Of a stretch of DNA of 64,000 nucleotides, positions 1 to 64,000 are shown one piece after another. The number at the start of each line of letters is the position of its first letter. Within the stretch, counting starts at the first letter, position 1. The position numbers and the translations under genes were made by a program. The DNA comes from an uncultured Eubacterium sp. (lineage in GTDB: Bacteria > Bacillota > Clostridia > Oscillospirales > Acutalibacteraceae). The notes below the pieces were generated by a model, which was given only the letters and a program-made list of their open reading frames with translations, searched no databases and was not told the origin of the DNA. The stretch lies in NCBI GenBank assembly GCA_944380545.1, contig CALWHV010000014.1, positions 1-64,000 on the forward strand. Direction: 5' to 3'.

Positions 1-182
1 ACTATTGTATCAATTCAGCGCATTCCTGCGCTGCATCAATCTCGTCTTTCAAGCTTCTCGCTCGCGAACTTTGCGTTCCTTTTTCACTTGAGTACTTTTA
101 CTCTCTTGAATTAAAGGGTTCCTTTTCGTCGTTGTTCAATTTTCAATGTCCTTTTGCACTCGCTCTTCACAAGTGCCTTGCT
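1..182 (-). other. Probable rRNA operon leader, minus strand, leaving the left edge
   Basis: Read on the minus strand from about 175 to 1, this is a non-coding leader that starts at a near-consensus promoter. It holds a GCACT/AGTGC hairpin just after the start, then the phrase ATTGAAAATTGAACAAC, which resembles the sequence commonly seen in clostridial rRNA leaders and 16S-23S spacers near boxA. A 7-bp hairpin with the AGCGCA/TGCGCT core lies at 16-33. No mature 16S, 23S or tRNA sequence is visible, so the RNA gene itself would lie left of base 1. The rRNA identity is inference; another stable-RNA operon is possible. Confidence 0.5.
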
Positions 183-212
183 ATATTACCACACGCAACC
201 CCCGAATGTCAA
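183..212 (-). promoter_or_regulatory. Strong sigma-A promoter for the left-edge RNA operon
   Basis: On the minus strand the -35 hexamer TTGACA (207-212) is a perfect consensus. It is separated by 18 bases from TAATAT (183-188). Transcription would start near 175 and run leftwards into the leader. The strength and the absence of any open frame downstream fit a stable-RNA operon. Confidence 0.8.
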
Positions 213-290
213 CACTTTTTTTACGATTTTTTTGCCTCTTTTTTGCTTTTTCAACACCCCGCCGAGTGTTTCATTTTGCCGCCTTTTTTG

Positions 291-584
291 TTATTTTTTG
301 AACATATACATTATATCATACAGCAGCCCGCTGTTCGGCACAATATATGGTGCGGTGGTGTATTCCTCCTGCGGCGCGGCGCGCTTTGCAGACCGAGCGA
401 TATCCCTTATATCTTCATAATAAATTTTAAAATCCATAACGGAAAAGCCCTGCTCGTCGGCGCTGAAAAGCACCGCCTCCTCGTCAAAGGCGTAGGTCTT
501 TGTGTTGTAATAAGCCGTGAAAACGCCCGCCGTTAAAATCACAGCGGCGAGCGTTGAGCACAGAAACACAGGATGCTTTTTCAT
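291..584 (-). CDS. Small single-pass membrane or exported protein downstream of SpoIIP
   Basis: This 97-residue protein is not one I recognise. Residues 1-11 (MKKHPVFLCST) lead into a hydrophobic stretch to about residue 26, so it is either a signal-anchor or an uncleaved signal peptide. The rest is a charged segment of about 70 residues rich in Asp, Glu, Tyr and Lys, predicted to face outwards. It starts 59 bases after the spoIIP stop on the same strand, with no terminator between, so it is probably co-transcribed with spoIIP and could be made during sporulation. That link is inferred from position only. No clear terminator follows before the left-edge promoter. Confidence 0.65.
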   Translation of the reverse strand: MKKHPVFLCSTLAAVILTAGVFTAYYNTKTYAFDEEAVLFSADEQGFSVMDFKIYYEDIRDIARSAKRAAPQEEYTTAPYIVPNSGLLYDIMYMFKK

Positions 585-643
585 CTTTCCACTTCCCGTT
601 CGCGCCGCGAAGGGCGCCGGTTATATTTTATCCCCGCACAGGC

Positions 644-1807
644 TCAGGAAGCCGTGTAGTCGTTTAGAATGAGCTGCGACAGCGCCGTGGCGAACAGCCT
701 TGCGGAATAGCATGCCTCGTCGAGCGTGTTGGCGTCCGTCCCTATCTCCAGCAGAAACGAATTGGGGGTGAGGTCCATATTATATTTTCTTTCCGAAAAA
801 AGGATGGGCCGCATCAGCCCCTCGTACATAGAGCCTATCTTTTGGGCGACGGCGCAGGAAAAGCGCAGGTTCTTTTCCCAAGAGGGGAAATTTTTAACGC
901 TGCCGTATTCGCAGCCGGATATCAGCATCATCTTTGCCGCCTTTTTGCCCATAACGATTGCCGTGGGCTTAACCTTTGTGCCGTTTTTATATGTAATGCT
1001 GTCGCGGTGGACATCTATGGTTATCTCTATCGTGGGATACTTTTCAAGATACTGCGCCACGCTTTTGCGCGAGGAATCATAGGCGGCGTTGTAGGAGGAA
1101 TCGTGGATCTCGCGGTCGTGCACAACGCCTATGCCGTTTGCCTCAAGCACGCGGCAGAGGTCGTCCCCGACCCGCACCATATTTCTGGCGATATCCTTTG
1201 TTTTCGAGCCGGAGGACTCCGTATAATAACCCACATCAAGAAGATTATAGCTTTCAGTTGTGTGGCTGTGATAGACGAGCACGGTGGGCTGCGAGGGATC
1301 GTCAATGCTGAGAGCCGCCTTTTCTTCAAGCAGCTCTTCTATATCGGGATAATAGAAATCCTTTGGGATCTTATCCTGAATCTGAACATTGCCGAAAGCC
1401 ACTATTGTTCCGCCACCCGTGTAGCTCTCCTCGCTTGTTGCGCCCTTTTTCTGCTGGCCGGCTATCGCCTCTTCCTCCGCCTTCATAAGCTGCGCGATAT
1501 CATCAGGCGTTGCGGTAAGCTCTTCGCCGGCAGGGCCGTCCCCTTGGCCGGTTATCCGCATCACCCCGCGCGAATCCTCTTGAGTGGTGTTATTATTATC
1601 CGCAGCTTTCTCCTCTTTATCAAAAAAAGCGGAAAAAATATTTTGCGCATCGTTTTGCAGGCTTGTGTACGGAGCGGCCGCGGCAAGCAGGCCGCGCTGC
1701 GCCGAGCTTACAAAAGAGCCTCCCGCCGGAGAAAGATGAACGGCAAGGCAGACGCATAAAAACACTGCGGCGGCGTTCGCCGCAAAAATTGCGATATCCT
1801 TTTTCAT
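644..1807 (-). CDS. spoIIP: Stage II sporulation protein P (peptidoglycan hydrolase)
   Basis: SpoIIP is the mother-cell enzyme that, with SpoIID and SpoIIM, thins septal peptidoglycan to drive engulfment; it has amidase and endopeptidase activity. The 387-residue protein has an N-terminal membrane anchor (about residues 5-30), a variable low-complexity linker, and the conserved C-terminal domain. Family motifs seen are VYHSHTTESY (a likely zinc-ligand histidine), TIDVHRDS (second histidine) and NSFLLEIGTDANT near the end. The length is usual. The start is supported by GGGAGG nine bases upstream. In other sporeformers this gene is driven by sigma-E in the mother cell; I could not identify a convincing sigma-E promoter here. 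Confidence 0.93.
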   Translation of the reverse strand: MKKDIAIFAANAAAVFLCVCLAVHLSPAGGSFVSSAQRGLLAAAAPYTSLQNDAQNIFSAFFDKEEKAADNNNTTQEDSRGVMRITGQGDGPAGEELTATPDDIAQLMKAEEEAIAGQQKKGATSEESYTGGGTIVAFGNVQIQDKIPKDFYYPDIEELLEEKAALSIDDPSQPTVLVYHSHTTESYNLLDVGYYTESSGSKTKDIARNMVRVGDDLCRVLEANGIGVVHDREIHDSSYNAAYDSSRKSVAQYLEKYPTIEITIDVHRDSITYKNGTKVKPTAIVMGKKAAKMMLISGCEYGSVKNFPSWEKNLRFSCAVAQKIGSMYEGLMRPILFSERKYNMDLTPNSFLLEIGTDANTLDEACYSARLFATALSQLILNDYTAS

Positions 1808-1936
1808 TTTACACGCCTCCCGCGCGGCTGAGCCGCAAGCAACAGCATATATATGGTATATAATATAAAGGAAACATTATATAACCTCTTTTACATATAT
1901 ATGAGGCGCGCGGCGCGGGTATTCCGCAGGAGAGCT

Positions 1937-2234
1937 GCCGCTTAAGATCATATTTAGGCTGCCGGGAATCGAACACAATATGGTTTTAAGCGGCTGATTC
2001 CCGCGCGTGCGGCGTTAAAATACTCGTTAATCCGAAAGGATTAACTGCGTTTTATGCCTTGCCCGCACAAAAATCAGCCAGCTTAAAACTGCTCGCACCG
2101 AAAATAGCGGCGGCGCGGATGGATTTTTGCTTTTGAGACCGCAGGCGGGCTGACGCCCGACAAGGGCGAAAATGTGAAAAGGCGCCGCGCCAGCGCATTT
2201 TCGGCACATCGGGTTCGACTCCCGGCAGCTAAAC
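1937..2234. repeat. Structured intergenic element with tRNA T-arm-like inverted ends
   Basis: This gene-free stretch is full of inverted repeats. Two arms of about 22 bases, 1953-1976 and 2211-2234, are imperfect inverted copies, each carrying a tRNA T-arm-like string (TTCGATTCCCGGCAG on the minus strand, TTCGACTCCCGGCAG on the plus strand). Inside, 1983-1999 pairs with 2072-2088 in a stem of about 16 bp with one bulge, around GTGCGG/CCGCAC and a perfect GTTAATCC-GAAA-GGATTAAC hairpin (2026-2045). A further stem of about 10 bp joins about 2167-2176 to 2194-2203. GCCGCTTAA (1937-1945) can alternatively pair with 1986-1994. No full tRNA cloverleaf fits. It could be a structured RNA, a MITE-like element or a decayed tRNA-derived repeat. 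Confidence 0.5.
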
Positions 2235-2306
2235 GGCAGACCCCAAATTCCCAAACCGCTTCCGCCCTGCGCTGCGCTCGCCCGCGCGGCGCATTTTTTG
2301 CGCAAA

Positions 2307-2331
2307 AAAGCGCGCCGTTACGGCGCGCTTT
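2307..2331 (-). terminator. Rho-independent terminator after the lipocalin-like gene
   Basis: A perfect 11-bp stem (AAAGCGCGCCG paired with CGGCGCGCTTT) closes a 3-base loop. On the minus strand it is followed by a run of six T, so it ends the leftward transcript from the 2390-3022 gene. On the plus strand no gene needs it. Confidence 0.85.
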
Positions 2332-2389
2332 CATTTGCTGATAAAGTTAATGCTTCAATAAAAACGGCTTCGCGATGCCATTAAAGCGC

Positions 2390-3022
2390 TTATTGCGCAG
2401 CCTGCTGCGAGGCGTCTTCGTCGGCCTTCTGTGCTTTATAGGAATCTATCGCTTCCTGAAGCGATTTTTGATTCAGCGTATCCACTCTGTCAAACTTGCT
2501 CGGCTCGCTGCCCTTAAGAGCTTTGCCGTTAACATCGGCAAGCGTCAGCGTCAGCGTGTTGCCCGTGATGCTGTAATTGTAAATAACATTCTGGTTCGAA
2601 TTCGGGTTCTTCAGCGTAAGCTTGTTGCCCTCAACCTCATAGCTGCCGTCAAAGGAGTAGGAAAGGAAATATGAGGAGTAGGTGCCGTCCTCGTAAAATT
2701 CATACGCCGAAATGCCCGGAGCATCCTGGCTCTGCCATTTGTTAACAAGCTTTTCCTTTGTTGCCTCGCCGGCGATGTACGAAACAGGGTTGATGTTTGC
2801 AACGGAGCAGATAACTATCGTGCCCACCAAAATCACCGCAAGAGCGGCTATAACGGTAATGAGAATAACCTGCGCTCTTGTGAAAACCTTTTTTGCTTTT
2901 GCGCCGGGTTTTACTGGCGCGGCCGCCTCTTCCTGTTCTTCCTTTTCGGCGGGCTTTTCCACCGGAGCCTTTCCAAGCGCGTCAATATCCTTCATAAGGT
3001 CTTTTTCATCAAAGTCGTTCAT
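2390..3022 (-). CDS. Membrane-anchored protein with lipocalin-like extracellular domain
   Basis: The 210-residue protein has an acidic, Lys/Glu/Pro-rich cytoplasmic N-terminus (1-45), one transmembrane helix (about 50-73), and an outer domain with alternating beta-strand patterns such as SAYEFYEDGTYSS, GSYEVEGNKLTLKN and GNTLTLTLADVNG. Such patterns are typical of small DUF5640 or lipocalin-like domains often seen on clostridial surface proteins. The tail is Gln/Ala-rich. A ribosome site (AAAGGAAC) precedes the start. It lies 57 bases behind the PRPP synthetase and ends at a strong terminator, so it is likely the last gene of that unit. The function is unknown. Confidence 0.7.
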   Translation of the reverse strand: MNDFDEKDLMKDIDALGKAPVEKPAEKEEQEEAAAPVKPGAKAKKVFTRAQVILITVIAALAVILVGTIVICSVANINPVSYIAGEATKEKLVNKWQSQDAPGISAYEFYEDGTYSSYFLSYSFDGSYEVEGNKLTLKNPNSNQNVIYNYSITGNTLTLTLADVNGKALKGSEPSKFDRVDTLNQKSLQEAIDSYKAQKADEDASQQAAQ

Positions 3023-3079
3023 AAAACCGTTCCTTTCTGATATTTATTTACGCTCAATAATATTCTATTAAAACAGGGC

Positions 3080-4255
3080 TTATTTAAGACCCTTGTTTCT
3101 CAGCAGCGTGTCTATCTTGCTTGAGGAATCAAGCAGCGATGAAACGGAAAGATCGTGGTTGAGCGTGTCAAGGAAATATGCAACATATTTTGAAAGCTCA
3201 ACGGATTGATACCAGTCGCGGCTCAGCAGCTCCGGCGTTTGGTAAACGCCGTTTGTTGTGAACACCTTTTCAAACACGCCCTCTGCATAGGCCTTGTCAA
3301 AAACATCAAGCCCGTTTGCAAACAGACCGAAGGTGGTGCAAACAAAGATGCGCGCCGCGCCGAGCGTCTTGAGCTTTTTGGCAACCTCAAGCATTGATTC
3401 GCCGGAGGAGATCATATCGTCCACGATTATTATGTCCTTGCCCTCAACGGAATCGCCGAGATACTGATGCTCAACTATCGGGTTCCTGCCGTTTACCACT
3501 CTTGTGTAATCCCTGCGCTTGTAAAACATACCAAGGTTTACGCCGAGCTGTGTTGCAAAATAGATGCATCTCTGCATCGCGCCCTCGTCTGGGGAGATTA
3601 TCATAAGGTGGTCCTTGTCAACATTAAGGTCCTCCACCGTGTTTACTATCGCCTTTATCATCTGATAGGTGGGCATAACATTTTCAAACGATTTGTGCGG
3701 AATCGCGTTTTGCACGCGCTGGTCGTGCGCGTCAAAGGTGATGATGTTTTCAACGCCCAGGTTCACAAGCTCCTGAAGCGCCATCGCGCAGTCGAGCGAT
3801 TCGCGGCTTGAGCGCTTGTGCTGGCGGCCCTCATAAAGCATCGGCATAATCACGGATATGCGCTTTGCCTTGGATGATGCCGCGGAGATAACTCTTTTAA
3901 GGTCCGAATAATGATCGTCCGGCGACTTCGGCACTCTTCTGCCGTACATATCGTATTCAACGCTGTAATTGAAGCAGTCGCACAAAATATACAGATCGTA
4001 GCCGCGCACCGTTTCGTTTATAACCGCCTTGCCCTCGCCGCTGCCGAAGCGCGGGTTGGTGATGGCTATCTGGTATGTTTCCCTCTGATAGCCGTAAAAC
4101 GCAATGGAGCCCTGATGCTCAAGCGCCTGCGTCTTGCGCCACTGAACAAGGTATTTATCCACCTTGTCGGCAAATTTTTCGCATCCCGGCATTGCGATTA
4201 TGCCAAGCGGTCCGTAGGGGATGGTTTCAACATTCTGTGCTGTTAGTCTTGCCAT
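3080..4255 (-). CDS. prs: Ribose-phosphate pyrophosphokinase, long divergent form
   Basis: PRPP synthetase transfers pyrophosphate from ATP to ribose 5-phosphate for purine, pyrimidine, His and Trp synthesis. Tandem phosphoribosyltransferase folds are visible: ITFDAHDQRVQNAIP occupies the place of the usual DLHAGQIQGFF segment, and IIIVDDMISSGES is the PRPP-binding loop. At 391 residues it is longer than the usual 310-320, with an extended N-terminus lacking the canonical N-terminal family motif, so it belongs to a divergent branch. I chose ATG at 4255 because GGAG sits about six bases upstream; a GTG at 4267 is in frame but overlaps that site. A good promoter lies at 4407-4435. Confidence 0.85.
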   Translation of the reverse strand: MARLTAQNVETIPYGPLGIIAMPGCEKFADKVDKYLVQWRKTQALEHQGSIAFYGYQRETYQIAITNPRFGSGEGKAVINETVRGYDLYILCDCFNYSVEYDMYGRRVPKSPDDHYSDLKRVISAASSKAKRISVIMPMLYEGRQHKRSSRESLDCAMALQELVNLGVENIITFDAHDQRVQNAIPHKSFENVMPTYQMIKAIVNTVEDLNVDKDHLMIISPDEGAMQRCIYFATQLGVNLGMFYKRRDYTRVVNGRNPIVEHQYLGDSVEGKDIIIVDDMISSGESMLEVAKKLKTLGAARIFVCTTFGLFANGLDVFDKAYAEGVFEKVFTTNGVYQTPELLSRDWYQSVELSKYVAYFLDTLNHDLSVSSLLDSSSKIDTLLRNKGLK

Positions 4256-4406
4256 AAAATTCTCCACATTCCTTTATGCCGCAAATTCTGAATCAGCGCG
4301 CCGCCGCGGCACGGCAATTCGCCGGAAACACGCGCAAAACGCCGTTTTCGCTCGTGCTTTGCAAACGCTTTTCCGGATACGCGCTGCCATTTCTGTTTAC
4401 GGTGGT

Positions 4407-4435
4407 ATTTTACAACATAATTAAATGCTTGTAAA
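4407..4435 (-). promoter_or_regulatory. Sigma-A promoter upstream of prs
   Basis: On the minus strand TTTACA (4430-4435) and TAAAAT (4407-4412) are 17 bases apart, a good sigma-A pair. It lies between the stop of the YfhO-type gene and the prs start, giving prs its own promoter with a leader of about 145 bases. The remaining bases of this gap hold GC-rich inverted sequence but no clear terminator. Confidence 0.65.
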
Positions 4436-4452
4436 CAAGGAAACAGAAGTTT

Positions 4453-7400
4453 TTACAAATTTGTCACCTTTGTCGCTAAATCCCGCTTTTTCCTCTGTTT
4501 TTTTATTATAATTGCCGCCGCGCAGCCCAAAGCCGCCGCTGCGCTGATCGCCGCGCCCTGCACAAGCAGCTTCGGCGTGTATTTGAATTCAACGCTGTGC
4601 TCGCCGGGCTTGAGCATAACGGCAAGCTGGCAGCCGCCTATCTCAAAGGTTTCTGCCTTTTCGCCGTCTATATAAACGCTCCAGCCCTCGTCAAACGGTA
4701 TGGAGGTGTAAAGTATGCAGTTTTCAGCCGCAGTCACCGTGCCGCTTATTTTTGTGTCAGTGTGCTCCTCAACAGTCATTGCCCCCGCGCTCAGCCGCTC
4801 ATAGCCGGCGTCGAGAACCGCCTTGTCAACGCTGTACGCGTAAACTCCAACTCTGCTTTCTCCGTCGGCAAGCGAGGAGCAGTCGAGCGACACGGTCACC
4901 GTTTCGCCCGCATCGTAATAGCCTAGGTCGATGATATACGGCGTGGAGATATTAAAGCTTCGCGTGTCCTGCGCGTCCGAAACGCTGATGTCGTTCACAT
5001 CGCCCGCGTCAACATAGATATAGAGATTGCCGTTCACGGCGGCCTGAAGCGTCACCGTCGTCTCGCAGTAAGAAGCGCCGTCAAGCCTGTTCACCCACTG
5101 CGCGCCGGTCCCGTCAAGCAGCGGCCCCGTCAGCCCCGTATAGCTTGTGTTAACATATTCCGCCTGCCTGAAAACATTTTTGTAGCCGGTTGCAAGGTCA
5201 AAAAAGCTCTCCTGAACGGCAAAGGGGTCGCCCTCCTGGGTGTACCATTCGCTCAGCGCGCTGTTTACGCAAAACGCCTTGGGCAGGAAATAATCGTTTG
5301 AAAACACCGTAACGCCGTCGCCGTCATAAAATTTTGTGTAGTATTCCGTGCTCGGCCTTGTGTTTTCCTCTCTGTAAATTAGATATTTGATGTTATACAT
5401 CATATTGTAAACGGGCGTCTGCGTGTTGTAGGTGTAGCTGTTTATCCTGTTTCCGTACATTCCCAGGCTGTATTGCAATCCGGAATAGCTCTCGTATGCC
5501 ATAGAGGAAAAGATGCTCATTCCGTTATATCCGTAAAGGCAGGGGTCCATTCTTGTGTTCAGCGAGCAAAGCTCGGCACGGTAGTCGCCGTCGTCGGCAG
5601 CCTTTATATATTCGGAAGCGTCCGTGTAAGCCGCGTAATTTTCCGTGTACGCGCCTTGCGTCTGGTTAAAATTGAACGCCTTGGGGTCGCAGATAATGAC
5701 CTCGCAAAACGCAAGCGCTGTCACAAGCACGCTCATAACGGCATGCTGTGCCTTTTTGCTCTTGAGCAGGTAAAGGAACGCGGCGTAGATGATCATAAAC
5801 GCGGCGGTGAGATAGATGGAAGCGCCGCTCATCTTTTCAGTGCTCATCTCGCTCGTGGCAGCTATGAAAGCCAGCCAAATAAACGCCGTTATCATTATTT
5901 CCCTTCGCCCTATGAAGCGCAGCTTTTCAAGCGCCCTGAACGATGCCGTCAGCAGCACGAACGAATACATAAACGAAAAGCGGTACGGCAGATCGTTAGG
6001 GAAATGGAAGGCGTGCCAGAAAAAGTTGACGAAATTAAGATTGAACGAAACAAAGAAAAATACGATCAAAAGCGTGTAGGCCGCCTTTTCCCTAAAGGAT
6101 ATTCTGCCGTTCAGATAAAACAGCGGCAGCAGCAAAAGCGTCAGCACAGAGGTGTAAACATTCGGCAGCACATCGTTTCCGCTTGAGCGTATCGTTGTTT
6201 CAAGCCCTGCAAAATGCGTCTGTATAAAATCAAGCAGGCTGAAATATGATTCCGCCGCGGCGGGCGCGCTGTCAGATGTTGCGCTGCTCCCCGTAAGCAC
6301 GCCGTAAACCGGCAGCAGGAAAAACGCACAGAGCGCTCCGGCAAGCAGGGAACAGAGTGCAAAGCGCGCGCCGTAAGCGATAAAGCGCAGCTTGAAAAAG
6401 CGTTTGATTTTACCGTCGCTCTGTAAAAGAGCGCCCGTGTACGCGCATTTTTCGGGGCTGATAAGAAAGTACGCAAGAAAATAAACTACGGCAAAGATGC
6501 AGCACATATAGCCGATATAATATGATGAATAAAAAATATACACCATCACAAGCAGGTAGGGCAGTCCCTTGCCCGTGTTGACTATCCGCTCGATTCCGAG
6601 CGCAAGCAGCGGCAGCATCATCATCCCGTCAAGCCACATAATATTCCAGAAATACGCCAAGAAATATGCGCAAAACGCATAGAAAACGCCGAAGGCCGCG
6701 CTCGCCGCGCTGTGCCGCTTAAGGCTTTTTTTGATATAGTAAGCGAATGTTCCCGCGCTCACCGTGCATTTCGCAGTAACTATCGCCGTTATCGCAAAGG
6801 GCATCTCATCCCTGTCAAACAGAAAGATTATGGCTGTAAACGGGCTTGAAAGGTAGTTGAAGTAATTGCCCAAAAAGCTTGAGCCGCCGCCGGAGGTCCA
6901 GCTGTAAAGAAAGCTGCGCCCCTGGGTCACCCTGTCAAAAAGCTCCGTAAACAGCGGCCCGTACTGGTGGTAAAGGTCCATCCTCAGCACAGTGGTGTCG
7001 CCGAACGGGAAGCAGGCGAATACCAGCAGTATAAAAAGCATACATAAAAGCGCAACGCCCATCGAAAGAAATACGAACCTGTTTTCAAAAAATCTTTTAT
7101 ATATCCTGCCGTTCAGGCTCTCTTTTGCCGGCAGCGCGCAGTCGAATATCAGAATTCGCGAAACCGGGTAGTTGAGCACCAGCAAAAACAAGAAGCAGGC
7201 AAGCCAGATGCTGTGGCTGTAAAGCCCCAGCGCGCGTCCCGCAAAGGATATTGCCGCATATATCCCAAGATGCACGCCGGCGTTCAGCACGGAAAATATT
7301 ATCTGCTTCGGCATTGAATTAAGCGAGGATTTGCTGAAAACAAAAAAACTCTGCAAAAGAAACAGCACCGTTTCCGCCGCGGCAAAGCCTACCGCGCAGG

Positions 7401-7554
7401 CAACCGCCGTGTCCGCGCCCAAAAAGGTCTTGAGCGCCTGCTTGATTACAATAAGTATAAAAAATGAAAATGAAAATGATAAAAGATAATTCACCGTTTC
7501 GCCGTTCATCAGCGGCGTGGCGTATCTTTTTTTGCTGCTTAAAGTTATATCCAT
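4453..7554 (-). CDS. GtrA-like domain fused to YfhO-type membrane protein
   Basis: YfhO proteins are large polytopic enzymes or accessory factors for surface glycopolymer glycosylation, as in lipoteichoic acid sugar transfer in Bacillus and Listeria. The first roughly 130 residues form four hydrophobic helices resembling GtrA, a putative flippase partner of polyprenyl-phosphate sugars. The YfhO part follows, with RMDLYHQYGPLFTELFDR and the Gly/Ser-rich TSGGGSSFLGNYFNYLSSP segment, then about twelve helices. A C-terminal extracellular beta-rich domain of about 330 residues and a final helix near the end complete it. I place the start at ATG 7554, behind GGAGGG, giving 1033 residues; an upstream in-frame start at 7608 lacks a ribosome site. 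The GtrA fusion is worth noting. Confidence 0.85.
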   Translation of the reverse strand: MDITLSSKKRYATPLMNGETVNYLLSFSFSFFILIVIKQALKTFLGADTAVACAVGFAAAETVLFLLQSFFVFSKSSLNSMPKQIIFSVLNAGVHLGIYAAISFAGRALGLYSHSIWLACFLFLLVLNYPVSRILIFDCALPAKESLNGRIYKRFFENRFVFLSMGVALLCMLFILLVFACFPFGDTTVLRMDLYHQYGPLFTELFDRVTQGRSFLYSWTSGGGSSFLGNYFNYLSSPFTAIIFLFDRDEMPFAITAIVTAKCTVSAGTFAYYIKKSLKRHSAASAAFGVFYAFCAYFLAYFWNIMWLDGMMMLPLLALGIERIVNTGKGLPYLLVMVYIFYSSYYIGYMCCIFAVVYFLAYFLISPEKCAYTGALLQSDGKIKRFFKLRFIAYGARFALCSLLAGALCAFFLLPVYGVLTGSSATSDSAPAAAESYFSLLDFIQTHFAGLETTIRSSGNDVLPNVYTSVLTLLLLPLFYLNGRISFREKAAYTLLIVFFFVSFNLNFVNFFWHAFHFPNDLPYRFSFMYSFVLLTASFRALEKLRFIGRREIMITAFIWLAFIAATSEMSTEKMSGASIYLTAAFMIIYAAFLYLLKSKKAQHAVMSVLVTALAFCEVIICDPKAFNFNQTQGAYTENYAAYTDASEYIKAADDGDYRAELCSLNTRMDPCLYGYNGMSIFSSMAYESYSGLQYSLGMYGNRINSYTYNTQTPVYNMMYNIKYLIYREENTRPSTEYYTKFYDGDGVTVFSNDYFLPKAFCVNSALSEWYTQEGDPFAVQESFFDLATGYKNVFRQAEYVNTSYTGLTGPLLDGTGAQWVNRLDGASYCETTVTLQAAVNGNLYIYVDAGDVNDISVSDAQDTRSFNISTPYIIDLGYYDAGETVTVSLDCSSLADGESRVGVYAYSVDKAVLDAGYERLSAGAMTVEEHTDTKISGTVTAAENCILYTSIPFDEGWSVYIDGEKAETFEIGGCQLAVMLKPGEHSVEFKYTPKLLVQGAAISAAAALGCAAAIIIKKQRKKRDLATKVTNL

Positions 7555-7658
7555 AAAAGCCCTCCGATACATATTAAATATATCATATACCGCTTCATAG
7601 TTCAACAAATATTCGTAATAATCAAAACCCGCTGCTCATATATCTTAATTGAGGTGAG

Positions 7659-8579
7659 ATGATGTCGTTAAAGACCGTTATCCCATGCCTGTCGGACGGA
7701 ATAAACGCCGCGCTGTCACAGCTCGGCTCAACCGCGCTCGATTCGGTAACGGAGCTGCGCCTTCGCCGCCGGCTACCGCTTATGCTGTGCCTCGGCAGGG
7801 ATGTTTTTTTCATCACGGCGAAGGGAAAGCTGCTAAACCATTTCAGCGAATATTCCTATGTTCCGGATGATGATGAGTTTGAGCTGATATTCAGGCGGCT
7901 GTGTAACTATTCCGTTCATTGCGAGATAGACAACCTGATAAACGGCTATATGACCGTTCGCGGGGGCAATCGCGTAGGCGTCTGCTCCACCGCTGTGAAA
8001 ACTAACGGCAGCGTAACCGCCGTAAAGGAAATAACCTCTCTTAATATAAGGATTTCAAAGGAGATAAAGGGCTGCGCCGCGCCGGTTCTCGGTATGCTCT
8101 ATGTCAGCTCGCTGCCCAGCATCATAGTCGCTTCTCCGCCGGGCGGCGGCAAAACCACCTTTTTGCGCGATATGGCTCGTTCTTTGTCCGGCGGCTTTTC
8201 AAACAGATACATAAAAACAGCCGTTATTGACGAAAGAAACGAGTTTGCCTGCAAGGACGACGGCGTCATAACCGCAGACCTCGGCTTCAACACCGATGTG
8301 CTCACCGGCTTTTCAAAGGCGGCGGGCATCGATATGGCGGTGCGTACGCTCTCTCCGCAGCTCGTTATTTGCGATGAGGTCTCCTCTCCCGCAGAGGTAG
8401 AGGCGATGAAAACGGGCTTTCTTTCCGGCTGCTCGTTTGCCGTTTCGGTCCACGCCTCGTCTAAGGACAGCCTTATGAACAAGGATATCGTGCGCCGGCT
8501 TATCGCCACAAGGGAATTTTCGTATGTGGTGCTGCTTAAAAATTATACCGATGAATTTGAGATTATGGAAGTAAGCTGA
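7659..8579 (+). CDS. spoIIIAA: Stage III sporulation protein AA (ATPase)
   Basis: This is the cytoplasmic AAA/secretion-type ATPase of the SpoIIIA-SpoIIQ channel linking mother cell and forespore. The 306-residue protein carries Walker A SPPGGGKTT at about residues 159-167 and a Walker B-like LVICDE before VSSPAEVEAM. The length fits the family. The site GAGGTGAG serves either ATG 7659 or ATG 7662; the second has more natural spacing. It is the first gene of an eight-gene operon and is divergent from the YfhO-type gene. In known sporeformers the operon is transcribed by sigma-E; the AT-rich 105-base gap holds CATATATC, which could be a -10, but no matching -35 is convincing. Confidence 0.95.
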   Translation: MMSLKTVIPCLSDGINAALSQLGSTALDSVTELRLRRRLPLMLCLGRDVFFITAKGKLLNHFSEYSYVPDDDEFELIFRRLCNYSVHCEIDNLINGYMTVRGGNRVGVCSTAVKTNGSVTAVKEITSLNIRISKEIKGCAAPVLGMLYVSSLPSIIVASPPGGGKTTFLRDMARSLSGGFSNRYIKTAVIDERNEFACKDDGVITADLGFNTDVLTGFSKAAGIDMAVRTLSPQLVICDEVSSPAEVEAMKTGFLSGCSFAVSVHASSKDSLMNKDIVRRLIATREFSYVVLLKNYTDEFEIMEVS

Positions 8580-8583
8580 TAGC

Positions 8584-9045
8584 TTGAAGCTGATAGGGAT
8601 CGTGATTCTGAATATCCTGTGCATATCGGGCGGCCTAATGTGCGCTTATAAAACAAGGGTGAGGTGCGAAACCGCGCGCCAGCTCATAATTATGGCGGAT
8701 ATGCTTGCGGCGGACCTTTCCTACAGCGCGGATGATTCACGCAGCATCATAAGGCGGCTCGCCTGCGAAAAAGCGCTCGCAAGGCTCACCTTTTTAAAGG
8801 ATATGGATATTGAAAATATCAATATTTCAACAGGCCTTGAGCCGGCGGACGACGAGCGCGTGAATCTGCTTTTCAAAACGCTCGGCGGCACGGATACGGC
8901 GTCTATGCTCAGGATGATAGAATCGTTTAAAGAATGTATGGAGGAAAGCCTTGAAGCATACAGAAGCCGCAGCGCCTCTCATTCAAGGCTTTACGCGGCG
9001 CTCGGCGTGCTCGGCGGGCTTGCCGTTTCCGCCGTGCTGATATAG
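8584..9045 (+). CDS. spoIIIAB: Stage III sporulation protein AB
   Basis: SpoIIIAB is a membrane protein of the mother-cell side of the feeding-tube channel, related to GspF-like pilus and secretion platform proteins. The 153-residue protein has an N-terminal membrane segment (residues 3-21) and a C-terminal one (about 134-153) flanking a soluble helical domain containing LAADLSYSADDSRSIIRRL. It begins with TTG four bases after the spoIIIAA stop, followed by AAG CTG ATA, which matches the family N-terminus. The order in the operon confirms the identity. Confidence 0.92.
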   Translation: MKLIGIVILNILCISGGLMCAYKTRVRCETARQLIIMADMLAADLSYSADDSRSIIRRLACEKALARLTFLKDMDIENINISTGLEPADDERVNLLFKTLGGTDTASMLRMIESFKECMEESLEAYRSRSASHSRLYAALGVLGGLAVSAVLI

Positions 9046-9054
9046 GGGTTAAAT

Positions 9055-9249
9055 ATGGATGTTAATTTTATTTTCAAAATAGCCGCCATAGGCATAATAA
9101 TTTCCGTTCTAAACACCGTTTTGGTAAGAAGCGGCAGAGAGGATCAGGCAATGCTCACAACGCTTGCGGGCATAGTTGTGGTGCTTATGATGCTTATCCC
9201 TCAGATAAGCGAGCTTTTCTCCTCAGTTAAAACGCTGTTCGACCTATGA
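9055..9249 (+). CDS. spoIIIAC: Stage III sporulation protein AC
   Basis: A 64-residue membrane protein with two hydrophobic helices (about 6-23 and 33-53) separated by a polar turn, RSGREDQAM. The size and two-helix shape are exactly those of SpoIIIAC, which with SpoIIIAD forms small membrane subunits of the channel. It starts nine bases after spoIIIAB and its end overlaps spoIIIAD by four bases (ATGA), indicating translational coupling. Confidence 0.93.
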   Translation: MDVNFIFKIAAIGIIISVLNTVLVRSGREDQAMLTTLAGIVVVLMMLIPQISELFSSVKTLFDL

Positions 9250-9626
9250 TAAAGATAGCGGGAATAGCCGTAGCGGCGCTTATATTTTCCGTCTTCCTGC
9301 GCCGCAGCAACAAAACCGTTTCGCTCCTGCTCGTTTTGTTCGCCTGCGCCGCCGTGTTTTTTGAAAGCCTTTCATACCTCGGCGGAATAATGGATTCGCT
9401 CGGCAGAATGTCGCGCGGGATGGGCGAGGCGGCGTCGTATCTTAAAATAATGTTCAAGGTCCTCGGCGTTGCGCTGCTGGCGCAAACGGTTGCGGACCTG
9501 TGCCGCGACAGCGGCGAGAGCGCGCTTGCCGGTCAGACGGAAACGGCGGCTAAGATTCTTATCGTCGTTATGATTCTGCCGCTGCTGTCCGCCGTTACCG
9601 AGGTCATTACGGGACTTGTATTATGA
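9246..9626 (+). CDS. spoIIIAD: Stage III sporulation protein AD
   Basis: A 126-residue membrane protein with several hydrophobic segments (about 2-18, 25-44, 61-82 and 100-125), as expected for SpoIIIAD. Conserved features are the FKVLGVALLAQTVADLCRDSG region and the motif AGQTETAAKILIVVMILPLL, where a small polar patch sits between helices. Start and stop overlap both neighbours by four bases, typical for this operon. Confidence 0.93.
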   Translation: MIKIAGIAVAALIFSVFLRRSNKTVSLLLVLFACAAVFFESLSYLGGIMDSLGRMSRGMGEAASYLKIMFKVLGVALLAQTVADLCRDSGESALAGQTETAAKILIVVMILPLLSAVTEVITGLVL

Positions 9627-10777
9627 AAAGAAGATTAAAAATATTCATATCCGTGTTCTCTGCAATCGCGGTTTTGCTGCTTTTTGCTCCTTTTGCGGCT
9701 CTCGCTCAGGAGGAGCTTAACGAAGCGGAATATCGCAGCGTGCTTGAAAGCTTCGATCTCTCTTCATTTGAAGAGCTTGATTCGGAAAGCCGCAGGCTGC
9801 TCGATGAGCTCGGCCTTTCCGATTTTGACTACAACAGCATCGTTGAGCTGTCGGTCTCCGATTTTCTGCTGGCGATAAAGGATGTTATGGTGTCGGGGCT
9901 CAAGGCCCCGCTCGCTTCAGCCGGCGCCGTGCTTATAATAATCCTGCTCTCATCGCTTTTTCAGGGCTTTAAGCAGACTCTCGGCAGCTCCCAAATCTCA
10001 TCGGCTCTATCAACAGTCAGCGCCGTTTTGGTGTCGCTTTTGCTGATTTCGGGGCTGAAGGAAACGCTTGCCGCTTCAAGCGCAGCTATTTCGGTCAGCG
10101 CTGATTTCGTTTACGCTTTTGTGCCCGCTTTTTGCATCATCGTGGCGGCGTCCGGAAACACGCTTGCTGCGTTTTCCACAAACACTCTGCTTTTATCTTT
10201 GGCACAGGCGCTCAATTTTATATCCAAAAATATCTTTATCCCGCTTTCAAACTGCTTTCTTGCGCTCGGAATCTGTTCAGGTATAAGAAATGAGCTTGAT
10301 TTGGGCGCGCTCGTCGAAAACTGCAAAAAGTATCTCATAACGGCGGTTTCCGTTGCCGCAACGGCGTTCGTTTCGATCCTTTCCATCAAAACGGCGGTGG
10401 CTTCGCGCGCGGACGCCATCGGGCTTCGCTCCGTCAGATTCGCAATAAATTCCGTTGTTCCGGTCATCGGCGGCGCCATCAGCGAGGGGCTTCTCTCCAT
10501 TCAGGCTTATTCCTCGCTTATCAAAAGCAGCGTCGGCGTTGCCGGCATCGCCGCCGTTGCGCTCGTTTTTCTGCCGGCAATAATCGAGGTGGCGTTTTGG
10601 CGGCTGTTTCTCAATATATGCTCCGTCGTGTCCCAGATATTTTCAGACCGCTCCGTCACCTGCGTTTTAAAAGCGTTTTCGGATTCGCTGCTCGTGATGA
10701 ATGTTATCTTGATTTTGTCTATGGTAACGACGGTCATATCTATCGGAATTTTGATTGCTGCAAGGGGAAGTGCATAG
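9623..10777 (+). CDS. spoIIIAE: Stage III sporulation protein AE
   Basis: SpoIIIAE is the largest polytopic membrane subunit of the SpoIIIA channel. The 384-residue protein begins with a signal-like helix (about 7-28), then an acidic extracytoplasmic stretch with repeated Asp, Glu, Leu and Ser, then six or more helices from about residue 95. SVRFAINSVVPVIGGAISEG is the conserved family core. It overlaps spoIIIAD by four bases, and its last base is the first base of the spoIIIAF GTG start. Confidence 0.94.
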   Translation: MKRRLKIFISVFSAIAVLLLFAPFAALAQEELNEAEYRSVLESFDLSSFEELDSESRRLLDELGLSDFDYNSIVELSVSDFLLAIKDVMVSGLKAPLASAGAVLIIILLSSLFQGFKQTLGSSQISSALSTVSAVLVSLLLISGLKETLAASSAAISVSADFVYAFVPAFCIIVAASGNTLAAFSTNTLLLSLAQALNFISKNIFIPLSNCFLALGICSGIRNELDLGALVENCKKYLITAVSVAATAFVSILSIKTAVASRADAIGLRSVRFAINSVVPVIGGAISEGLLSIQAYSSLIKSSVGVAGIAAVALVFLPAIIEVAFWRLFLNICSVVSQIFSDRSVTCVLKAFSDSLLVMNVILILSMVTTVISIGILIAARGSA

Positions 10778-11244
10778 TGGATTTCGTCAAAAGCTGGGTC
10801 ATCGGCGTGTGCCTGACGCTTGTCGTCTGCGCCGTGTTTTCTCTTGTTGCGCCCCACGGCTCTATGGGCAGATTTGCAAAGGTCATCATTTCCGTTTTTA
10901 TTTTCATATCGCTTATTTACCCGTTTGCCGATTTTGATTTTTCTCAGCTCTCGGCGGAGGGTATGGATATCGAAGCGCAGTTCGAGGATACGCAGCTTGA
11001 GCTCTCCTCCTCGCAGGTTGAAAACATCGTCGGCAATGTGCTTTTGTCGCACGGCGTTTCGGGCGCCGAGGTGGAATGCCGCGCATCTCAAACGGCAGAG
11101 GGAATAAGCATAGATTCCGTGGAGGTTTTGCTGACGGATTCAACAAGCCCCGACGACGCGCGCCGCTGGATACTTGACGAAACCGGCGTGGCGGCTCAGG
11201 TGTCGTCCGCAACAGAAAGCAAAGGAAGTGCCTTGGATGACTAA
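10777..11244 (+). CDS. spoIIIAF: Stage III sporulation protein AF
   Basis: SpoIIIAF is a bitopic or two-helix membrane protein with a ring-building domain. I place the start at GTG 10777 (GTG GAT TTC GTC), overlapping the spoIIIAE TAG and preceded by AAGGGGAAG, giving 155 residues; this matches the family N-terminus DFVKSWVIG. Two helices follow (about 8-24 and 33-50), then a soluble domain with the alternating pattern of RBM folds, ending near SATESKGSALDD. A longer frame exists upstream but would lie inside spoIIIAE. Confidence 0.92.
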   Translation: MDFVKSWVIGVCLTLVVCAVFSLVAPHGSMGRFAKVIISVFIFISLIYPFADFDFSQLSAEGMDIEAQFEDTQLELSSSQVENIVGNVLLSHGVSGAEVECRASQTAEGISIDSVEVLLTDSTSPDDARRWILDETGVAAQVSSATESKGSALDD

Positions 11245-11773
11245 CAGGATTAAAGACAGACTGCTTGAGCTTTTCCAAAAAAAGGATAAGCGAAATATAA
11301 TCATCATCTGCGCCGCAGCTGTTGCAGTGTTTTTGATATTTTTTTCGGAGCTGATACCGTCCTCCGAAGCGCCCGAAAAAAGCGTCAAAGAGGATGATTA
11401 CGCCGGCTATGTGGAGTCGCTCAGCGAGCAGCTGACGGACATAATCTCAGGTATGGAGGGCGTTGGCAGCTGCAGCATTATGATAACGCTTGAAAGCACA
11501 AAGGAAAGCGTTTACGCGGAAAACGCCGAGGCTTCAAGCTCGCAGAGTTCTAATTCGCAAAACAGCGAATATGTTATTTATAACGATGATAACGGGGATT
11601 CGCCGCTGCTTTTGAAGGAGGAAATGCCGCGCGTTGCCGGCGTCGCCGTCGTTTGCTCAGGGGGCGACAGCGAAGCCGTGCGCGAGCGCATAGTTGACTG
11701 CGTGTGCGCTCTTTTCAGCATTCCTTCAAGCCGCGTCTCCGTTTCAAAATCAACTTCAAAGGGTGGTAAATAA
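11237..11773 (+). CDS. spoIIIAG: Stage III sporulation protein AG
   Basis: SpoIIIAG forms the large extracellular ring of the channel between mother cell and forespore, through an RBM-like domain. The 178-residue product has a short cytoplasmic N-terminus, one helix (about 22-40), a polar Ser/Asn-rich insertion (ASSSQSSNSQNSEY) and the conserved RBM strand LLLKEEMPRVAGVAVVCSGG. I start at ATG 11237 because AAAGGAAG lies at the right distance and it overlaps the spoIIIAF stop by eight bases. Confidence 0.93.
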   Translation: MTNRIKDRLLELFQKKDKRNIIIICAAAVAVFLIFFSELIPSSEAPEKSVKEDDYAGYVESLSEQLTDIISGMEGVGSCSIMITLESTKESVYAENAEASSSQSSNSQNSEYVIYNDDNGDSPLLLKEEMPRVAGVAVVCSGGDSEAVRERIVDCVCALFSIPSSRVSVSKSTSKGGK

Positions 11774-12390
11774 TGGATGAAATGAACGAAAAGAAAAACG
11801 AGGAGCTGCTCGGCGAGCTCAGCTCTCAGGAGCAGGTCAAAAAACGCAGATCAAAGAAGAGAAAGCTTGTGGCGTCTGTCTTCGTGCTGCTTCTTGCGCT
11901 CGGCATAGGCGGCAACTGGTATTGGGAAAACAGCGATATCTCGTCAAAGCTCAGCTCCGTTGCAACCTCGGCAAAAACGCTCGGCGAGGCAACCTTTGTT
12001 GACGGTGAGGCTGAGGCGACGACCGCGCCCGAAAGCGAATATTTTTCCTCCGCGCGGCTTGAAAGGCAAAACGCCCGCGATTCCTCGCTCGAAAAGCTTC
12101 AGGCGGTGATAGACGCGCCGCAGGAGAGTGAGGACGCGCATAAGCTTGCCGCGCAGCAGATAGCCGATATATCGTCTTATATCGAGATAGAAAACAAGAT
12201 AGAAACGCTCGTCAAGGCAAAGGGCGTTGCAAACTGCCTTGCCGTAATAAGCGAGGACGGCTCGCGCGTTGATGTGATTATCGACAGCGAGGAGCTCACA
12301 GACGAGCTGTCACTTCAGATCAAGGACATAGCCACCTCTCAGCTCAACTGCGGCTTTGAGAATGTGACCATAATTCAGTCTGCCTCTTAA
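11773..12390 (+). CDS. spoIIIAH: Stage III sporulation protein AH
   Basis: SpoIIIAH pairs with forespore SpoIIQ across the intermembrane space to form the channel and hold the engulfing membranes. The 205-residue protein has a Lys/Arg-rich N-terminus, one helix (about 34-51), an acidic and Ala-rich linker, and the C-terminal YscJ/FliF-like domain with VDVIIDSEELTDELSLQIKD. Its ATG overlaps the spoIIIAG stop by one base. It is the last spoIIIA gene; 92 bases follow before the next start, containing a promoter. Confidence 0.94.
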   Translation: MDEMNEKKNEELLGELSSQEQVKKRRSKKRKLVASVFVLLLALGIGGNWYWENSDISSKLSSVATSAKTLGEATFVDGEAEATTAPESEYFSSARLERQNARDSSLEKLQAVIDAPQESEDAHKLAAQQIADISSYIEIENKIETLVKAKGVANCLAVISEDGSRVDVIIDSEELTDELSLQIKDIATSQLNCGFENVTIIQSAS

Positions 12391-12409
12391 CGCTCGTATG
12401 AATAATATT

Positions 12410-12437
12410 TTAACATTTTAAATTGTACTTGTATAAT
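12410..12437 (+). promoter_or_regulatory. Sigma-A promoter upstream of the Asp23 gene
   Basis: TTAACA (12410-12415) and a perfect TATAAT (12432-12437) are 16 bases apart. Transcription would start about 40 bases before the Asp23 ATG. This separates vegetative expression of asp23 from the sporulation-specific spoIIIA operon. Confidence 0.7.
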
Positions 12438-12482
12438 TTTTCGCGTTGTGTTAAAATACTAAAAGCAAGGAGGCGTCAAATT

Positions 12483-12875
12483 ATGGAAATAACAAATTAT
12501 TCCCAAAGCGGCGGCGTTATAATCTCCGAAGAGGCAATATCCGCTATCGCCACAAACGCCGCAAAGGATGTCAGCGGCGTCGTCGGCTTTTCAAACAAGC
12601 CCGATGATGTGGTTTCCACAATAAAAAAAGGCAGCCTTAAGGTAATGAGCCCCGTTAGGGTGTTTCAGGACGGCGATAATCTTGATATCAGCATATATAT
12701 CTGTATCGCAAGCGGTAAAAAGATTCAGCCCGTTGCCGAGGAAGTTCAAAGAGTCGTAAAGGAAGCGGTTCAGAATATGACCGGCAGGCTCGTTTCAAAA
12801 GTAAACGTAATCATAGCGTCCGTTGAATTGCAGCAGCCGGAAACCCCCGCAGAACCTTGTGAAACCGAAGAGTGA
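12483..12875 (+). CDS. Asp23/Gls24 family envelope stress protein (YqhY-like)
   Basis: A 130-residue Asp23 family protein. AKDVSGVVGFSNKPDD and the pattern of alternating strands ending in VNVIIASVEL are typical. In Bacillus the homologue YqhY lies between accC and nusB and is linked to acetyl-CoA carboxylase control; here accB and accC are absent from the locus. The start is ATG 12483, with AAGGAGG nine bases upstream. It has its own promoter and is followed by a hairpin terminator before nusB. Confidence 0.88.
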   Translation: MEITNYSQSGGVIISEEAISAIATNAAKDVSGVVGFSNKPDDVVSTIKKGSLKVMSPVRVFQDGDNLDISIYICIASGKKIQPVAEEVQRVVKEAVQNMTGRLVSKVNVIIASVELQQPETPAEPCETEE

Positions 12876-12885
12876 TCAAAGTGCC

Positions 12886-12915
12886 GGCTGAAAGTTCTTT
12901 CAGCCGCTTTTTTAT
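12886..12915 (+). terminator. Terminator between asp23 and nusB
   Basis: An 8-bp stem (GGCTGAAA/TTTCAGCC) with loop GTTC is followed by GCTTTTTTATT. It lies 11 bases after the Asp23 stop. The next genes have no obvious promoter of their own, so some read-through is likely. Confidence 0.8.
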
Positions 12916-12947
12916 TATCAGCCGCGCCGCGGCGAAAGGTGCGTTAG

Positions 12948-13346
12948 ATGAAAAGAAGTGAGATGAGGGAGCAGGCGTTCCTGCTCTTGTTTGAAAAGGC
13001 GTTTTTCGGCGAAAAGCCGTGCGAGGAGATAGAGGATATATTTGACGAAAATGTAGCTCCTTTAAGCGAATATGCAAAATCGGCGTTCGAGGGGGCGTGC
13101 GCCCAGCTTGAGGCTGTTGACGCAGCCGTTTCCTCGCATTTAAAGGGCTGGAGGCTCAGCCGCATATCAAAGGTGGATCTCGCCGTGCTGCGCCTTGCGG
13201 TCTACGAGATTATGTACGAGCCGTCCGTGCCGCACGCCGCAGCCGTAAACGAGGCTGTTGAGCTTGCAAAAAAATATTCCGGCTCCGAAAGCGGCTCGTT
13301 CGTAAACGGCATCCTGCGCTCGATATTGAGGGAAACGGCTCAATGA
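12948..13346 (+). CDS. nusB: Transcription antitermination factor NusB
   Basis: NusB binds boxA RNA with NusE and supports antitermination in rRNA operons. The 132-residue protein shows the family N-terminus REMREQAFLLLFE, the central WRLSRISKVDLAVLRLAVYEI, and the C-terminal NEAVELAKKYSGSESGSFVNGILRSI (given in part). The length is normal. Its stop overlaps the next start by four bases, so the downstream M22 protein is coupled. A plain site GCGAAAGGTG precedes the start. Confidence 0.95.
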   Translation: MKRSEMREQAFLLLFEKAFFGEKPCEEIEDIFDENVAPLSEYAKSAFEGACAQLEAVDAAVSSHLKGWRLSRISKVDLAVLRLAVYEIMYEPSVPHAAAVNEAVELAKKYSGSESGSFVNGILRSILRETAQ

Positions 13347-14266
13347 TCGCAGGCTTTGACACAAGTAATTACACAACCTCCGCTGCAGTGATGCGCGGCG
13401 ATGAAATTAAAAATTACAAAAAAATGCTCTCCGTCGGAAAAAACGAGCGCGGTCTCAGGCAGAGCGACGCCGTGTTTCAGCACACCGTCAATATGCCGTC
13501 GCTTTTAAAGCGGATGGAAAGCGATTTTGATTTGTCGGCGGTAAAGGCAGTCGGCGTCAGCTCCCGCCCCAGAGATGTAGACGGCAGCTATATGCCCTGC
13601 TTTCTTGTGGGTGTGAACACCGCGCGCGCCGCAGCCTCGTTTTGCGGCTGCCGCTGCTATGAAACGGCGCACCAAACCGGCCATATACTTGCCGCGCTGT
13701 ATTCGGCGGGCAGGCTTGAGCTCGTCAATAAAAGATTCATCGCGTTTCATGTTTCGGGCGGCACAACCGAAGCCGTCATATGCTCGCCGGATAAGGATAA
13801 GATCATCTCCGTTGCCCCCGCGGCCGAAAGCACTGATCTTAAGGCGGGGCAGGCGATAGACAGAACGGGCGTTATGCTCGGATTGCAGTTCCCATGCGGC
13901 GCACAGCTTGAAAGGCTTGCGCTCGGCAGCGAGCGCGAATTTAAGATACGCCCGTCAATGAAGGGCTCAAGCTGCTCCTTTTCAGGCATAGAAAACAAGG
14001 TCAAAAATATGATTGCCGCCGGCGAAAAAAGCTGCGATATCGCAAAATTCGCTCTTGAAAGCGTGCGCGTTTCGCTGGACGCTATGTGCGCCGCGGTGAT
14101 TGAAGAATACGGAGAGCTGCCCGTTTTGTTTGCGGGCGGCGTTTCCTCAAATTCAGAGATACAAAAAACACTCGGCGAAAAATATTCGGCAGTTTTCGCG
14201 CAGCCGCAGTTCAGCTGCGACAACGCTGCCGGCGTTGCTGTTTTCGCCGCCTTAAAATCATTATGA
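13343..14266 (+). CDS. TsaD/Kae1-like M22 family protein
   Basis: The 307-residue protein is a paralogue of TsaD, the carbamoyltransferase for tRNA t6A. It begins with IAGFDTSNYTTSAAV, the ASKHA nucleotide-binding start, and has ETAHQTGHILAAL (the HxxxH metal site), FHVSGGTTEAV, and LFAGGVSSNSEIQ near the end. It is shorter than true TsaD (about 335-340 residues) and diverges around the middle. In many Clostridia a gene of this type sits between nusB and xseA, and its function there is unknown. It overlaps both neighbours by four bases. A genuine TsaD may be encoded elsewhere. Confidence 0.82.
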   Translation: MIAGFDTSNYTTSAAVMRGDEIKNYKKMLSVGKNERGLRQSDAVFQHTVNMPSLLKRMESDFDLSAVKAVGVSSRPRDVDGSYMPCFLVGVNTARAAASFCGCRCYETAHQTGHILAALYSAGRLELVNKRFIAFHVSGGTTEAVICSPDKDKIISVAPAAESTDLKAGQAIDRTGVMLGLQFPCGAQLERLALGSEREFKIRPSMKGSSCSFSGIENKVKNMIAAGEKSCDIAKFALESVRVSLDAMCAAVIEEYGELPVLFAGGVSSNSEIQKTLGEKYSAVFAQPQFSCDNAAGVAVFAALKSL

Positions 14267-15468
14267 ACACATTAACCGTATCACAGGTAAACACATATAT
14301 AAAAGCCCTGCTTGACGGCAGCGAGCCGCTTAAAAACATATTCGTTCAGGGCGAGCTTTCAAATTTTAAATTATACAGGCCCTCCGGCCATATGTATTTC
14401 ACGCTCAAGGATGAAAAATCGCAGCTCAAGGCGGTTATGTTTTCTTCAAACGCCTCGCGCCTTAGATTTATGCCGGAAAACGGCGCAAGCGTCATCTGCC
14501 GCGGCAGGATAAGCGCTTATGAAAAGAGCGGCGAATATCAGCTCTACGCTGAGGATATGCAGCCCGTAGGCGCGGGCGCGCTCAGCCTTCAGTTTGAGCA
14601 GCTCAAGAAAAAGCTGTTTGCTGAGGGCGTCTGCAGCGAGGCTGTCAAAAAGCCGCTTCCCGCCTATCCGCAGAAGATCGGCGTGGCAACATCTTCATCG
14701 GGAGCCGCGATACAGGATATAATCAATATTACGGCGCGCCGCTATCCGCTTGCGCAGCTCGTTATAGCCCCCTGCGCCGTGCAGGGCGAAAAGGCAGCTC
14801 CCGAGATTGTTTCGGTGTTAAAGCGCCTGGACTCGCGCGCAGATATAGATGTTATAATCGTAGGCCGCGGCGGCGGCTCTATGGAGGATCTGTGGGCGTT
14901 CAACACGGAAGAGGTCGCCCGCGCCGTAATCGCGTGCCGCACGCCCGTTGTCTCGGCGGTCGGGCACGAGAGCGATTTCACAATATGCGATTTCGTTTCC
15001 GATATGCGCGCCCCGACTCCGAGTGCAGCGGCTGAGCTTGTTTGTCCGGACATCAATGCTCTCAGGGAGCAGACGGCGTCTTTAAGATACACGATGCAGC
15101 TTTATATGCGCTCGCAGCTGGATGAGCTTTCGCGCCGTCTCGGCGAGCTTACAGCCCTTTCTCCGCTTGCTGACGGCGAAGCGCTCATCGCACCTTTTGC
15201 GGACAGGCTCTCGTCACTTTCGCAAAAGCTTGCGGCAGCGTTTGAGCAAAAGGCTCAAACAGAATTTCAGCGCTTTTCGTCGCTTGCTGGCAGGCTCAAC
15301 GCTTTGAGCCCCCTCGCTGTTTTGGAGCGCGGCTTCGCAGTCGCCAGCCAGGGCGGCGGAGCGGTTTCCTCTGTGCGGGAGCTCGATTTGAAAAAGGCGC
15401 TGAACATAAGATTTACCGACGGCAGCGCAGGCTGCACCGTTAACGAGGTGATTTTTGATGAAGATTGA
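14263..15468 (+). CDS. xseA: Exodeoxyribonuclease VII large subunit
   Basis: XseA is the catalytic subunit of exonuclease VII, which degrades single-stranded DNA to oligonucleotides. The 401-residue protein has an N-terminal OB fold (residues 1-100; VQGELSNFKLYRPSGHMYFTL), the catalytic core with IIVGRGGGSMEDLWAFN and VSAVGHESDFTICDFVSD, DMRAPTPSAAAEL, and a long helical C-terminus that ends in FTDGSAGCTVNEV. The overlap with xseB is eleven bases. Confidence 0.95.
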   Translation: MNTLTVSQVNTYIKALLDGSEPLKNIFVQGELSNFKLYRPSGHMYFTLKDEKSQLKAVMFSSNASRLRFMPENGASVICRGRISAYEKSGEYQLYAEDMQPVGAGALSLQFEQLKKKLFAEGVCSEAVKKPLPAYPQKIGVATSSSGAAIQDIINITARRYPLAQLVIAPCAVQGEKAAPEIVSVLKRLDSRADIDVIIVGRGGGSMEDLWAFNTEEVARAVIACRTPVVSAVGHESDFTICDFVSDMRAPTPSAAAELVCPDINALREQTASLRYTMQLYMRSQLDELSRRLGELTALSPLADGEALIAPFADRLSSLSQKLAAAFEQKAQTEFQRFSSLAGRLNALSPLAVLERGFAVASQGGGAVSSVRELDLKKALNIRFTDGSAGCTVNEVIFDED

Positions 15469-15655
15469 GGATATGACATACGAGCAGGCGGTTTCCAGGC
15501 TTGAGGAGATAGTTTCGCTGCTTGAAAAAAAGGACACCCCGCTCGATGAAAGCGTAAAGCTGTTTGAAGAGGGCACGAAGCTTGCGGCGTTTTGCGGCAA
15601 TAAGCTCAACACCGCTAAGCAGACGATAATCAAGCTTAACGAAGAGGAAAACTGA
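15458..15655 (+). CDS. xseB: Exodeoxyribonuclease VII small subunit
   Basis: XseB binds the helical tail of XseA. The 65-residue protein has the family pattern MTYEQAVSRLEEIVSLLEK, then LDESVKLFEEGTKLAAFC. I start at ATG 15458, behind GAGGTG; a TTG one codon earlier is in frame. It lies inside the end of xseA, consistent with coupled translation. Confidence 0.95.
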   Translation: MKIEDMTYEQAVSRLEEIVSLLEKKDTPLDESVKLFEEGTKLAAFCGNKLNTAKQTIIKLNEEEN

Positions 15656-15674
15656 TTTTCACCCGGAGGGCGTT

Positions 15675-16559
15675 ATGACGGAACTTGAATTTAAAAATAT
15701 ACTTCAAAACGACATCTCTATAATCGAGCGCCGCCTTGAGCAGCTTCTTCCCGACTGCGCAAACGGCCAAAAGGATGTTGTTGAGGCTATGAGATACAGC
15801 CTTTCAAACGGCGGCAAAAGGATAAGGCCGGTTTTATGCCTTGAGTTTGCGCACGCCTGCTCGGCAGACAGGTATGATGCGCTCGATTTTGCCTGCGCCG
15901 TCGAATACATCCACACCTACAGCCTTATCCACGATGATTTGCCCTGTATGGACGACGACGATATGCGCCGCGGCAAGCCGAGCTGCCATAAAAAATTCGG
16001 CGAGGCGACCGCGCTTCTTGCAGGAGACGCTCTTTTGACCCACGCTTTTCAGATAATCGCCGGCTCGCAGCTGGACGATTCAAAGATTGCCGCTGCCTGC
16101 GGTCTGCTTGCTCAAAACGCCGGCGCGTGCGGAATGGTGGGCGGCCAGGAGCTTGATTTAAGGTATGAAAGCGTTTCTGCCGATTTGAATCAGATCATAA
16201 CCGTTCACAGGCTCAAAACGGGCGCGCTCATCTCGGCTGCCTGCATCCTCGGCTGTATCGCCGCGGGAGCGGACGACGCAAAAATCGCCGCCGCCTCTGC
16301 CTTTGCTTACGACCTCGGCGTTGCGTTTCAGATAAAGGACGATATTTTGGATGTCACCTCAACCACCGAGCAGCTCGGCAAGCCGGTCGGCTCGGATCAG
16401 GAAAACAACAAGGCAACATATGTTTCTCTGCGCGGGCTCGAACAGGCTCAGCAGGATGTTGAAAAGCTGACTCAGGCCGCTGTATCGCGCCTCGGCGCTT
16501 TTGAAAATTCCGAATTTCTCGCCGTTCTTTCAAAATATCTTGTAAACAGAAGCAAATAA
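15675..16559 (+). CDS. ispA: Polyprenyl diphosphate synthase (farnesyl/geranylgeranyl type)
   Basis: This enzyme condenses isopentenyl diphosphate with allylic diphosphates to make the C15 (or C20) precursor of undecaprenyl phosphate. The first aspartate-rich motif is DDLPCMDDDDMRRGK and the second is FQIKDDILDVT. The 294-residue length suits FPP synthase of Firmicutes. GGKRIRPVL marks the substrate-binding start. ACCCGGAGGG precedes the ATG. The next gene, dxs, belongs to the same pathway. Confidence 0.93.
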   Translation: MTELEFKNILQNDISIIERRLEQLLPDCANGQKDVVEAMRYSLSNGGKRIRPVLCLEFAHACSADRYDALDFACAVEYIHTYSLIHDDLPCMDDDDMRRGKPSCHKKFGEATALLAGDALLTHAFQIIAGSQLDDSKIAAACGLLAQNAGACGMVGGQELDLRYESVSADLNQIITVHRLKTGALISAACILGCIAAGADDAKIAAASAFAYDLGVAFQIKDDILDVTSTTEQLGKPVGSDQENNKATYVSLRGLEQAQQDVEKLTQAAVSRLGAFENSEFLAVLSKYLVNRSK

Positions 16560-16574
16560 AGCGGCGCTTCCCGT

Positions 16575-18449
16575 ATGAAAAGAGATGATAAAGTGTCTGT
16601 TTTAGATAAAGTAAATTCGCCAGCGGATCTTCGCCGGCTTTCGGATTCTGAACTTACGGAGCTTTGCGCCGATATAAGGAAGCTGCTGATAGAAACTGTG
16701 TCGCAAACCGGCGGCCATCTCGCTTCAAATCTCGGCGTAGTGGAGCTTACCGTCGCGCTTCACAGGGTATTCAACAGCCCCACGGATCAGATTGTGTTCG
16801 ATGTAGGCCATCAGTGCTACACGCATAAGATACTCACCGGCAGAAAGGATGATTTCCGCACGCTTCGCACAGAGGGCGGCATCAGCGGCTTTACGCGCCC
16901 TAATGAAAGCGAGCACGATATTTTTTCAAGCGGTCACTCAAGCGTTTCCGTAAGCCAGGCGGTCGGCCTTGCCAAGGCAAAGCGCATCAAGGGCGAAAAG
17001 GGCAAGGTGGTAGCCGTTATAGGCGACGGTGCTTTGACCGGCGGCCTTGCATATGAGGCGCTCAACAACTGCGCAAGCGACGACCACAGCAATCTCATAG
17101 TTATCTTAAACGATAACAAAATGTCCATCAGCCGCAATGTCGGCAGTATGGCAAAGCATCTGACCAGTGTAAGAACATCAAAGAGATATTCCACATTCAA
17201 ATCCGGCGTCAGAAAGATGCTGTATCATCTGCCGCATATAGGAAAGCAGATAAACAGGTCGCTCACCGCAGTTAACGGCTGGCTCAGGCGCAGGATATAT
17301 CACAGGGCAACCTTTTTTGAGGATCTCGGCTTTAGATATTACGGCCCTATCGACGGCCACGATATCGAATCCCTTACCGCCGCGCTTCAAACCGCAAAGG
17401 CTCATAATCACTCCGTGCTCGTTCATGTGAATACTGTCAAGGGCAGGGGGTACGAGCCGGCGGAAAAGGACCCCACTCAGTTTCACGGCATAGGAAAATT
17501 TGATATAGAAACGGGCGAGCCTCGCTCAAGCGGCGAAACATTCTCCTCCGCCTTCGGCAAAACCGTTTGCAGCCTTGCGCAAAACGATTCGCGCATCTGC
17601 TGCATAACAGCCGCTATGGCGCAGGGCACCGGCCTTGCGGAATTTGCGGAAAAATATCCGAAAAGGTTCTTTGATGTAGGAATTGCGGAGCAGCACGCCG
17701 TCACCTTCGCAAGCGGTCTTGCTAAAAACGGAATGGTGCCCGTTTTCGCCGTCTATTCAACATTTCTTCAGCGCTCCTACGACCAGCTTATTCACGATGT
17801 CGCCATGCAGGGGCTCAAGATAATCTTCGGCATAGACCGCGCCGGCTTCGTTGGCGAGGACGGCGAGTCGCATCAGGGCGTTTTTGACACTTCGTTTTTA
17901 AACAGCGTGCCCGGCCTTCGCGTTTACGCTCCGTCCGATTACGAGGAGCTTTCAAAGATGTTCGTAAAGGCGGTCTACCGTGACAAGGGCGCCGCAGCCG
18001 TGCGCTATCCGCGCGGAAAGGCGGGCGCAATGCCTCCCGGCTACTCCTATGAAAAAGAGGATTTTTCGCTTTTCGGCAGCGAAAGCGCCCGCAATCTCAT
18101 CGTTTCCTACGGACGGGAGTTCAGCGAGTGCTACCGTGCGCTTGAGCAGCTTGAAAACACCGCCGTTTTAAAGCTCAACTGCATCAAGCCGATAGCACGG
18201 GAAGCCGTTATGCTCGCTTCAAAAGCGGAAAATGTGTTCTTTTTTGAGGAAGCGGTCAAAAGCGGCGGTGTAGGCGAAAGCTTTGCCGCTATGATGCAGG
18301 AAAACGGCATAAAGGCGCGCTTTATACATACCGCTGTTGAAGACGGGTTTATAAAGCAGGCGTCCGTTGCCTCGCAGCTCAAAAAATATTCGCTGGATTA
18401 TCAAGGCGTGCTGGAAGTGATAGAAAATGAGCAGAAAAACAAGGCTTGA
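16575..18449 (+). CDS. dxs: 1-deoxy-D-xylulose-5-phosphate synthase
   Basis: Dxs condenses pyruvate and glyceraldehyde 3-phosphate, the first step of the MEP isoprenoid pathway. The 624-residue protein has the thiamin diphosphate motif GDGALTGG with AYEALNN, an early SQTGGHLASNLGVVELT block, then DVGIAEQHAVTFASGLA in the pyrimidine-binding domain and FGIDRAGFVGEDGESHQG. The C-terminal transketolase domain is complete. It ends 23 bases inside the tlyA start, an overlap that suggests coupling. I see no missing catalytic residue. Confidence 0.95.
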   Translation: MKRDDKVSVLDKVNSPADLRRLSDSELTELCADIRKLLIETVSQTGGHLASNLGVVELTVALHRVFNSPTDQIVFDVGHQCYTHKILTGRKDDFRTLRTEGGISGFTRPNESEHDIFSSGHSSVSVSQAVGLAKAKRIKGEKGKVVAVIGDGALTGGLAYEALNNCASDDHSNLIVILNDNKMSISRNVGSMAKHLTSVRTSKRYSTFKSGVRKMLYHLPHIGKQINRSLTAVNGWLRRRIYHRATFFEDLGFRYYGPIDGHDIESLTAALQTAKAHNHSVLVHVNTVKGRGYEPAEKDPTQFHGIGKFDIETGEPRSSGETFSSAFGKTVCSLAQNDSRICCITAAMAQGTGLAEFAEKYPKRFFDVGIAEQHAVTFASGLAKNGMVPVFAVYSTFLQRSYDQLIHDVAMQGLKIIFGIDRAGFVGEDGESHQGVFDTSFLNSVPGLRVYAPSDYEELSKMFVKAVYRDKGAAAVRYPRGKAGAMPPGYSYEKEDFSLFGSESARNLIVSYGREFSECYRALEQLENTAVLKLNCIKPIAREAVMLASKAENVFFFEEAVKSGGVGESFAAMMQENGIKARFIHTAVEDGFIKQASVASQLKKYSLDYQGVLEVIENEQKNKA

Positions 18450-19233
18450 TGTCGCCGTTTTCGAGCAGGGCTACGCGCCCAGCAGAGAAAAGGCAAAGGC
18501 TGTCATTATGGCGGGTCAGGTCTATGTAAATAACCAAAAGGTGGATAAGGCAGGGTTTGAGCTAAAAGAGGGCGATAAGCTTGAGGTGCGCGGCAGCTCC
18601 CTTAAATATGTCAGCCGCGGCGGCTTGAAGCTTGAAAAGGCGATGCAGGTTTTCCCGATAAACCTCAACGGCTGCGTCTGTATGGATGTAGGCGCGTCCA
18701 CCGGCGGCTTTACCGATTGTATGCTTATGAACGGCGCGTCAAGGGTCTATTCAATAGATGTCGGCTACGGCCAGCTCGCCTGGAAGCTCAGGTGCGACGA
18801 ACGCGTCGTAAATCTTGAGCGCACCAATTTCAGATATGTTACAAACGAGCAGGTAAAGGAAAAGATAGATTTTGCAAGCGTCGATGTCTCCTTTATCTCG
18901 CTCAGGCTGATATTCCCAAAGCTCTATGAGCTTCTGAAGCCCGGCGCGCAGGCTGTCTGCCTTATTAAGCCTCAGTTTGAGGCGGGCAGGGAAAAGGTCG
19001 GAAAAAAAGGCGTTGTAAGGGATACCGCCGTACATAAAGAGGTTGTTGAAAAAGTCGTAAATCAGGCGCTTGAAGCGGGCTTTTCCGTTTTGGGGTTTGA
19101 TTTCTCGCCGGTAAAGGGGCCGGAGGGCAATATAGAATATCTTATGTGGCTCTCGCGGGACGAGAAGCCGCATATCTCGGAAGATATAAACGCCGCAGGC
19201 GTCGTTGAGGATTCACACGAGGAACTGAAATGA
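18427..19233 (+). CDS. tlyA: TlyA family rRNA 2'-O-methyltransferase
   Basis: TlyA proteins combine an S4 RNA-binding domain with an FtsJ-like methyltransferase and methylate riboses in 16S and 23S rRNA. Residues 1-65 form the S4 domain (RLDVAVFEQGYAPSREKAKA), followed by YVSRGGLKLEKA. The SAM loop is DVGASTGGFTDCML, with SVDVSFISLRLIFPKL and LIKPQFEAGREKVGKKGVV later. The length of 268 fits. It lies between dxs and nadK with overlapping ends, the usual order in Firmicutes. Confidence 0.94.
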   Translation: MSRKTRLDVAVFEQGYAPSREKAKAVIMAGQVYVNNQKVDKAGFELKEGDKLEVRGSSLKYVSRGGLKLEKAMQVFPINLNGCVCMDVGASTGGFTDCMLMNGASRVYSIDVGYGQLAWKLRCDERVVNLERTNFRYVTNEQVKEKIDFASVDVSFISLRLIFPKLYELLKPGAQAVCLIKPQFEAGREKVGKKGVVRDTAVHKEVVEKVVNQALEAGFSVLGFDFSPVKGPEGNIEYLMWLSRDEKPHISEDINAAGVVEDSHEELK

Positions 19234-20084
19234 TATTTTCTCTGTTTGCAAATCTTGAAAAAAGCGACCTGCGCTCTCTCGCCGCAGAGGCGGCGCAGCT
19301 TTTAGGCGCGGGTGAAAATAAGATAATTTTGGACGAGGCTTATTCCGCCGTTATGGGCGCCGGTTTTTCATACGCGCCGGAGAGCGAGATGTACCGCTCG
19401 TGCGATGTCGCCGTCGTTCTCGGCGGAGACGGCAGCACTATGAAGGTCGCCAAAAACGCCGCGCTGTGCGGGAAGCCCGCTCTCGGAGTCAACGGCGGCA
19501 GGCTCGGCTTTTTAAGCGCGGCGGAAAGAAACGAGCTTTCGCTGCTGCAAAATGTGCTCGCCGGCAAATATGTTATTGACGAGCGCATTATGCTCAAGGC
19601 GGATGTCTTTAAAAACGGAAAAAGGATAAGCCACAACCACTGCCTTAACGACGCCGTGATTTCAAGGGGCGATTTCGCAAGGCTGATAGATATAGACATC
19701 AAATCGGATGAAACGGGTATGCTCAGCGTTCGGGCGGACGGGATCATCGTTTCAACGCCCACCGGATCCACAGCGTATTCTCTTGCCGCAGGCGGCCCGA
19801 TATTAAGCCCCGATTTAAACTGCTTTGTTATAACCTCCATCTGTCCTCATTCGCTTATGGACAGAAGCATCGTTGTCAATTCAAAATATTCGCTCAATAT
19901 ATCGGTTTCAAGCGATGTTTCAAACAGCGCGGTCTTGAACTGCGACGGCGGCGAGCCGATAGAAATAGACTCAAACTGCACCGTTTGCGTTTCGCTTTCA
20001 AATTATAAGGCGCGGCTGATAAAGCTGAAGCCTGATAATTTTTATCAAATAGTAAAAAAGAAGATAATCGAGAGAGGCTCTTAG
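19230..20084 (+). CDS. nadK: NAD kinase
   Basis: NadK phosphorylates NAD to NADP using ATP. The 284-residue protein has the catalytic GGDGSTMKVAKNAA loop, NGGRLGFLSA, and the C-terminal SPTGSTAYSLAAGGPI-like segment (here STPTGSTAYSLAAGGPIL). The HSLMDRSIVVN region follows. Its ATG overlaps the tlyA stop by four bases. Confidence 0.95.
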   Translation: MIFSLFANLEKSDLRSLAAEAAQLLGAGENKIILDEAYSAVMGAGFSYAPESEMYRSCDVAVVLGGDGSTMKVAKNAALCGKPALGVNGGRLGFLSAAERNELSLLQNVLAGKYVIDERIMLKADVFKNGKRISHNHCLNDAVISRGDFARLIDIDIKSDETGMLSVRADGIIVSTPTGSTAYSLAAGGPILSPDLNCFVITSICPHSLMDRSIVVNSKYSLNISVSSDVSNSAVLNCDGGEPIEIDSNCTVCVSLSNYKARLIKLKPDNFYQIVKKKIIERGS

Positions 20085-20085
20085 T

Positions 20086-20550
20086 ATGAAAAGAAGAAGA
20101 CTTGAAAAAATAATCGAGCTTATAGGCGAGCATAAGATAGAGACCCAGGAGGAGCTTCAGTCCTACTTAAGGGAAAGCGGCTTTGATGTCACCCAGGCAA
20201 CCATATCAAGGGATATAAAGGAGCTGCGCCTTGTCAAGGAGCTTTCGCCGGAGGGCAGGTATATCTATACTCCCCGTATGCGCGACCCCAAATACGACCC
20301 CGATCTCAGAAAAAGCGGCATATTGAACGAATCTGTTTTGCGCGTTGATTTTGCAATGAACACCGTGTGCGTAAAATGCCGCGCCGGCACGGCGGGAGCC
20401 GTCTGCGCCGCGCTTGACGGCACGCGCTGGAGCGGAGTCGTAGGCACCATCGCGGGAGACGACACTATCTTCATACTTTGCAGAAACGAAAAATCCGCCC
20501 GCCTTTTCAGCTCTAATTTGGAGAGTGTTATAAATGCTCAAAACTCTTGA
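20086..20550 (+). CDS. argR: Arginine repressor
   Basis: ArgR is an arginine-sensing hexameric repressor of arginine synthesis. The 154-residue protein has the winged helix with VTQATISRDIKELRLVK (about residues 40-56) and the C-terminal arginine-binding domain with RAGTAGAVCAALD and GTIAGDDTIFILCRN. In Firmicutes a gene of this type lies between nadK or tlyA and recN, as here. The end overlaps recN by 17 bases. Confidence 0.94.
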   Translation: MKRRRLEKIIELIGEHKIETQEELQSYLRESGFDVTQATISRDIKELRLVKELSPEGRYIYTPRMRDPKYDPDLRKSGILNESVLRVDFAMNTVCVKCRAGTAGAVCAALDGTRWSGVVGTIAGDDTIFILCRNEKSARLFSSNLESVINAQNS

Positions 20551-22210
20551 GATTGAAAATATAGCCGTTATAGAGCGGGCGGAGATCGAATTTCTGCCCG
20601 GCTTCAATGTGCTTACGGGCGAAACGGGCGCGGGCAAATCCATCGTTGTGGATTCCATAAACGCCATACTCGGCGAGCGCACCTCGCGTGAGCTTGTAAG
20701 AACGGGCGCGCAGCACGCCTTCGTTTCCGCCTATTTTACGGATATCGACCCCTGCGTCAGCGCAAAGCTCGAGGAGCTCGGCTATCCCAAAAACGAGGAA
20801 AACGATCTCATCATAACGCGCCGCATCGGGGCGGACGGCAAATCGCTGTGCAAAATCAATTCGCGCACGGCTAATGTTTCCGCGCTCAAGGAGCTCGGAA
20901 AGGAGCTTGTGAATATCCACGGCCAGCACGACAGCCAGGCGCTCCTCAACCCCGAAAGCCATATAGGCTTCATAGATATGCTTTGTAAAAGCGATAAGCC
21001 TCTTTGCGAATATAAAGAGGCGTTTTCGGATTTTATGCGCATAAGGCGCAGATTAAAGCGGCTGACGGCGGACGCCGAGAATAACGACAACACTGCAAGC
21101 CTGCTCGATTACCAGATAGCGGAGCTTGAGAACGCCGGCGTTTCAAGCGGCGAAACAGAAAGGCTAACCGAGAGGAAAAAAGCGCTCGACAACGCCGCCG
21201 ACGCGCTTTCTGCGCTTTCTGCTCTTGATTCCTGCGTAAACGGCGATGACGACGCACCCGGCGTTCGCGTCGCGCTTTCAACAGCGGCAAAGGAGCTGGA
21301 GCCTTTCGCCCCGTTTTTGCCCGATGTGGAAAAACTTCTGCGCATCCTTGCGGATACTGACGCGCAGCTTGAGGATGCGCTTTCTCTTTCCCGCGCCGCC
21401 GCGCAGCAGCTCGATTCCGACCCTGAGGAAAAAGAGGCTGTTGAGGAGCGGCTGGATATGCTTTTCAGGCTCTCCTCAAAATACGGCGGCTCCGAGGAGC
21501 GGATGCTTGAGTATCTTGAAAGCGCAAGGGAAAAGCGCGCTCTCATCGCCACCGACGAGCAGGAGCTTGAACGGCTCGATTCCGAATACGATGCCGCACT
21601 GCAAAGAGTATCCGAGCTTGCCGCGCGCCTTTCAAACGAAAGAAAAGCCACCGCCGCAGAGTTTGAAAAAAATGTCAAGCGGCAGCTTGAATTTCTCGAT
21701 ATGCCGGGCGTCACTTTTAAGGTCGATTTTCAAAAGGGGATACTCTCTTCCTCGGGTACGGACAGGATCGAGTTTCTCATTTCCGCAAACGCCGGCGAAG
21801 AGCCGCGCCCGCTTGCAAGGATCGCTTCCGGCGGCGAGCTTTCAAGAATTATGCTTGCAATCAAGAGTATTCTGGCTTATAATGATACAATCGATACGCT
21901 GATATTCGACGAGATTGACACGGGCGTTTCTGGCAGGGCAAGCGGCAGGATAGGCCAAAAGCTCAAGGCGCTTTCCAAGGACACCCAGGTTATCACCGTC
22001 ACTCATTCCGCCCAGATCGCTTCGTTTGCCGATTCGCATTTCCTTATTAAAAAAGACACTGAAAACGGCAGAACCTACAGCAATATCACTCCGCTTTCAA
22101 AATCTCAGCGGATAGAGGAGCTTGCAAGGATTATGGGCGGGCTCAATATCACCGACGCGCTTCTTAACAGCGCGGCGGAGATGCTTAAAAATTCTCAGGA
22201 GGTCAACTGA
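20534..22210 (+). CDS. recN: DNA repair protein RecN
   Basis: RecN is an SMC-like ATPase acting early at double-strand breaks. The 558-residue protein has Walker A GETGAGKSIVVDSINAIL at about residue 30, then long coiled-coil arms (residues about 170-360), the ABC signature ASGGELSRIMLAIK, and Walker B LIFDEIDTGVSG. The structure and length match the family. Its stop is one base before the tyrS ATG. Confidence 0.95.
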   Translation: MLKTLEIENIAVIERAEIEFLPGFNVLTGETGAGKSIVVDSINAILGERTSRELVRTGAQHAFVSAYFTDIDPCVSAKLEELGYPKNEENDLIITRRIGADGKSLCKINSRTANVSALKELGKELVNIHGQHDSQALLNPESHIGFIDMLCKSDKPLCEYKEAFSDFMRIRRRLKRLTADAENNDNTASLLDYQIAELENAGVSSGETERLTERKKALDNAADALSALSALDSCVNGDDDAPGVRVALSTAAKELEPFAPFLPDVEKLLRILADTDAQLEDALSLSRAAAQQLDSDPEEKEAVEERLDMLFRLSSKYGGSEERMLEYLESAREKRALIATDEQELERLDSEYDAALQRVSELAARLSNERKATAAEFEKNVKRQLEFLDMPGVTFKVDFQKGILSSSGTDRIEFLISANAGEEPRPLARIASGGELSRIMLAIKSILAYNDTIDTLIFDEIDTGVSGRASGRIGQKLKALSKDTQVITVTHSAQIASFADSHFLIKKDTENGRTYSNITPLSKSQRIEELARIMGGLNITDALLNSAAEMLKNSQEVN

Positions 22211-22211
22211 T

Positions 22212-23435
22212 ATGGGTATATACGAGGAGCTGCGCGAACGCGGACTTATCGCGCAGGTCACCAACGAGGAAGAGATACGAAATATGATAAACAGCGGCAA
22301 GGCCGTATTCTACATAGGCTTTGACTGCACGGCGGACAGCCTCACCGCCGGTCATTTTATGGCGCTCACGCTTATGAAGCGGCTTCAGATGGCAGGCAAC
22401 AAGCCTATCGCACTCATCGGCGGCGGCACCACTATGATAGGCGACCCCAGCGGAAGAACTGATATGAGAAAGATGCTCACCCGCGAGGATATAGACCATA
22501 ACGCGGCGTGCTTTAAAAAGCAGATGGAGCGCTTTATTGATTTTTCGGACGGTAAGGCGCAGATGATAAATAACGCCGACTGGCTGCTTAAGCTCAATTA
22601 TATTGAGCTGCTGCGCGAGGTTGGCGCCTGCTTCTCAGTAAACAATATGCTGCGCGCGGAGTGCTATAAGCAGAGGATGGAAAAGGGCCTCTCCTTCCTT
22701 GAATTCAACTATATGATAATGCAGTCTTATGATTTTTACTACCTTTTCAAAAATTATGACTGCAATATGCAGTTCGGCGGAGACGACCAGTGGAGCAATA
22801 TGCTCGGCGGCACGGAGCTTATCAGAAGAAAGCTCGGCAAGGACGCCCACGCGATGACCATAACCCTGCTCACCGATTCGCAGGGCAAAAAAATGGGCAA
22901 AACGGCGGGCAACGCCGTCTGGCTTGACGCAAATAAGACCTCTCCTTATGATTTTTACCAGTATTGGCGCAATGTTGCGGACGAGGATGTGCTCAAGTGC
23001 ATAAGGATGCTCACCTTCCTGCCGCTTGAGCAGATAAACGAAATGGATTCCTGGCAGGGCAGTCAGCTCAATACTGCTAAGGAGATACTCGCCTTTGAGC
23101 TTACAAAGATGGTTCACGGCGAGGAGGAAGCTGTCAAGGCGCAAACGGCTGCGCGCGCTCTTTTCGCAGGCGGCGCCGATGATTCCGATATGCCCACAAC
23201 GGCTGTTGACGCTTCGGCGCTTGATGAAAACGGCAATATCGGTGTGCTTGAGCTTATGCTCACAGCCGGTATGATTAAGTCTAAGGGCGAGGGCAGAAGG
23301 CTCATCCAGCAGGGCGGCGTCACTGTAGACGATGAAAAGCTCACGGATTCCTACGCCTGCGTTTCACGCGCTCAGCTTGAGGGCGGCGTCATCATCAAAA
23401 AGGGCAAAAAGGTTTTCCGCAAATTCACTGTATAA
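22212..23435 (+). CDS. tyrS: Tyrosyl-tRNA synthetase
   Basis: This enzyme charges tRNA-Tyr. The 407-residue protein has the HIGH-type motif as AGHFMALTLM, the tyrosine-binding YDFYYL and QFGGDDQWSNM, and the KMSKS loop as KKMGKTAGNAVWL. The C-terminal S4 domain (KSKGEGRRLIQQGGVTVDD) is complete. I start at ATG 22212, one base after recN, because an upstream in-frame start would lie inside recN. The one-base gap leaves no room for a T-box leader. A hairpin terminator follows. Confidence 0.95.
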   Translation: MGIYEELRERGLIAQVTNEEEIRNMINSGKAVFYIGFDCTADSLTAGHFMALTLMKRLQMAGNKPIALIGGGTTMIGDPSGRTDMRKMLTREDIDHNAACFKKQMERFIDFSDGKAQMINNADWLLKLNYIELLREVGACFSVNNMLRAECYKQRMEKGLSFLEFNYMIMQSYDFYYLFKNYDCNMQFGGDDQWSNMLGGTELIRRKLGKDAHAMTITLLTDSQGKKMGKTAGNAVWLDANKTSPYDFYQYWRNVADEDVLKCIRMLTFLPLEQINEMDSWQGSQLNTAKEILAFELTKMVHGEEEAVKAQTAARALFAGGADDSDMPTTAVDASALDENGNIGVLELMLTAGMIKSKGEGRRLIQQGGVTVDDEKLTDSYACVSRAQLEGGVIIKKGKKVFRKFTV

Positions 23436-23445
23436 TCGTTATTTC

Positions 23446-23482
23446 AAGGCTGCCTGAGGCTCTGCTTCAAGGCGGCCTTTTT
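23446..23482 (+). terminator. Terminator after tyrS
   Basis: A 9-bp stem, AAGGCTGCC with GGCGGCCTT (one G-T pair), closes a 16-base loop and is followed by TTTT and an A/T-rich stretch. It ends the long 12.9-23.4 kb operon. The ligA promoter begins 23 bases later. Confidence 0.8.
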
Positions 23483-23504
23483 AATAAAATAATAAATATT
23501 TTAA

Positions 23505-26356
<2,852 letters not shown>

Positions 26357-26366
26357 AGGTGATAGT

Positions 26367-27794
26367 ATGACTCAAAAGGTTATTGATTATTTAAACGGCT
26401 TAAAAGACAAAAAGGTTGCCTTCGTCGGTATGGGCGTCGCCAATGTGCCCTGTGCCGAATGGCTCGCGCGCCACGGCGTTGAGGTCTGGGCGTGCGATAA
26501 AAACGGCAGGGATTATATCGGCGCCGATATCTGCCGCAGTCTTGAGGAGCTCGGCGTGCATTTCAGCCTCGGAGAGGATTATCTTTCCGTTTTGCCGCAG
26601 ATGGATATTGTTTTCCGCTCGCACGGAATACTGCCCTTTCAAAACAAATGGATAGGCGAGTGCATAGAGCGCGGGCAGAAGGTCACTACGGAGATGGAGG
26701 TCTTCTTTTCTCTCTGCCCCGCGCCCATAATCGGCGTAACCGGCTCAAACGGCAAAACAACAACAACCACGCTTATTTCGGAGATGCTCAAGGCTCAGGG
26801 AAAAAGAGTTTTTCTCGGCGGCAATATCGGCAGGGCGCTTATGCCGGAGCTTGAAACCATCACTCAAAGCGATATCGCCGTGGTTGAGCTTTCGTCGTTT
26901 CAGCTTCTCACTATGGGCAATATGAAAAACAAGCCCGATATATCCGTTGTAACAAATATAGAGATAACGCATCAGGATCATCATATAAGCCTTGACGAAT
27001 ATGTAGACGCCAAGCGCAATATCCTGATCTACCAAAGTCCGGATTCAAAAACGGTGCTCAACGCCGACTGTGATTATTCCATCGGCGGGCGTGTTTATCA
27101 CGATATGCGCTTTGATGTGCGCGGCACGCTTTACGAGTTCTCAATAAATCATCCGGTCGAGCGCGGCGCGTATCTGGACGATAAAAGCTATATCGTCTTT
27201 GCGGAAAACGGCAGGCATACGCCGCTGTTTCACATCAGCTGCATAAAAATCCGCGGCAGGCATAATATAGAGAATTTCTGCACGGCTATCTCCGCCGTGT
27301 GGGGGCTTGTTTCTCCCGAAAATATGAAAAAAACCGCCGAGAGCTTCAACGGCGTCGAGCACAGGATAGAATTTGTGCGCGAGTTCGGCGGCGTTAAATA
27401 TTATAATGATTCAATCGCCACCTCGCCGTCGCGCGTGATAAGCTGCCTCAATTCTTTCGATCAAAAAATCATAATGATCTGCGGCGGCTCGGATAAGGGC
27501 AACGATATGTCCCAAATGGCGCCGGATATCATAAAAAATGTAAAGCTCCTTGTGCTCAACGGCGCCACAAAGCAAAAAATATACGACGCCGTCACCTCCT
27601 GCGCCGGCTATGCGGAAAACGCTCCCCGCATAATTATTACTGATACTATGGAAAACGCGCTCGCCGAGGCGCGCAAAAACGCCGAGCCCGGCGATGTCGT
27701 CGTGCTCTGCCCCGCATGTCCGGCGTTTGACCAGTTTAAAACCTTTGAATACAGGGGCAGAAGATTTAAGGAATTGGTGAATGATTTTAAATGA
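26367..27794 (+). CDS. murD: UDP-N-acetylmuramoylalanine-D-glutamate ligase
   Basis: MurD adds D-glutamate to UDP-MurNAc-L-Ala in the cytoplasm, forming a peptidoglycan precursor. The 475-residue protein has an N-terminal Rossmann-type domain (KKVAFVGMGVAN), the ATP-binding GVTGSNGKTTTTTLISEML, the lysine/histidine region with NIEITHQDHH, and the C-terminal domain with ICGGSDKGND and VVLCPACPAFDQFKTFEYRG. It lies apart from the usual dcw cluster. RBS AAAGGTGATAGT precedes ATG 26367. Confidence 0.92.
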   Translation: MTQKVIDYLNGLKDKKVAFVGMGVANVPCAEWLARHGVEVWACDKNGRDYIGADICRSLEELGVHFSLGEDYLSVLPQMDIVFRSHGILPFQNKWIGECIERGQKVTTEMEVFFSLCPAPIIGVTGSNGKTTTTTLISEMLKAQGKRVFLGGNIGRALMPELETITQSDIAVVELSSFQLLTMGNMKNKPDISVVTNIEITHQDHHISLDEYVDAKRNILIYQSPDSKTVLNADCDYSIGGRVYHDMRFDVRGTLYEFSINHPVERGAYLDDKSYIVFAENGRHTPLFHISCIKIRGRHNIENFCTAISAVWGLVSPENMKKTAESFNGVEHRIEFVREFGGVKYYNDSIATSPSRVISCLNSFDQKIIMICGGSDKGNDMSQMAPDIIKNVKLLVLNGATKQKIYDAVTSCAGYAENAPRIIITDTMENALAEARKNAEPGDVVVLCPACPAFDQFKTFEYRGRRFKELVNDFK

Positions 27795-28810
27795 TGAACA
27801 GCACTGTTGAGCTTTTAAAAGCCCTGACCGCGCCCGAGGCGGTCTCCGGCTGCGAGGATTCGCTTACCTCTCTTCTTACGGACATTCTTTCCGATTTGGG
27901 AGATGTCACCGTTGATAAAATGAGCAATGTTTTCTGCACCTTCGGCAGCGGCAGGCATTTTCTGCTTGACGCGCATATCGACGAGATCGGCCTTGTTGTC
28001 ACGGATGTAACCGACAGCGGCTATCTTAAGCTTTCCCCCGTCGGCGGGGTGGACAGGCGCTTTCTTCCCGCAAGCGAGGTCGTTGTGCTGTCCGATAAAA
28101 GGCTTCGCGGCGTCGTCTGTGCAATGCCGCCGCATTTAAGGAGCGATAAGAATAAAAAAACCGCGGATTTTTCTCAGCTTGCCATTGATATAGGGATGAG
28201 CGCGCAGGAGGCACGCGCCGCAGTCAAGCCCGGCGACAGAGCGGCGTTTGTTCACCGCTTTGATATTCTGCCCGGCGGGCTCGTGTCTTCAAACTGCCTT
28301 GATAACAGAAGCGGCGCGGCGGCGGTTATTCTGGCGCTTAAAAAGCTGAAAGGCGTTCCGGCTAAAATCACCGCGATGTTTTCTTCACAGGAGGAGGTGG
28401 GGATGCGCGGCGCACAGGCGGGCGCGTTCGCATCGGACGCCGAGGAGGCTATAAGCGTTGATGTTTCCTTCGGCTGGTCTCCGCAGTGCAGCAAAGACGA
28501 CTGCGGTAATCTTTCAGGCGGCGCTATGATAGGATATTCGCCCGTTCTCAGCAGGGATATGTCGGCAGCGCTTGCCGACTGCGCAAAGAGGAACTCCATA
28601 CCCTATCAAAAGGAGGTTATGAGCGGCAGAACCTCCACAACGGCTGATGTGATAGGCGTTTCCCACGGCGGCGTCAAAACGGGTCTCATATCCGTGCCGC
28701 TCAGGTATATGCACACGCCGTCAGAGGTCATAGACCCGGCGGATGTTGAAAGCGCAGCCTCGCTGATTGCAGCTTATATCACGGAAAGGTCGGGTGGTTT
28801 TAATGCTTAA
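27791..28810 (+). CDS. M42 family aminopeptidase (first of a pair)
   Basis: M42 peptidases are zinc or cobalt aminopeptidases forming large tetrahedral complexes that trim short peptides. The 339-residue protein shows the metal ligands in DAHIDEIGLVV and NCLDNRSGAA, the catalytic glutamates in SSQEEVGMRGAQ, a further acidic ligand in SVDVSFG and the histidine near RYMHTPSEVID. All key residues are present. It overlaps murD and its end overlaps the start of a second M42 gene, so the two are translationally coupled. Confidence 0.88.
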   Translation: MMNSTVELLKALTAPEAVSGCEDSLTSLLTDILSDLGDVTVDKMSNVFCTFGSGRHFLLDAHIDEIGLVVTDVTDSGYLKLSPVGGVDRRFLPASEVVVLSDKRLRGVVCAMPPHLRSDKNKKTADFSQLAIDIGMSAQEARAAVKPGDRAAFVHRFDILPGGLVSSNCLDNRSGAAAVILALKKLKGVPAKITAMFSSQEEVGMRGAQAGAFASDAEEAISVDVSFGWSPQCSKDDCGNLSGGAMIGYSPVLSRDMSAALADCAKRNSIPYQKEVMSGRTSTTADVIGVSHGGVKTGLISVPLRYMHTPSEVIDPADVESAASLIAAYITERSGGFNA

Positions 28811-29807
28811 GGAGCTGTGCCTTTTAAACGGCGCGTCCGGCGACGAAACCGCTGTCAGAGATTATATTATTTCGCAGATCAAGGATTTCTGCGAATATAA
28901 AACAGACGCCCTCGGCAGCATAATTGCGTATAAAAAGGGTAAAAAAACGCCTAAAAACAGGGTGATGCTCAGCGCACATATGGACGAGGTCGGCTTCATC
29001 GTCACATCGGTCACGGACGAGGGCTTTTTGAAATTCGCCCCTGTGGGCGGCATAAATCCCGAAAATGCGTTAACACGCCGCGTCAGCATAAACGGCAATA
29101 TCGGCGTTATCGGCGCAAAGCCCGTCCATCTAATGAAATCGGGCGAAAAGGACGAGCCTCCGGCGTTTTCCGATATGCTTATAGATATCGGAGTCTCCTG
29201 CCGCAGCGATGCGCTCAAATATGCCTGCGAGGGCGATTATGCTTATTTTTCGTCCGATTACGCCGAGCTCGGCGGCGGATATATAAAGTCAAAGGCGCTT
29301 GATGACAGGATCGGCTGTATGCTGCTTATCGAGCTCATCCGCTCTGAGCTTGAATACGACACTTATTTTTGCTTTAACACGCAGGAGGAGGTCGGTCTGC
29401 GCGGCGCTCAGTGTACGGCGTTTGATGTAAAGCCGGATATCGCCGTAGTGCTTGAAGCTACCACCGCCGCCGATATAGAGGGCGTTGACGGCTCGGAGCG
29501 CTGCTGCATCCTCGGCAAAGGCCCCGTTGTGTCCTATATGGACTCCCGCACGGTCTACGACCGCGGCTTGTATTCTCTCGCGCTCGATGTTGCAAAGGAT
29601 AACGGTATTCCCGTTCAAACAAAAACCGTTATCGCTGGCGGCAATGACGCCGGCGCTATACAGACATCCGCGGGCGGCTGCCGAACCGCCGCTGTTTCCG
29701 TGCCGTGCAGGTATATCCACAGCGCAGCCTGCGTGGTTAAAAAAAGCGATATCGAGAGCACAAGGGCTTTCCTTGCCCCGTTTTTAAACAGGCTTTATGA
29801 TTTGTAA
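28803..29807 (+). CDS. M42 family aminopeptidase (second of a pair)
   Basis: A 334-residue paralogue of the preceding peptidase, with SAHMDEVGFIVT, KALDDRIGCMLL, NTQEEVGLRGAQ, VVLEATTAADIEG and RYIHSAACVVKK. The metal and catalytic residues are all present, but VVLEA replaces the SVDVS acidic ligand of the first protein, so metal use or specificity may differ. I start at ATG 28803; it overlaps the first peptidase by eight bases. M42 genes often occur in adjacent copies and can build mixed complexes. Confidence 0.87.
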   Translation: MLKELCLLNGASGDETAVRDYIISQIKDFCEYKTDALGSIIAYKKGKKTPKNRVMLSAHMDEVGFIVTSVTDEGFLKFAPVGGINPENALTRRVSINGNIGVIGAKPVHLMKSGEKDEPPAFSDMLIDIGVSCRSDALKYACEGDYAYFSSDYAELGGGYIKSKALDDRIGCMLLIELIRSELEYDTYFCFNTQEEVGLRGAQCTAFDVKPDIAVVLEATTAADIEGVDGSERCCILGKGPVVSYMDSRTVYDRGLYSLALDVAKDNGIPVQTKTVIAGGNDAGAIQTSAGGCRTAAVSVPCRYIHSAACVVKKSDIESTRAFLAPFLNRLYDL

Positions 29808-30513
29808 GCTTACGGATGATTTCGAGATAAGGAAGTTCCCGCAGGAGAGCATTTACCTCGTGCGCATAGCCTCCCTTGCGTCGGTATACGGCTTTTCCCA
29901 TGATTTTGCCGCCTTTTTTGCACAGTATACCAACGGCGCGTGTACTGCTGTCATATCCTATCTTGACGGCAGCGCAACGCTCGCCGCTCTTGACAGCGCC
30001 GATTTTGAGGAGCTTTCTATGTTCTTTTCGGCAAAGGGCTTTTCCTCTCTTTTGTGCTCGGCAGACTTTGACTCGTTTCAAAGCTATGAAACCGGCGTTA
30101 TAATGTCGGCGCGCGGCGGCGCGAAATATTCGGGCGGCGCACGCCTTGCCGAGGATTACGAAACGCTTATGCGCGTGTTTGAGCTTTCCGGCGCACCGGG
30201 GGATTTCAAATGCTGGTATGCAGATATTAAAAGGCGTATCAGCCGGCACGGCGCGCTCTGCGCCGTTTCATTCAGCGAAAATACCGTTGCCTCCTGCGCC
30301 GTTTTTTCAAATATTGCAAACGGCGGCGCGGTTTTAAGCTGTGTTGCAACAGCGCCGGAATTTCGCGGCAGGGGTCTTGCTTCGGATTGCGTAAGGCTGC
30401 TTTTGTCCGAGGCTTCGCAAACCGTCTATCTTATGCGGGAGGACGGCAAAAACGAGTCGTTTTACACAAAACTCGGATTTAAAAATACAGGCAGATGGAG
30501 AATTTATCAATGA
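29797..30513 (+). CDS. GNAT family N-acetyltransferase
   Basis: The 238-residue protein has a C-terminal GNAT fold, with the acetyl-CoA loop as VATAPEFRGRGLASDCVRLL and the end YTKLGFKNTGRWRIYQ. The N-terminal half is less conserved, perhaps a second, degenerate GNAT-like half. The substrate is not predictable. It overlaps both neighbours (the M42 peptidase by 11 bases and the PLP lyase by four), so it belongs to this operon. Confidence 0.8.
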   Translation: MICKLTDDFEIRKFPQESIYLVRIASLASVYGFSHDFAAFFAQYTNGACTAVISYLDGSATLAALDSADFEELSMFFSAKGFSSLLCSADFDSFQSYETGVIMSARGGAKYSGGARLAEDYETLMRVFELSGAPGDFKCWYADIKRRISRHGALCAVSFSENTVASCAVFSNIANGGAVLSCVATAPEFRGRGLASDCVRLLLSEASQTVYLMREDGKNESFYTKLGFKNTGRWRIYQ

Positions 30514-31775
30514 CGCCTTTTTTTGATATTGATGAAAAGATTCGGTCGGCGGCTGCGGCGGCTATGAAAAAAGCCGAAAAGCAGTTTGCCGCTATAGAGG
30601 AAGTAACGGAGTATAACCAGCAAAAGGTTATTTCCGCGTTTATTCGCCACGGAGTTTCGGAAAGCCATTTCACCGGCACCACGGGCTACGGCTACGGCGA
30701 CCGCGGGCGCGATACGCTCGATAAGATATGGGCGGATGTTTTCGGCGCGGAGGACGCGCTTGTGCGCCATAATTTCACCTGCGGCACGCATACTCTCGCA
30801 ACAGCTCTCTTCGGCGTGCTCAGGCCGGGCGATAAGATGCTTGCCGTTACAGGCACGCCGTACGACACCATCCATTCCGTTATAGGCATTTCAGGCAGCG
30901 GTATGGGCTCGCTAAAAGATTTCGGTATATCCTACTCTGAAGTGCCTTTGGCGAACGGCAGACCGGATTACGAGGCTATCGAAAAAGCTGTGGACGGCAG
31001 CGTAACGATGGTCTATATTCAGCGCAGCAGGGGATACGAGCTTCGCCCCAGCCTGCTTATCGAGGACATAAAAAGAATCGCAGAGATTTCAAAGCGCAAA
31101 AATCCGTCCGTTATCGTTATGGTCGATAACTGCTACGGCGAATTTGTTGAAAGGCTTGAGCCGTGCGATGTGGGCGCGGATATCGCCGCGGGAAGCCTTA
31201 TCAAAAACGCAGGCGGCGGAATGGCGCGCACGGGCGGCTATATCTGCGGCAGAAAAGAGCTTGTTGAAAAATGCGCGTACAGGCTCACCACTCCCGGTCT
31301 CGGAAAGGAGGTCGGCTGCACTCTCGGTATGAACCGCGAGCTTTATATGGGGCTTTTCTACGCGCCCCACACAGTCGGTGAAGCCTTAAAGGGCGCAGTT
31401 TTTTCGTCCGCGCTCTTCTCAAACTTCGGCTTTGACACAACGCCGGCTTATGACGCGCCGCGCGGCGACATCGTGCAGTCGCTCGGCCTCGGAAACGAGG
31501 AAAGGCTCGTCGCCTTCTGTCAGGGAGTGCAAAGCGGCAGCCCGATAGACAGCTTCGTCTTGCCCGAACCCTGGGATATGCCGGGGTACGACAGCAAGGT
31601 GGTTATGGCGGCGGGCGCTTTCACGATGGGCTCGTCTATCGAGCTGTCGGCAGACGCGCCTATTCGCGAGCCGTATTACGCCTGGATGCAGGGCGGCTTA
31701 ACATTCCACAGTGCAAAGCTATGCGCAATGCTTGCGGCTCAGAAAATGCTGGAGGAGGGTCTGCTTGAAATATAA
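30510..31775 (+). CDS. PLP-dependent methionine gamma-lyase family protein
   Basis: This 421-residue protein belongs to the Met_gamma_lyase Pfam family (PF06838), historically annotated as an aluminium resistance protein. It is a fold type I PLP enzyme, with VTGTPYDTIHSVIG for phosphate contacts, MVDNCYGEFVE, and the PLP lysine in GSLIKNAGGGMARTGGYI. The true reaction is not settled for the family. I choose ATG 30510 (after GGAG) over an in-frame ATG at 30495. Confidence 0.85.
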   Translation: MTPFFDIDEKIRSAAAAAMKKAEKQFAAIEEVTEYNQQKVISAFIRHGVSESHFTGTTGYGYGDRGRDTLDKIWADVFGAEDALVRHNFTCGTHTLATALFGVLRPGDKMLAVTGTPYDTIHSVIGISGSGMGSLKDFGISYSEVPLANGRPDYEAIEKAVDGSVTMVYIQRSRGYELRPSLLIEDIKRIAEISKRKNPSVIVMVDNCYGEFVERLEPCDVGADIAAGSLIKNAGGGMARTGGYICGRKELVEKCAYRLTTPGLGKEVGCTLGMNRELYMGLFYAPHTVGEALKGAVFSSALFSNFGFDTTPAYDAPRGDIVQSLGLGNEERLVAFCQGVQSGSPIDSFVLPEPWDMPGYDSKVVMAAGAFTMGSSIELSADAPIREPYYAWMQGGLTFHSAKLCAMLAAQKMLEEGLLEI

Positions 31776-32484
31776 TTATACGGGCATCAGCCCGAAAACG
31801 ATAGAGCTTTTGTCGCTCAACAGATATAACGATTCAAAGGCTTTTTATGAGGAGCATAAAAAAGAGCTCAAAGAGGGCGCAACCGTGCCTATGCGCCAGC
31901 TTGTGCTCGATCTTTCCGATATCCTGTGCGATATGGACCCGCTTATGGATACCGATCCCACATATATCGTTTCCCGCATCAGATGTGATACGCGGCGTAC
32001 CAAAAACAAGCTGCTTTACCGCGAAAATCTCTGGGTGATGCTTCGCCGCAACAAATTTCAGTATCCCTTCGCACCGTTTTACTGGTTTGAATTCAAGCCC
32101 GGCGCGTACGCCTACGGGTTAGGGCTGTGGACTGCAAGGCCGGTTCAGTTTGACGAGGTGCGAAAGCTGATCTTAAAAGAGCCTAAGCGCTGGCTCAATG
32201 CCGTTGAGGCGGCGGAAAAGGCCGGGCTTGACTACGCCTGCGACGAGTTTTATAAAAAAGACCGCATACCCGGCGCGCCGGCCGAGCTGCAGATGTATTT
32301 AAACGCCAAAAACGCCGTTTTTTGCACCTGGAAAACAGATATGGAAACCATCGCCACCACAAAAATAGTGGACGATATGCGAAAAATGCTCAAAACATCA
32401 AGACCGATGTACGAGTTTTTGATAGAGGCTTACGACAACGCTTTTAACGAGGGACTTATAAATGCAGACTATTATAAAAGATGA
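31765..32484 (+). CDS. DUF2461 family protein
   Basis: A 239-residue protein of the DUF2461 family. Recognisable pieces are SRIRCDTRRTKNKLLYREN-like text near residue 75 and PFYWFEFKPGAYAYGLGLW in the centre, then ILKEPKRWL and the C-terminal TSRPMYEFL. The function is unknown; the domain is widespread in bacteria and fungi. The start is TTG 31765, with GGAGGAGGG seven bases upstream, and it overlaps the preceding gene by 11 bases. Confidence 0.85.
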   Translation: MKYNYTGISPKTIELLSLNRYNDSKAFYEEHKKELKEGATVPMRQLVLDLSDILCDMDPLMDTDPTYIVSRIRCDTRRTKNKLLYRENLWVMLRRNKFQYPFAPFYWFEFKPGAYAYGLGLWTARPVQFDEVRKLILKEPKRWLNAVEAAEKAGLDYACDEFYKKDRIPGAPAELQMYLNAKNAVFCTWKTDMETIATTKIVDDMRKMLKTSRPMYEFLIEAYDNAFNEGLINADYYKR

Positions 32485-33970
32485 GCTGTTAAAGCTTAAA
32501 AGCGGCAGCGATATTCGCGGCTGTGCCGTTGAAACAAAAGAGGAAAAGGTCACGCTGAGCGATGAGGTCGTCGGCAGCGTCTGCACCGCCTTTGCCCGCT
32601 GGTACAGGGCAAAATTCAAGGATGAAGATTTGAAGATTGCGGTGGGGCACGATTCGCGCATCTCCGCCGAGAGAATAAAAAAAGCCGCGGTTGAGGCGTT
32701 TATGCGCGAGGGCGCGTTTGTTTACGACTGCGGTCTCTGCGCCACGCCTGCTATGTTTATGGCGGTCGTCTCCGATATAAAGGCGGACGCCTCGCTTGAA
32801 ATCACGGCGTCCCACCATCCTTATCAGAAAAACGGGCTCAAATTCTTCATCCCGCGCGGCGGCCTTGAAGGCACTGAGGTGAGCGAGATACTTGAGCTTG
32901 CGTATGATATTGAACCGGGCAAGCGCAGCGGCAAGGTTGTTGAATATGATTTTATGAGCGTCTATTCCGCTCATTTAAGAGAAGTGATTAAAAGCTTTGC
33001 CGATTTGGGCGAGGAGCCGCTCAAGGGCCTTAAGATCTCGGTCGATTCCGGAAACGGAGCAGGCGGCTTTTACGCCGAAAAGGTGCTTTCGCCTCTCGGC
33101 GCCGATGTTTCGGGCAGCAGATTTTCCGAGCCGGACGGTATGTTTCCGAATCATATTCCTAATCCCGAAAATGAAAAAGCAATGGAATCGGCGCGCGATA
33201 TGGTGCTTTCAACAGGCTCGGACATAGGCATTGTATTTGACACGGATGTGGACCGTATGGGCTGCGTCAGCTCCGACGGCAGAGAGATTAACCGCAACCG
33301 CCTCGTTGCTCTTGCAAGCGCAATCGCGCTTCGTGACGAGCCCGGCGGCACCGTCGTTACGGACAGCCTTACCTCGGACGGGCTTCGTGATTTTATAGAA
33401 AATGAGCTCGGCGGCAAGCAGCTCAGGTTCAAGCGAGGCTACCGAAATGTTATTGATAAGGCGATAGAGCTAAACAGCAGCGGCGTAAATTGCCCGCTTG
33501 CTATTGAAACAAGCGGCCACGCCGCGCTTAGGGAAAATTATTTTCTGGACGACGGCGCCTATCTCGCCGCTAAGATCATCGCTCTTGCCGCAAGGCTCAA
33601 AAAGCAGGGCGGCGACATATGCTCGCTTATTTCTGCGCTCAAAGAGCCGCAGGAGAGCATAGAGGTGCGCGTACCGATTTTGTTTGACGATTTTGCCGCG
33701 TACGGAAAATCCGTTATAGACCGCCTCGGCGCATACGCCGCCAACAAGGCGGGCTGGCATATCGAAAAGGAAAATTACGAGGGCGTCAGAATAAATTTCA
33801 GCGGCGGCTGGTTCCTTCTTCGCCTTTCCGTTCACGACCCGATTCTGCCTCTCAATATAGAATGTGAAGAAAAGGGCGCCGCCGCGCCGGTGCTTGAAGA
33901 GATAGATAATTTCCTTTCCGGCTTTGAGATGCTTGATCTCAGCGGATTTAACAAGGTGAAAAATGATTGA
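32462..33970 (+). CDS. Phosphohexomutase (phosphomannomutase/phosphoglucomutase)
   Basis: The 502-residue alpha-D-phosphohexomutase has the phosphoserine loop EITASHHPYQKNGLKFF, the magnesium loop FDTDVDRMGC, and the sugar-binding AIETSGHAALRENYFLDDGAYLAAKI (in part). It interconverts hexose 1- and 6-phosphates; which sugar it uses cannot be told from the sequence. The N-terminal half is slightly unusual, with a segment starting KEEKVTLSDEV. It overlaps DUF2461 by 23 bases and addB by eight. Confidence 0.88.
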   Translation: MQTIIKDELLKLKSGSDIRGCAVETKEEKVTLSDEVVGSVCTAFARWYRAKFKDEDLKIAVGHDSRISAERIKKAAVEAFMREGAFVYDCGLCATPAMFMAVVSDIKADASLEITASHHPYQKNGLKFFIPRGGLEGTEVSEILELAYDIEPGKRSGKVVEYDFMSVYSAHLREVIKSFADLGEEPLKGLKISVDSGNGAGGFYAEKVLSPLGADVSGSRFSEPDGMFPNHIPNPENEKAMESARDMVLSTGSDIGIVFDTDVDRMGCVSSDGREINRNRLVALASAIALRDEPGGTVVTDSLTSDGLRDFIENELGGKQLRFKRGYRNVIDKAIELNSSGVNCPLAIETSGHAALRENYFLDDGAYLAAKIIALAARLKKQGGDICSLISALKEPQESIEVRVPILFDDFAAYGKSVIDRLGAYAANKAGWHIEKENYEGVRINFSGGWFLLRLSVHDPILPLNIECEEKGAAAPVLEEIDNFLSGFEMLDLSGFNKVKND

Positions 33971-36900
33971 GCTTATTTACGGCCGCTCCGGCAGCGGCAA
34001 AACCGAATACTGCCTTGATACCGCCTGCGCGCTCGCTCAGAGCGGTGTTGGCGAGATTCTGTTTATAACGCCGGAGCAGTATAATTTCACGGCTGAAAAA
34101 AAGCTGCTCTCCCGCCTCGGCGAGAGCGGCGCAAAAAGCGTTGAATGTTTTTCCTTTTCCAGCCTTTCGTCGGAGCTAAAGCGCATCTGCGGGGCGGATG
34201 CGCTGCCTCTTCTTTCAAAGGGCGCAAGAGCCGTTTTGATGAAAAAAGCCGTTGAGCTCGTGCACGGCGAGCTTACCGTTTTCAATTCAAAAACAAGCAC
34301 GCTTTCCTTTATCACGGCAATGACGGATATTTACGAGGAGATGCGCTCGTGCGAAAAAACCTGGCAGGACATAAAAAGAGCCGGCGAGGCTGTTGATAAA
34401 AAGCCTTTAAGCTCAAAGCTCTGCGATATTTCCGCCGTTATGAAAAAATATGAGGAGCTGCTTTCAAATTCCTATTTTGACCCGGCGGACGAGCTTTCAC
34501 GCCTGTATTCAAGGCTATGCGAAACCCGCTATTTCAGCGGAAAAACCGTTATAATAGACGGCTTCAACGGCTTTGTTGCAAACGAGTTTAAAATCGTTGA
34601 GCTTATTCTTTCACAGGCGCAGAATGTTTATATCACGCTCGCGTGCGACGGCGATTCAATAGATGACGAGCACGGCCTTTTCGGCTACATAAATAAAACG
34701 GCGGCATCCGTAGTAAGGACGGCGCGCGAAATCGGAAAGTCGCTCGGCACCGTTTTGCTTCGGGAAAATAAAAGAGCCGCAAATATTGATATAAAAAGAG
34801 CGCAGGAGAATATTTATTCTAAGGCGCCGCAGTCGTTTGGCGACGCACCGGAAAATATCTGCGTTTACAGCGGCGAGAGCGTTGCCGATGAGTGCGACTT
34901 TGCCGCCCTCACAATAAAAAAGCTTCTGCGCGCAGGCGCCAAGGCAGGCGATATAGCCGTTATCTGCCGCGATATGGAAAAGTATTCGGGCGAGCTTTCC
35001 TTTGCCTTTAAAAAGTATGAGGTGCCGTTTTTCGACGATGAGCGCCAGTCCGTTTCCACGCAGCCGGTTTCGGCGTTCGTCAGGTATCTTTTTCGCTGCG
35101 TTATATATTCGTACAGGTCAGAGGATGTGCTCTGCCTTGCAAAAACAGGCCTTACGGGGCTTTCGCGCGAAGAGATAAACGCGCTTGAAAACTATGCGTT
35201 CGTCTGGGATATTACCGGCGTAAGAAAATGGAACGCGCCTTTCGTAAACGCTCCCGCAGGCTTTAAGGGAACGCTTGATGAAAGCGATAAGCGTCAGCTT
35301 GAGCGGCTCAACTCATCGCGCGAATATCTTATCTCGCGTCTTAATGATTTTAAAAAAGCCGTTTCAGGTGCAAACGCGCGGCAGATAAGCGCCGCCGTCT
35401 ATAACGCGCTTATTTCTTTTTCCGCGGATAAAAAGCTGAGGCTTCTTGCGCGGGAGCTCAATTCATACGGCAGAAATGTGCTTGCAAACGAGCAGAACCG
35501 CGTGTGGGATCTTCTTATGGAGATGCTCACAGAGCTTGCCGCTGTCTGCGGCGAGGAGCAGATTTCAGCCGCGGATTATTTTGAGCTTTTCACGGTGATG
35601 CTTCAAACGGAGGATCTCGGCGTTCTTCCGCAGGGCATAGACTGCGTCCAGTTCGGCGCGGCTGACAGGATAAGAGCCGATTCGCCCTCGGTCGTCTTTA
35701 TTCTCGGCGCAACGCAGGGCGAGTTCCCGAAGGTCTTTTCTGGCGGCGGCATATTGTCCGATGCCGACAGGATAATTTTAAGCGAAAATGATTTTCGCCT
35801 CTATTCGTTCGGCGAAACACTCAATATACAGGAGCGCTTTTTTGCCTATTCCGCTGTGTGCGCGGCGCGCGAAAGGCTTTTCGTCAGCTATTCCAGGTCT
35901 GGCCTTAACACATCGCCGTCCTCGCTCATCACCTCGCTTATCTCCGTTTTTCCGAATATGCGCGTCCTGCGCCGTCGGGATATTGAGCCGCAGGAGCTCA
36001 TAGAGAGCAGGGAGAGCGCGTTTGAACTTATGTCGTCAGTTTTTGAGGAAAACACGCCTCTTTCCGCATCGCTCAAAAAGTTTTTCGAGAGGGACGGCCG
36101 CTATAAAGCCGTAGAGCGTATGTTCAGCAACGAGGATATGCGGATAACGAACAGCGATAACGCCGTTTCGCTTTTCGGCAGGGATATGTATCTCTCCGCC
36201 TCCAAGATAGATGATTATTTCAGCTGCCCGTTCAGATATTTCTGCAAATTCGGCCTTTCTGCGCGCCCGCTTCAAAAGGCGCAGCTCGGAGCTATGCAAA
36301 CTGGAAATGTTATCCATTATGTTCTGGAGCATCTGCTTTCCGAATGGGAGCCGGAAAAGCTTGCCGAGTGCAGCGAATCACAGATAGCCGTCAAGGTAAA
36401 TAAGCATCTCAACGACTATTTTGAAAACGAGCTGAGCGACACATCGGAGCTCAACAGCCGCTTCAGGTATCAGTTTATGCGCATATCGCGCATACTTTGC
36501 TCCGTCGTTTTGCAGCTTGCCCGCGAATTTTCGCAAAGCTCGTTCGTTCCCGCCGCGTTTGAGCTCAAGATCGATAAGGACGGCGATGTGCAGCCGCCCG
36601 TTATCAGGCTTGAAAACGGCTCCGTCAGGATACGCGGCGCGGTGGACAGAGTTGATGTCCTCGATAAAAACGGCACTCGGTATATCAGGGTGGTGGATTA
36701 TAAATCCGGCACAAAGAAGTTTCATCTTTACGATGTTCTTTACGGCCTCAATCTTCAGATGTTCGTCTATCTCTTTTCACTTTGCGCCGATAAAAGCAGC
36801 AGGTTTTCCGGCGTGCCGGCTGGCGTTCTTTATATGCACGCGCTCAGGAAGATATATGATGTTGAAAGCGCTGACGCCCGGCAGGAGATAGAGGAAAAGA

Positions 36901-37295
36901 CCAAAAACGACCTTTGTATGTTCGGCGTTGTGCTTTATGATGAAAAGCACGATATACTTGACGATATGGAGCACGGCGTTGAGGGCAGGTACATTCCCGT
37001 CACAAGAAACGGCGGCGAGGTCACCGGCTGCTTTGCCTCTCTTGAGGGGCTCGGCAGGATAGCGAGAAAAATAAACAGCCTCGTTGCCGAAATGGGCAAC
37101 AGGCTCCACGGCGGGTATATTGCCCAGTATCCCATAAACAACAGCGACCACGATAAAACCTGCGAATGGTGCGATTACCGCGATGTCTGCGCAAACAGGC
37201 GCGCTCTCACAAAGCACGAGATAAGCTCGTTTACCGATAAGCGCGTTATAGAAATTCTTGAAAGCGAGGAAAACAGCGATGCTGAAGTGGACTGA
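33963..37295 (+). CDS. addB: ATP-dependent helicase/nuclease subunit B (AddB)
   Basis: AddB is the second subunit of AddAB, which processes double-strand ends for RecA-mediated repair. The 1110-residue protein has Walker A GRSGSGKTEYCLD near residue 6, an inactive-helicase fold, and a C-terminal nuclease with VDYKSGTKKFHLYDVLYGL. Iron-sulfur cysteines are seen in FSCPFRYFCKFG (first ligand) and KTCEWCDYRDVCANR (last three). The length is normal (about 1150). The start ATG overlaps the mutase stop. Confidence 0.93.
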   Translation: MIELIYGRSGSGKTEYCLDTACALAQSGVGEILFITPEQYNFTAEKKLLSRLGESGAKSVECFSFSSLSSELKRICGADALPLLSKGARAVLMKKAVELVHGELTVFNSKTSTLSFITAMTDIYEEMRSCEKTWQDIKRAGEAVDKKPLSSKLCDISAVMKKYEELLSNSYFDPADELSRLYSRLCETRYFSGKTVIIDGFNGFVANEFKIVELILSQAQNVYITLACDGDSIDDEHGLFGYINKTAASVVRTAREIGKSLGTVLLRENKRAANIDIKRAQENIYSKAPQSFGDAPENICVYSGESVADECDFAALTIKKLLRAGAKAGDIAVICRDMEKYSGELSFAFKKYEVPFFDDERQSVSTQPVSAFVRYLFRCVIYSYRSEDVLCLAKTGLTGLSREEINALENYAFVWDITGVRKWNAPFVNAPAGFKGTLDESDKRQLERLNSSREYLISRLNDFKKAVSGANARQISAAVYNALISFSADKKLRLLARELNSYGRNVLANEQNRVWDLLMEMLTELAAVCGEEQISAADYFELFTVMLQTEDLGVLPQGIDCVQFGAADRIRADSPSVVFILGATQGEFPKVFSGGGILSDADRIILSENDFRLYSFGETLNIQERFFAYSAVCAARERLFVSYSRSGLNTSPSSLITSLISVFPNMRVLRRRDIEPQELIESRESAFELMSSVFEENTPLSASLKKFFERDGRYKAVERMFSNEDMRITNSDNAVSLFGRDMYLSASKIDDYFSCPFRYFCKFGLSARPLQKAQLGAMQTGNVIHYVLEHLLSEWEPEKLAECSESQIAVKVNKHLNDYFENELSDTSELNSRFRYQFMRISRILCSVVLQLAREFSQSSFVPAAFELKIDKDGDVQPPVIRLENGSVRIRGAVDRVDVLDKNGTRYIRVVDYKSGTKKFHLYDVLYGLNLQMFVYLFSLCADKSSRFSGVPAGVLYMHALRKIYDVESADARQEIEEKTKNDLCMFGVVLYDEKHDILDDMEHGVEGRYIPVTRNGGEVTGCFASLEGLGRIARKINSLVAEMGNRLHGGYIAQYPINNSDHDKTCEWCDYRDVCANRRALTKHEISSFTDKRVIEILESEENSDAEVD

Positions 37296-40200
37296 ACAGC
37301 AGCTCGACGCCATTGAGGCCTCCGGCGGAAATATCATAGTTTCCGCGGCGGCGGGGTCGGGAAAAACGGCGGTCCTCGTTGAGCGCGTCATCGGGCTTAT
37401 CACAGGAAAAAACGCCGTAGATATAGACAGGCTGCTCGTTATGACCTTTACCAACGCCGCGGCGGAGGAGATGCTTTCAAGGGTCAGCTCGCGGCTTGAG
37501 GAAATGCTTTTGAAAGAGCCGGAAAACAGAAATCTTGTGCGCCAGCTCTCGCTTCTTCCGAGCGCCCATATCTGCACAACAGATTCCTTTTGCATAAACC
37601 TTGTGAGGGATAATTTTTACAGGCTTGATGTCAGCCGCGATTTCACAATACTTGAAGAGCCCGAGGCGGATATTCTTGCCAGGAACGCCGTAAATACCGT
37701 GCTCGATGAATATTACGACGAGGGCGACGGCGATTTTCTTTCGCTTTCGCGCACCTTTTCAAACGGCAGGAACGACGACGGGCTTGTAGCCGTAATATTC
37801 GATGTCTATAACTACATCTCCGCTCACGCAAGGCCGCTAAAATGGCTCAGGGATGTTGTGCAGCTGTATCGCCCCGGCGTTGAGTTTGAAAACAGCGAAT
37901 GGTACGAATACCTTAGCTCATATATCAACGACAAGCTTGAGGCGGCGCTTGATACAGCGCAGAAATGCGTCAATCTTATCGACCCTGCCGAGCCGACTGC
38001 CGAATTTCATTATGAGCAGCTCGTGTCCGAGCACGACGATATAAAAGCGCTCATCAGCGCGTTCAAAGAGGGGATCGATTCCTTTTTTGAGCGGCTCAGA
38101 GGCGTCAAATACGAAAAATTTTATACAAAGAAAAAGGGCTGCGACGCGCCGCCATACGCAGAAGAGCTTAAGGCGGGACGCGAGCTCTATAAAAGCATCG
38201 TAAAAAAATTACAGGGCGATTTCAAATACAGAATAGGCTCTTTCAAAGAGGATAATGAAGCCGTCTATCCCGTTTATCAAATGCTCTGCCGCGTTGTTCA
38301 GAGCTTTTCAAACGAGCTTTTCAGCTTGAAAAAACAGAGAAACGCCTTCACATTTTCGGATATCCAGCACCTTGCGCTGCGCCTGCTTATGGCGGAGGAT
38401 GAAAACGGAGATATAATGCGCACCGAGGCGGCGCGGGAGATATCTTCGGAATTTTATCAGGTGCTTGTTGACGAATATCAGGATACGAACGAGGTGCAAA
38501 GCACTCTTTACGAGCTTGTTTCAAACGGCTCCAATCTCTTTATGGTGGGCGATGTAAAACAGAGTATCTACCGCTTCCGCCAAGCGATGCCCTATATTTT
38601 CAATTTGAAAAAAGCCGCTTATAAGGACTATGACAGGTCGTCGCCCCACGGTGACGCCGCCGTTATTCTTGACAGAAATTTCCGCTCAAGAAGCGATATA
38701 TGCGATTTTACCAATTTCCTGTTCAGCCGGTTTATGACCTCCTCCGTAGGCGAGATAGATTATACCGAAAGAGAGTATCTGCGCTGCGGCGCCGTTTACC
38801 CCGACGCTCACGCGCCGTCGATAAAATATGTTATAACGGATAAGTGCAAATCAAGCATGATGAATTATGCCGAGTCTATTCAGATTGCGCGCATAATCAA
38901 CGAAAAGATCGCGTCCCACGAGCAGGTTTCAGATAAAAACGGCACGCGCGACATCAGATACGGCGATTTTGCCGTGCTTCTCAGGAATGCAACGGAAAAC
39001 GCGCCTGTCTATGCCGGCTATCTCAACGGCTGCGGCATACCGGCAAGCTTTGAAAATAAAACGGGGCTGCTTGAAAGCGAAGAGATAAAGCTGCTTATTT
39101 CATTGCTGCGCGTTGTTGATAATCCAACGCGCGATGTGCCGCTGCTTGCCGTTATGACTTCTCCGATTTACGGCTTCACAGCCGACGACCTGACGCAGAT
39201 CAAGCTTGACGGCGGCGGGAAAAAGAGCTTTTATTCCTGCGTTGCGATGTCTGAAAGCGAAAACGCCGTCAGCTTCGTGCGCGATATCCGTATGCTTTCC
39301 GAAACCTCCGTCACTATGAGCGTTTCCTCGTTTATACGCTTTCTCTGCCGCGAGAAAAATCTTTTTGCATATGTCAACGCGCTCGGCAACGCGCGCAAAA
39401 GAAACGCCAATATCAGGCGCTTTATCGATTTCGCCGGCGGCTTTGATTCCTCGTCCGGCGGCGGCCTTCCGGCGTTTTTGCGTATGCTTGATTCAATGAT
39501 TCAAAATAAATCGAACATCAAGTCTGCGCAGCTCCCCGCATCGGATGATAACGCTGTGCGGATAATGAGCGTTCACGGCTCGAAGGGGCTTGAATTTCCC
39601 GTGGTGTTCCTCGCAAGCGCCGCAAGGCTTTATAATTACAGGGATCTGCTAAACCCGTTGGTGTTTAACGAGCATTACGGCATAGCCGCCAAAAGGTATG
39701 ACGACGAGCTTATGTGCCGCACGGAAACGCTGCCCGATAAAACTATGCGCCTTATCAACAGCGGAGCCGCAATGAGCGAAAATCTGCGCGTGCTTTATGT
39801 TGCTGTCACAAGGGCAAAGGAGCAGTTTATCAGCCTGATTTCGCTTGAAAATCTTTCAACGCGCATAAAAAAGCTCGCCCCCTGCTGCTCAGACGGCGTA
39901 ATACTTCCGGCGCTTTGCCGAGATATAAACAGCGACGCCGATATTCTTCTGATGACGGCTCTTATGCACCCGAACGGGGAAGAGCTGCGCGCTTATTCTC
40001 CCGTACCGTTTACAGACGATGCGCACGCGCTGTTTGCAGAGCCGAGCTTTGCTATGGAGATTGAGCTTGCCGAGCCGCCCGAGGCGCAGATCGAGCAGGA
40101 GGCGCCGACTGACTGCGAGCCCGACCCTCAGCTACTTTCGCTGATTGCCGAGCGTACCTCGTATGTTTATCCGGGTATAGAAAATTCATCGCTTGCCGCA

Positions 40201-40788
40201 AAGGTAAACGCTTCTGAGCTTGACGGCAGAGAGAGCGACACCGAAACCTTCGCCCTTTCAAAGCCGGCTTTTATGGCAGAGGACGGACTTTTGCCCAACC
40301 AAAAGGGAACGGCAATGCACACTTTTATGCAGTTTTGCGATTATTCGCTTGCCTCTCAAGATCTTGACGCTGAGATACAAAGGCTCGTGTCAGCCCGACG
40401 GATAAGCGTGGCGCAGGCAAACTCATTAAACAGAAAAGCGCTCCGCGTATTCTTTTCCGGCAAGCTTGCAAGGCGCGTGCTTGCGGCGGATAATGTTTAC
40501 AGGGAGCTGCGCCTTTCGTCCTTTTTGCCGGCTTCGCAGCTGTTCGACACGGATTCCGACGCACCCGTCCTTGTGCGCGGCTTTGCAGACTGCGTTTTTG
40601 AGGAAAACGGCGGGCTTGTGCTGATAGATTATAAGACGGACCGTGTTTCGTCCGCCGAGGAGCTGCTTTCGCGCTACCGGCGCCAGATCGAATTTTATTC
40701 CGAAGTGGCGTCAAAAACGCTTAAACTGCCCGTAAAATCGGCGGCTCTTTATTCGTTTCATCTGTCCAAGCTGTGCGAATACCGATAA
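37279..40788 (+). CDS. addA: ATP-dependent helicase/nuclease subunit A (AddA)
   Basis: AddA is the motor and second nuclease of AddAB. The 1169-residue protein begins WTEQQLDAIEASGGNIIVSAAAGSGKTAVLV-like (Walker A in AAAGSGKT), then FTNAAAEEML, the Walker B VDEYQDTNEVQ, GDVKQSIYRFRQAMP, HGSKGLEFPVVFLA and VTRAKEQF, and ends with a RecB nuclease motif LIDYKTDRVSSAEEL and YRRQIEFYS. I start at ATG 37279, which overlaps addB by 17 bases. It is the last gene of the operon; no strong terminator is seen, and an rpmE promoter follows at once. Confidence 0.95.
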   Translation: MLKWTEQQLDAIEASGGNIIVSAAAGSGKTAVLVERVIGLITGKNAVDIDRLLVMTFTNAAAEEMLSRVSSRLEEMLLKEPENRNLVRQLSLLPSAHICTTDSFCINLVRDNFYRLDVSRDFTILEEPEADILARNAVNTVLDEYYDEGDGDFLSLSRTFSNGRNDDGLVAVIFDVYNYISAHARPLKWLRDVVQLYRPGVEFENSEWYEYLSSYINDKLEAALDTAQKCVNLIDPAEPTAEFHYEQLVSEHDDIKALISAFKEGIDSFFERLRGVKYEKFYTKKKGCDAPPYAEELKAGRELYKSIVKKLQGDFKYRIGSFKEDNEAVYPVYQMLCRVVQSFSNELFSLKKQRNAFTFSDIQHLALRLLMAEDENGDIMRTEAAREISSEFYQVLVDEYQDTNEVQSTLYELVSNGSNLFMVGDVKQSIYRFRQAMPYIFNLKKAAYKDYDRSSPHGDAAVILDRNFRSRSDICDFTNFLFSRFMTSSVGEIDYTEREYLRCGAVYPDAHAPSIKYVITDKCKSSMMNYAESIQIARIINEKIASHEQVSDKNGTRDIRYGDFAVLLRNATENAPVYAGYLNGCGIPASFENKTGLLESEEIKLLISLLRVVDNPTRDVPLLAVMTSPIYGFTADDLTQIKLDGGGKKSFYSCVAMSESENAVSFVRDIRMLSETSVTMSVSSFIRFLCREKNLFAYVNALGNARKRNANIRRFIDFAGGFDSSSGGGLPAFLRMLDSMIQNKSNIKSAQLPASDDNAVRIMSVHGSKGLEFPVVFLASAARLYNYRDLLNPLVFNEHYGIAAKRYDDELMCRTETLPDKTMRLINSGAAMSENLRVLYVAVTRAKEQFISLISLENLSTRIKKLAPCCSDGVILPALCRDINSDADILLMTALMHPNGEELRAYSPVPFTDDAHALFAEPSFAMEIELAEPPEAQIEQEAPTDCEPDPQLLSLIAERTSYVYPGIENSSLAAKVNASELDGRESDTETFALSKPAFMAEDGLLPNQKGTAMHTFMQFCDYSLASQDLDAEIQRLVSARRISVAQANSLNRKALRVFFSGKLARRVLAADNVYRELRLSSFLPASQLFDTDSDAPVLVRGFADCVFEENGGLVLIDYKTDRVSSAEELLSRYRRQIEFYSEVASKTLKLPVKSAALYSFHLSKLCEYR

Positions 40789-40802
40789 TTTGAAAAAAAG
40801 TC

Positions 40803-40831
40803 TTGCATTTTAAGCGCACTTGTGGTATTAT
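40803..40831 (+). promoter_or_regulatory. Sigma-A promoter of rpmE
   Basis: TTGCAT (40803-40808) and TATTAT (40826-40831) have a 17-base spacer, with the RNA start about 33 bases before the rpmE ATG. It is a reasonable sigma-A pair in an otherwise gene-free 80-base gap. Confidence 0.7.
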
Positions 40832-40870
40832 TCTTAGGCATTAGAGTTTTTGTTTAAAGAGGTGAAAATA

Positions 40871-41074
40871 ATGAAAGAAGGAATTCATCCCAATTACGAT
40901 ACCTGCACCGTTAGGTGTGCCTGCGGCGCAACCTATGAAACAAAGAGCACAAAAAGCGAGCTCAAGGTAGATATCTGTTCTAAATGCCATCCCTTCTACA
41001 CAGGTAAGCAGAAGCTGGTTGACACCGGCGGCCGTGTTGACAGATTCAATAAGAGATACGGTAAAAAGGCTTAA
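40871..41074 (+). CDS. rpmE: Ribosomal protein L31, zinc-binding type
   Basis: The 67-residue protein starts [19 protein letters not shown] and has the zinc cysteines RCACG and CSKCHPFY, with the C-terminal [11 protein letters not shown]. This is the zinc-type (C+) L31, usually replaced by a cysteine-free paralogue under zinc limitation. Start ATG 40871 follows GAGGTG. It has its own promoter and a terminator. Confidence 0.96.
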
Positions 41075-41085
41075 GCTATTATTCC

Positions 41086-41117
41086 AAAGGCAGCGAGGTT
41101 TCGTTGCCTTTTTTCTT
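41086..41117 (+). terminator. Terminator after rpmE
   Basis: An 11-bp stem AAAGGCAGCGA with TCGTTGCCTTT (one G-T pair) around loop GGTT is followed by TTTTTT. It ends rpmE 11 bases after its stop. Confidence 0.85.
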
Positions 41118-41128
41118 TGGTGGGCGCA

Positions 41129-41758
41129 ATGAGTGATTTTTGTACATATAAAACGGTTGAAAAAGAGGCGGCCGCTTCGTTTACGGAAAAACGCTCCGAA
41201 TTTATCGGCGCGGCACGGCCGGTCTCAAGCGTAGAGGAGGCGCGCGATTTTATAGCGCGCATAAAAAGCGAGCACAGCAGCGCAACTCATAATGTGCCCG
41301 CCTATGTTCTTCGGCGCGATAATATCCGCCATTGCAGCGACGACGGCGAGCCGTCCGGCACCGCCGGAATGCCCGTTATGGATGTTATCCTTAAAAGCGG
41401 CGTAACGGATGTCTGCGTTGTTGTCACCAGATATTTCGGCGGAGTGCTTCTCGGCGCGGGCGGCCTTGTAAGGGCGTATTCGCACGCCTGCACCCTTGCG
41501 CTCAACGCCGCCGGAATAGCGGTTATGGGGCTTTGCGGCGTTTATGAAACGGCGGTTGATTACTCCTTTTATGAAAGGCTCGCTAAGCTGCTTGCCGCAA
41601 GGGGAGCCGATATTGAGGGCGCTGAGTTTCAGGACAGAGTCACCGTGCGCTTTTCCCTGTTGAAAAAAGAAGCGCCGCAGCTGTCGGAGGAGCTCACTCA
41701 GCAAAGCGGCGGCAGGTATTCGATTACCGAAACGGGTGAAAAATTTGCAAAAATTTAA
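41129..41758 (+). CDS. YigZ/IMPACT family protein
   Basis: The 209-residue protein has the UPF0029 N-terminal domain (SEFIGAARPVSS, HNVPAYVLRRDN, SDDGEPSGTAGMPVMDVI and VVVTRYFGGVLLGAGGLVRAYS) and the C-terminal YigZ-type domain. Homologues of IMPACT act in translation control in eukaryotes; the bacterial role is unclear. ATG 41129 follows GGTGG; a TTG at 41117 is in frame. Only 11 bases separate the rpmE terminator from this start, so its own promoter is not visible and read-through may be used. Confidence 0.88.
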   Translation: MSDFCTYKTVEKEAAASFTEKRSEFIGAARPVSSVEEARDFIARIKSEHSSATHNVPAYVLRRDNIRHCSDDGEPSGTAGMPVMDVILKSGVTDVCVVVTRYFGGVLLGAGGLVRAYSHACTLALNAAGIAVMGLCGVYETAVDYSFYERLAKLLAARGADIEGAEFQDRVTVRFSLLKKEAPQLSEELTQQSGGRYSITETGEKFAKI

Positions 41759-41808
41759 TAAAATAAGCGTCGAAGCCTTATCATATGTATGTTATTATTA
41801 AAAAAAAT

Positions 41809-41833
41809 AAAAGCTTTCAAAACGAAAGCTTTT
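41809..41833. terminator. Bidirectional terminator between yigZ-type gene and metallophosphoesterase
   Basis: A perfect 10-bp stem (AAAAGCTTTC/GAAAGCTTTT) with loop AAAAC is followed on the plus strand by T-rich sequence and on the minus strand by a long T run. The two flanking genes converge on it, so it serves both. Confidence 0.9.
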
Positions 41834-41851
41834 TAACCTGTTTTCAGCCGC

Positions 41852-42706
41852 TCAGTCAAACTTATCCGGCTCAAGGTATATAAGGTTTATCTCCGGGTGG
41901 TTAAACAGCCGCAGCGGAAATTCGGCGTTTCCCAGCCCGCGGCTGATTATAAGCTTCGGTCTTTCGCCGAAAATGCCTCGCGCATATTTCGGAAACAGAC
42001 CCTGACCGGGGCTGTATACCGGCCCTATGAACGGCAATATGAACTGCCCGCCGTGCGCGTGGCCGGACAGCTGCAAATCAAAATCATAGCCGCTGTAATT
42101 GTTTTCCTTTACAAGCTCAAAATTTTCCGGGAAATGGCTCAAAACGATCTTGTAGCCCTCTAATCTATCAAGCTTTTCAAAGTAGGGCGAGGCGTCCATA
42201 TATTTGAATGTGCCTTTTTTCCTTGCCTTGTAGTCTTTAAAATCCGCCTGGTTCTCATCAAGTCCCAAAAAGGAGATTGTCGTTGAGCGCAGCCGTATCT
42301 GCGCCGTGTCGTTCAAAAGCACGGTGAAGCCGGCGGCGGATAATTCTTTCATAAGCGCTTCAAAATCATCAAGGCGCCTTTCGTGGTTGCCCGTGATATA
42401 AAAAACGGGCGCTCTTTTGCACAGTTCTTCGGCGTATTCAAGCATCTTGCCGCGCTTTTTGCCCTTGTCGTTTATAAAATCTCCGGTTACCGCAATTATG
42501 TCCGGCGATATTTCATCAAGCTTTTTAAGCACTTTTTTAAACGGCTTTGAATGAAGGTCGGAAAGCTGAACAAGCTTTATAGAATCGTGAATGTTTTTGC
42601 TTGTTATTATATGCTCGGTTATATCTATCGTGTTGTTTTGAAAATAGCAGAATAATATAAAAAAGGCGGCAAGCGCCGCAACGGCAGCGTAAACGATTTC
42701 AATCAC
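41852..42706 (-). CDS. Membrane-anchored metallophosphoesterase
   Basis: This calcineurin-like phosphoesterase has an N-terminal helix (VYAAVAALAAFFILFCYF) then the metal motifs LSDLHS, VTGDFIND, ITGNHERR, LSHFPE and SGHAHGGQF. The active site faces the cytoplasm or surface depending on topology; UDP-2,3-diacylglucosamine-like and other substrates occur in the family, so no substrate is assigned. The strongest promoter (42716-42744) starts RNA at about 42708-42709, so the reading frame beginning at TTG 42763 cannot be fully transcribed from it; GTG 42706 is my preferred start, almost leaderless, giving 284 residues. The start is uncertain. Confidence 0.85.
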   Translation of the reverse strand: MIEIVYAAVAALAAFFILFCYFQNNTIDITEHIITSKNIHDSIKLVQLSDLHSKPFKKVLKKLDEISPDIIAVTGDFINDKGKKRGKMLEYAEELCKRAPVFYITGNHERRLDDFEALMKELSAAGFTVLLNDTAQIRLRSTTISFLGLDENQADFKDYKARKKGTFKYMDASPYFEKLDRLEGYKIVLSHFPENFELVKENNYSGYDFDLQLSGHAHGGQFILPFIGPVYSPGQGLFPKYARGIFGERPKLIISRGLGNAEFPLRLFNHPEINLIYLEPDKFD

Positions 42707-42715
42707 CTCAATTTG

Positions 42716-42744
42716 ATAATAAACTGCGCCGCTCAATATGTCAA
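42716..42744 (-). promoter_or_regulatory. Consensus promoter of the metallophosphoesterase gene
   Basis: On the minus strand TTGACA (42739-42744) and TATTAT (42716-42721) are 17 bases apart. The first transcribed base is predicted at 42708-42709, next to the GAGGTG string that would normally be a ribosome site. It lies divergent from dnaG in the same 120-base gap. Confidence 0.75.
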
Positions 42745-42827
42745 GCCATAAAAATATGCGCAAAAAAGGGATAAAGGTATTTAATGCGTATTATTTATCG
42801 GAAAACCAAAGGAAGGGAAGTGATATT

Positions 42828-44567
42828 TTGCCGGTGAACGACACATTTTTGCAGGAGCTTCGCTACAAGACGGATATTCTTGACACGGTGTCGTCCTATG
42901 TAAGCCTGAAAAAGCGCGGGTCAACCTATGTCGGGCTCTGCCCGTTTCATAACGAAAAAACGCCGTCATTCACGGTCTATCCCGAATCTCAGTCGTTTTA
43001 CTGCTTCGGCTGCGGCGTCGGCGGAGATATCATAACCTTCGTTAAAAAGATAGAGAATCTTGATTATGTTGACGCCGTGCGCTCGCTTGCCCAGCGCGCA
43101 GGGCTTGAGATGCCGTCGGACGGGTTTGATACCACCCTGCTGAAAAAACGCCTCAGGCTCTACGAGGCGAACCGCGCCGCAGCAAAATATTATTATTCCT
43201 ATCTTATCGGCGGCGACGCGTCAAACGCGCTCGATTATTATTCAAAGCGCCGCATAACGCTTCACACAATCAGGCGCTTCGGCCTCGGCTACGCCCCCGA
43301 TATGTGGGACGGGCTCCTTAAAGAGCTGACCGCTCAGGGCTTTTCCGTTTACGAGCTTGAGCAGGCTGGGCTTGTAAAAAGAAGCTCTAAAAACACTTAT
43401 TACGACTTTTTCAGAAACAGGGCAATGACCCCTATAATCGATGTGCGCGGCAATGTTATCGCCTTCGGCGGGCGCGTGCTTGACGACAGCAAGCCGAAGT
43501 ACATAAATACTAACGATACCTTGGTCTATAAAAAAACCAACGAGGTGTTCGGTCTGAACCTCGCTAAGGACAGCGGCAAGGAGCAGCTCATACTCTGCGA
43601 GGGGTATATGGATGTTATCGCAATGAACCAGGCTGGGTTCACAAACTGCGTTGCAGGCTGCGGCACCGCGCTCACGGAAGAGCAGGTCAAGCTTATAAGC
43701 CGCTACGCAAAAGAGGTGCTGCTCGCCTATGATAACGACGATGCCGGCCGCAAGGCGCTGGACAGGGCTGCCGCAATGTTCAAAAAAGCGGGCGTAAAGA
43801 TAAAAATCCCTCTTTTGGAATACGGCAAGGACCCCGATGAGATAATAAAGAATGTCGGCGTGGAAAAGTTCAGCGCAATGCTTGAAAACGCCGTGAATGA
43901 AACCGAATACAGCATTCTTCGCCTGCGCGGCGAATACGACCTTACAAAAACTCAGGGCAAGATAGATTTCATCGCCGCCGTTATACCGGCATTGGCTCAG
44001 GCTGAGCCGGTCGAGCGCGCTCTTTATTGCTCAAGGCTGGCGCAGGAGCTGGAGCTTGACGCAAATGTTATCGAGGCTCAGCTTGAGGAATATATAAAGC
44101 GCGCCGAATCCGGCAAAAAATGGCGCGAGCGGCGCGCCCCGATAACCCAAACGATTAAAAACGACCGCCGCATAGAGCTTGAGACCGGCGAAACGCCGCG
44201 TCTTATAAAGGCGGCTGAACGGCTGATATATCTGCTGCTCAAGTACCAGGACTGCGGCTTGCTTGCAAACAGCGTCGGCGAGGAGGAACTTCCTGCCGGC
44301 TTTCACAGAAAGGTCTTTTCTGAGATTATTTCCTGCATCAAAAACGGAAACGACTGTAATCTGACTTCCTTTTCAGCCGTTCTGTCCGAGGATGAAATGG
44401 CGCGCCTCTCAGGCATAATCGCCCGCCTGGGGCCCAGCGATAATCCAAAGGCGGAGTTTTCCGACTGCGTAGCCAGCATCCGCTCAGAGAATAATAAGAA
44501 AAGTAAAAAATCTGCGGGCAAGCTGTCGGACGAAGAGTTCAGAAAGCTCTTTTCAGAAAACCAATAA
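42828..44567 (+). CDS. dnaG: DNA primase
   Basis: DnaG makes RNA primers for replication. The 579-residue protein has the CHC2 zinc domain (CPFHNEKTPSFTVYPE then FYCFGCGVGGDI), the catalytic Toprim domain with ILCEGYMDVIAMNQAGF and LAYDNDDAGRKALDRAA, and a C-terminal helicase-binding domain. I choose TTG 42828 as the start, seven bases after GGAAGGGAAG, because the protein then begins near VNDTFLQELRYKTDILD as expected; the upstream frame extends into the divergent promoter. It is followed by rpoD, the classical dnaG-rpoD order of the macromolecular synthesis operon (rpsU is absent). Confidence 0.93.
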   Translation: MPVNDTFLQELRYKTDILDTVSSYVSLKKRGSTYVGLCPFHNEKTPSFTVYPESQSFYCFGCGVGGDIITFVKKIENLDYVDAVRSLAQRAGLEMPSDGFDTTLLKKRLRLYEANRAAAKYYYSYLIGGDASNALDYYSKRRITLHTIRRFGLGYAPDMWDGLLKELTAQGFSVYELEQAGLVKRSSKNTYYDFFRNRAMTPIIDVRGNVIAFGGRVLDDSKPKYINTNDTLVYKKTNEVFGLNLAKDSGKEQLILCEGYMDVIAMNQAGFTNCVAGCGTALTEEQVKLISRYAKEVLLAYDNDDAGRKALDRAAAMFKKAGVKIKIPLLEYGKDPDEIIKNVGVEKFSAMLENAVNETEYSILRLRGEYDLTKTQGKIDFIAAVIPALAQAEPVERALYCSRLAQELELDANVIEAQLEEYIKRAESGKKWRERRAPITQTIKNDRRIELETGETPRLIKAAERLIYLLLKYQDCGLLANSVGEEELPAGFHRKVFSEIISCIKNGNDCNLTSFSAVLSEDEMARLSGIIARLGPSDNPKAEFSDCVASIRSENNKKSKKSAGKLSDEEFRKLFSENQ

Positions 44568-44576
44568 TCGTTAAAA

Positions 44577-44607
44577 AGCCGCTGCGCGGCTCAGGGCGGT
44601 TTCGCCC
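44577..44607 (+). promoter_or_regulatory. Paired hairpins between dnaG and rpoD
   Basis: Two short stems follow each other in the intercistronic gap: AGCCGC-TGC-GCGGCT (44577-44591) and GGGCG-GTTT-CGCCC (44594-44607). No T run follows, so they are not a simple terminator. They may act as an RNA-processing or mRNA-stability element between primase and sigma factor messages; that role is inferred. Confidence 0.4.
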
Positions 44608-44630
44608 CATAAAATATGAGGAGAATTTTT

Positions 44631-45758
44631 ATGGATAACAAAAGCAAGGCAAACACTTCACCTGCGGACGATAAAAAGACCGCGTCATTCAAAAAGCTTG
44701 TTGATAAGGGTAAGGCTGCGGGTCATCTCAGCACGCAGGAGATAGACCAGCTTATCATTGACCTTGACCTTGATGTGGACGAGCTCGAAAAGCTCAACGA
44801 TATGATAAGCGCGGCAAATATCAAGATAATAGACGACCTTTCAGCAAAGGCGTTCGACGGGCTGTTTTCCGATATGGAGCTTTCCAAGGAAACGGACGCT
44901 GCCGACGCTGTTGCCACAAACGATAACGCCGCGATGGATGACCCCGTCAAGGTCTATCTCAAGGAAATAGGCCGCGTTCCGCTTCTTTCAAACGATGAGG
45001 AGCTGAACCTTGCGGAGCGAATCTCAAATAACGACCCCGAGGCTAAAAAGAAGCTCACAGAGGCAAACCTGCGCCTTGTTGTCAGCATAGCCAAAAGATA
45101 TGTGGGCAGGGGAATGCACTTTCTGGATCTTATCCAGGAGGGCAATATGGGCCTTATTAAAGCGGTGGACAAGTTCGATTACACAAAGGGCTTCAAATTT
45201 TCCACCTACGCCACCTGGTGGATCAGGCAGGCTATAACAAGAGCCATTGCAGACCAGGCGCGCACCATAAGAATACCCGTCCATATGGTTGAAACCATAA
45301 ACAAGGTAAAAAAGGCAAACAGCCAGCTCCTTCACCAAAACGGCAAGGAGCCCACGCCGGAGGAGATAGCGGAATTCCTCGATATGCCCGCCGAGAAGGT
45401 AAGGGAGATACTGCGCGTTTCGCAGGAGCCCGTTTCTCTTGAAACCCCCATCGGCGAGGAGGAGGATTCGCACCTCGGCGATTTCATTCCGGACGACGAG
45501 GCGCTCGCCCCCGCGGATGCCGCTTCTATGAGCCTTTTAAAGGAGCAGCTCGACGAGGTGCTCAAAACTCTCACCCCGCGCGAGGCAAAGGTGCTTTCGC
45601 TGCGCTTCGGTCTCAAGGACGGTAATCCCAAAACTCTTGAAGAGGTCGGCAGGGAATTCAATGTAACGCGCGAGCGTATCAGGCAGATAGAGGCAAAGGC
45701 GCTCAGAAAGCTGCGCCATCCGAGCAGAAGTAAAAAGCTGAAGGACTTTTTGGATTGA
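44631..45758 (+). CDS. rpoD: RNA polymerase primary sigma factor (sigma-A)
   Basis: The 375-residue sigma-70 protein has a region 1.1-like N-terminus ([19 protein letters not shown]), region 1.2 and 2.1-2.4 with [30 protein letters not shown] and [17 protein letters not shown], region 3, and region 4 with the helix-turn-helix [20 protein letters not shown]. The many near-consensus promoters in this window fit its specificity. ATG 44631 follows GAGGAG, preferred over an in-frame ATG at 44616. It overlaps DUF896 by one base. Confidence 0.95.
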
Positions 45759-45964
45759 TGATAACCGAATTGCAGATAAAAAGGATAAACGAGCTGGCGC
45801 GCCTTTCAAAGCAGCGCGCGCTGTCAGATGAAGAGAAAAACGAGCAGTCCGAACTCAGAAGGCTCTACATAGACAGTATGAAGGCGTCGCTCGTTTCAAA
45901 TCTTGAAAACACATATATAATAGACAAAAACGGCAATAAAAAGAGGTTGCAAAAAAGAAAATAA
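45758..45964 (+). CDS. DUF896 (YnzC-type) small protein
   Basis: A 68-residue DUF896/UPF0291 protein. It has the typical helical hairpin ITELQIKRINELARLSKQR and then LRRLYIDSMKASLVSNL, ending in a very basic GNKKRLQKRK. Homologues in Bacillus are small proteins linked to the SOS response. ATG 45758 overlaps the rpoD stop by one base and its end overlaps tmk by one base. Confidence 0.88.
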   Translation: MITELQIKRINELARLSKQRALSDEEKNEQSELRRLYIDSMKASLVSNLENTYIIDKNGNKKRLQKRK

Positions 45965-46629
45965 TGGGAAAGCTTATAGTTATGGAGGGCCTTGACGGCA
46001 GCGGAAAATCCACGCAGACGGCGCTTTTGGAGGAATTTCTCAAAAGCCACGATATATCATACAGAAAGATCAAACTGCCGGATTACGAAAGTCCGTCAAG
46101 CACGCTCGTTAAAATGTATCTCTCCGGCGATTTCGGCTCTGATGCCGACTGCGTCAATCCCTACGCCGCCGGCGCATTTTACGCGGCGGACAGGTATTGC
46201 TCCTATAATCTTGACTGGAAAAAGGATATGGACGCCGGCAGGGTCATTATTGCAGACAGGTACGCCACCTCAAATTCCATCTATCAGATGGAAAAGCTGC
46301 CGAGGGACGAGTGGGATTCATACCTCGAATGGAGCGCCGATTTTGAGTATGAAAAGCTTGGGATTCCGCGTCCGGACTGCGTTGTTTTTCTCGATATGCC
46401 CGTTGAGATCTCCCAAAAGCTTATGACGCAGAGATATGACGGCAACGAGGCTGAAAAGGATGTTCACGAAAAGGATGTTGAATTTCTTGAAAGCTGCCGC
46501 AAATCTGCGCTTTACACCGCTGAAAAACAGGGCTGGCGCGTCGTGCCCTGCTCAAACGGCGTGGCGCCCTATTCCGTAGAAAAGATACACGGAGATGTTA
46601 TCAACATCGTTAAAGAGGTTTTATGCTGA
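45964..46629 (+). CDS. tmk: Thymidylate kinase
   Basis: Tmk phosphorylates dTMP to dTDP. The 221-residue protein has the P-loop EGLDGSGKSTQT near residue 8, a DRY-like ADRYATSNSIYQ, and the lid with QKLMTQRYDGNE. The family usually carries Arg-rich lid motifs; here the lid segment MTQRYDGNEAEKDVHEKD contains charged residues as expected. It is a little divergent from the canonical family, so another nucleoside monophosphate kinase is conceivable. Its start touches the DUF896 stop. Confidence 0.85.
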   Translation: MGKLIVMEGLDGSGKSTQTALLEEFLKSHDISYRKIKLPDYESPSSTLVKMYLSGDFGSDADCVNPYAAGAFYAADRYCSYNLDWKKDMDAGRVIIADRYATSNSIYQMEKLPRDEWDSYLEWSADFEYEKLGIPRPDCVVFLDMPVEISQKLMTQRYDGNEAEKDVHEKDVEFLESCRKSALYTAEKQGWRVVPCSNGVAPYSVEKIHGDVINIVKEVLC

Positions 46630-47522
46630 ATTTTAAAACTCCGCAGCTTGAGGATCGGCAGTGGATATCAAGCTGCTTTTCAAAGGCTCACAGCCTGAAC
46701 TGCGAATATACCTTCGGAAACATTTATCTCTGGCGCGCGGCTTATAAAACCCTTGCGGCAAGGTATCGGGATTTTGTCATCTGCCGCTGGGGAGAGGCTG
46801 ATAATATAATGTATTCATTGCCTGTCGGAAGCGGCGATTTTGCAGCCGCCGTGCGCGCCGTGCTTGAGGACGCTCGCTCGCTCGGCATACCCGCGCGTAT
46901 CTACGGCGTAACGGAAAGCTATAAAATGCTTCTTGAAAGCGAATTTCCCGGCGCCTTTTCCTTTGAGCACGACGACGGCAATAATGATTATATCTATAAC
47001 ACGGAGGATCTTGCGCTTCTTGGCGGCAAAAAATACCATTCAAAGCGAAATCATATTTCAAGGTTCATCAAGGATAATCCCGACTGGAGTTACGAGGCGA
47101 TAAGCGCGGATAATATAGACGAATGTATCGCCCTGCACACACGCTGGATAGAATCGCGCGATACGCCGCAGAACGAGACTGATTATTCTCTTGAGTTCGA
47201 AGCGGTGCTCAGCGGTTTTGAAAATTATGAAAAGCTGGGCTTTACGGGCGGTCTGCTCAGAATAGGCTCAACTCCCGTGGCATACACCTACGGCGAAAAG
47301 CTCAACGACGAGTGCTTTGTAACTCATTTTGAAAAGGCGCCGGCTCAAATACCCGGAGCATACGCCGTTATCAACCGCGAATTTGCAAAGCGGCTCTCTG
47401 CGGCGGGCTTTCGGTTTGTGAACAGAGAGGAAGATCTCGGAATACCGGGGCTGAGAAAGGCAAAGCAGTCTTACCGTCCCGCACTGTGGCTCAATAAGGA
47501 TACGGCGGTGTATAATGGCTGA
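46623..47522 (+). CDS. DUF2156 domain protein (GNAT-fold, lysyltransferase-like)
   Basis: The 299-residue protein belongs to the DUF2156 family, whose fold is found in the C-terminal domain of MprF-type phosphatidylglycerol lysyltransferases. Recognisable text includes KKYHSKRNHISRFIKDNPDW and YTYGEKLNDECFVTHFEKA, and then NREEDLGIPGLRKAKQSYRP near the end. It has no membrane part, so it is probably a soluble aminoacyl- or acyl-transferase-like protein with unknown target. It overlaps tmk by seven bases and the next GNAT gene by eight. Confidence 0.85.
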   Translation: MLNFKTPQLEDRQWISSCFSKAHSLNCEYTFGNIYLWRAAYKTLAARYRDFVICRWGEADNIMYSLPVGSGDFAAAVRAVLEDARSLGIPARIYGVTESYKMLLESEFPGAFSFEHDDGNNDYIYNTEDLALLGGKKYHSKRNHISRFIKDNPDWSYEAISADNIDECIALHTRWIESRDTPQNETDYSLEFEAVLSGFENYEKLGFTGGLLRIGSTPVAYTYGEKLNDECFVTHFEKAPAQIPGAYAVINREFAKRLSAAGFRFVNREEDLGIPGLRKAKQSYRPALWLNKDTAVYNG

Positions 47523-48042
47523 AGAAATCAGATTTACTAATGACCGATCGGAAATAACCGCGCTTTGGGCGGCCATTTTCAAGGACAGCGAAAGCGATAT
47601 TTCGTTCTTTCTTGATAACTGTTTAAATAAAAGATGCCTTGCGCTTTACAGCGACAGTCAGCTTGCATCGATGCTTTTTCTTGTCGAGTGCGCCTACTGC
47701 GGAAAAAAAGGGGCGTATATCTACGCCGTCTCAACCTATGAGCGCTTCAGGCGGCGCGGCTTTGCCGGCAGGCTGATAGAATACGCAAAAACGCTCGGCT
47801 GCGATTTTTTATGGCTTATTCCGGCTAATGAAGCCCTGTTTGATTATTACGCAAAATTCGGCTTCAAAACACTTTTGTTTTCTGACATGGCTTATGATAA
47901 CCGCGTTGTCTTCAACGAGAGCAGTGAGATTTGCGGCTATCTTTACGATGGCTCCGATTTTAAAGAGCCGCGCGGTATGCTGTTTTCCGAAGAACCGTTT
48001 GAAATCGGCTCAACAGGTATATATGAATTAAGGAGAGGATAG
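47515..48042 (+). CDS. GNAT family N-acetyltransferase
   Basis: The 175-residue protein has a short GNAT fold with the acetyl-CoA loop as STYERFRRRGFAGRLIEYA and a C-terminal FDYYAKFGFKT. The substrate is unknown. The start overlaps the DUF2156 gene by eight bases. GNAT plus DUF2156 coupling is a recurring arrangement in Clostridia, but the joint function is not known. Confidence 0.85.
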   Translation: MAEEIRFTNDRSEITALWAAIFKDSESDISFFLDNCLNKRCLALYSDSQLASMLFLVECAYCGKKGAYIYAVSTYERFRRRGFAGRLIEYAKTLGCDFLWLIPANEALFDYYAKFGFKTLLFSDMAYDNRVVFNESSEICGYLYDGSDFKEPRGMLFSEEPFEIGSTGIYELRRG

Positions 48043-48044
48043 TT

Positions 48045-48584
48045 TTGGTTTATGTTTTTCTTGCCGAGGGCTTTGAGATCATAGAGGCTTTGTCGCCCGT
48101 GGATATGCTTCGCCGCGCAGGCGTTGCGGTCCGCACCGTGGGCGTTACGGGAAGCAGTGTAAAGTCCTCCTGCGGCGTTGAAGTTAAGGCGGATATTGCC
48201 GTTTGCGATGTAAGTCTTAATAACGCAGAGGCGCTCGTCATTCCGGGCGGTATCCCCGGCGTGCCCAATCTTGAAGCCAGCGATGAACTGAAAACGCTGC
48301 TGCTCGATGCGGCAGAAAGGCGGATACTTATATGCGCCATCTGCGCAGGCCCGTCTCTTTTAGGCAAGCTCGGGCTTTTGCGCGGCAAAAGAGCCACCGC
48401 ATATCCGGGCTTTGAAAAATATCTTGAGGGCGCGCAAACTAACGGCGATTTCGTAGTGCGCGACGGGGATTATATCACCGCCAAGGGCGCCGGCGTTTCA
48501 GTCCCGTTCGGGCTAGAGATCGTCAAGGCGCTTCGCGGAGAGGAAGAGGCGCAAAGGATAAAAGCCTCAATACAATGCAAATGA
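48045..48584 (+). CDS. DJ-1/PfpI family protein
   Basis: The 179-residue protein has the DJ-1/ThiJ fold, with FLAEGFEIIEALSPVDMLRRAG at the start, VIPGGIPG, and the nucleophile elbow CAICAGPSLLGK, where the second Cys is the likely reactive residue. Members are glyoxalase, deglycase or chaperone proteins; which applies is not known. The start is TTG 48045, behind AAGGAGAGG. It overlaps the next gene by ten bases. Confidence 0.87.
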   Translation: MVYVFLAEGFEIIEALSPVDMLRRAGVAVRTVGVTGSSVKSSCGVEVKADIAVCDVSLNNAEALVIPGGIPGVPNLEASDELKTLLLDAAERRILICAICAGPSLLGKLGLLRGKRATAYPGFEKYLEGAQTNGDFVVRDGDYITAKGAGVSVPFGLEIVKALRGEEEAQRIKASIQCK

Positions 48585-49132
48585 AATCAGCGCTCAGAAA
48601 AGAATATAAGCTGCGCAGATCCGCCGTGGAGAATAAAGCTCAAAAGGATTTTCTTATTGCAAAAAAGCTGCTTGATTTTCCGCAATTCAAGAGCGCCTGC
48701 GATATTCTGTGTTACAGCAGCTTCGGCTCTGAAATAGATACGGCTCGCATTATCGGCGAATCGCTTGCCCTCGGCAAAAGATTGTTTCTTCCGAAATGCC
48801 TCGGCGAAAATGGGAGAATGCGCTTTTTCCGCATCGCTTCGCCGGATGATCTTATGGAGGGAGCTTACGGTATCGCAGAGCCGGATATACATAAATGCAG
48901 CGCAGCGGCCGGCTTTGAAAACGCGCTTTGCATCGTTCCCGCCCTTTCGTTTGACCGAAGCGGCTTTCGTCTCGGCTACGGCGGAGGATATTACGACAGA
49001 TTTTTGGCGGAAAATGATGTTATTTCCGTCGGTTTATGCTATAATGAACTGATAAGCAACGCGCTCCCGCATGAGAGCTTTGACAAAAGCGTTGATTTTG
49101 TAATAACAGAAACTGAAATTATCGCACCGTAA
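48575..49132 (+). CDS. 5-formyltetrahydrofolate cyclo-ligase
   Basis: This enzyme converts 5-formyl-THF to 5,10-methenyl-THF with ATP. The 185-residue protein has KSALRKEYKLRRSA at the N-terminus, LPKCLGENGRMRFFRI, and the ATP-binding motif RLGYGGGYYDRFL at about residues 130-142. The length fits. A second in-frame ATG at 48581 is also possible. It overlaps the DJ-1 gene. Confidence 0.9.
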   Translation: MQMKSALRKEYKLRRSAVENKAQKDFLIAKKLLDFPQFKSACDILCYSSFGSEIDTARIIGESLALGKRLFLPKCLGENGRMRFFRIASPDDLMEGAYGIAEPDIHKCSAAAGFENALCIVPALSFDRSGFRLGYGGGYYDRFLAENDVISVGLCYNELISNALPHESFDKSVDFVITETEIIAP

Positions 49133-49144
49133 AGGAGGCTAAGT

Positions 49145-50401
49145 ATGGCAGATGATCTTAAGCTTGATGAAACAGGCATAAATATCTCCGATACCGATGC
49201 TCAGGATGAAAAAAAGGATGTTTACTTCACAAACCAGGATTATTCCGGCTTGCGCTCGGATAAAAAGCCGAAGCCGCCGAAAAAGGCGGGCGGCGCCAAA
49301 ACCAAGAAATTCGGCGTAGGCTCAACATATCTGTTTTTCATAATCGTCATCGTTATTTCAATGGCAATATCGGTTTACGCCATATTCTGCATAAACGATG
49401 TTTTCGGTATGACAAAATCAAAATCATCCGTCACCATCAATTACACGCAGGATATCGAAACTCCGTCCGAGGCCGTCGATCTGCTTTCGGATAACGGACT
49501 CGTTCAGTGCCCGAATTTCTGCAAATTCTATCTTAAGCTTGCCTCCGTGCTTGTCGGCGACTACGATGTCACCGGCCCGTTTCGCGCAGGTGTGTACTAT
49601 CTCAACGGCCAGATGGGTCTTGAGGGTATGCTGATAAATATGCAGGGCGAGGCGGACACAACCGAAACCGTAAGAATAATGTTCCCCGAGGGCGCAACCG
49701 TTCCCGAGATTGTGGACAGGCTTGTTGAAAATGAGGTTTGCGACCGCGCGTCCCTCCTTTCCGTAATAGAGTCAACGGATTATTCCTATTCGCTGATTTC
49801 CGGTATGCAGTCTAAGGAGAGCGTTCCTTACAGGCTCGAGGGCTATCTTTTTCCGGACACATATGATTTCTATATCGGGCAGAGCGCTTCAAGCGTAATA
49901 GAGACCTTCGTTCGCCATTGTGAGGAAGTTGTAACCGAGGATATGCGCCAAAAAGCTTCCGATATGGGCTATACTATGCAGGAGGTAATAATCATCGCCT
50001 CCATCGTTCAGGCGGAGGCAGGCTCCGTTGACCAGATGGATACTATTGCCGCCATAATTGAAAACAGGCTCAACGACCCCGCAAACAATCCCTGGCTCGG
50101 CTGCCAGTCCACATCGGATTATATCAACAACAAGGTCGCTCCCGCTCTTTCCTCAACCTCGGCGCATACGGCGGATTATTATCTCCAGTATTATAATACC
50201 AATACCGATTCAAGCGTTGTAGGCTTGCCGGAGGGTCCGATATGCAACCCCGGCCTCGCCGCTATCCAGGCGGTGCTCAGCCCTGCGGATACAGACGATA
50301 TCTACTTCTTCCACGATATGGACGGCGAGCTTCATACGGCAGAGACCTATTCGGAATTCAAATCGCTGATAAGGAAGTACGCGCCTTATCTTGAGTATTA
50401 A
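49145..50401 (+). CDS. mltG: Endolytic transglycosylase MltG
   Basis: MltG cuts nascent glycan strands to set their length. The 418-residue protein has a long charged cytoplasmic N-terminus (1-55), one transmembrane helix (about 60-82), and the YceG-type domain with EGATVPEIVDRL, GYLFPDTYDF, and the catalytic glutamate in ASIVQAEAGSVDQMDTIAAI, then NRLNDPANNPWLGC and YNTNTDSSVVGLPEGPICNP. The cytoplasmic extension is common in Gram-positive members. RBS AAAGGAGG precedes ATG 49145. Confidence 0.93.
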   Translation: MADDLKLDETGINISDTDAQDEKKDVYFTNQDYSGLRSDKKPKPPKKAGGAKTKKFGVGSTYLFFIIVIVISMAISVYAIFCINDVFGMTKSKSSVTINYTQDIETPSEAVDLLSDNGLVQCPNFCKFYLKLASVLVGDYDVTGPFRAGVYYLNGQMGLEGMLINMQGEADTTETVRIMFPEGATVPEIVDRLVENEVCDRASLLSVIESTDYSYSLISGMQSKESVPYRLEGYLFPDTYDFYIGQSASSVIETFVRHCEEVVTEDMRQKASDMGYTMQEVIIIASIVQAEAGSVDQMDTIAAIIENRLNDPANNPWLGCQSTSDYINNKVAPALSSTSAHTADYYLQYYNTNTDSSVVGLPEGPICNPGLAAIQAVLSPADTDDIYFFHDMDGELHTAETYSEFKSLIRKYAPYLEY

Positions 50402-50407
50402 AATATT

Positions 50408-51634
50408 ATGAGCAGAGTTGAACTTCTTTCACCGGCGGGTGACGCGCAACGCCTGCGCCTTGCGCTTGAATACGGAGCGGATGCGGTGTATGTTGGCGGC
50501 AGTTCCTTCACAATGCGCACAAATCCGGCAAACTTTGACGCGGACGCGCTGAAAGCTGCCGTTGAGCTTACCCATTCAAAGGGCAAAAAGCTCTATCTCA
50601 CCTGCAACACGCTGCCGCGAAACAATGAGCTCGAGCAGCTTCCCGATTTTTTGAAATATGCGCAGGATATCGGAGTGGACGCTTTTATTATAGCCGGAAT
50701 GGGCGTTATCAGAGCCGCCAAAAAGTATGCGCCGGATGTGGATATCCATGTTTCCACGCAGGCAGGTATAGTCAATTACGCGGATGCGGCGGCTTATTAC
50801 GAGCTCGGCGCCTCGCGCGTTGTTACGGCAAGGGAGCTTTCTCTTGACGAGATAAAAACCATCCGTGATAAATGCCCGCCGCAGCTTCAGATAGAGGCGT
50901 TCGTTCACGGAGCTATGTGTATGAGCTTCAGCGGCAGATGCGTACTTTCCGATTATCTTACGGGCAGGGATGCAAACCGCGGCGAATGTGCCCAGCCATG
51001 CCGCTGGAAATACAGCGTTGTTGAAGAAAAGCGCCCCGGCGAATATTTCCCTGTAAACGAGGAGAAAAACGGAACATATATCTTCAATTCGCGCGATCTG
51101 TGTATGATAGAGCATATTCCCCGGCTTGTGTCCGCAGGCATTGATTCCTTTAAGATCGAAGGTCGCGCAAAGAGCGAATATTACACCGCCGCTGTTACCC
51201 ACGCCTACAGAGCCGCGCTTGACGAATATTATTCATCGTCCGCCGGCGCTGAATTCAGACCGTCAAAATGGATAATCGACGAGGTGGATAAGATAAGCCA
51301 CCGCGCTTATACCACCGGCTTTTATTTCGGCCCGATAGAAAAGGGGCAGGTCACCGATAACGGCGGCTATGAACGCTCATGGGAGGTCTGCGCACTGTTT
51401 TTGAGCGCTTCTTCCGGCAGAATAACCGTGGCTCAGAGAAACCGCTTTTTTGAGGGCGAGGAGCTTGAGGTGCTCGAACCCTTCAAAAAGCCTTACACCG
51501 TTACCGTTAAGGAGCTTTATTGCGAAACGGACGGAGAGAAAACTTCCGCTGCGAATAAGGCGGCGGCGGTCTATTCCTTTTCGTGCGATAAAAGCGTCGG
51601 AAATAACGCGATGTTCAGAAGAAAATGCGTGTAA
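50408..51634 (+). CDS. Peptidase U32 family protein
   Basis: U32 proteins, once called collagenases, are radical-style or RNA-modification linked TIM-barrel proteins; members such as TrhP act in tRNA hydroxylation. The 408-residue protein has LLSPAGDAQRLRLALEYGADAVYVGG at the start, the signature CMSFSGRCVLSDYLTGRDANRGECAQPCRW (in part), and the C-terminal domain with PFKKPYTVTVKELY. The cysteines C-MSFSGRC and C-AQPC are conserved in the family. It begins six bases after mltG and is followed by a terminator. Confidence 0.88.
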   Translation: MSRVELLSPAGDAQRLRLALEYGADAVYVGGSSFTMRTNPANFDADALKAAVELTHSKGKKLYLTCNTLPRNNELEQLPDFLKYAQDIGVDAFIIAGMGVIRAAKKYAPDVDIHVSTQAGIVNYADAAAYYELGASRVVTARELSLDEIKTIRDKCPPQLQIEAFVHGAMCMSFSGRCVLSDYLTGRDANRGECAQPCRWKYSVVEEKRPGEYFPVNEEKNGTYIFNSRDLCMIEHIPRLVSAGIDSFKIEGRAKSEYYTAAVTHAYRAALDEYYSSSAGAEFRPSKWIIDEVDKISHRAYTTGFYFGPIEKGQVTDNGGYERSWEVCALFLSASSGRITVAQRNRFFEGEELEVLEPFKKPYTVTVKELYCETDGEKTSAANKAAAVYSFSCDKSVGNNAMFRRKCV

Positions 51635-51642
51635 TAAACGCG

Positions 51643-51672
51643 CCCCCGTGCATAATAACACGGGGGTCTTTT
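51643..51672 (+). terminator. Terminator after the U32 gene, overlapping the next ribosome site
   Basis: An 8-bp stem (CCCCCGTG/CACGGGGG) closes the loop CATAATAA and is followed by TCTTTTT. The G run of the second arm is the only Shine-Dalgarno-like sequence ahead of the PBP ATG at 51674, so the hairpin both ends the U32 transcript and could hide the PBP ribosome site in read-through RNA. Confidence 0.8.
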
Positions 51673-51673
51673 T

Positions 51674-53146
51674 ATGCCTAAAAGAATCGGCGTTCTGGCG
51701 CTTGCCTTATCCTTTCTTTTCACCGCGGCGCTTGCGCGCACGGCTTATGTATCGCTCAGCGGGAACTATACTGTCTCCTCCGGCTACAACAGCTATGCGC
51801 TGAATATCGAAAACAGAAAGCAAACCCTTTTTGACTGCAATATGAAAAGGCTGAGCAATAATATAAATTCGCTGACCGCTGTCATCCGCCCGACCACAGA
51901 ATGTCTTTCGGAGCTTGATATGCTGTTTTCGCAGCGCGAGATCGCCGAGATCACCAAAGAGCTTTCAAAGGGCTATCCCGTCGCTGTTCAAACTGAGCGC
52001 TATGCGCCTTGCAAATATATACGCATATTTGAGAATAAAAAAACTGACGAAACAGCGCTCGTCAAATTCGTAAGGCGAATATATAATAAAACGGTCTACA
52101 CCAAAAAGATAAATTTTGCCGTTGACGCCAAATCGCGTCTGCTTGAGGGCAACGCCGGCGAGATAACCGAGGAGTATTCCGATACTCAACCGGCGGGCGT
52201 TGTGCTTACGATAGATTCAGATATTCAAAACGCGGTTGAAGAAGCCGCAAAATATATGAAAAAGGGCGCGGTGGCGGTTATGGATGCTGAAAGCGCGCAG
52301 ATCCTTGCGCTTTATTCCGCGCCGAACGATAATATGTTCCGACCAACGCTTGAATACACGGTCGGTTCCGTATTTAAGCTGGTCGTCTGCGCGTGCGCGA
52401 TAGAAAAGGGCATAGAGCCGCTTTTTGAGTGCGAAGGCAGCTTTACCGTTGGGGACACGGATTTTTCCTGCCAGCACGGCGCGGTTCACGGAAAGCAGGA
52501 TATGAAAACGGCGCTTGCCAACTCCTGCAACTGCTATTTCATTCAGCTTGCGCTTGAGATAGGAGCGGACGATTTGTATGATACCGCCCGTGCGCTCGGC
52601 TTCGGCGGCAAAACGGAAATAATGCCCGGCTATGTGGTCGATAACGGCAATCTGCCAAGTAAAGATACTTTACAGGCGTCTAAAGGTCAGCTTTCTCTGC
52701 TCGGCTTCGGGCAGGGGCTGTTAACCTCAACGCCTTTACAGATGTGCGCCGCGCTGTGCGCACTGTCAAGCGATGGGCTTTACAGCGAGCCGAAGCTCGT
52801 CGCAGGCACGGTGGATTTTGACGGTAATGTAGACTCCGCGGCATACAGTCCGTCGTCAAGGATACTGAAGCCCTCCACCTGTAAAAAACTGCGCGAATTG
52901 ATGCGCTTCGTCGTTTCAGACGGCACCGGCGCCGCGGCGGATTATAATTCGGCCAGCGGCGGCAAAACCTCCACGGCGCAGAGCGGTATCTATAAAGACG
53001 GCAGGGAGGTGCTCAACACCTGGTTTGCAGGTATTTATCCTTACGACGACCCGCAGTACTGTATCGTGGTGATGACTGAGGACGGCAGCAGCGGAGCAGG
53101 GGATTGCTGTCCCGTTTTTCGTACCATTGTTGAAAACATATCGTAA
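51674..53146 (+). CDS. Class B penicillin-binding protein (transpeptidase)
   Basis: The 490-residue protein has an N-terminal membrane anchor (about 5-24), a reduced non-penicillin-binding domain, and a transpeptidase domain from about 180. The catalytic motifs are complete: S232-V-F-K, S284-C-N286 and K431-T-S. It lacks PASTA repeats and is shorter than FtsI/SpoVD (about 600), so it resembles the PbpA/FtsI-like spore or elongation group. It is preceded directly by a terminator that overlaps its ribosome site, and followed by the WYL promoter within its own stop region. Confidence 0.88.
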   Translation: MPKRIGVLALALSFLFTAALARTAYVSLSGNYTVSSGYNSYALNIENRKQTLFDCNMKRLSNNINSLTAVIRPTTECLSELDMLFSQREIAEITKELSKGYPVAVQTERYAPCKYIRIFENKKTDETALVKFVRRIYNKTVYTKKINFAVDAKSRLLEGNAGEITEEYSDTQPAGVVLTIDSDIQNAVEEAAKYMKKGAVAVMDAESAQILALYSAPNDNMFRPTLEYTVGSVFKLVVCACAIEKGIEPLFECEGSFTVGDTDFSCQHGAVHGKQDMKTALANSCNCYFIQLALEIGADDLYDTARALGFGGKTEIMPGYVVDNGNLPSKDTLQASKGQLSLLGFGQGLLTSTPLQMCAALCALSSDGLYSEPKLVAGTVDFDGNVDSAAYSPSSRILKPSTCKKLRELMRFVVSDGTGAAADYNSASGGKTSTAQSGIYKDGREVLNTWFAGIYPYDDPQYCIVVMTEDGSSGAGDCCPVFRTIVENIS

Positions 53147-53158
53147 ATATGTTATAAT
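53130..53158 (+). promoter_or_regulatory. Sigma-A promoter of the WYL regulator gene
   Basis: TTGAAA (53130-53135) and a perfect TATAAT (53153-53158) with a 17-base spacer overlap the end of the PBP gene. Transcription would begin about 24 bases before the WYL ATG. Confidence 0.8.
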
Positions 53159-53188
53159 TGCCGCATAAACACGAAAGAAGGTGCGGCA

Positions 53189-54178
53189 ATGAATTCAAAA
53201 AAGATAAAAACTATCCTCATTTATAAATACCTTTATAAATATTCGGATGCGCAAAATCCCATATCCTCCTCGCGCCTTATAGAGCTGCTCGGCGAAGAGG
53301 GCGTTGAGTGCGAGCGCAAAAGCATTTATTCCGATATAAAAGCCCTCAACGAGTGCGGCGTCAAGGTCGTTTCCACCCGCACCCCAAGGCGCGGCTTTTA
53401 TCTTGATTCGCGCGAGTTCCGCGTGCCGGAGGTGCGTCTGCTTATTGACGCGGTCAATTCCGCGCCGTTCATCACCCCGCAGATGACCCGCGCCCTGGCG
53501 GATAAGCTGAAGGGGCTGCTCTCCCAAAAGCAGGCGAAGAGCCTGTCGTTCCAGGTCTATCGCGACGATGTAAATAAATGCGATAACGAGGGCATTTATA
53601 ATATAATAGACACGCTTGATAAGGCGATAAACAGCCGCCGCCTCGTCCGCCTCAAATACCGCACCAGAAAGATAGATAAGGAAAATAAAAAAAGCTTCAC
53701 AACAAAGCTTTTCACACTATCACCCTATGCGCTTATATGGAAAAACGATAAATACTATCTTGTGTGCAACAAAAGCAGCCACGATAACCTTATGAACCTG
53801 CGGCTGGACCGCATCCGAGATATAATGATCCTTGATTCTCCTGCGCGGCCCGTCGGCGAGTGCAGCGAATATAAAAATTTTGACGCGGCAGATTATTCCG
53901 CAAAAATGTTTAATATGTTCACCGGCAGTGTGGAAACGGTCACCCTCAAATGCGATCTTGACCTTCGCGAGCAGATCCTTGACCGCTTCGGTCCGTCCGT
54001 GCCGCTCACAGCAACGGATGTGGACCATTTTAAGACCGATGTTCAGGTTGCAGTAAGCGACGGCTTCGTTTCCTGGATAATGCAGTTCGGCGATATGATA
54101 GAGGTGCTCAGCCCCGCATCGCTTGCAGAGCTCGTGCGCGATAAGGCTCAAAAAATCGCCGCCGTCTATTCAGAATGA
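53189..54178 (+). CDS. HTH-WYL transcriptional regulator
   Basis: The 329-residue protein has an N-terminal winged helix (residues 1-75, with SRLIELLGEEGVECERKSIY) and a C-terminal WYL domain (about 145-225) containing SPYALIWKNDKYYLVCNKS, then a WCX tail ending in PASLAELVRDKA. WYL domains sense small nucleic-acid or nucleotide ligands in several systems. It stands alone between the PBP and a hairpin-rich spacer; its target is unknown. The ATG at 53189 follows GAAGGTG. Confidence 0.88.
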   Translation: MNSKKIKTILIYKYLYKYSDAQNPISSSRLIELLGEEGVECERKSIYSDIKALNECGVKVVSTRTPRRGFYLDSREFRVPEVRLLIDAVNSAPFITPQMTRALADKLKGLLSQKQAKSLSFQVYRDDVNKCDNEGIYNIIDTLDKAINSRRLVRLKYRTRKIDKENKKSFTTKLFTLSPYALIWKNDKYYLVCNKSSHDNLMNLRLDRIRDIMILDSPARPVGECSEYKNFDAADYSAKMFNMFTGSVETVTLKCDLDLREQILDRFGPSVPLTATDVDHFKTDVQVAVSDGFVSWIMQFGDMIEVLSPASLAELVRDKAQKIAAVYSE

Positions 54179-54199
54179 CGCGTAAAACACACGAAAAAA

Positions 54200-54357
54200 T
54201 GATCTTGTTTTACTGAATACCGCGTAGGGTCCGCTTCGTCGAAATTCATACAAGTCCGTTCGCAACCGCCGAATAAAACAATGCTGTTTTACCAAACAGC
54301 GCGTAGGGTCCGCAACCTGCGGACCGTTCAAAGTCGTTGTTTTGCCGAATGTTCGCT
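54200..54357 (+). repeat. Two diverged 79-base tandem repeats
   Basis: The core TGTTTTAC...GCGTAGGGTCCGC occurs at 54206-54234 and again at 54285-54313, exactly 79 bases apart. The second copy carries a perfect GGTCCGC/GCGGACC hairpin (54307-54325); the first has lost its partner arm. No gene overlaps. It is too short and divergent to be a CRISPR. Confidence 0.6.
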
Positions 54358-54464
54358 CCAAGCATGCGGGCTGCTGATAGCAGCCCCAATGCGGAGTTCC
54401 GCATCTTGTGAATATTTCACGATTTTATAGACAGCAAAACGCCTCCCGTTAAGGGAGGCGTTTT
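54307..54464 (+). ncRNA. Chain of hairpins, candidate non-coding RNA
   Basis: Five stem-loops follow each other in the gap between the WYL regulator and the nucleotidyltransferase gene: GGTCCGC/GCGGACC (54307-54325), GGGCTGCT-GAT-AGCAGCCC (54368-54386), ATGCGG-AGTT-CCGCAT (54389-54404), GTGAA-TAT-TTCAC (54408-54420) and the terminator. I see no promoter of its own; it may be the 3' end of the WYL message. Its role as an RNA is inference. Confidence 0.45.
54436..54464. terminator. Bidirectional terminator between WYL regulator and nucleotidyltransferase
   Basis: A perfect 12-bp stem (AAAACGCCTCCC/GGGAGGCGTTTT) with loop GTTAA is followed by T on the plus strand; on the minus strand the stem itself ends in TTTT. 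The flanking genes converge here. Confidence 0.88.
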
Positions 54465-54482
54465 TCATTGCAACCGGCGTTG

Positions 54483-55649
54483 TTATATTATCTCAAGCTC
54501 GCGAAGCAGCTCGCCGTATTGTATGTCCTCAGCGCCGCTCTTTGCGATTTCATCTATCGTGCGGCGCGATTTATTGAAATGCAGAAAAACCGCCTTAAAC
54601 AGCCGCACAAGCCACGCTGCGCCTATCAGATAAGGCCGTCTTTCAACCCAGCCGTAGCGCAGCTTAAGCTCCCTTGCCGGCAGGAATATCATATGCCGAA
54701 GCGCCTTCAGCTTTGCGCCTGCTTTGCTGCTTCCTCCTGCGCCCATAGCTATGTAATGGCCGCCCATTGAGCGCGCGCTGAAGCCGAAGCTGCCGGAGCG
54801 TATAACCTCCTCGCCGAGCGAATCAATAAGCTTTCGGCTCAAATCAAATTCCGCGTCCACCGGTGTGCAGAACCATTTTGCGCAAAGCGCAAGGCTCGTC
54901 TTGGCAAAGGTGAAAATACCGGCGGCTTTGCATTTGTCGTAAAAACTGCTTTTCGGTGCGCCGAAAGCCCTGATAAGCACATCGGCGTCCATAAACATCT
55001 TTATGCCCGCACCGCAGTTTTTAAAATGCTTTGCCGCGTGGCACAAAACATACAGTAAATGCTCCTCGGGCGGCAGCGCGTACTCACTGCCGTTTTCGCA
55101 GGTGCAAAGCGCAAATATATTTTTAAAATAGTCGTTGTCGCAGTCAAGCTCGCCGTGTATCTCTATGTGCTGATTTCCCATATATGCGGAAAATGCGCTT
55201 GAGCCGTCGTCCTTGGTTTGCAGCCCCTCGCGCTCAAAACGCGCCTTGCAGTCAGAGAGCGAGGCGTTCCTGATTACTATGTCCGTGTCGCTCCCCGTGC
55301 GAAGCTCCGGGGCAGGGTAGAGCTCGCGCAGAACAGCGCCTTTAACGAATATGAAATCTATTCCCGCCGCGCTGAATTTTTCGCGCACGAAGCTCATCAG
55401 CCTCTCGCGCTCAGCCGCGTCTATCACGGCGTAGCCCACCTGCTGCTTAAACGCAGACGCAGCTTTCGCCTGTGGCAGCGCGCCGTTCTTGAGACTTGAT
55501 ACCTCGCTGCCGATTATCGACGCAACGCCGTGCTCCGTGCTCAATGCGTAAAGCGCGTCAAAATCAACGCCGTCGGGCGCAGAAGGCGGCTCTGCGCCGT
55601 TCAGATGAGCCGATATAAGCTTGATAAAATACTTTTCGGAAATATCCAT
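54483..55649 (-). CDS. NTP_transf_5-type nucleotidyltransferase
   Basis: The 388-residue protein matches the uncharacterised nucleotidyltransferase family PF14907. The N-terminal domain contains DFIFVKGAVLRELYPAPELRTGSDTDIVI-type text: K103-G-A, R117 and the catalytic D121-T-D123. The middle and C-terminal part are helical, with HAAKHFKNCGAGIKMFMDADVL. In the literature such proteins are found near peptide natural-product genes and other systems; a target here is not known. A promoter lies at 55683-55711. It is preceded by the small peptide gene's terminator. Confidence 0.8.
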   Translation of the reverse strand: MDISEKYFIKLISAHLNGAEPPSAPDGVDFDALYALSTEHGVASIIGSEVSSLKNGALPQAKAASAFKQQVGYAVIDAAERERLMSFVREKFSAAGIDFIFVKGAVLRELYPAPELRTGSDTDIVIRNASLSDCKARFEREGLQTKDDGSSAFSAYMGNQHIEIHGELDCDNDYFKNIFALCTCENGSEYALPPEEHLLYVLCHAAKHFKNCGAGIKMFMDADVLIRAFGAPKSSFYDKCKAAGIFTFAKTSLALCAKWFCTPVDAEFDLSRKLIDSLGEEVIRSGSFGFSARSMGGHYIAMGAGGSSKAGAKLKALRHMIFLPARELKLRYGWVERRPYLIGAAWLVRLFKAVFLHFNKSRRTIDEIAKSGAEDIQYGELLRELEII

Positions 55650-55682
55650 TTTCCGCCATCCCTGCCTGTGTTTTCTTAATCT

Positions 55683-55711
55683 ATATTACCAAAATTATGC
55701 CCGCCGCGCAA
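55683..55711 (-). promoter_or_regulatory. Possible promoter of the nucleotidyltransferase gene
   Basis: On the minus strand TTGCGC (55706-55711) and TAATAT (55683-55688) have a 17-base spacer, ahead of the ATG at 55649. The -35 is weak, but the -10 with its flanks, GGTAATATAG, is the same as in the left-edge promoter. Confidence 0.55.
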
Positions 55712-55738
55712 CCCCCGCGCCGTTTTCCTCAAAGAAAA

Positions 55739-55763
55739 GCCCGGACGGTAAATCCGTCCGGGC
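55739..55763 (-). terminator. Terminator after the 40-residue peptide gene
   Basis: A perfect 10-bp stem GCCCGGACGG/CCGTCCGGGC with a 5-base loop lies 17 bases past the peptide stop. On the minus strand it is followed by TTTTCTTTG, a U-rich tail. It ends the sialidase and peptide transcript before the nucleotidyltransferase gene. Confidence 0.8.
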
Positions 55764-55779
55764 AAAATTGATTTTGCGA

Positions 55780-55902
55780 TCAGAATTCGAGCGCAACCGG
55801 ATATTCTGTATCCGGGTTTTCGCTTACTGTTGTTAATATGGAATTCTGAGTGCTGAATTTTTCAACGTCAAAGGAAGGCGTTGTGTATTTCTTTTTGTCC
55901 AT
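55780..55902 (-). CDS. 40-residue peptide of unknown function
   Basis: This 40-residue open frame begins MDKKKYTTPSFDVEKF, continues with STQNSILTTVSENPD and ends in TEYPVALEF. It has a charged N-terminus with a K-Y-x-x-P-x-F pattern, a central hydrophobic and Thr/Ser patch (ILTT), and an acidic Pro-containing tail. It resembles the leader-core layout of small clostridial peptides of unknown role, some proposed as RiPP precursors. It has no Cys. A strong ribosome site (GGGAGG) lies 12 bases upstream, the sialidase stop is only 20 bases before its ATG, and a terminator follows. It has not been described as a gene in any obvious family that I can name. Confidence 0.7.
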   Translation of the reverse strand: MDKKKYTTPSFDVEKFSTQNSILTTVSENPDTEYPVALEF

Positions 55903-55922
55903 AACTTAACTTCCTCCCTTTC

Positions 55923-58900
55923 TCAATTAACGGGCACCACTTCAGGCTTGCCGTCCGAACCGAGTCTGTAAACAAATATTCTGCTTGCATATTCAACATA
56001 GGGTGCTGTAATCGAACCCGGATCCGTTATATCCGGATTGGTCTGATCCTCTCCGGCGTCAAAATCTTTGGTGTAACATACATATGCTCTCAGATAGTAA
56101 GGACCGGTTGCTCCGTTCGGGTTAAGTGTTATTGTGAATGTGCCGGAATTTGTGTCTCCATCGTTCCAGTGCGCTATTCTGTTTGCAGGAAGCGAGCGTA
56201 CTGCGCTGTTCTGGTCTGAATCATTTTTAACAAATCCGTCATTTTCAATAATGCTCGAATCACTTGTCAAAAGAGCTCCGGCTTCAACAACCTTAACACT
56301 GTCAGGTGCTGAGTAATCAACAGAAATTGTGAATTTCTCGTTGGCAAGGTAAGCGCTTCCGTAAACAGCTGGATTGTTCATCCTCATTATCTGCTCGTAT
56401 TGAGTAGAGCCGGGCGCATAAGCTGTATAATTGATATCTTCGTTAGTTGTGAAGTTAACAAACGAGGAATCAAACGAAGCAACATAATCAACGCCGTTTA
56501 TTTGCTTTACCCAAACAGAACCGGGCTGATCAGCTTCAATCGTCAGCTTTTCGTTGAAGTAGGGCGTTGCAAAGCTTTCCTTGCCGTTTACTGTCCCGCC
56601 TGATACCGTTATCGTTTTGTCAACGCCGGCGTTAAGAGAACCGTATTGCGAAATAGTAGCCGCTTCTTTATAGGTGTAAACGCCGTCGCCGACAGACCAG
56701 CCTGTGAACTTAAATTTAGGCGATTCCTTAGCTGTGATTACGGTATCGCCGATTGTAATGGTGTTGCCGTTTACATAAATCTGAGTTCCGTTTTCCGGAT
56801 CAACATAGCCTGTGCCTATAACGGTGCCGTAATAATCCTTAACCGTTATTATCTCGTTTGTGAAGACCTCAACATCGATCGTTGTGTCTTCCTGAATCAT
56901 TACGGAAAGTATATTGTCAAGATCTGAAACATTATAAGTAACGCCCTTGTCGTTCTCATCATTTGTTTGCTTTACGGAAAGCTGAATGGTGTATTCGGCG
57001 CTTGCATACTGAGTCAGGTCAAACTGCGCTATTTCACCGTAATGATATTCTGTGTTTGATTCATCCTGTATCTCACCGTCAAGGCTCAGCGAATATGCAA
57101 CATTGTACTTGGCAACATTTCCGCTTTCTGCGCCGTCCGCTACATTTATGTTCATTTGTGTAAGAAGTTCTGTCGTGAAGGCGTCGAGAGCCTTCTGGCT
57201 GAGCGCGGGAATGTTTACATAATATTGCTCGTTAGAACCGTCCTTGCTGTAAAGCGTATAAATATCCTGATATTCGCGAGTGTCGCCCGGAATGTAATCT
57301 CCCTCGCCGAAATATGCGTCCGCTATTGCCTGTTTAATTGCCGCGCCGCCATCGGTATATGCGTCAAGATCTATCATATCAGCTTCTTCTTCAGCGGCAA
57401 TGAAAACTTCATCGTCCGCAGCAACAACCGGCTTTGATGCCACAAGCGTATCGTACAGATCGTCGATCCTTATCTGCTGCCATGTTCTGTAAGCGTCCTC
57501 GGTGGGAACGGCGGGTCCGTCGATATATGTTTCGTCATCAAGATTCGGCGTAAGCACATATCCCGGAACATCAAGGCGCTTATCCTCTGTATCATAAAGA
57601 TATTCGCCCGTTGAAGAATCAATCGATTCCATAAACGCTACGGCCGACTCATATGCGGTTTCAAACTTTTCAAAGCTTTCCGGAGTGTAGTTTGTACCGT
57701 TCTGAAGCCTTATTCCGCTTTCGTATATGGCTTCGTCGTTTGCAATCTCGTTCATAAGATCGTCAAAATTGGCTCTCTTCTGAAGATATCTTTCTGCAAG
57801 ATCAACGGTGTCTGCGCCGTCATGGTCAAAATACGATTCGTATGTGCTGTATTCATCGGGCTTGCTGTGCCACGGCCTTTGGGCGGCAGTTGTTGTCAGC
57901 GTGTAGTTGTTAAGATACTCCTGCCTTATGAGCAGAGCGTTCATATAGTTGCTCCAGGAAGCTCTTGTAAAGTCTGTAGACTTTTTGATGTCGCTGACTG
58001 CTGCTTCATACGGCGCGCGCTCCTCTGATTTGTCGCACATAATGACCTCAAAGGTGAGCTTCATATCGTTCCAGCATTTGGGAACATTGCTGCCCGATGG
58101 CTCGGCGCCTTCCTGATATCTTACAATGCCCCTAACTGTTTGCTCTGTGTTTGGAGTAACACTCGTCGTAACATCAACGGTAGCGGTCCTCTTTGTGTTC
58201 ATTATCTCTGTGTCGTCATAAGGGCTGTTATATGACTCGCTTCCGCTTGAATTTCCGCCGAACTGGTAATATTCAGTTGCTATTTCTCCGTCGCCCGAAA
58301 GCTTTTGGATATAGCTTCTATTGCCGTCACCTATTTTAATGTCTCTGTTCCAGTAGCTATTCGGCGAATATTCAATGTTAATAGGCTCGCGCGTTACATT
58401 AAAGGAGAATTTATCGCTGTCACTCGGATCAACCGTTATGCCTTGATTGTGGTCTGAGCTTTTGTCGTAATAGTAATACGCAACTGTTATGTTATTATTC
58501 ACATCCTGGACACGCAGATTATGAATTTCGGTATCGTCACTGCCATTGTTGTGTACCATAACGCCGGCGCCCTTGAATTCCGTGCTGTTGTCCTTTGCGT
58601 TGAATATATCCTCATATTTGCCGTTATAACGCATAACACCGTTTTCGGGGAACAATATGCGCGCGTTGCCTACATAAGCGTATTCATTGTTGAATGTTCC
58701 GCTGCGTGATAATGTTGTGTTGCCGTAAGAGCCTTCAGCCATAATATAAGTCGGCAGAGCAACTGTTCTTGTTTCCACAGCCCCCCAAAAATATCTGCTT
58801 ACCAAGTTGCCGCTGATAACATGTCCCGGAACGGGGTTCGAAGCAACATAAAGCCTGTCGGACTGCGTCCAGATTGCGCCGGTACTGTCCTGCAGCGTTG

Positions 58901-61463
58901 TTTTCAGCGTTACATATGTGCCGCTGTTATAGGCGTTGTAATCTGAATTGCTTGCGGCGTTCAGCGTGCCGGTAAGTCTTCCTGTTCCGTCTCCGTTATC
59001 AATGTACTTTATGTTTGAGGCGATCGCTTCTTCACTGCCGAACGCCTCAACGGCAGTTATATCAGTAATTGTATAGGAGGTGTCGTTAAGTCTGAAATCC
59101 GTGTATTTTTCGCCAAGCTCGCTTCCGTCTGCAATATTCTGGCCGAAGAGCTGGATTTCGCCGCCATGCGTGTAAATAACCGGGTCGTAATCCACAACGC
59201 CTGTTATCTCTCTTGAATAGTCGTTTACTTCAATATTGTATGTGTCAAGACCGGCGGTTATTGTGGTGTTGCCTCTTGCAAGCGCCTTAACTGTCATATT
59301 GTATCTGTCTGCGCTCGTTTCGCTGTTCATACGGATTGTATGGGAGTAAACATTATCCGGCTGATAAGACGGATAGAGGAAATACCACTGTCCGCTGATC
59401 TCCTTGCCTATAAGATACTGACCGCCCTCGGTTATCTGGTTAACAGCCTTGTAGCCATTAACAGGATCCGCTGCCGTGTTTGCTTCGCCGGCCGCAAGAG
59501 GTCTGAAAAGCTTAAACAGCGTGTATTCGCGGTCGCGTCCGTCAAAATCGCCGCCCGCCTGTCCGTGAGCCGTCGTCTGGTCAAAGCGTCCCTCGTTGCC
59601 TGCGTCGGTGTGCATATAGAGCGCTTCGTTAGCAAGGTCTATGAACTGGAAATATGTGCCGTTTTCAACGCTGTAGATATTGATTGGCTCGCGGTCTTTT
59701 GTAGAGGGCTGACCCGCTGTGTCAATAGTCAGATGAACGCCCTGGCTGCTGACATACCATCTGCCGTTGTCGTCCTGTTCAAAGCTGTAAAGAGCATCGG
59801 AAAGCGGTATGCTCAGTCCGGAGTAGCTGCTGTCGCTGCCCATATTTGCCTTGCCCTGCTCAACAACACTGCACTCGGCTGAAACAATGCTCGGATCTGC
59901 GATTTCAACACTGTTTGTAGAAACGGTAAAGGTGCGTTCGTCGTTTTTAAGCATTGAAACATCGTAAGCGTGCGGCAGACCCTGTATACGGTAGCCGCTG
60001 ATTGATTCAATATCCGGAGCGTGCGCATAGCGGATTGACGCTGCTTCATATTCATAAAGCAGGTCTATCTGGCCGTTCGGAAGCTCCGTAAGGCTTGAGT
60101 AAGCAAAGAAGGTTGTGTTTATCTGATGCTGTACGGCGGCAACAAAATTATTGTTGCTGTCAATAAGCATAAAGGTGAGCGTGCCGTGAGACCTGTCGTC
60201 CGCGTTCGCATGCGAGGCGATAAGCATCGTGTAGTAGTTGCCGTTGTAAAGCACCTTGCGCGAATATTTTATAACGCAGTACTGGTTGTTCGGCGTGCAT
60301 TCAAAATCGTCTCCGTAAACGCTTAAGTCAAGAGAAACGGGATCTCCAACCCATTCATATTCGCCGTTTGAATTGAGGCGCGCGTCAATGTAATTGAAGC
60401 GCGGCCTTGCAGAGCGCATAAAGAGCCTTACTGTTCCGTCGTCAAGCAGCACGGGGCAGCACTCGCTGCTCCAGTCGCCATAGGGTATCCAAAGCGAAAG
60501 CCCCGGGCAGTCCGCAGACCTTTTCCAGGTCTTGCCGCCGTCGCGCGAGTAAACAAGGCACGAACGCTGGGTGCTGTCAGCGCTTGAAAGGATTCCGCCC
60601 TCGTTCCATTGGTATGCGCCGAAGATGATGGTGCCGTCCTTGGTTGCAATGCCGCGACCGGGACCTACGCCGAGAAATTGCTCGTCGTCGTTCTTGAGGT
60701 TGAGCAGCTGCATGCCGGACCAGGTCTGCCCCTTGTCCGAAGAAGTGCGGAAAACAAGGAATGTCGTTTTTACAGTCTGGAACTCTGCGTCGCTGTAAAA
60801 TACAGTGCCCGCCTTTGAACCGTTGTTGTAGATATAGTATTCTTCGTCAACGGTGTAGCCGTTTACCGCCTGGCCGTTGTTGCTGTATATCTGAGCCGAG
60901 CCGTTAACAAATTCACCAAGATAATAATTGAATCCGCTTTCGCCGTTTCTTCTCAGCATCAGCCTGCCCTGCGCGTCAAACGCATTGTCCTCAACAGGTC
61001 GGTTGTCTGCGCTTGACTCGTTGATGGCAACGCCGGCGGGGAAGAAGGTTGTAAGGGTATAAAGATTAACTCCGTCAGTAGCAAGCGCTGAGTCGCAAAC
61101 GCTTGTTGACGAAGTGTTGAACACATCGCCGTTGTCCGGATAGTAAGTAACAAGGCTCCAATCCCAGGTGGCGCCGTTGTCATCCGAAACTGCAATGATG
61201 CTGTCGTTTCCGCCGCCGTCCATACCGCCGTTCCAGCGTGTGTCCGCCATGGCAACAAGCGTTCCGTCGTCAAGGGTGACGATGTTCGGTATACGGTAAA
61301 GATCGGACGGATTACCTGCCGTAAAAGGCTGACCCTCGCTCGTTCCCGTTTGCTTGCCGCCGCCGCTTTCAACGGTGGCGTACGCAACAAGCGGTGCGCT
61401 CGTTGCCACCATCAAAACAGCGAGGAAGAGGGAAAGCAGCCTTTTTGAAAGGTGTTTCTTCAT
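55923..61463 (-). CDS. Large secreted sialidase (GH33-type) with multi-domain C-terminus
   Basis: The enzyme would remove terminal sialic acid from host glycans. The 1846-residue protein has a signal peptide (1-29), then a sialidase propeller from about residue 50 to 490 with YRIPNIV (R57 of the arginine triad), Asp boxes SDDNGATW (93-100), SSDKGQTW (241-248) and SRDGGKTW (306-313), and SSECCPVLLDDGTVRLFMRS. The long remainder holds beta-sandwich modules, a FIVAR-like helical stretch (NYTPESFEKFETAYESAVAF) and repeat-like beta domains. No LPXTG, SLH or dockerin is seen at the end, so it is probably released or held by non-covalent contact. The start follows AGGAGG. Confidence 0.88.
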   Translation of the reverse strand: MKKHLSKRLLSLFLAVLMVATSAPLVAYATVESGGGKQTGTSEGQPFTAGNPSDLYRIPNIVTLDDGTLVAMADTRWNGGMDGGGNDSIIAVSDDNGATWDWSLVTYYPDNGDVFNTSSTSVCDSALATDGVNLYTLTTFFPAGVAINESSADNRPVEDNAFDAQGRLMLRRNGESGFNYYLGEFVNGSAQIYSNNGQAVNGYTVDEEYYIYNNGSKAGTVFYSDAEFQTVKTTFLVFRTSSDKGQTWSGMQLLNLKNDDEQFLGVGPGRGIATKDGTIIFGAYQWNEGGILSSADSTQRSCLVYSRDGGKTWKRSADCPGLSLWIPYGDWSSECCPVLLDDGTVRLFMRSARPRFNYIDARLNSNGEYEWVGDPVSLDLSVYGDDFECTPNNQYCVIKYSRKVLYNGNYYTMLIASHANADDRSHGTLTFMLIDSNNNFVAAVQHQINTTFFAYSSLTELPNGQIDLLYEYEAASIRYAHAPDIESISGYRIQGLPHAYDVSMLKNDERTFTVSTNSVEIADPSIVSAECSVVEQGKANMGSDSSYSGLSIPLSDALYSFEQDDNGRWYVSSQGVHLTIDTAGQPSTKDREPINIYSVENGTYFQFIDLANEALYMHTDAGNEGRFDQTTAHGQAGGDFDGRDREYTLFKLFRPLAAGEANTAADPVNGYKAVNQITEGGQYLIGKEISGQWYFLYPSYQPDNVYSHTIRMNSETSADRYNMTVKALARGNTTITAGLDTYNIEVNDYSREITGVVDYDPVIYTHGGEIQLFGQNIADGSELGEKYTDFRLNDTSYTITDITAVEAFGSEEAIASNIKYIDNGDGTGRLTGTLNAASNSDYNAYNSGTYVTLKTTLQDSTGAIWTQSDRLYVASNPVPGHVISGNLVSRYFWGAVETRTVALPTYIMAEGSYGNTTLSRSGTFNNEYAYVGNARILFPENGVMRYNGKYEDIFNAKDNSTEFKGAGVMVHNNGSDDTEIHNLRVQDVNNNITVAYYYYDKSSDHNQGITVDPSDSDKFSFNVTREPINIEYSPNSYWNRDIKIGDGNRSYIQKLSGDGEIATEYYQFGGNSSGSESYNSPYDDTEIMNTKRTATVDVTTSVTPNTEQTVRGIVRYQEGAEPSGSNVPKCWNDMKLTFEVIMCDKSEERAPYEAAVSDIKKSTDFTRASWSNYMNALLIRQEYLNNYTLTTTAAQRPWHSKPDEYSTYESYFDHDGADTVDLAERYLQKRANFDDLMNEIANDEAIYESGIRLQNGTNYTPESFEKFETAYESAVAFMESIDSSTGEYLYDTEDKRLDVPGYVLTPNLDDETYIDGPAVPTEDAYRTWQQIRIDDLYDTLVASKPVVAADDEVFIAAEEEADMIDLDAYTDGGAAIKQAIADAYFGEGDYIPGDTREYQDIYTLYSKDGSNEQYYVNIPALSQKALDAFTTELLTQMNINVADGAESGNVAKYNVAYSLSLDGEIQDESNTEYHYGEIAQFDLTQYASAEYTIQLSVKQTNDENDKGVTYNVSDLDNILSVMIQEDTTIDVEVFTNEIITVKDYYGTVIGTGYVDPENGTQIYVNGNTITIGDTVITAKESPKFKFTGWSVGDGVYTYKEAATISQYGSLNAGVDKTITVSGGTVNGKESFATPYFNEKLTIEADQPGSVWVKQINGVDYVASFDSSFVNFTTNEDINYTAYAPGSTQYEQIMRMNNPAVYGSAYLANEKFTISVDYSAPDSVKVVEAGALLTSDSSIIENDGFVKNDSDQNSAVRSLPANRIAHWNDGDTNSGTFTITLNPNGATGPYYLRAYVCYTKDFDAGEDQTNPDITDPGSITAPYVEYASRIFVYRLGSDGKPEVVPVN

Positions 61464-61514
61464 AAATTTACCTCCTGAATTTAGCCCGGGCGGGGCGCGC
61501 CCTGCCGAGGCGTT

Positions 61515-61540
61515 ATTTCGTGAAATGGATATTTTGTATA
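61515..61540 (-). repeat. 26-base element in the sialidase leader (copy 1)
   Basis: A perfect 26-base inverted copy of the element at 61891-61916. Read toward the sialidase it begins TATACAAAATATCC and ends TTTCACGAAAT, and lies 52 bases before the start codon. It contains the small dyad ATTTC-AC-GAAAT. Both copies have the same orientation and distance relative to their genes, so a shared operator or leader RNA element is likely; the protein or RNA that reads it is unknown. Confidence 0.75.
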
Positions 61541-61890
61541 GTTCGCCCTCAGAGCCACAATATATATAATGTTATAAATAATACGGAATAATAAATTAAA
61601 TTTTGTCTTTAAGAAAAAACGCCGTTTTAATATTCCGAAATTGGATATAAACGGTGAAAATCCGCGCCGCATTTGTAAATTTTTCGTAAATAATTGTGCG
61701 ATGGAATTTTGAACTTCCGATTTTTATATATTTTGCATAGCCAGCCGCCGTTTTCGGATGATTTTTTTGTGAAATTAGCAAAATTTCAAAACCTGCATTA
61801 ATTTCGTTTAAATTCTATTTACAAAATTGCCTTATTATGCTATATTTATAGGGAATAGTGGATTCGTATACCGGCGCGCCTTGCGCTGAT
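61541..61890. other. AT-rich divergent promoter region between sialidase and GH43-like genes
   Basis: This 350-base gap is strongly A/T-rich and holds no open frame with a good ribosome site. It contains the plus-strand promoter listed separately and presumably the minus-strand promoter of the sialidase, for which I see only weak pairs around 61555-61590. The flanks are the paired 26-base elements. Confidence 0.6.
61818..61846 (+). promoter_or_regulatory. Sigma-A promoter of the GH43-like gene
   Basis: TTTACA (61818-61823) and TATATT (61841-61846) have a 17-base spacer. Transcription would start near 61853, so the 26-base element at 61891-61916 and a 7-bp hairpin (GCGCACA/TGTGCGC, about 61920-61945) would be in the 5' untranslated region of about 117 bases. 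Confidence 0.65.
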
Positions 61891-61916
61891 TATACAAAAT
61901 ATCCATTTCACGAAAT
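61891..61916 (+). repeat. 26-base element in the GH43-like gene leader (copy 2)
   Basis: The perfect inverted partner of 61515-61540. It ends 54 bases before the ATG at 61970. Given the promoter at 61818-61846, it would be transcribed, which points to action in the RNA or as a downstream operator. Confidence 0.75.
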
Positions 61917-61969
61917 GCGGCGCACAAATCCCTTCCACTGTGCGCAGGCGATTTCAAGGAGGTAAATTT

Positions 61970-64000
61970 ATGAAGAAACACCTTTCCAAACGGCTGCTTT
62001 CACTGCTTCTTGCGGTAGTGATGGTGGCCACAAGCGCACCGTTTGTGGCTTCGGCTCAAACCGCGACTATAAGTGACGAGATCAATTATCTCTTCGCTTA
62101 TTTCACGGGGGATGACAGCGAGCAGGTCCGCCTTGCTGTTTCCGACGACGGCTACAATTTTGAGGCGCTCAACGGTAATAACCCAGTGCTTGACGCAACG
62201 CTTGCAAGCAATCAGGTCGGCGTGGATATTTTCCCTGCCGACAGTCAGCTTGGCATTGCGCCGTCCGGCAGCGCCCGCGACCCTTACATTGTTAAGGACA
62301 AAACCGGCGAAGGCTACTATATCCTTGCCACGGACCTTAGCGCACCGGCTCAGGCATACAGAAATTCAAAGATGCTTGTTTGGCATATAACGGACCTCAG
62401 CCAGGCAGATAAGGTTAAGCCCTGGGCTATCGAAACCCGCCAGTGGTTCCCGAATAACTACGGCGGAAGCGGCGATCAGGGCACCGATACAGCCGGCGTT
62501 GCCTGCCCGGATTTCTATGCCTGGGCTCCCGGCGCTATCTGGGATGCGGATAAAGAGATGTACCTTCTGTATTGGTCCGCCGGCAGAAGCGGCGACCCCC
62601 GCAACGCCTATGATACAGGAAATAATAGCAACTACCAAACGATGGGCATCTACGGCTGCTACACCAAGGATTTCAAAACCTTCTATCTTGCGGACGGTGT
62701 AACGGAGCTTAAAGCGGGCAGCTATCCGATTCTTATGTATAACCCGAGAAATTACGAGGCTATCGACGCTGAGATCGTTGAGCATAACGGCACATATTAT
62801 ATGTGGCATAAAAACGAGGACAACGGCTCCGGCGACGATACCAAATATCTTGTTCTTGCCTCCGATACCGAGATCACCGGCGGTGAAGACGGCTATGATT
62901 GGGTTAAAGATTTCGTGGACAAAGATAATCCCAACTATCACGAGGGTCCGTTCGTTTATCAGCTGCCTAACGGCACCTATGTGCTTATGGCGGACTGGTA
63001 TAAAAACGACTATCCTAACGCGGAGTTCATCGCATACACCGGCTCAACTCCCGCCGATGTTCAAAACAACAGGGTTTCAAACCAGATGATGATAAATTAT
63101 CTGAAGCCGCGCCACGGTAAGGTAACTCAGATAACCGCCGCGGAATATGACACGCTTGTTCAGACCTACGGAAAGGTTACTTACGACGGCAGAAACTATT
63201 TCGGCGCTGCTGACGATATAAACAAGGACACGCTTGTTGCCCGCTATTTTGTTAACGATGATATTTATACGGACGCAACAGGCCACGGCTTCGATCTTAG
63301 CGGCAGTCTTGCGGTCAACTATGATGCCGACGCCGAAATAACCTACGCCGATTTCAACGGTCAGGGCGTTGCAAACAATCCCGGCGGCGGCAATTACGCC
63401 ACCCGCGATATGAGCGATATGGTTACCGAGCTTACGGAAAGAGCCGGCTTCACGATAAGCTTCTACGCTCAGTCCGATAACAGCTCGTCTTCGGATAACC
63501 GCCGTCTGTTTGAGCTTTCTACCTTTGACCACGGTCAATGGACGGAGCTTGAGCAGCACGGTTATATAGTAAACTATTCCGCTGCGGATATTTTTGAAAC
63601 CAAATTCGGAACGGCTGACCCGCTAAAAACGGCAAGCTCCGTTCCCGTTCCGAGTGATAAGTGGGATCTGTACACCATCACAGTCAGTGAGAACTTCCTT
63701 ACGCTGAGTGTTAACGGCGCAGTTCGCCGCAATACTCCCATATATCAAAACGGCCTTTCAGATGATGTTTTCAACGGCCTTAAAACCGGTAATCTTAATA
63801 TCGGTATTTCCTCCTGGGATAATGATAAGCTTTTTGACGGCCGTATCCACGATTTCCGTATCTATAACAGAGCTCTCAGCAACGATGAGGTTCAGGCTTC
63901 TCTTGACCTTCTCAAGAATCCGGATCAGGCCGGCGTTGAGCTTCCCACCATTACGGACGGCAGAATTTATTACGACCCGATGGAGGATACCGAGATCGGC
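61970..64000 (+). CDS. Secreted GH43-like glycosidase with LamG domain, cut by the right edge
   Basis: The visible 677 residues are an open frame with no stop. A signal peptide (1-29, cleavage near ASA) is followed by a five-bladed propeller of GH43 type (about 35-400): R103-D-P, WAPGAIWD (185-192), EIVEHNGTYYMWH and the EGP motif (NYHEGPFVY, about 322-330), ending with PRHGKVTQITAAEYDTL. A concanavalin/laminin-G-like domain (about 430-640; FTISFYAQSD, LTLSVNGAV, GRIHDFRIYNRALSNDE) follows. Family members cleave arabinose- or xylose-containing glycans. The start follows AAGGAGG. The rest of the gene is outside the window. Confidence 0.85.
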   Translation, partial: MKKHLSKRLLSLLLAVVMVATSAPFVASAQTATISDEINYLFAYFTGDDSEQVRLAVSDDGYNFEALNGNNPVLDATLASNQVGVDIFPADSQLGIAPSGSARDPYIVKDKTGEGYYILATDLSAPAQAYRNSKMLVWHITDLSQADKVKPWAIETRQWFPNNYGGSGDQGTDTAGVACPDFYAWAPGAIWDADKEMYLLYWSAGRSGDPRNAYDTGNNSNYQTMGIYGCYTKDFKTFYLADGVTELKAGSYPILMYNPRNYEAIDAEIVEHNGTYYMWHKNEDNGSGDDTKYLVLASDTEITGGEDGYDWVKDFVDKDNPNYHEGPFVYQLPNGTYVLMADWYKNDYPNAEFIAYTGSTPADVQNNRVSNQMMINYLKPRHGKVTQITAAEYDTLVQTYGKVTYDGRNYFGAADDINKDTLVARYFVNDDIYTDATGHGFDLSGSLAVNYDADAEITYADFNGQGVANNPGGGNYATRDMSDMVTELTERAGFTISFYAQSDNSSSSDNRRLFELSTFDHGQWTELEQHGYIVNYSAADIFETKFGTADPLKTASSVPVPSDKWDLYTITVSENFLTLSVNGAVRRNTPIYQNGLSDDVFNGLKTGNLNIGISSWDNDKLFDGRIHDFRIYNRALSNDEVQASLDLLKNPDQAGVELPTITDGRIYYDPMEDTEIG

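Follow-up and report, generated by a model that had tools for sequence, protein, structure and literature searches.

A 40-codon frame lies between a gene for a very large sialidase and a nucleotidyltransferase gene in the 64,000-nucleotide stretch of DNA analysed here (the window). It raises the questions of whether a frame of this size is a gene at all, what kind of product it encodes, and which of its two neighbours is its partner. A first-pass annotation of the window had offered several answers: a RiPP-like precursor, a nucleotidylated peptide, or a partner of the sialidase. On the comparative evidence set out below, we consider it probable that the gene encodes the precursor of a RiPP resembling the linear polyphosphorylated peptides (LPPs) (Popov et al., 2026; PMC13381572), and that this precursor and a giant exported protein are expressed together.

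The peptide gene and its surroundings

The peptide gene occupies positions 55780 to 55902 on the reverse strand, with its ATG at 55902 (sequence MDKKKYTTPSFDVEKFSTQNSILTTVSENPDTEYPVALEF). Residues 1 to approximately 26 of its product correspond to a leader (containing Y6, P9 and F16), Ser27 is the conserved serine of a T-x-S motif, and residues 28-40 form an acidic tail with EF at its end. A Shine-Dalgarno motif, GGGAGG, can be read from the sequence at 55913 to 55918 (reverse strand), 10 nt 5' of the ATG and just past the sialidase stop. The sialidase frame stops at 55923, leaving a gap of 20 nt to the peptide ATG. The 40-codon frame, the ribosome site and the 20-nt gap behind the sialidase had thus been described accurately in the first-pass annotation. 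It had also stated that the gene ends at a hairpin terminator. An intrinsic terminator-like hairpin is present downstream (55739 to 55763, reverse strand; a 10-bp stem with 9 G-C pairs and a T-rich tail, TTTTCTTT), but the gene does not literally end there, as the hairpin begins 16 nt 3' of the peptide stop codon. This hairpin is the strongest terminator-like site in the region, and it closes the sialidase-peptide unit.

The gene upstream (55923 to 61463, reverse strand) encodes a giant secreted protein of 1846 aa with a signal peptide-like start, BNR/sialidase repeats (BNR_2, E 8e-12) and a C-terminal Ig-like beta-sandwich domain (CTD; approximately residues 1686-1846, positions 55926 to 56408, reverse strand) that is common to most of the peptide-linked giants. 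This protein and the peptide are likely co-transcribed. Downstream of the peptide, positions 54483 to 55649 (reverse strand) encode an NTP_transf_5 (PF14907) nucleotidyltransferase of 388 aa with a GS-DTD motif (E 1.8e-34; 119.9 bits, against a Pfam gathering cut-off of 31.2). The identities given earlier to the upstream and the next gene are therefore both backed by Pfam matches. Beyond the nucleotidyltransferase, the next gene is a WYL-domain regulator on the opposite strand (53189 to 54178).

An undescribed family of small peptides

A search with the single window sequence retrieved relatives throughout the genus. They share the layout MKK-x-Y-x-x-P-x-x-E-I-E-K-F, followed by a short stretch, I-T-T-S or a variant of it, and a tail rich in Gly, Asp and Glu that often has EF, EW or WGS at its end. 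Among 39 aligned members the leader Tyr and Pro are invariant, and the F is conserved in more than 90%. In 52 of 56 peptides a Ser is found 17 to 21 residues past the Tyr, in most cases at Tyr+19 to Tyr+21, and the tails of the 56 peptides carry a mean net charge of about -5. The family is undescribed and multi-copy: no model in Pfam or NCBIfam describes it, and the window genome alone encodes four peptides, located behind secreted proteins of 1846, 2035, 990 and 1507 aa.

Two outcomes had been named in advance as fatal to the idea of a functional peptide, namely a lack of amino-acid conservation in related genomes, or equal rates of synonymous and non-synonymous change. Neither was found, since the family profile identifies members in 70 of the 80 genomes of the genus, and among the 493 pairs that share 40% identity or more, pN is lower than pS in 492. 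In most close pairs dN/dS is approximately 0.05-0.2. The other 10 of the 80 genomes gave no match to the profile at E<=0.1. A chance ORF is ruled out by the conservation, the selection at the codon level and the lack of matches in these 10 control genomes.

Association with giant secreted proteins

The placement of the peptide behind the sialidase is not peculiar to the window. Within the family, 41 of 56 peptides are located at most 100 nt behind a gene of at least 800 aa on the same strand, versus 1.5% of the control genes from the same loci (Fisher p ~2e-42), which supports the earlier suggestion that the peptide is a partner of the sialidase. The upstream giants span 800 to 2,400 aa, and the gap between giant and peptide is 2-31 nt in most loci. 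Judged by gene placement, the upstream gene is the main partner of the peptide, and the link of the window peptide to the sialidase is real.

The giants also have a sequence feature in common. In 42 to 44 of 49 upstream proteins, a homologous domain of approximately 124 residues, the CTD, is found at the extreme C-terminus, whatever precedes it. The CTD has no match in Pfam. Its predicted structure is a confident Ig-like beta-sandwich, and a fold search returned generic Ig-like matches only, with no Foldseek hit at E <1e-3, a best Z of 8.7 and no specific relative, which gives no pointer to its function. At least 75 of 90 strong CTD matches in the genus have a peptide within 300 nt downstream. 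This figure is inflated by partial circularity, as linked giants served to build the CTD profile, and it is at the same time a lower bound, being counted among the peptides listed. Distances between peptides correlate with those between their CTDs (Mantel r 0.36, permutation p 0.0005), and type B peptides always occur with type B CTDs (the types were defined after inspection). Such a correlation is the pattern that would be expected of co-inherited partners, and does not in itself prove contact.

The association with giants bears on a different reading of the peptide, as a diffusible signal or antimicrobial RiPP that is found near giants only through shared conditions, without any physical partnership. 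Many RiPPs are exported bioactive peptides, and the variable acidic tails of the family would suit diversifying products. In addition, LPPs and paeninodin have a patchy, conflict-like distribution in Bacilli (PMC13381572). However, neither an immunity gene nor a dedicated exporter adjoins the peptide in the window's genus, and the same class of giant with the same CTD is a recurrent neighbour. The co-variation of peptide and CTD also speaks for a partnership, although co-inheritance of an operon could equally produce it. We regard a signal or antimicrobial function as rather unlikely, and a putative partnership with the giant remains our preferred explanation.

Some loci contain more than one unit of giant and peptide. 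At L058 (G020:C35) and L057 (G016:C1) such units occur in tandem within one locus, and the two peptides of L057, 6.5 kb apart, are identical, indicating that the pair was recently duplicated. Ten further loci (L043, L046, L048, L051, L066, L069, L073, L076, L078 and L194) have a giant-peptide unit directly 5' of one conserved block of 292-aa, 83-aa, guanylate kinase-like, 740-aa helicase-like and deformylase-like genes. One such unit may thus have kept an old, conserved location before this block.

Predicted leader recognition, kinase and peptidase

The YxxP leaders of lasso peptides and LPPs serve as binding sites for PqqD-type recognition elements, or RREs (PMC13381572). The profile of the RREs found in our genomes matches the LppB-LppA leader complex (9x8z) and the lasso RREs in the PDB. 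Asn35 and Asp72 are invariant in 10 RREs and align to N33 and D70 of LppB (residue numbers in the 9x8z chain differ by 18 from those in the paper, as checked on several named pocket residues), and both are present in one of the two RREs of the window genome, RRE-1. N33 and D70 of LppB hold the leader Pro and Tyr, whereas PbaB1 has G42 and Q79 instead (PMC13381572).

The HprK-like protein has a predicted HprK fold and has kept the His-Lys-Asp-Asp residues, a motif that is needed in related kinases (PMC9266682). The kinase of the LPP system modifies a Ser at Tyr+18 (S3 of the motif), just past the leader (PMC13381572). The assignments of RRE, HprK-like kinase and SpI-like peptidase are based on profile similarity below the NCBIfam cut-offs, the similarity of the SpI-like protein being to archaeal-type signal peptidase I, and profile searches with the HprK-like and SpI-like alignments against solved structures gave no matches.

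The distribution of these genes follows that of the peptide. A strong PqqD-type RRE match is present in 70 of 70 peptide genomes and in none of the 10 peptide-less genomes (two background matches in the latter, E 1.7e-4 and 6.9e-4, are ignored), so that presence agrees in all 80 genomes of the genus. The HprK-like kinase is found in 63 of the 70 and 0 of the 10, the SpI-like peptidase in 65 and 0 (one marginal match, E 8.5e-4, is ignored), and the CTD in 68 and 0; many of the peptide genomes that lack one of these three are fragmented or incomplete assemblies. Among 249 genomes of the wider family, a PqqD match is present in 46 of 46 peptide carriers versus 147 of 249 overall.

Nine of the pathway-less genomes have a usable LepA. 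In a LepA tree these nine are scattered and require four changes (3-4 over the bootstrap), at least two of which are forced by strongly supported branches. As four changes are needed, the unlinked pathway genes were lost jointly more than once; we estimate three to four losses, a count based on one marker gene tree and on genomes that are largely MAGs. Loss in a single lineage was considered as a source of the co-occurrence, and the LepA tree argues against it.

Organization of the pathway genes

In other genera of the family, a large secreted protein and a peptide are followed by genes for an HprK-like kinase, a PqqD-type RRE and an SpI-like peptidase (L183, L184, L187-L189 and L191), and several of these clusters also contain an ABC exporter or an NTP_transf_5 gene; written out, the compact arrangement is giant-peptide-HprK-ABC-RRE-SpI. 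Within the genus, the order giant-peptide-HprK is found at L252 and giant-peptide-RRE at L131 and L133, arrangements that were obtained by combining gene maps with the peptide coordinates from the genus profile search.

The window genome encodes all of these enzymes, with their genes scattered over several contigs: RRE-1 on C6; RRE-2 on C17, upstream of lepA, where it overlaps an NTP_transf_5 gene; the HprK-like kinase at C4:78217-78921; and the SpI-like peptidase at C14:271.8 kb, overlapping the gene for an ABC exporter just downstream. As the enzymes are scattered in the genus, it is co-occurrence and not clustering that carries the case within it. When named genomes were scanned with the HprK-like alignment, 48 of 80 loci had an RRE profile match next to the HprK-like gene. 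This held for none of the 16 loci closest to the copy of the window genome (57-74% identity), and for this reason the scattering appears to be a trait of this lineage. The peptide pattern picked up a precursor in only 9 of the 80 HprK-like loci, from which it follows that it misses some relatives.

The invariance of the leader Tyr and Pro, the agreement with the RRE in 80 of 80 genomes and the clustering in other genera fit the conserved leader and variable core anticipated of a RiPP-like precursor, and on these comparative grounds that reading of the window peptide is well supported. The peptide could instead be an unmodified, small cytosolic helper of the giant, such as a secretion or folding factor, with a merely coincidental likeness to YxxP leaders. 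It has no signal peptide, and the gaps of 2-31 nt to the giant gene in most loci are of a size that would allow translational coupling. Such a helper would, however, require the co-presence with RRE, HprK-like and SpI-like genes to be accidental, and likewise the clustering in other genera and the retention of the Tyr- and Pro-binding residues in the RRE, which makes it improbable.

The adjacent nucleotidyltransferase

The first-pass annotation had named a nucleotidylated peptide as one option, and had proposed co-occurrence of the peptide with PF14907 proteins as a check. At the level of copy number this co-occurrence exists, with exactly one copy in 10 of 10 peptide-less genomes and 2-5 copies in all peptide genomes but two, which are incomplete. 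As a neighbour the enzyme is not general: most peptide loci have no PF14907 gene beside them, and because of this the nucleotidyltransferase was dropped as the general or main partner of the peptide.

The window genome has five NTP_transf_5 copies, including that of the window. In a PF14907 tree, an RRE-linked class groups with copies from the clusters of other genera, another class holds the sole copy of G079, a genome without the peptide, and the tree has two classes more. One of these latter two contains the window copy and is absent from G079, the only peptide-less genome placed in the tree. Its nearest relatives include copies near peptide loci in G002 and G031; only some of its relatives lie near a peptide, and the arrangement in the window is thus not a general one.

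The enzyme at 54483 to 55649 may tailor the window peptide. That it is a dedicated enzyme nucleotidylating this peptide, as initially suggested, would agree with its grouping with the peptide-near copies of G002 and G031 and with the additional PF14907 copies in nearly all peptide-containing genomes. An NTP transferase also belongs to the LPP and pseudomycoidin clusters, and PsmN has been associated with the attachment of a hexose to phospho-Ser (PMC13381572, PMC9266682). Nevertheless, the two genes have a terminator between them, such a neighbour is lacking from most peptide loci of the genus, it is a different copy that is coupled to RRE-2, and LppN, the nearest tested analogue, was inactive in a heterologous host (PMC13381572). 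A dedicated role of the adjacent enzyme is therefore doubtful.

Relation to known peptide systems

The system shares with the LPPs a YxxP leader, a discrete RRE with equivalents of N33 and D70, an HprK-like kinase, an SpI-like leader peptidase, an MsbA-like exporter and an NTP transferase, as well as a conserved Ser just past the leader, and no cyclase was recognised in the clusters seen. The window peptide has the LPP leader motif YxxPx[LVIAFY], in the form YTTPSF. In contrast to the full LPP consensus YxxPxVLxHQxIxFETxxS, the family reads YxxPExEIExF.....ITTS; it lacks VLxHQxIxFET, with neither HQ nor FET, and has T-x-S in place of T-x-x-S. The family also differs in that one genome holds several unlinked precursors, with a giant secreted protein in front of each, and in that the core genes are scattered in the window's genus (compact in other genera) rather than forming one compact cluster. 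The family was also not seen in capsule loci here. With neither the complete leader consensus nor a compact cluster in its genome, judged by sequence the window peptide is not filed as an LPP proper.

The lasso peptides paeninodin and pseudomycoidin likewise have a [YW]xxP leader, an RRE, an HprK-like kinase and an enzyme of the nucleotidyltransferase family. All 39 aligned members of our family have Tyr and not the Trp of a WxxP leader, and the RRE has Asn and Asp where that of paeninodin has Gly and Gln. An ordinary lasso peptide precursor would be in line with the shared leader motif [YW]xxPx[LVIAFY] and with RREs that are closest to those of lasso peptides and LPPs. Yet the compact clusters whose gene maps were examined (L183-L191) showed no gene recognisable as a macrolactam (lasso) cyclase or cysteine leader peptidase, and core starts and lengths vary too much for a lasso ring, leaving a lasso product very improbable and an LPP-like precursor the favoured assignment.

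Two further systems invite comparison. Prochlorosins are trans-acting, multi-precursor RiPPs, in which many scattered precursor genes share their enzymes; their precursors are not known to be paired with giant surface proteins, and their enzymes and chemistry differ from those of the family described here. C-terminal sorting domains are common domains at the extreme C-terminus of varied exported proteins, co-inherited with dedicated machinery. Here the co-inherited machinery is a RiPP pathway, and no transpeptidase or LPXTG-type motif was recognised.

A literature search found, among the papers covered, no earlier report of a RiPP precursor tied to secreted giants, or of scattered RRE pathways. 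According to the paper describing the LPPs, what LPP and paeninodin RiPPs do biologically is unknown (PMC13381572). The recurrent pairing of precursors with an identifiable class of giant surface or secreted proteins that share the CTD, and the joint disappearance of peptides, enzymes and giants, provide a first concrete, testable suggestion of the target of an LPP-type peptide. Cluster-based RiPP mining can miss whole pathways if their genes are scattered and their precursors have 35-60 codons.

Proposed mechanism

In the model that we propose, the sialidase and the peptide would be made from one transcript. By analogy with the LPP system, the Y-x-x-P of the leader would be bound by one of the two stand-alone PqqD-type RREs encoded elsewhere in the genome, and the conserved Ser of T-x-S (Ser27 in the window peptide) would be phosphorylated by the HprK-like kinase. 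An NTP_transf_5 enzyme may then put a nucleotide- or sugar-type group on the phosphate. The SpI-like peptidase would cut off the leader, and the acidic peptide would be exported by the ABC exporter whose gene overlaps that of the peptidase. Outside the cell, we hypothesize, the peptide might work together with the giant, most likely via the CTD, for example in retention, folding or surface attachment. That the mature peptide acts on the CTD of the giant is a possibility that we put forward tentatively, at somewhat less than even chances.

The joint presence and loss of peptides, enzymes and giants in these related gut bacteria suggests that modified peptides have a new role at the cell surface. 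More broadly, and with similar reserve, the RiPP pathway could be an accessory system for giant exported proteins, in which each giant has its own CTD and precursor, the peptide, once modified with phosphate and exported, binds, anchors or activates the CTD at the cell surface, and one scattered set of enzymes serves many pairs.

Other clusters in the genus

The window genome contains a second, different cluster of peptide type (L009, G000:C4:28000-46000), with an ABC transporter, a weak HprK-like match, the fifth NTP_transf_5 copy and a 524-aa radical SAM-looking protein. Another type of cluster, at L249 (G016:C4) and L251 (G009:C13), has 64-aa ORFs with a 'DDMLEAIAGG' leader, which adjoin HprK-like, SpI-like and ABC genes and a protein of 678-727 aa. 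Compact NTP-HprK-SpI-ABC sets occur within the genus at L247 (G050:C1) and L248 (G046:C36), with an RRE in L247. A 133-aa ORF of L247 has an EDVIATSG-like sequence, with Asn replacing the leader Tyr, and is possibly a divergent precursor.
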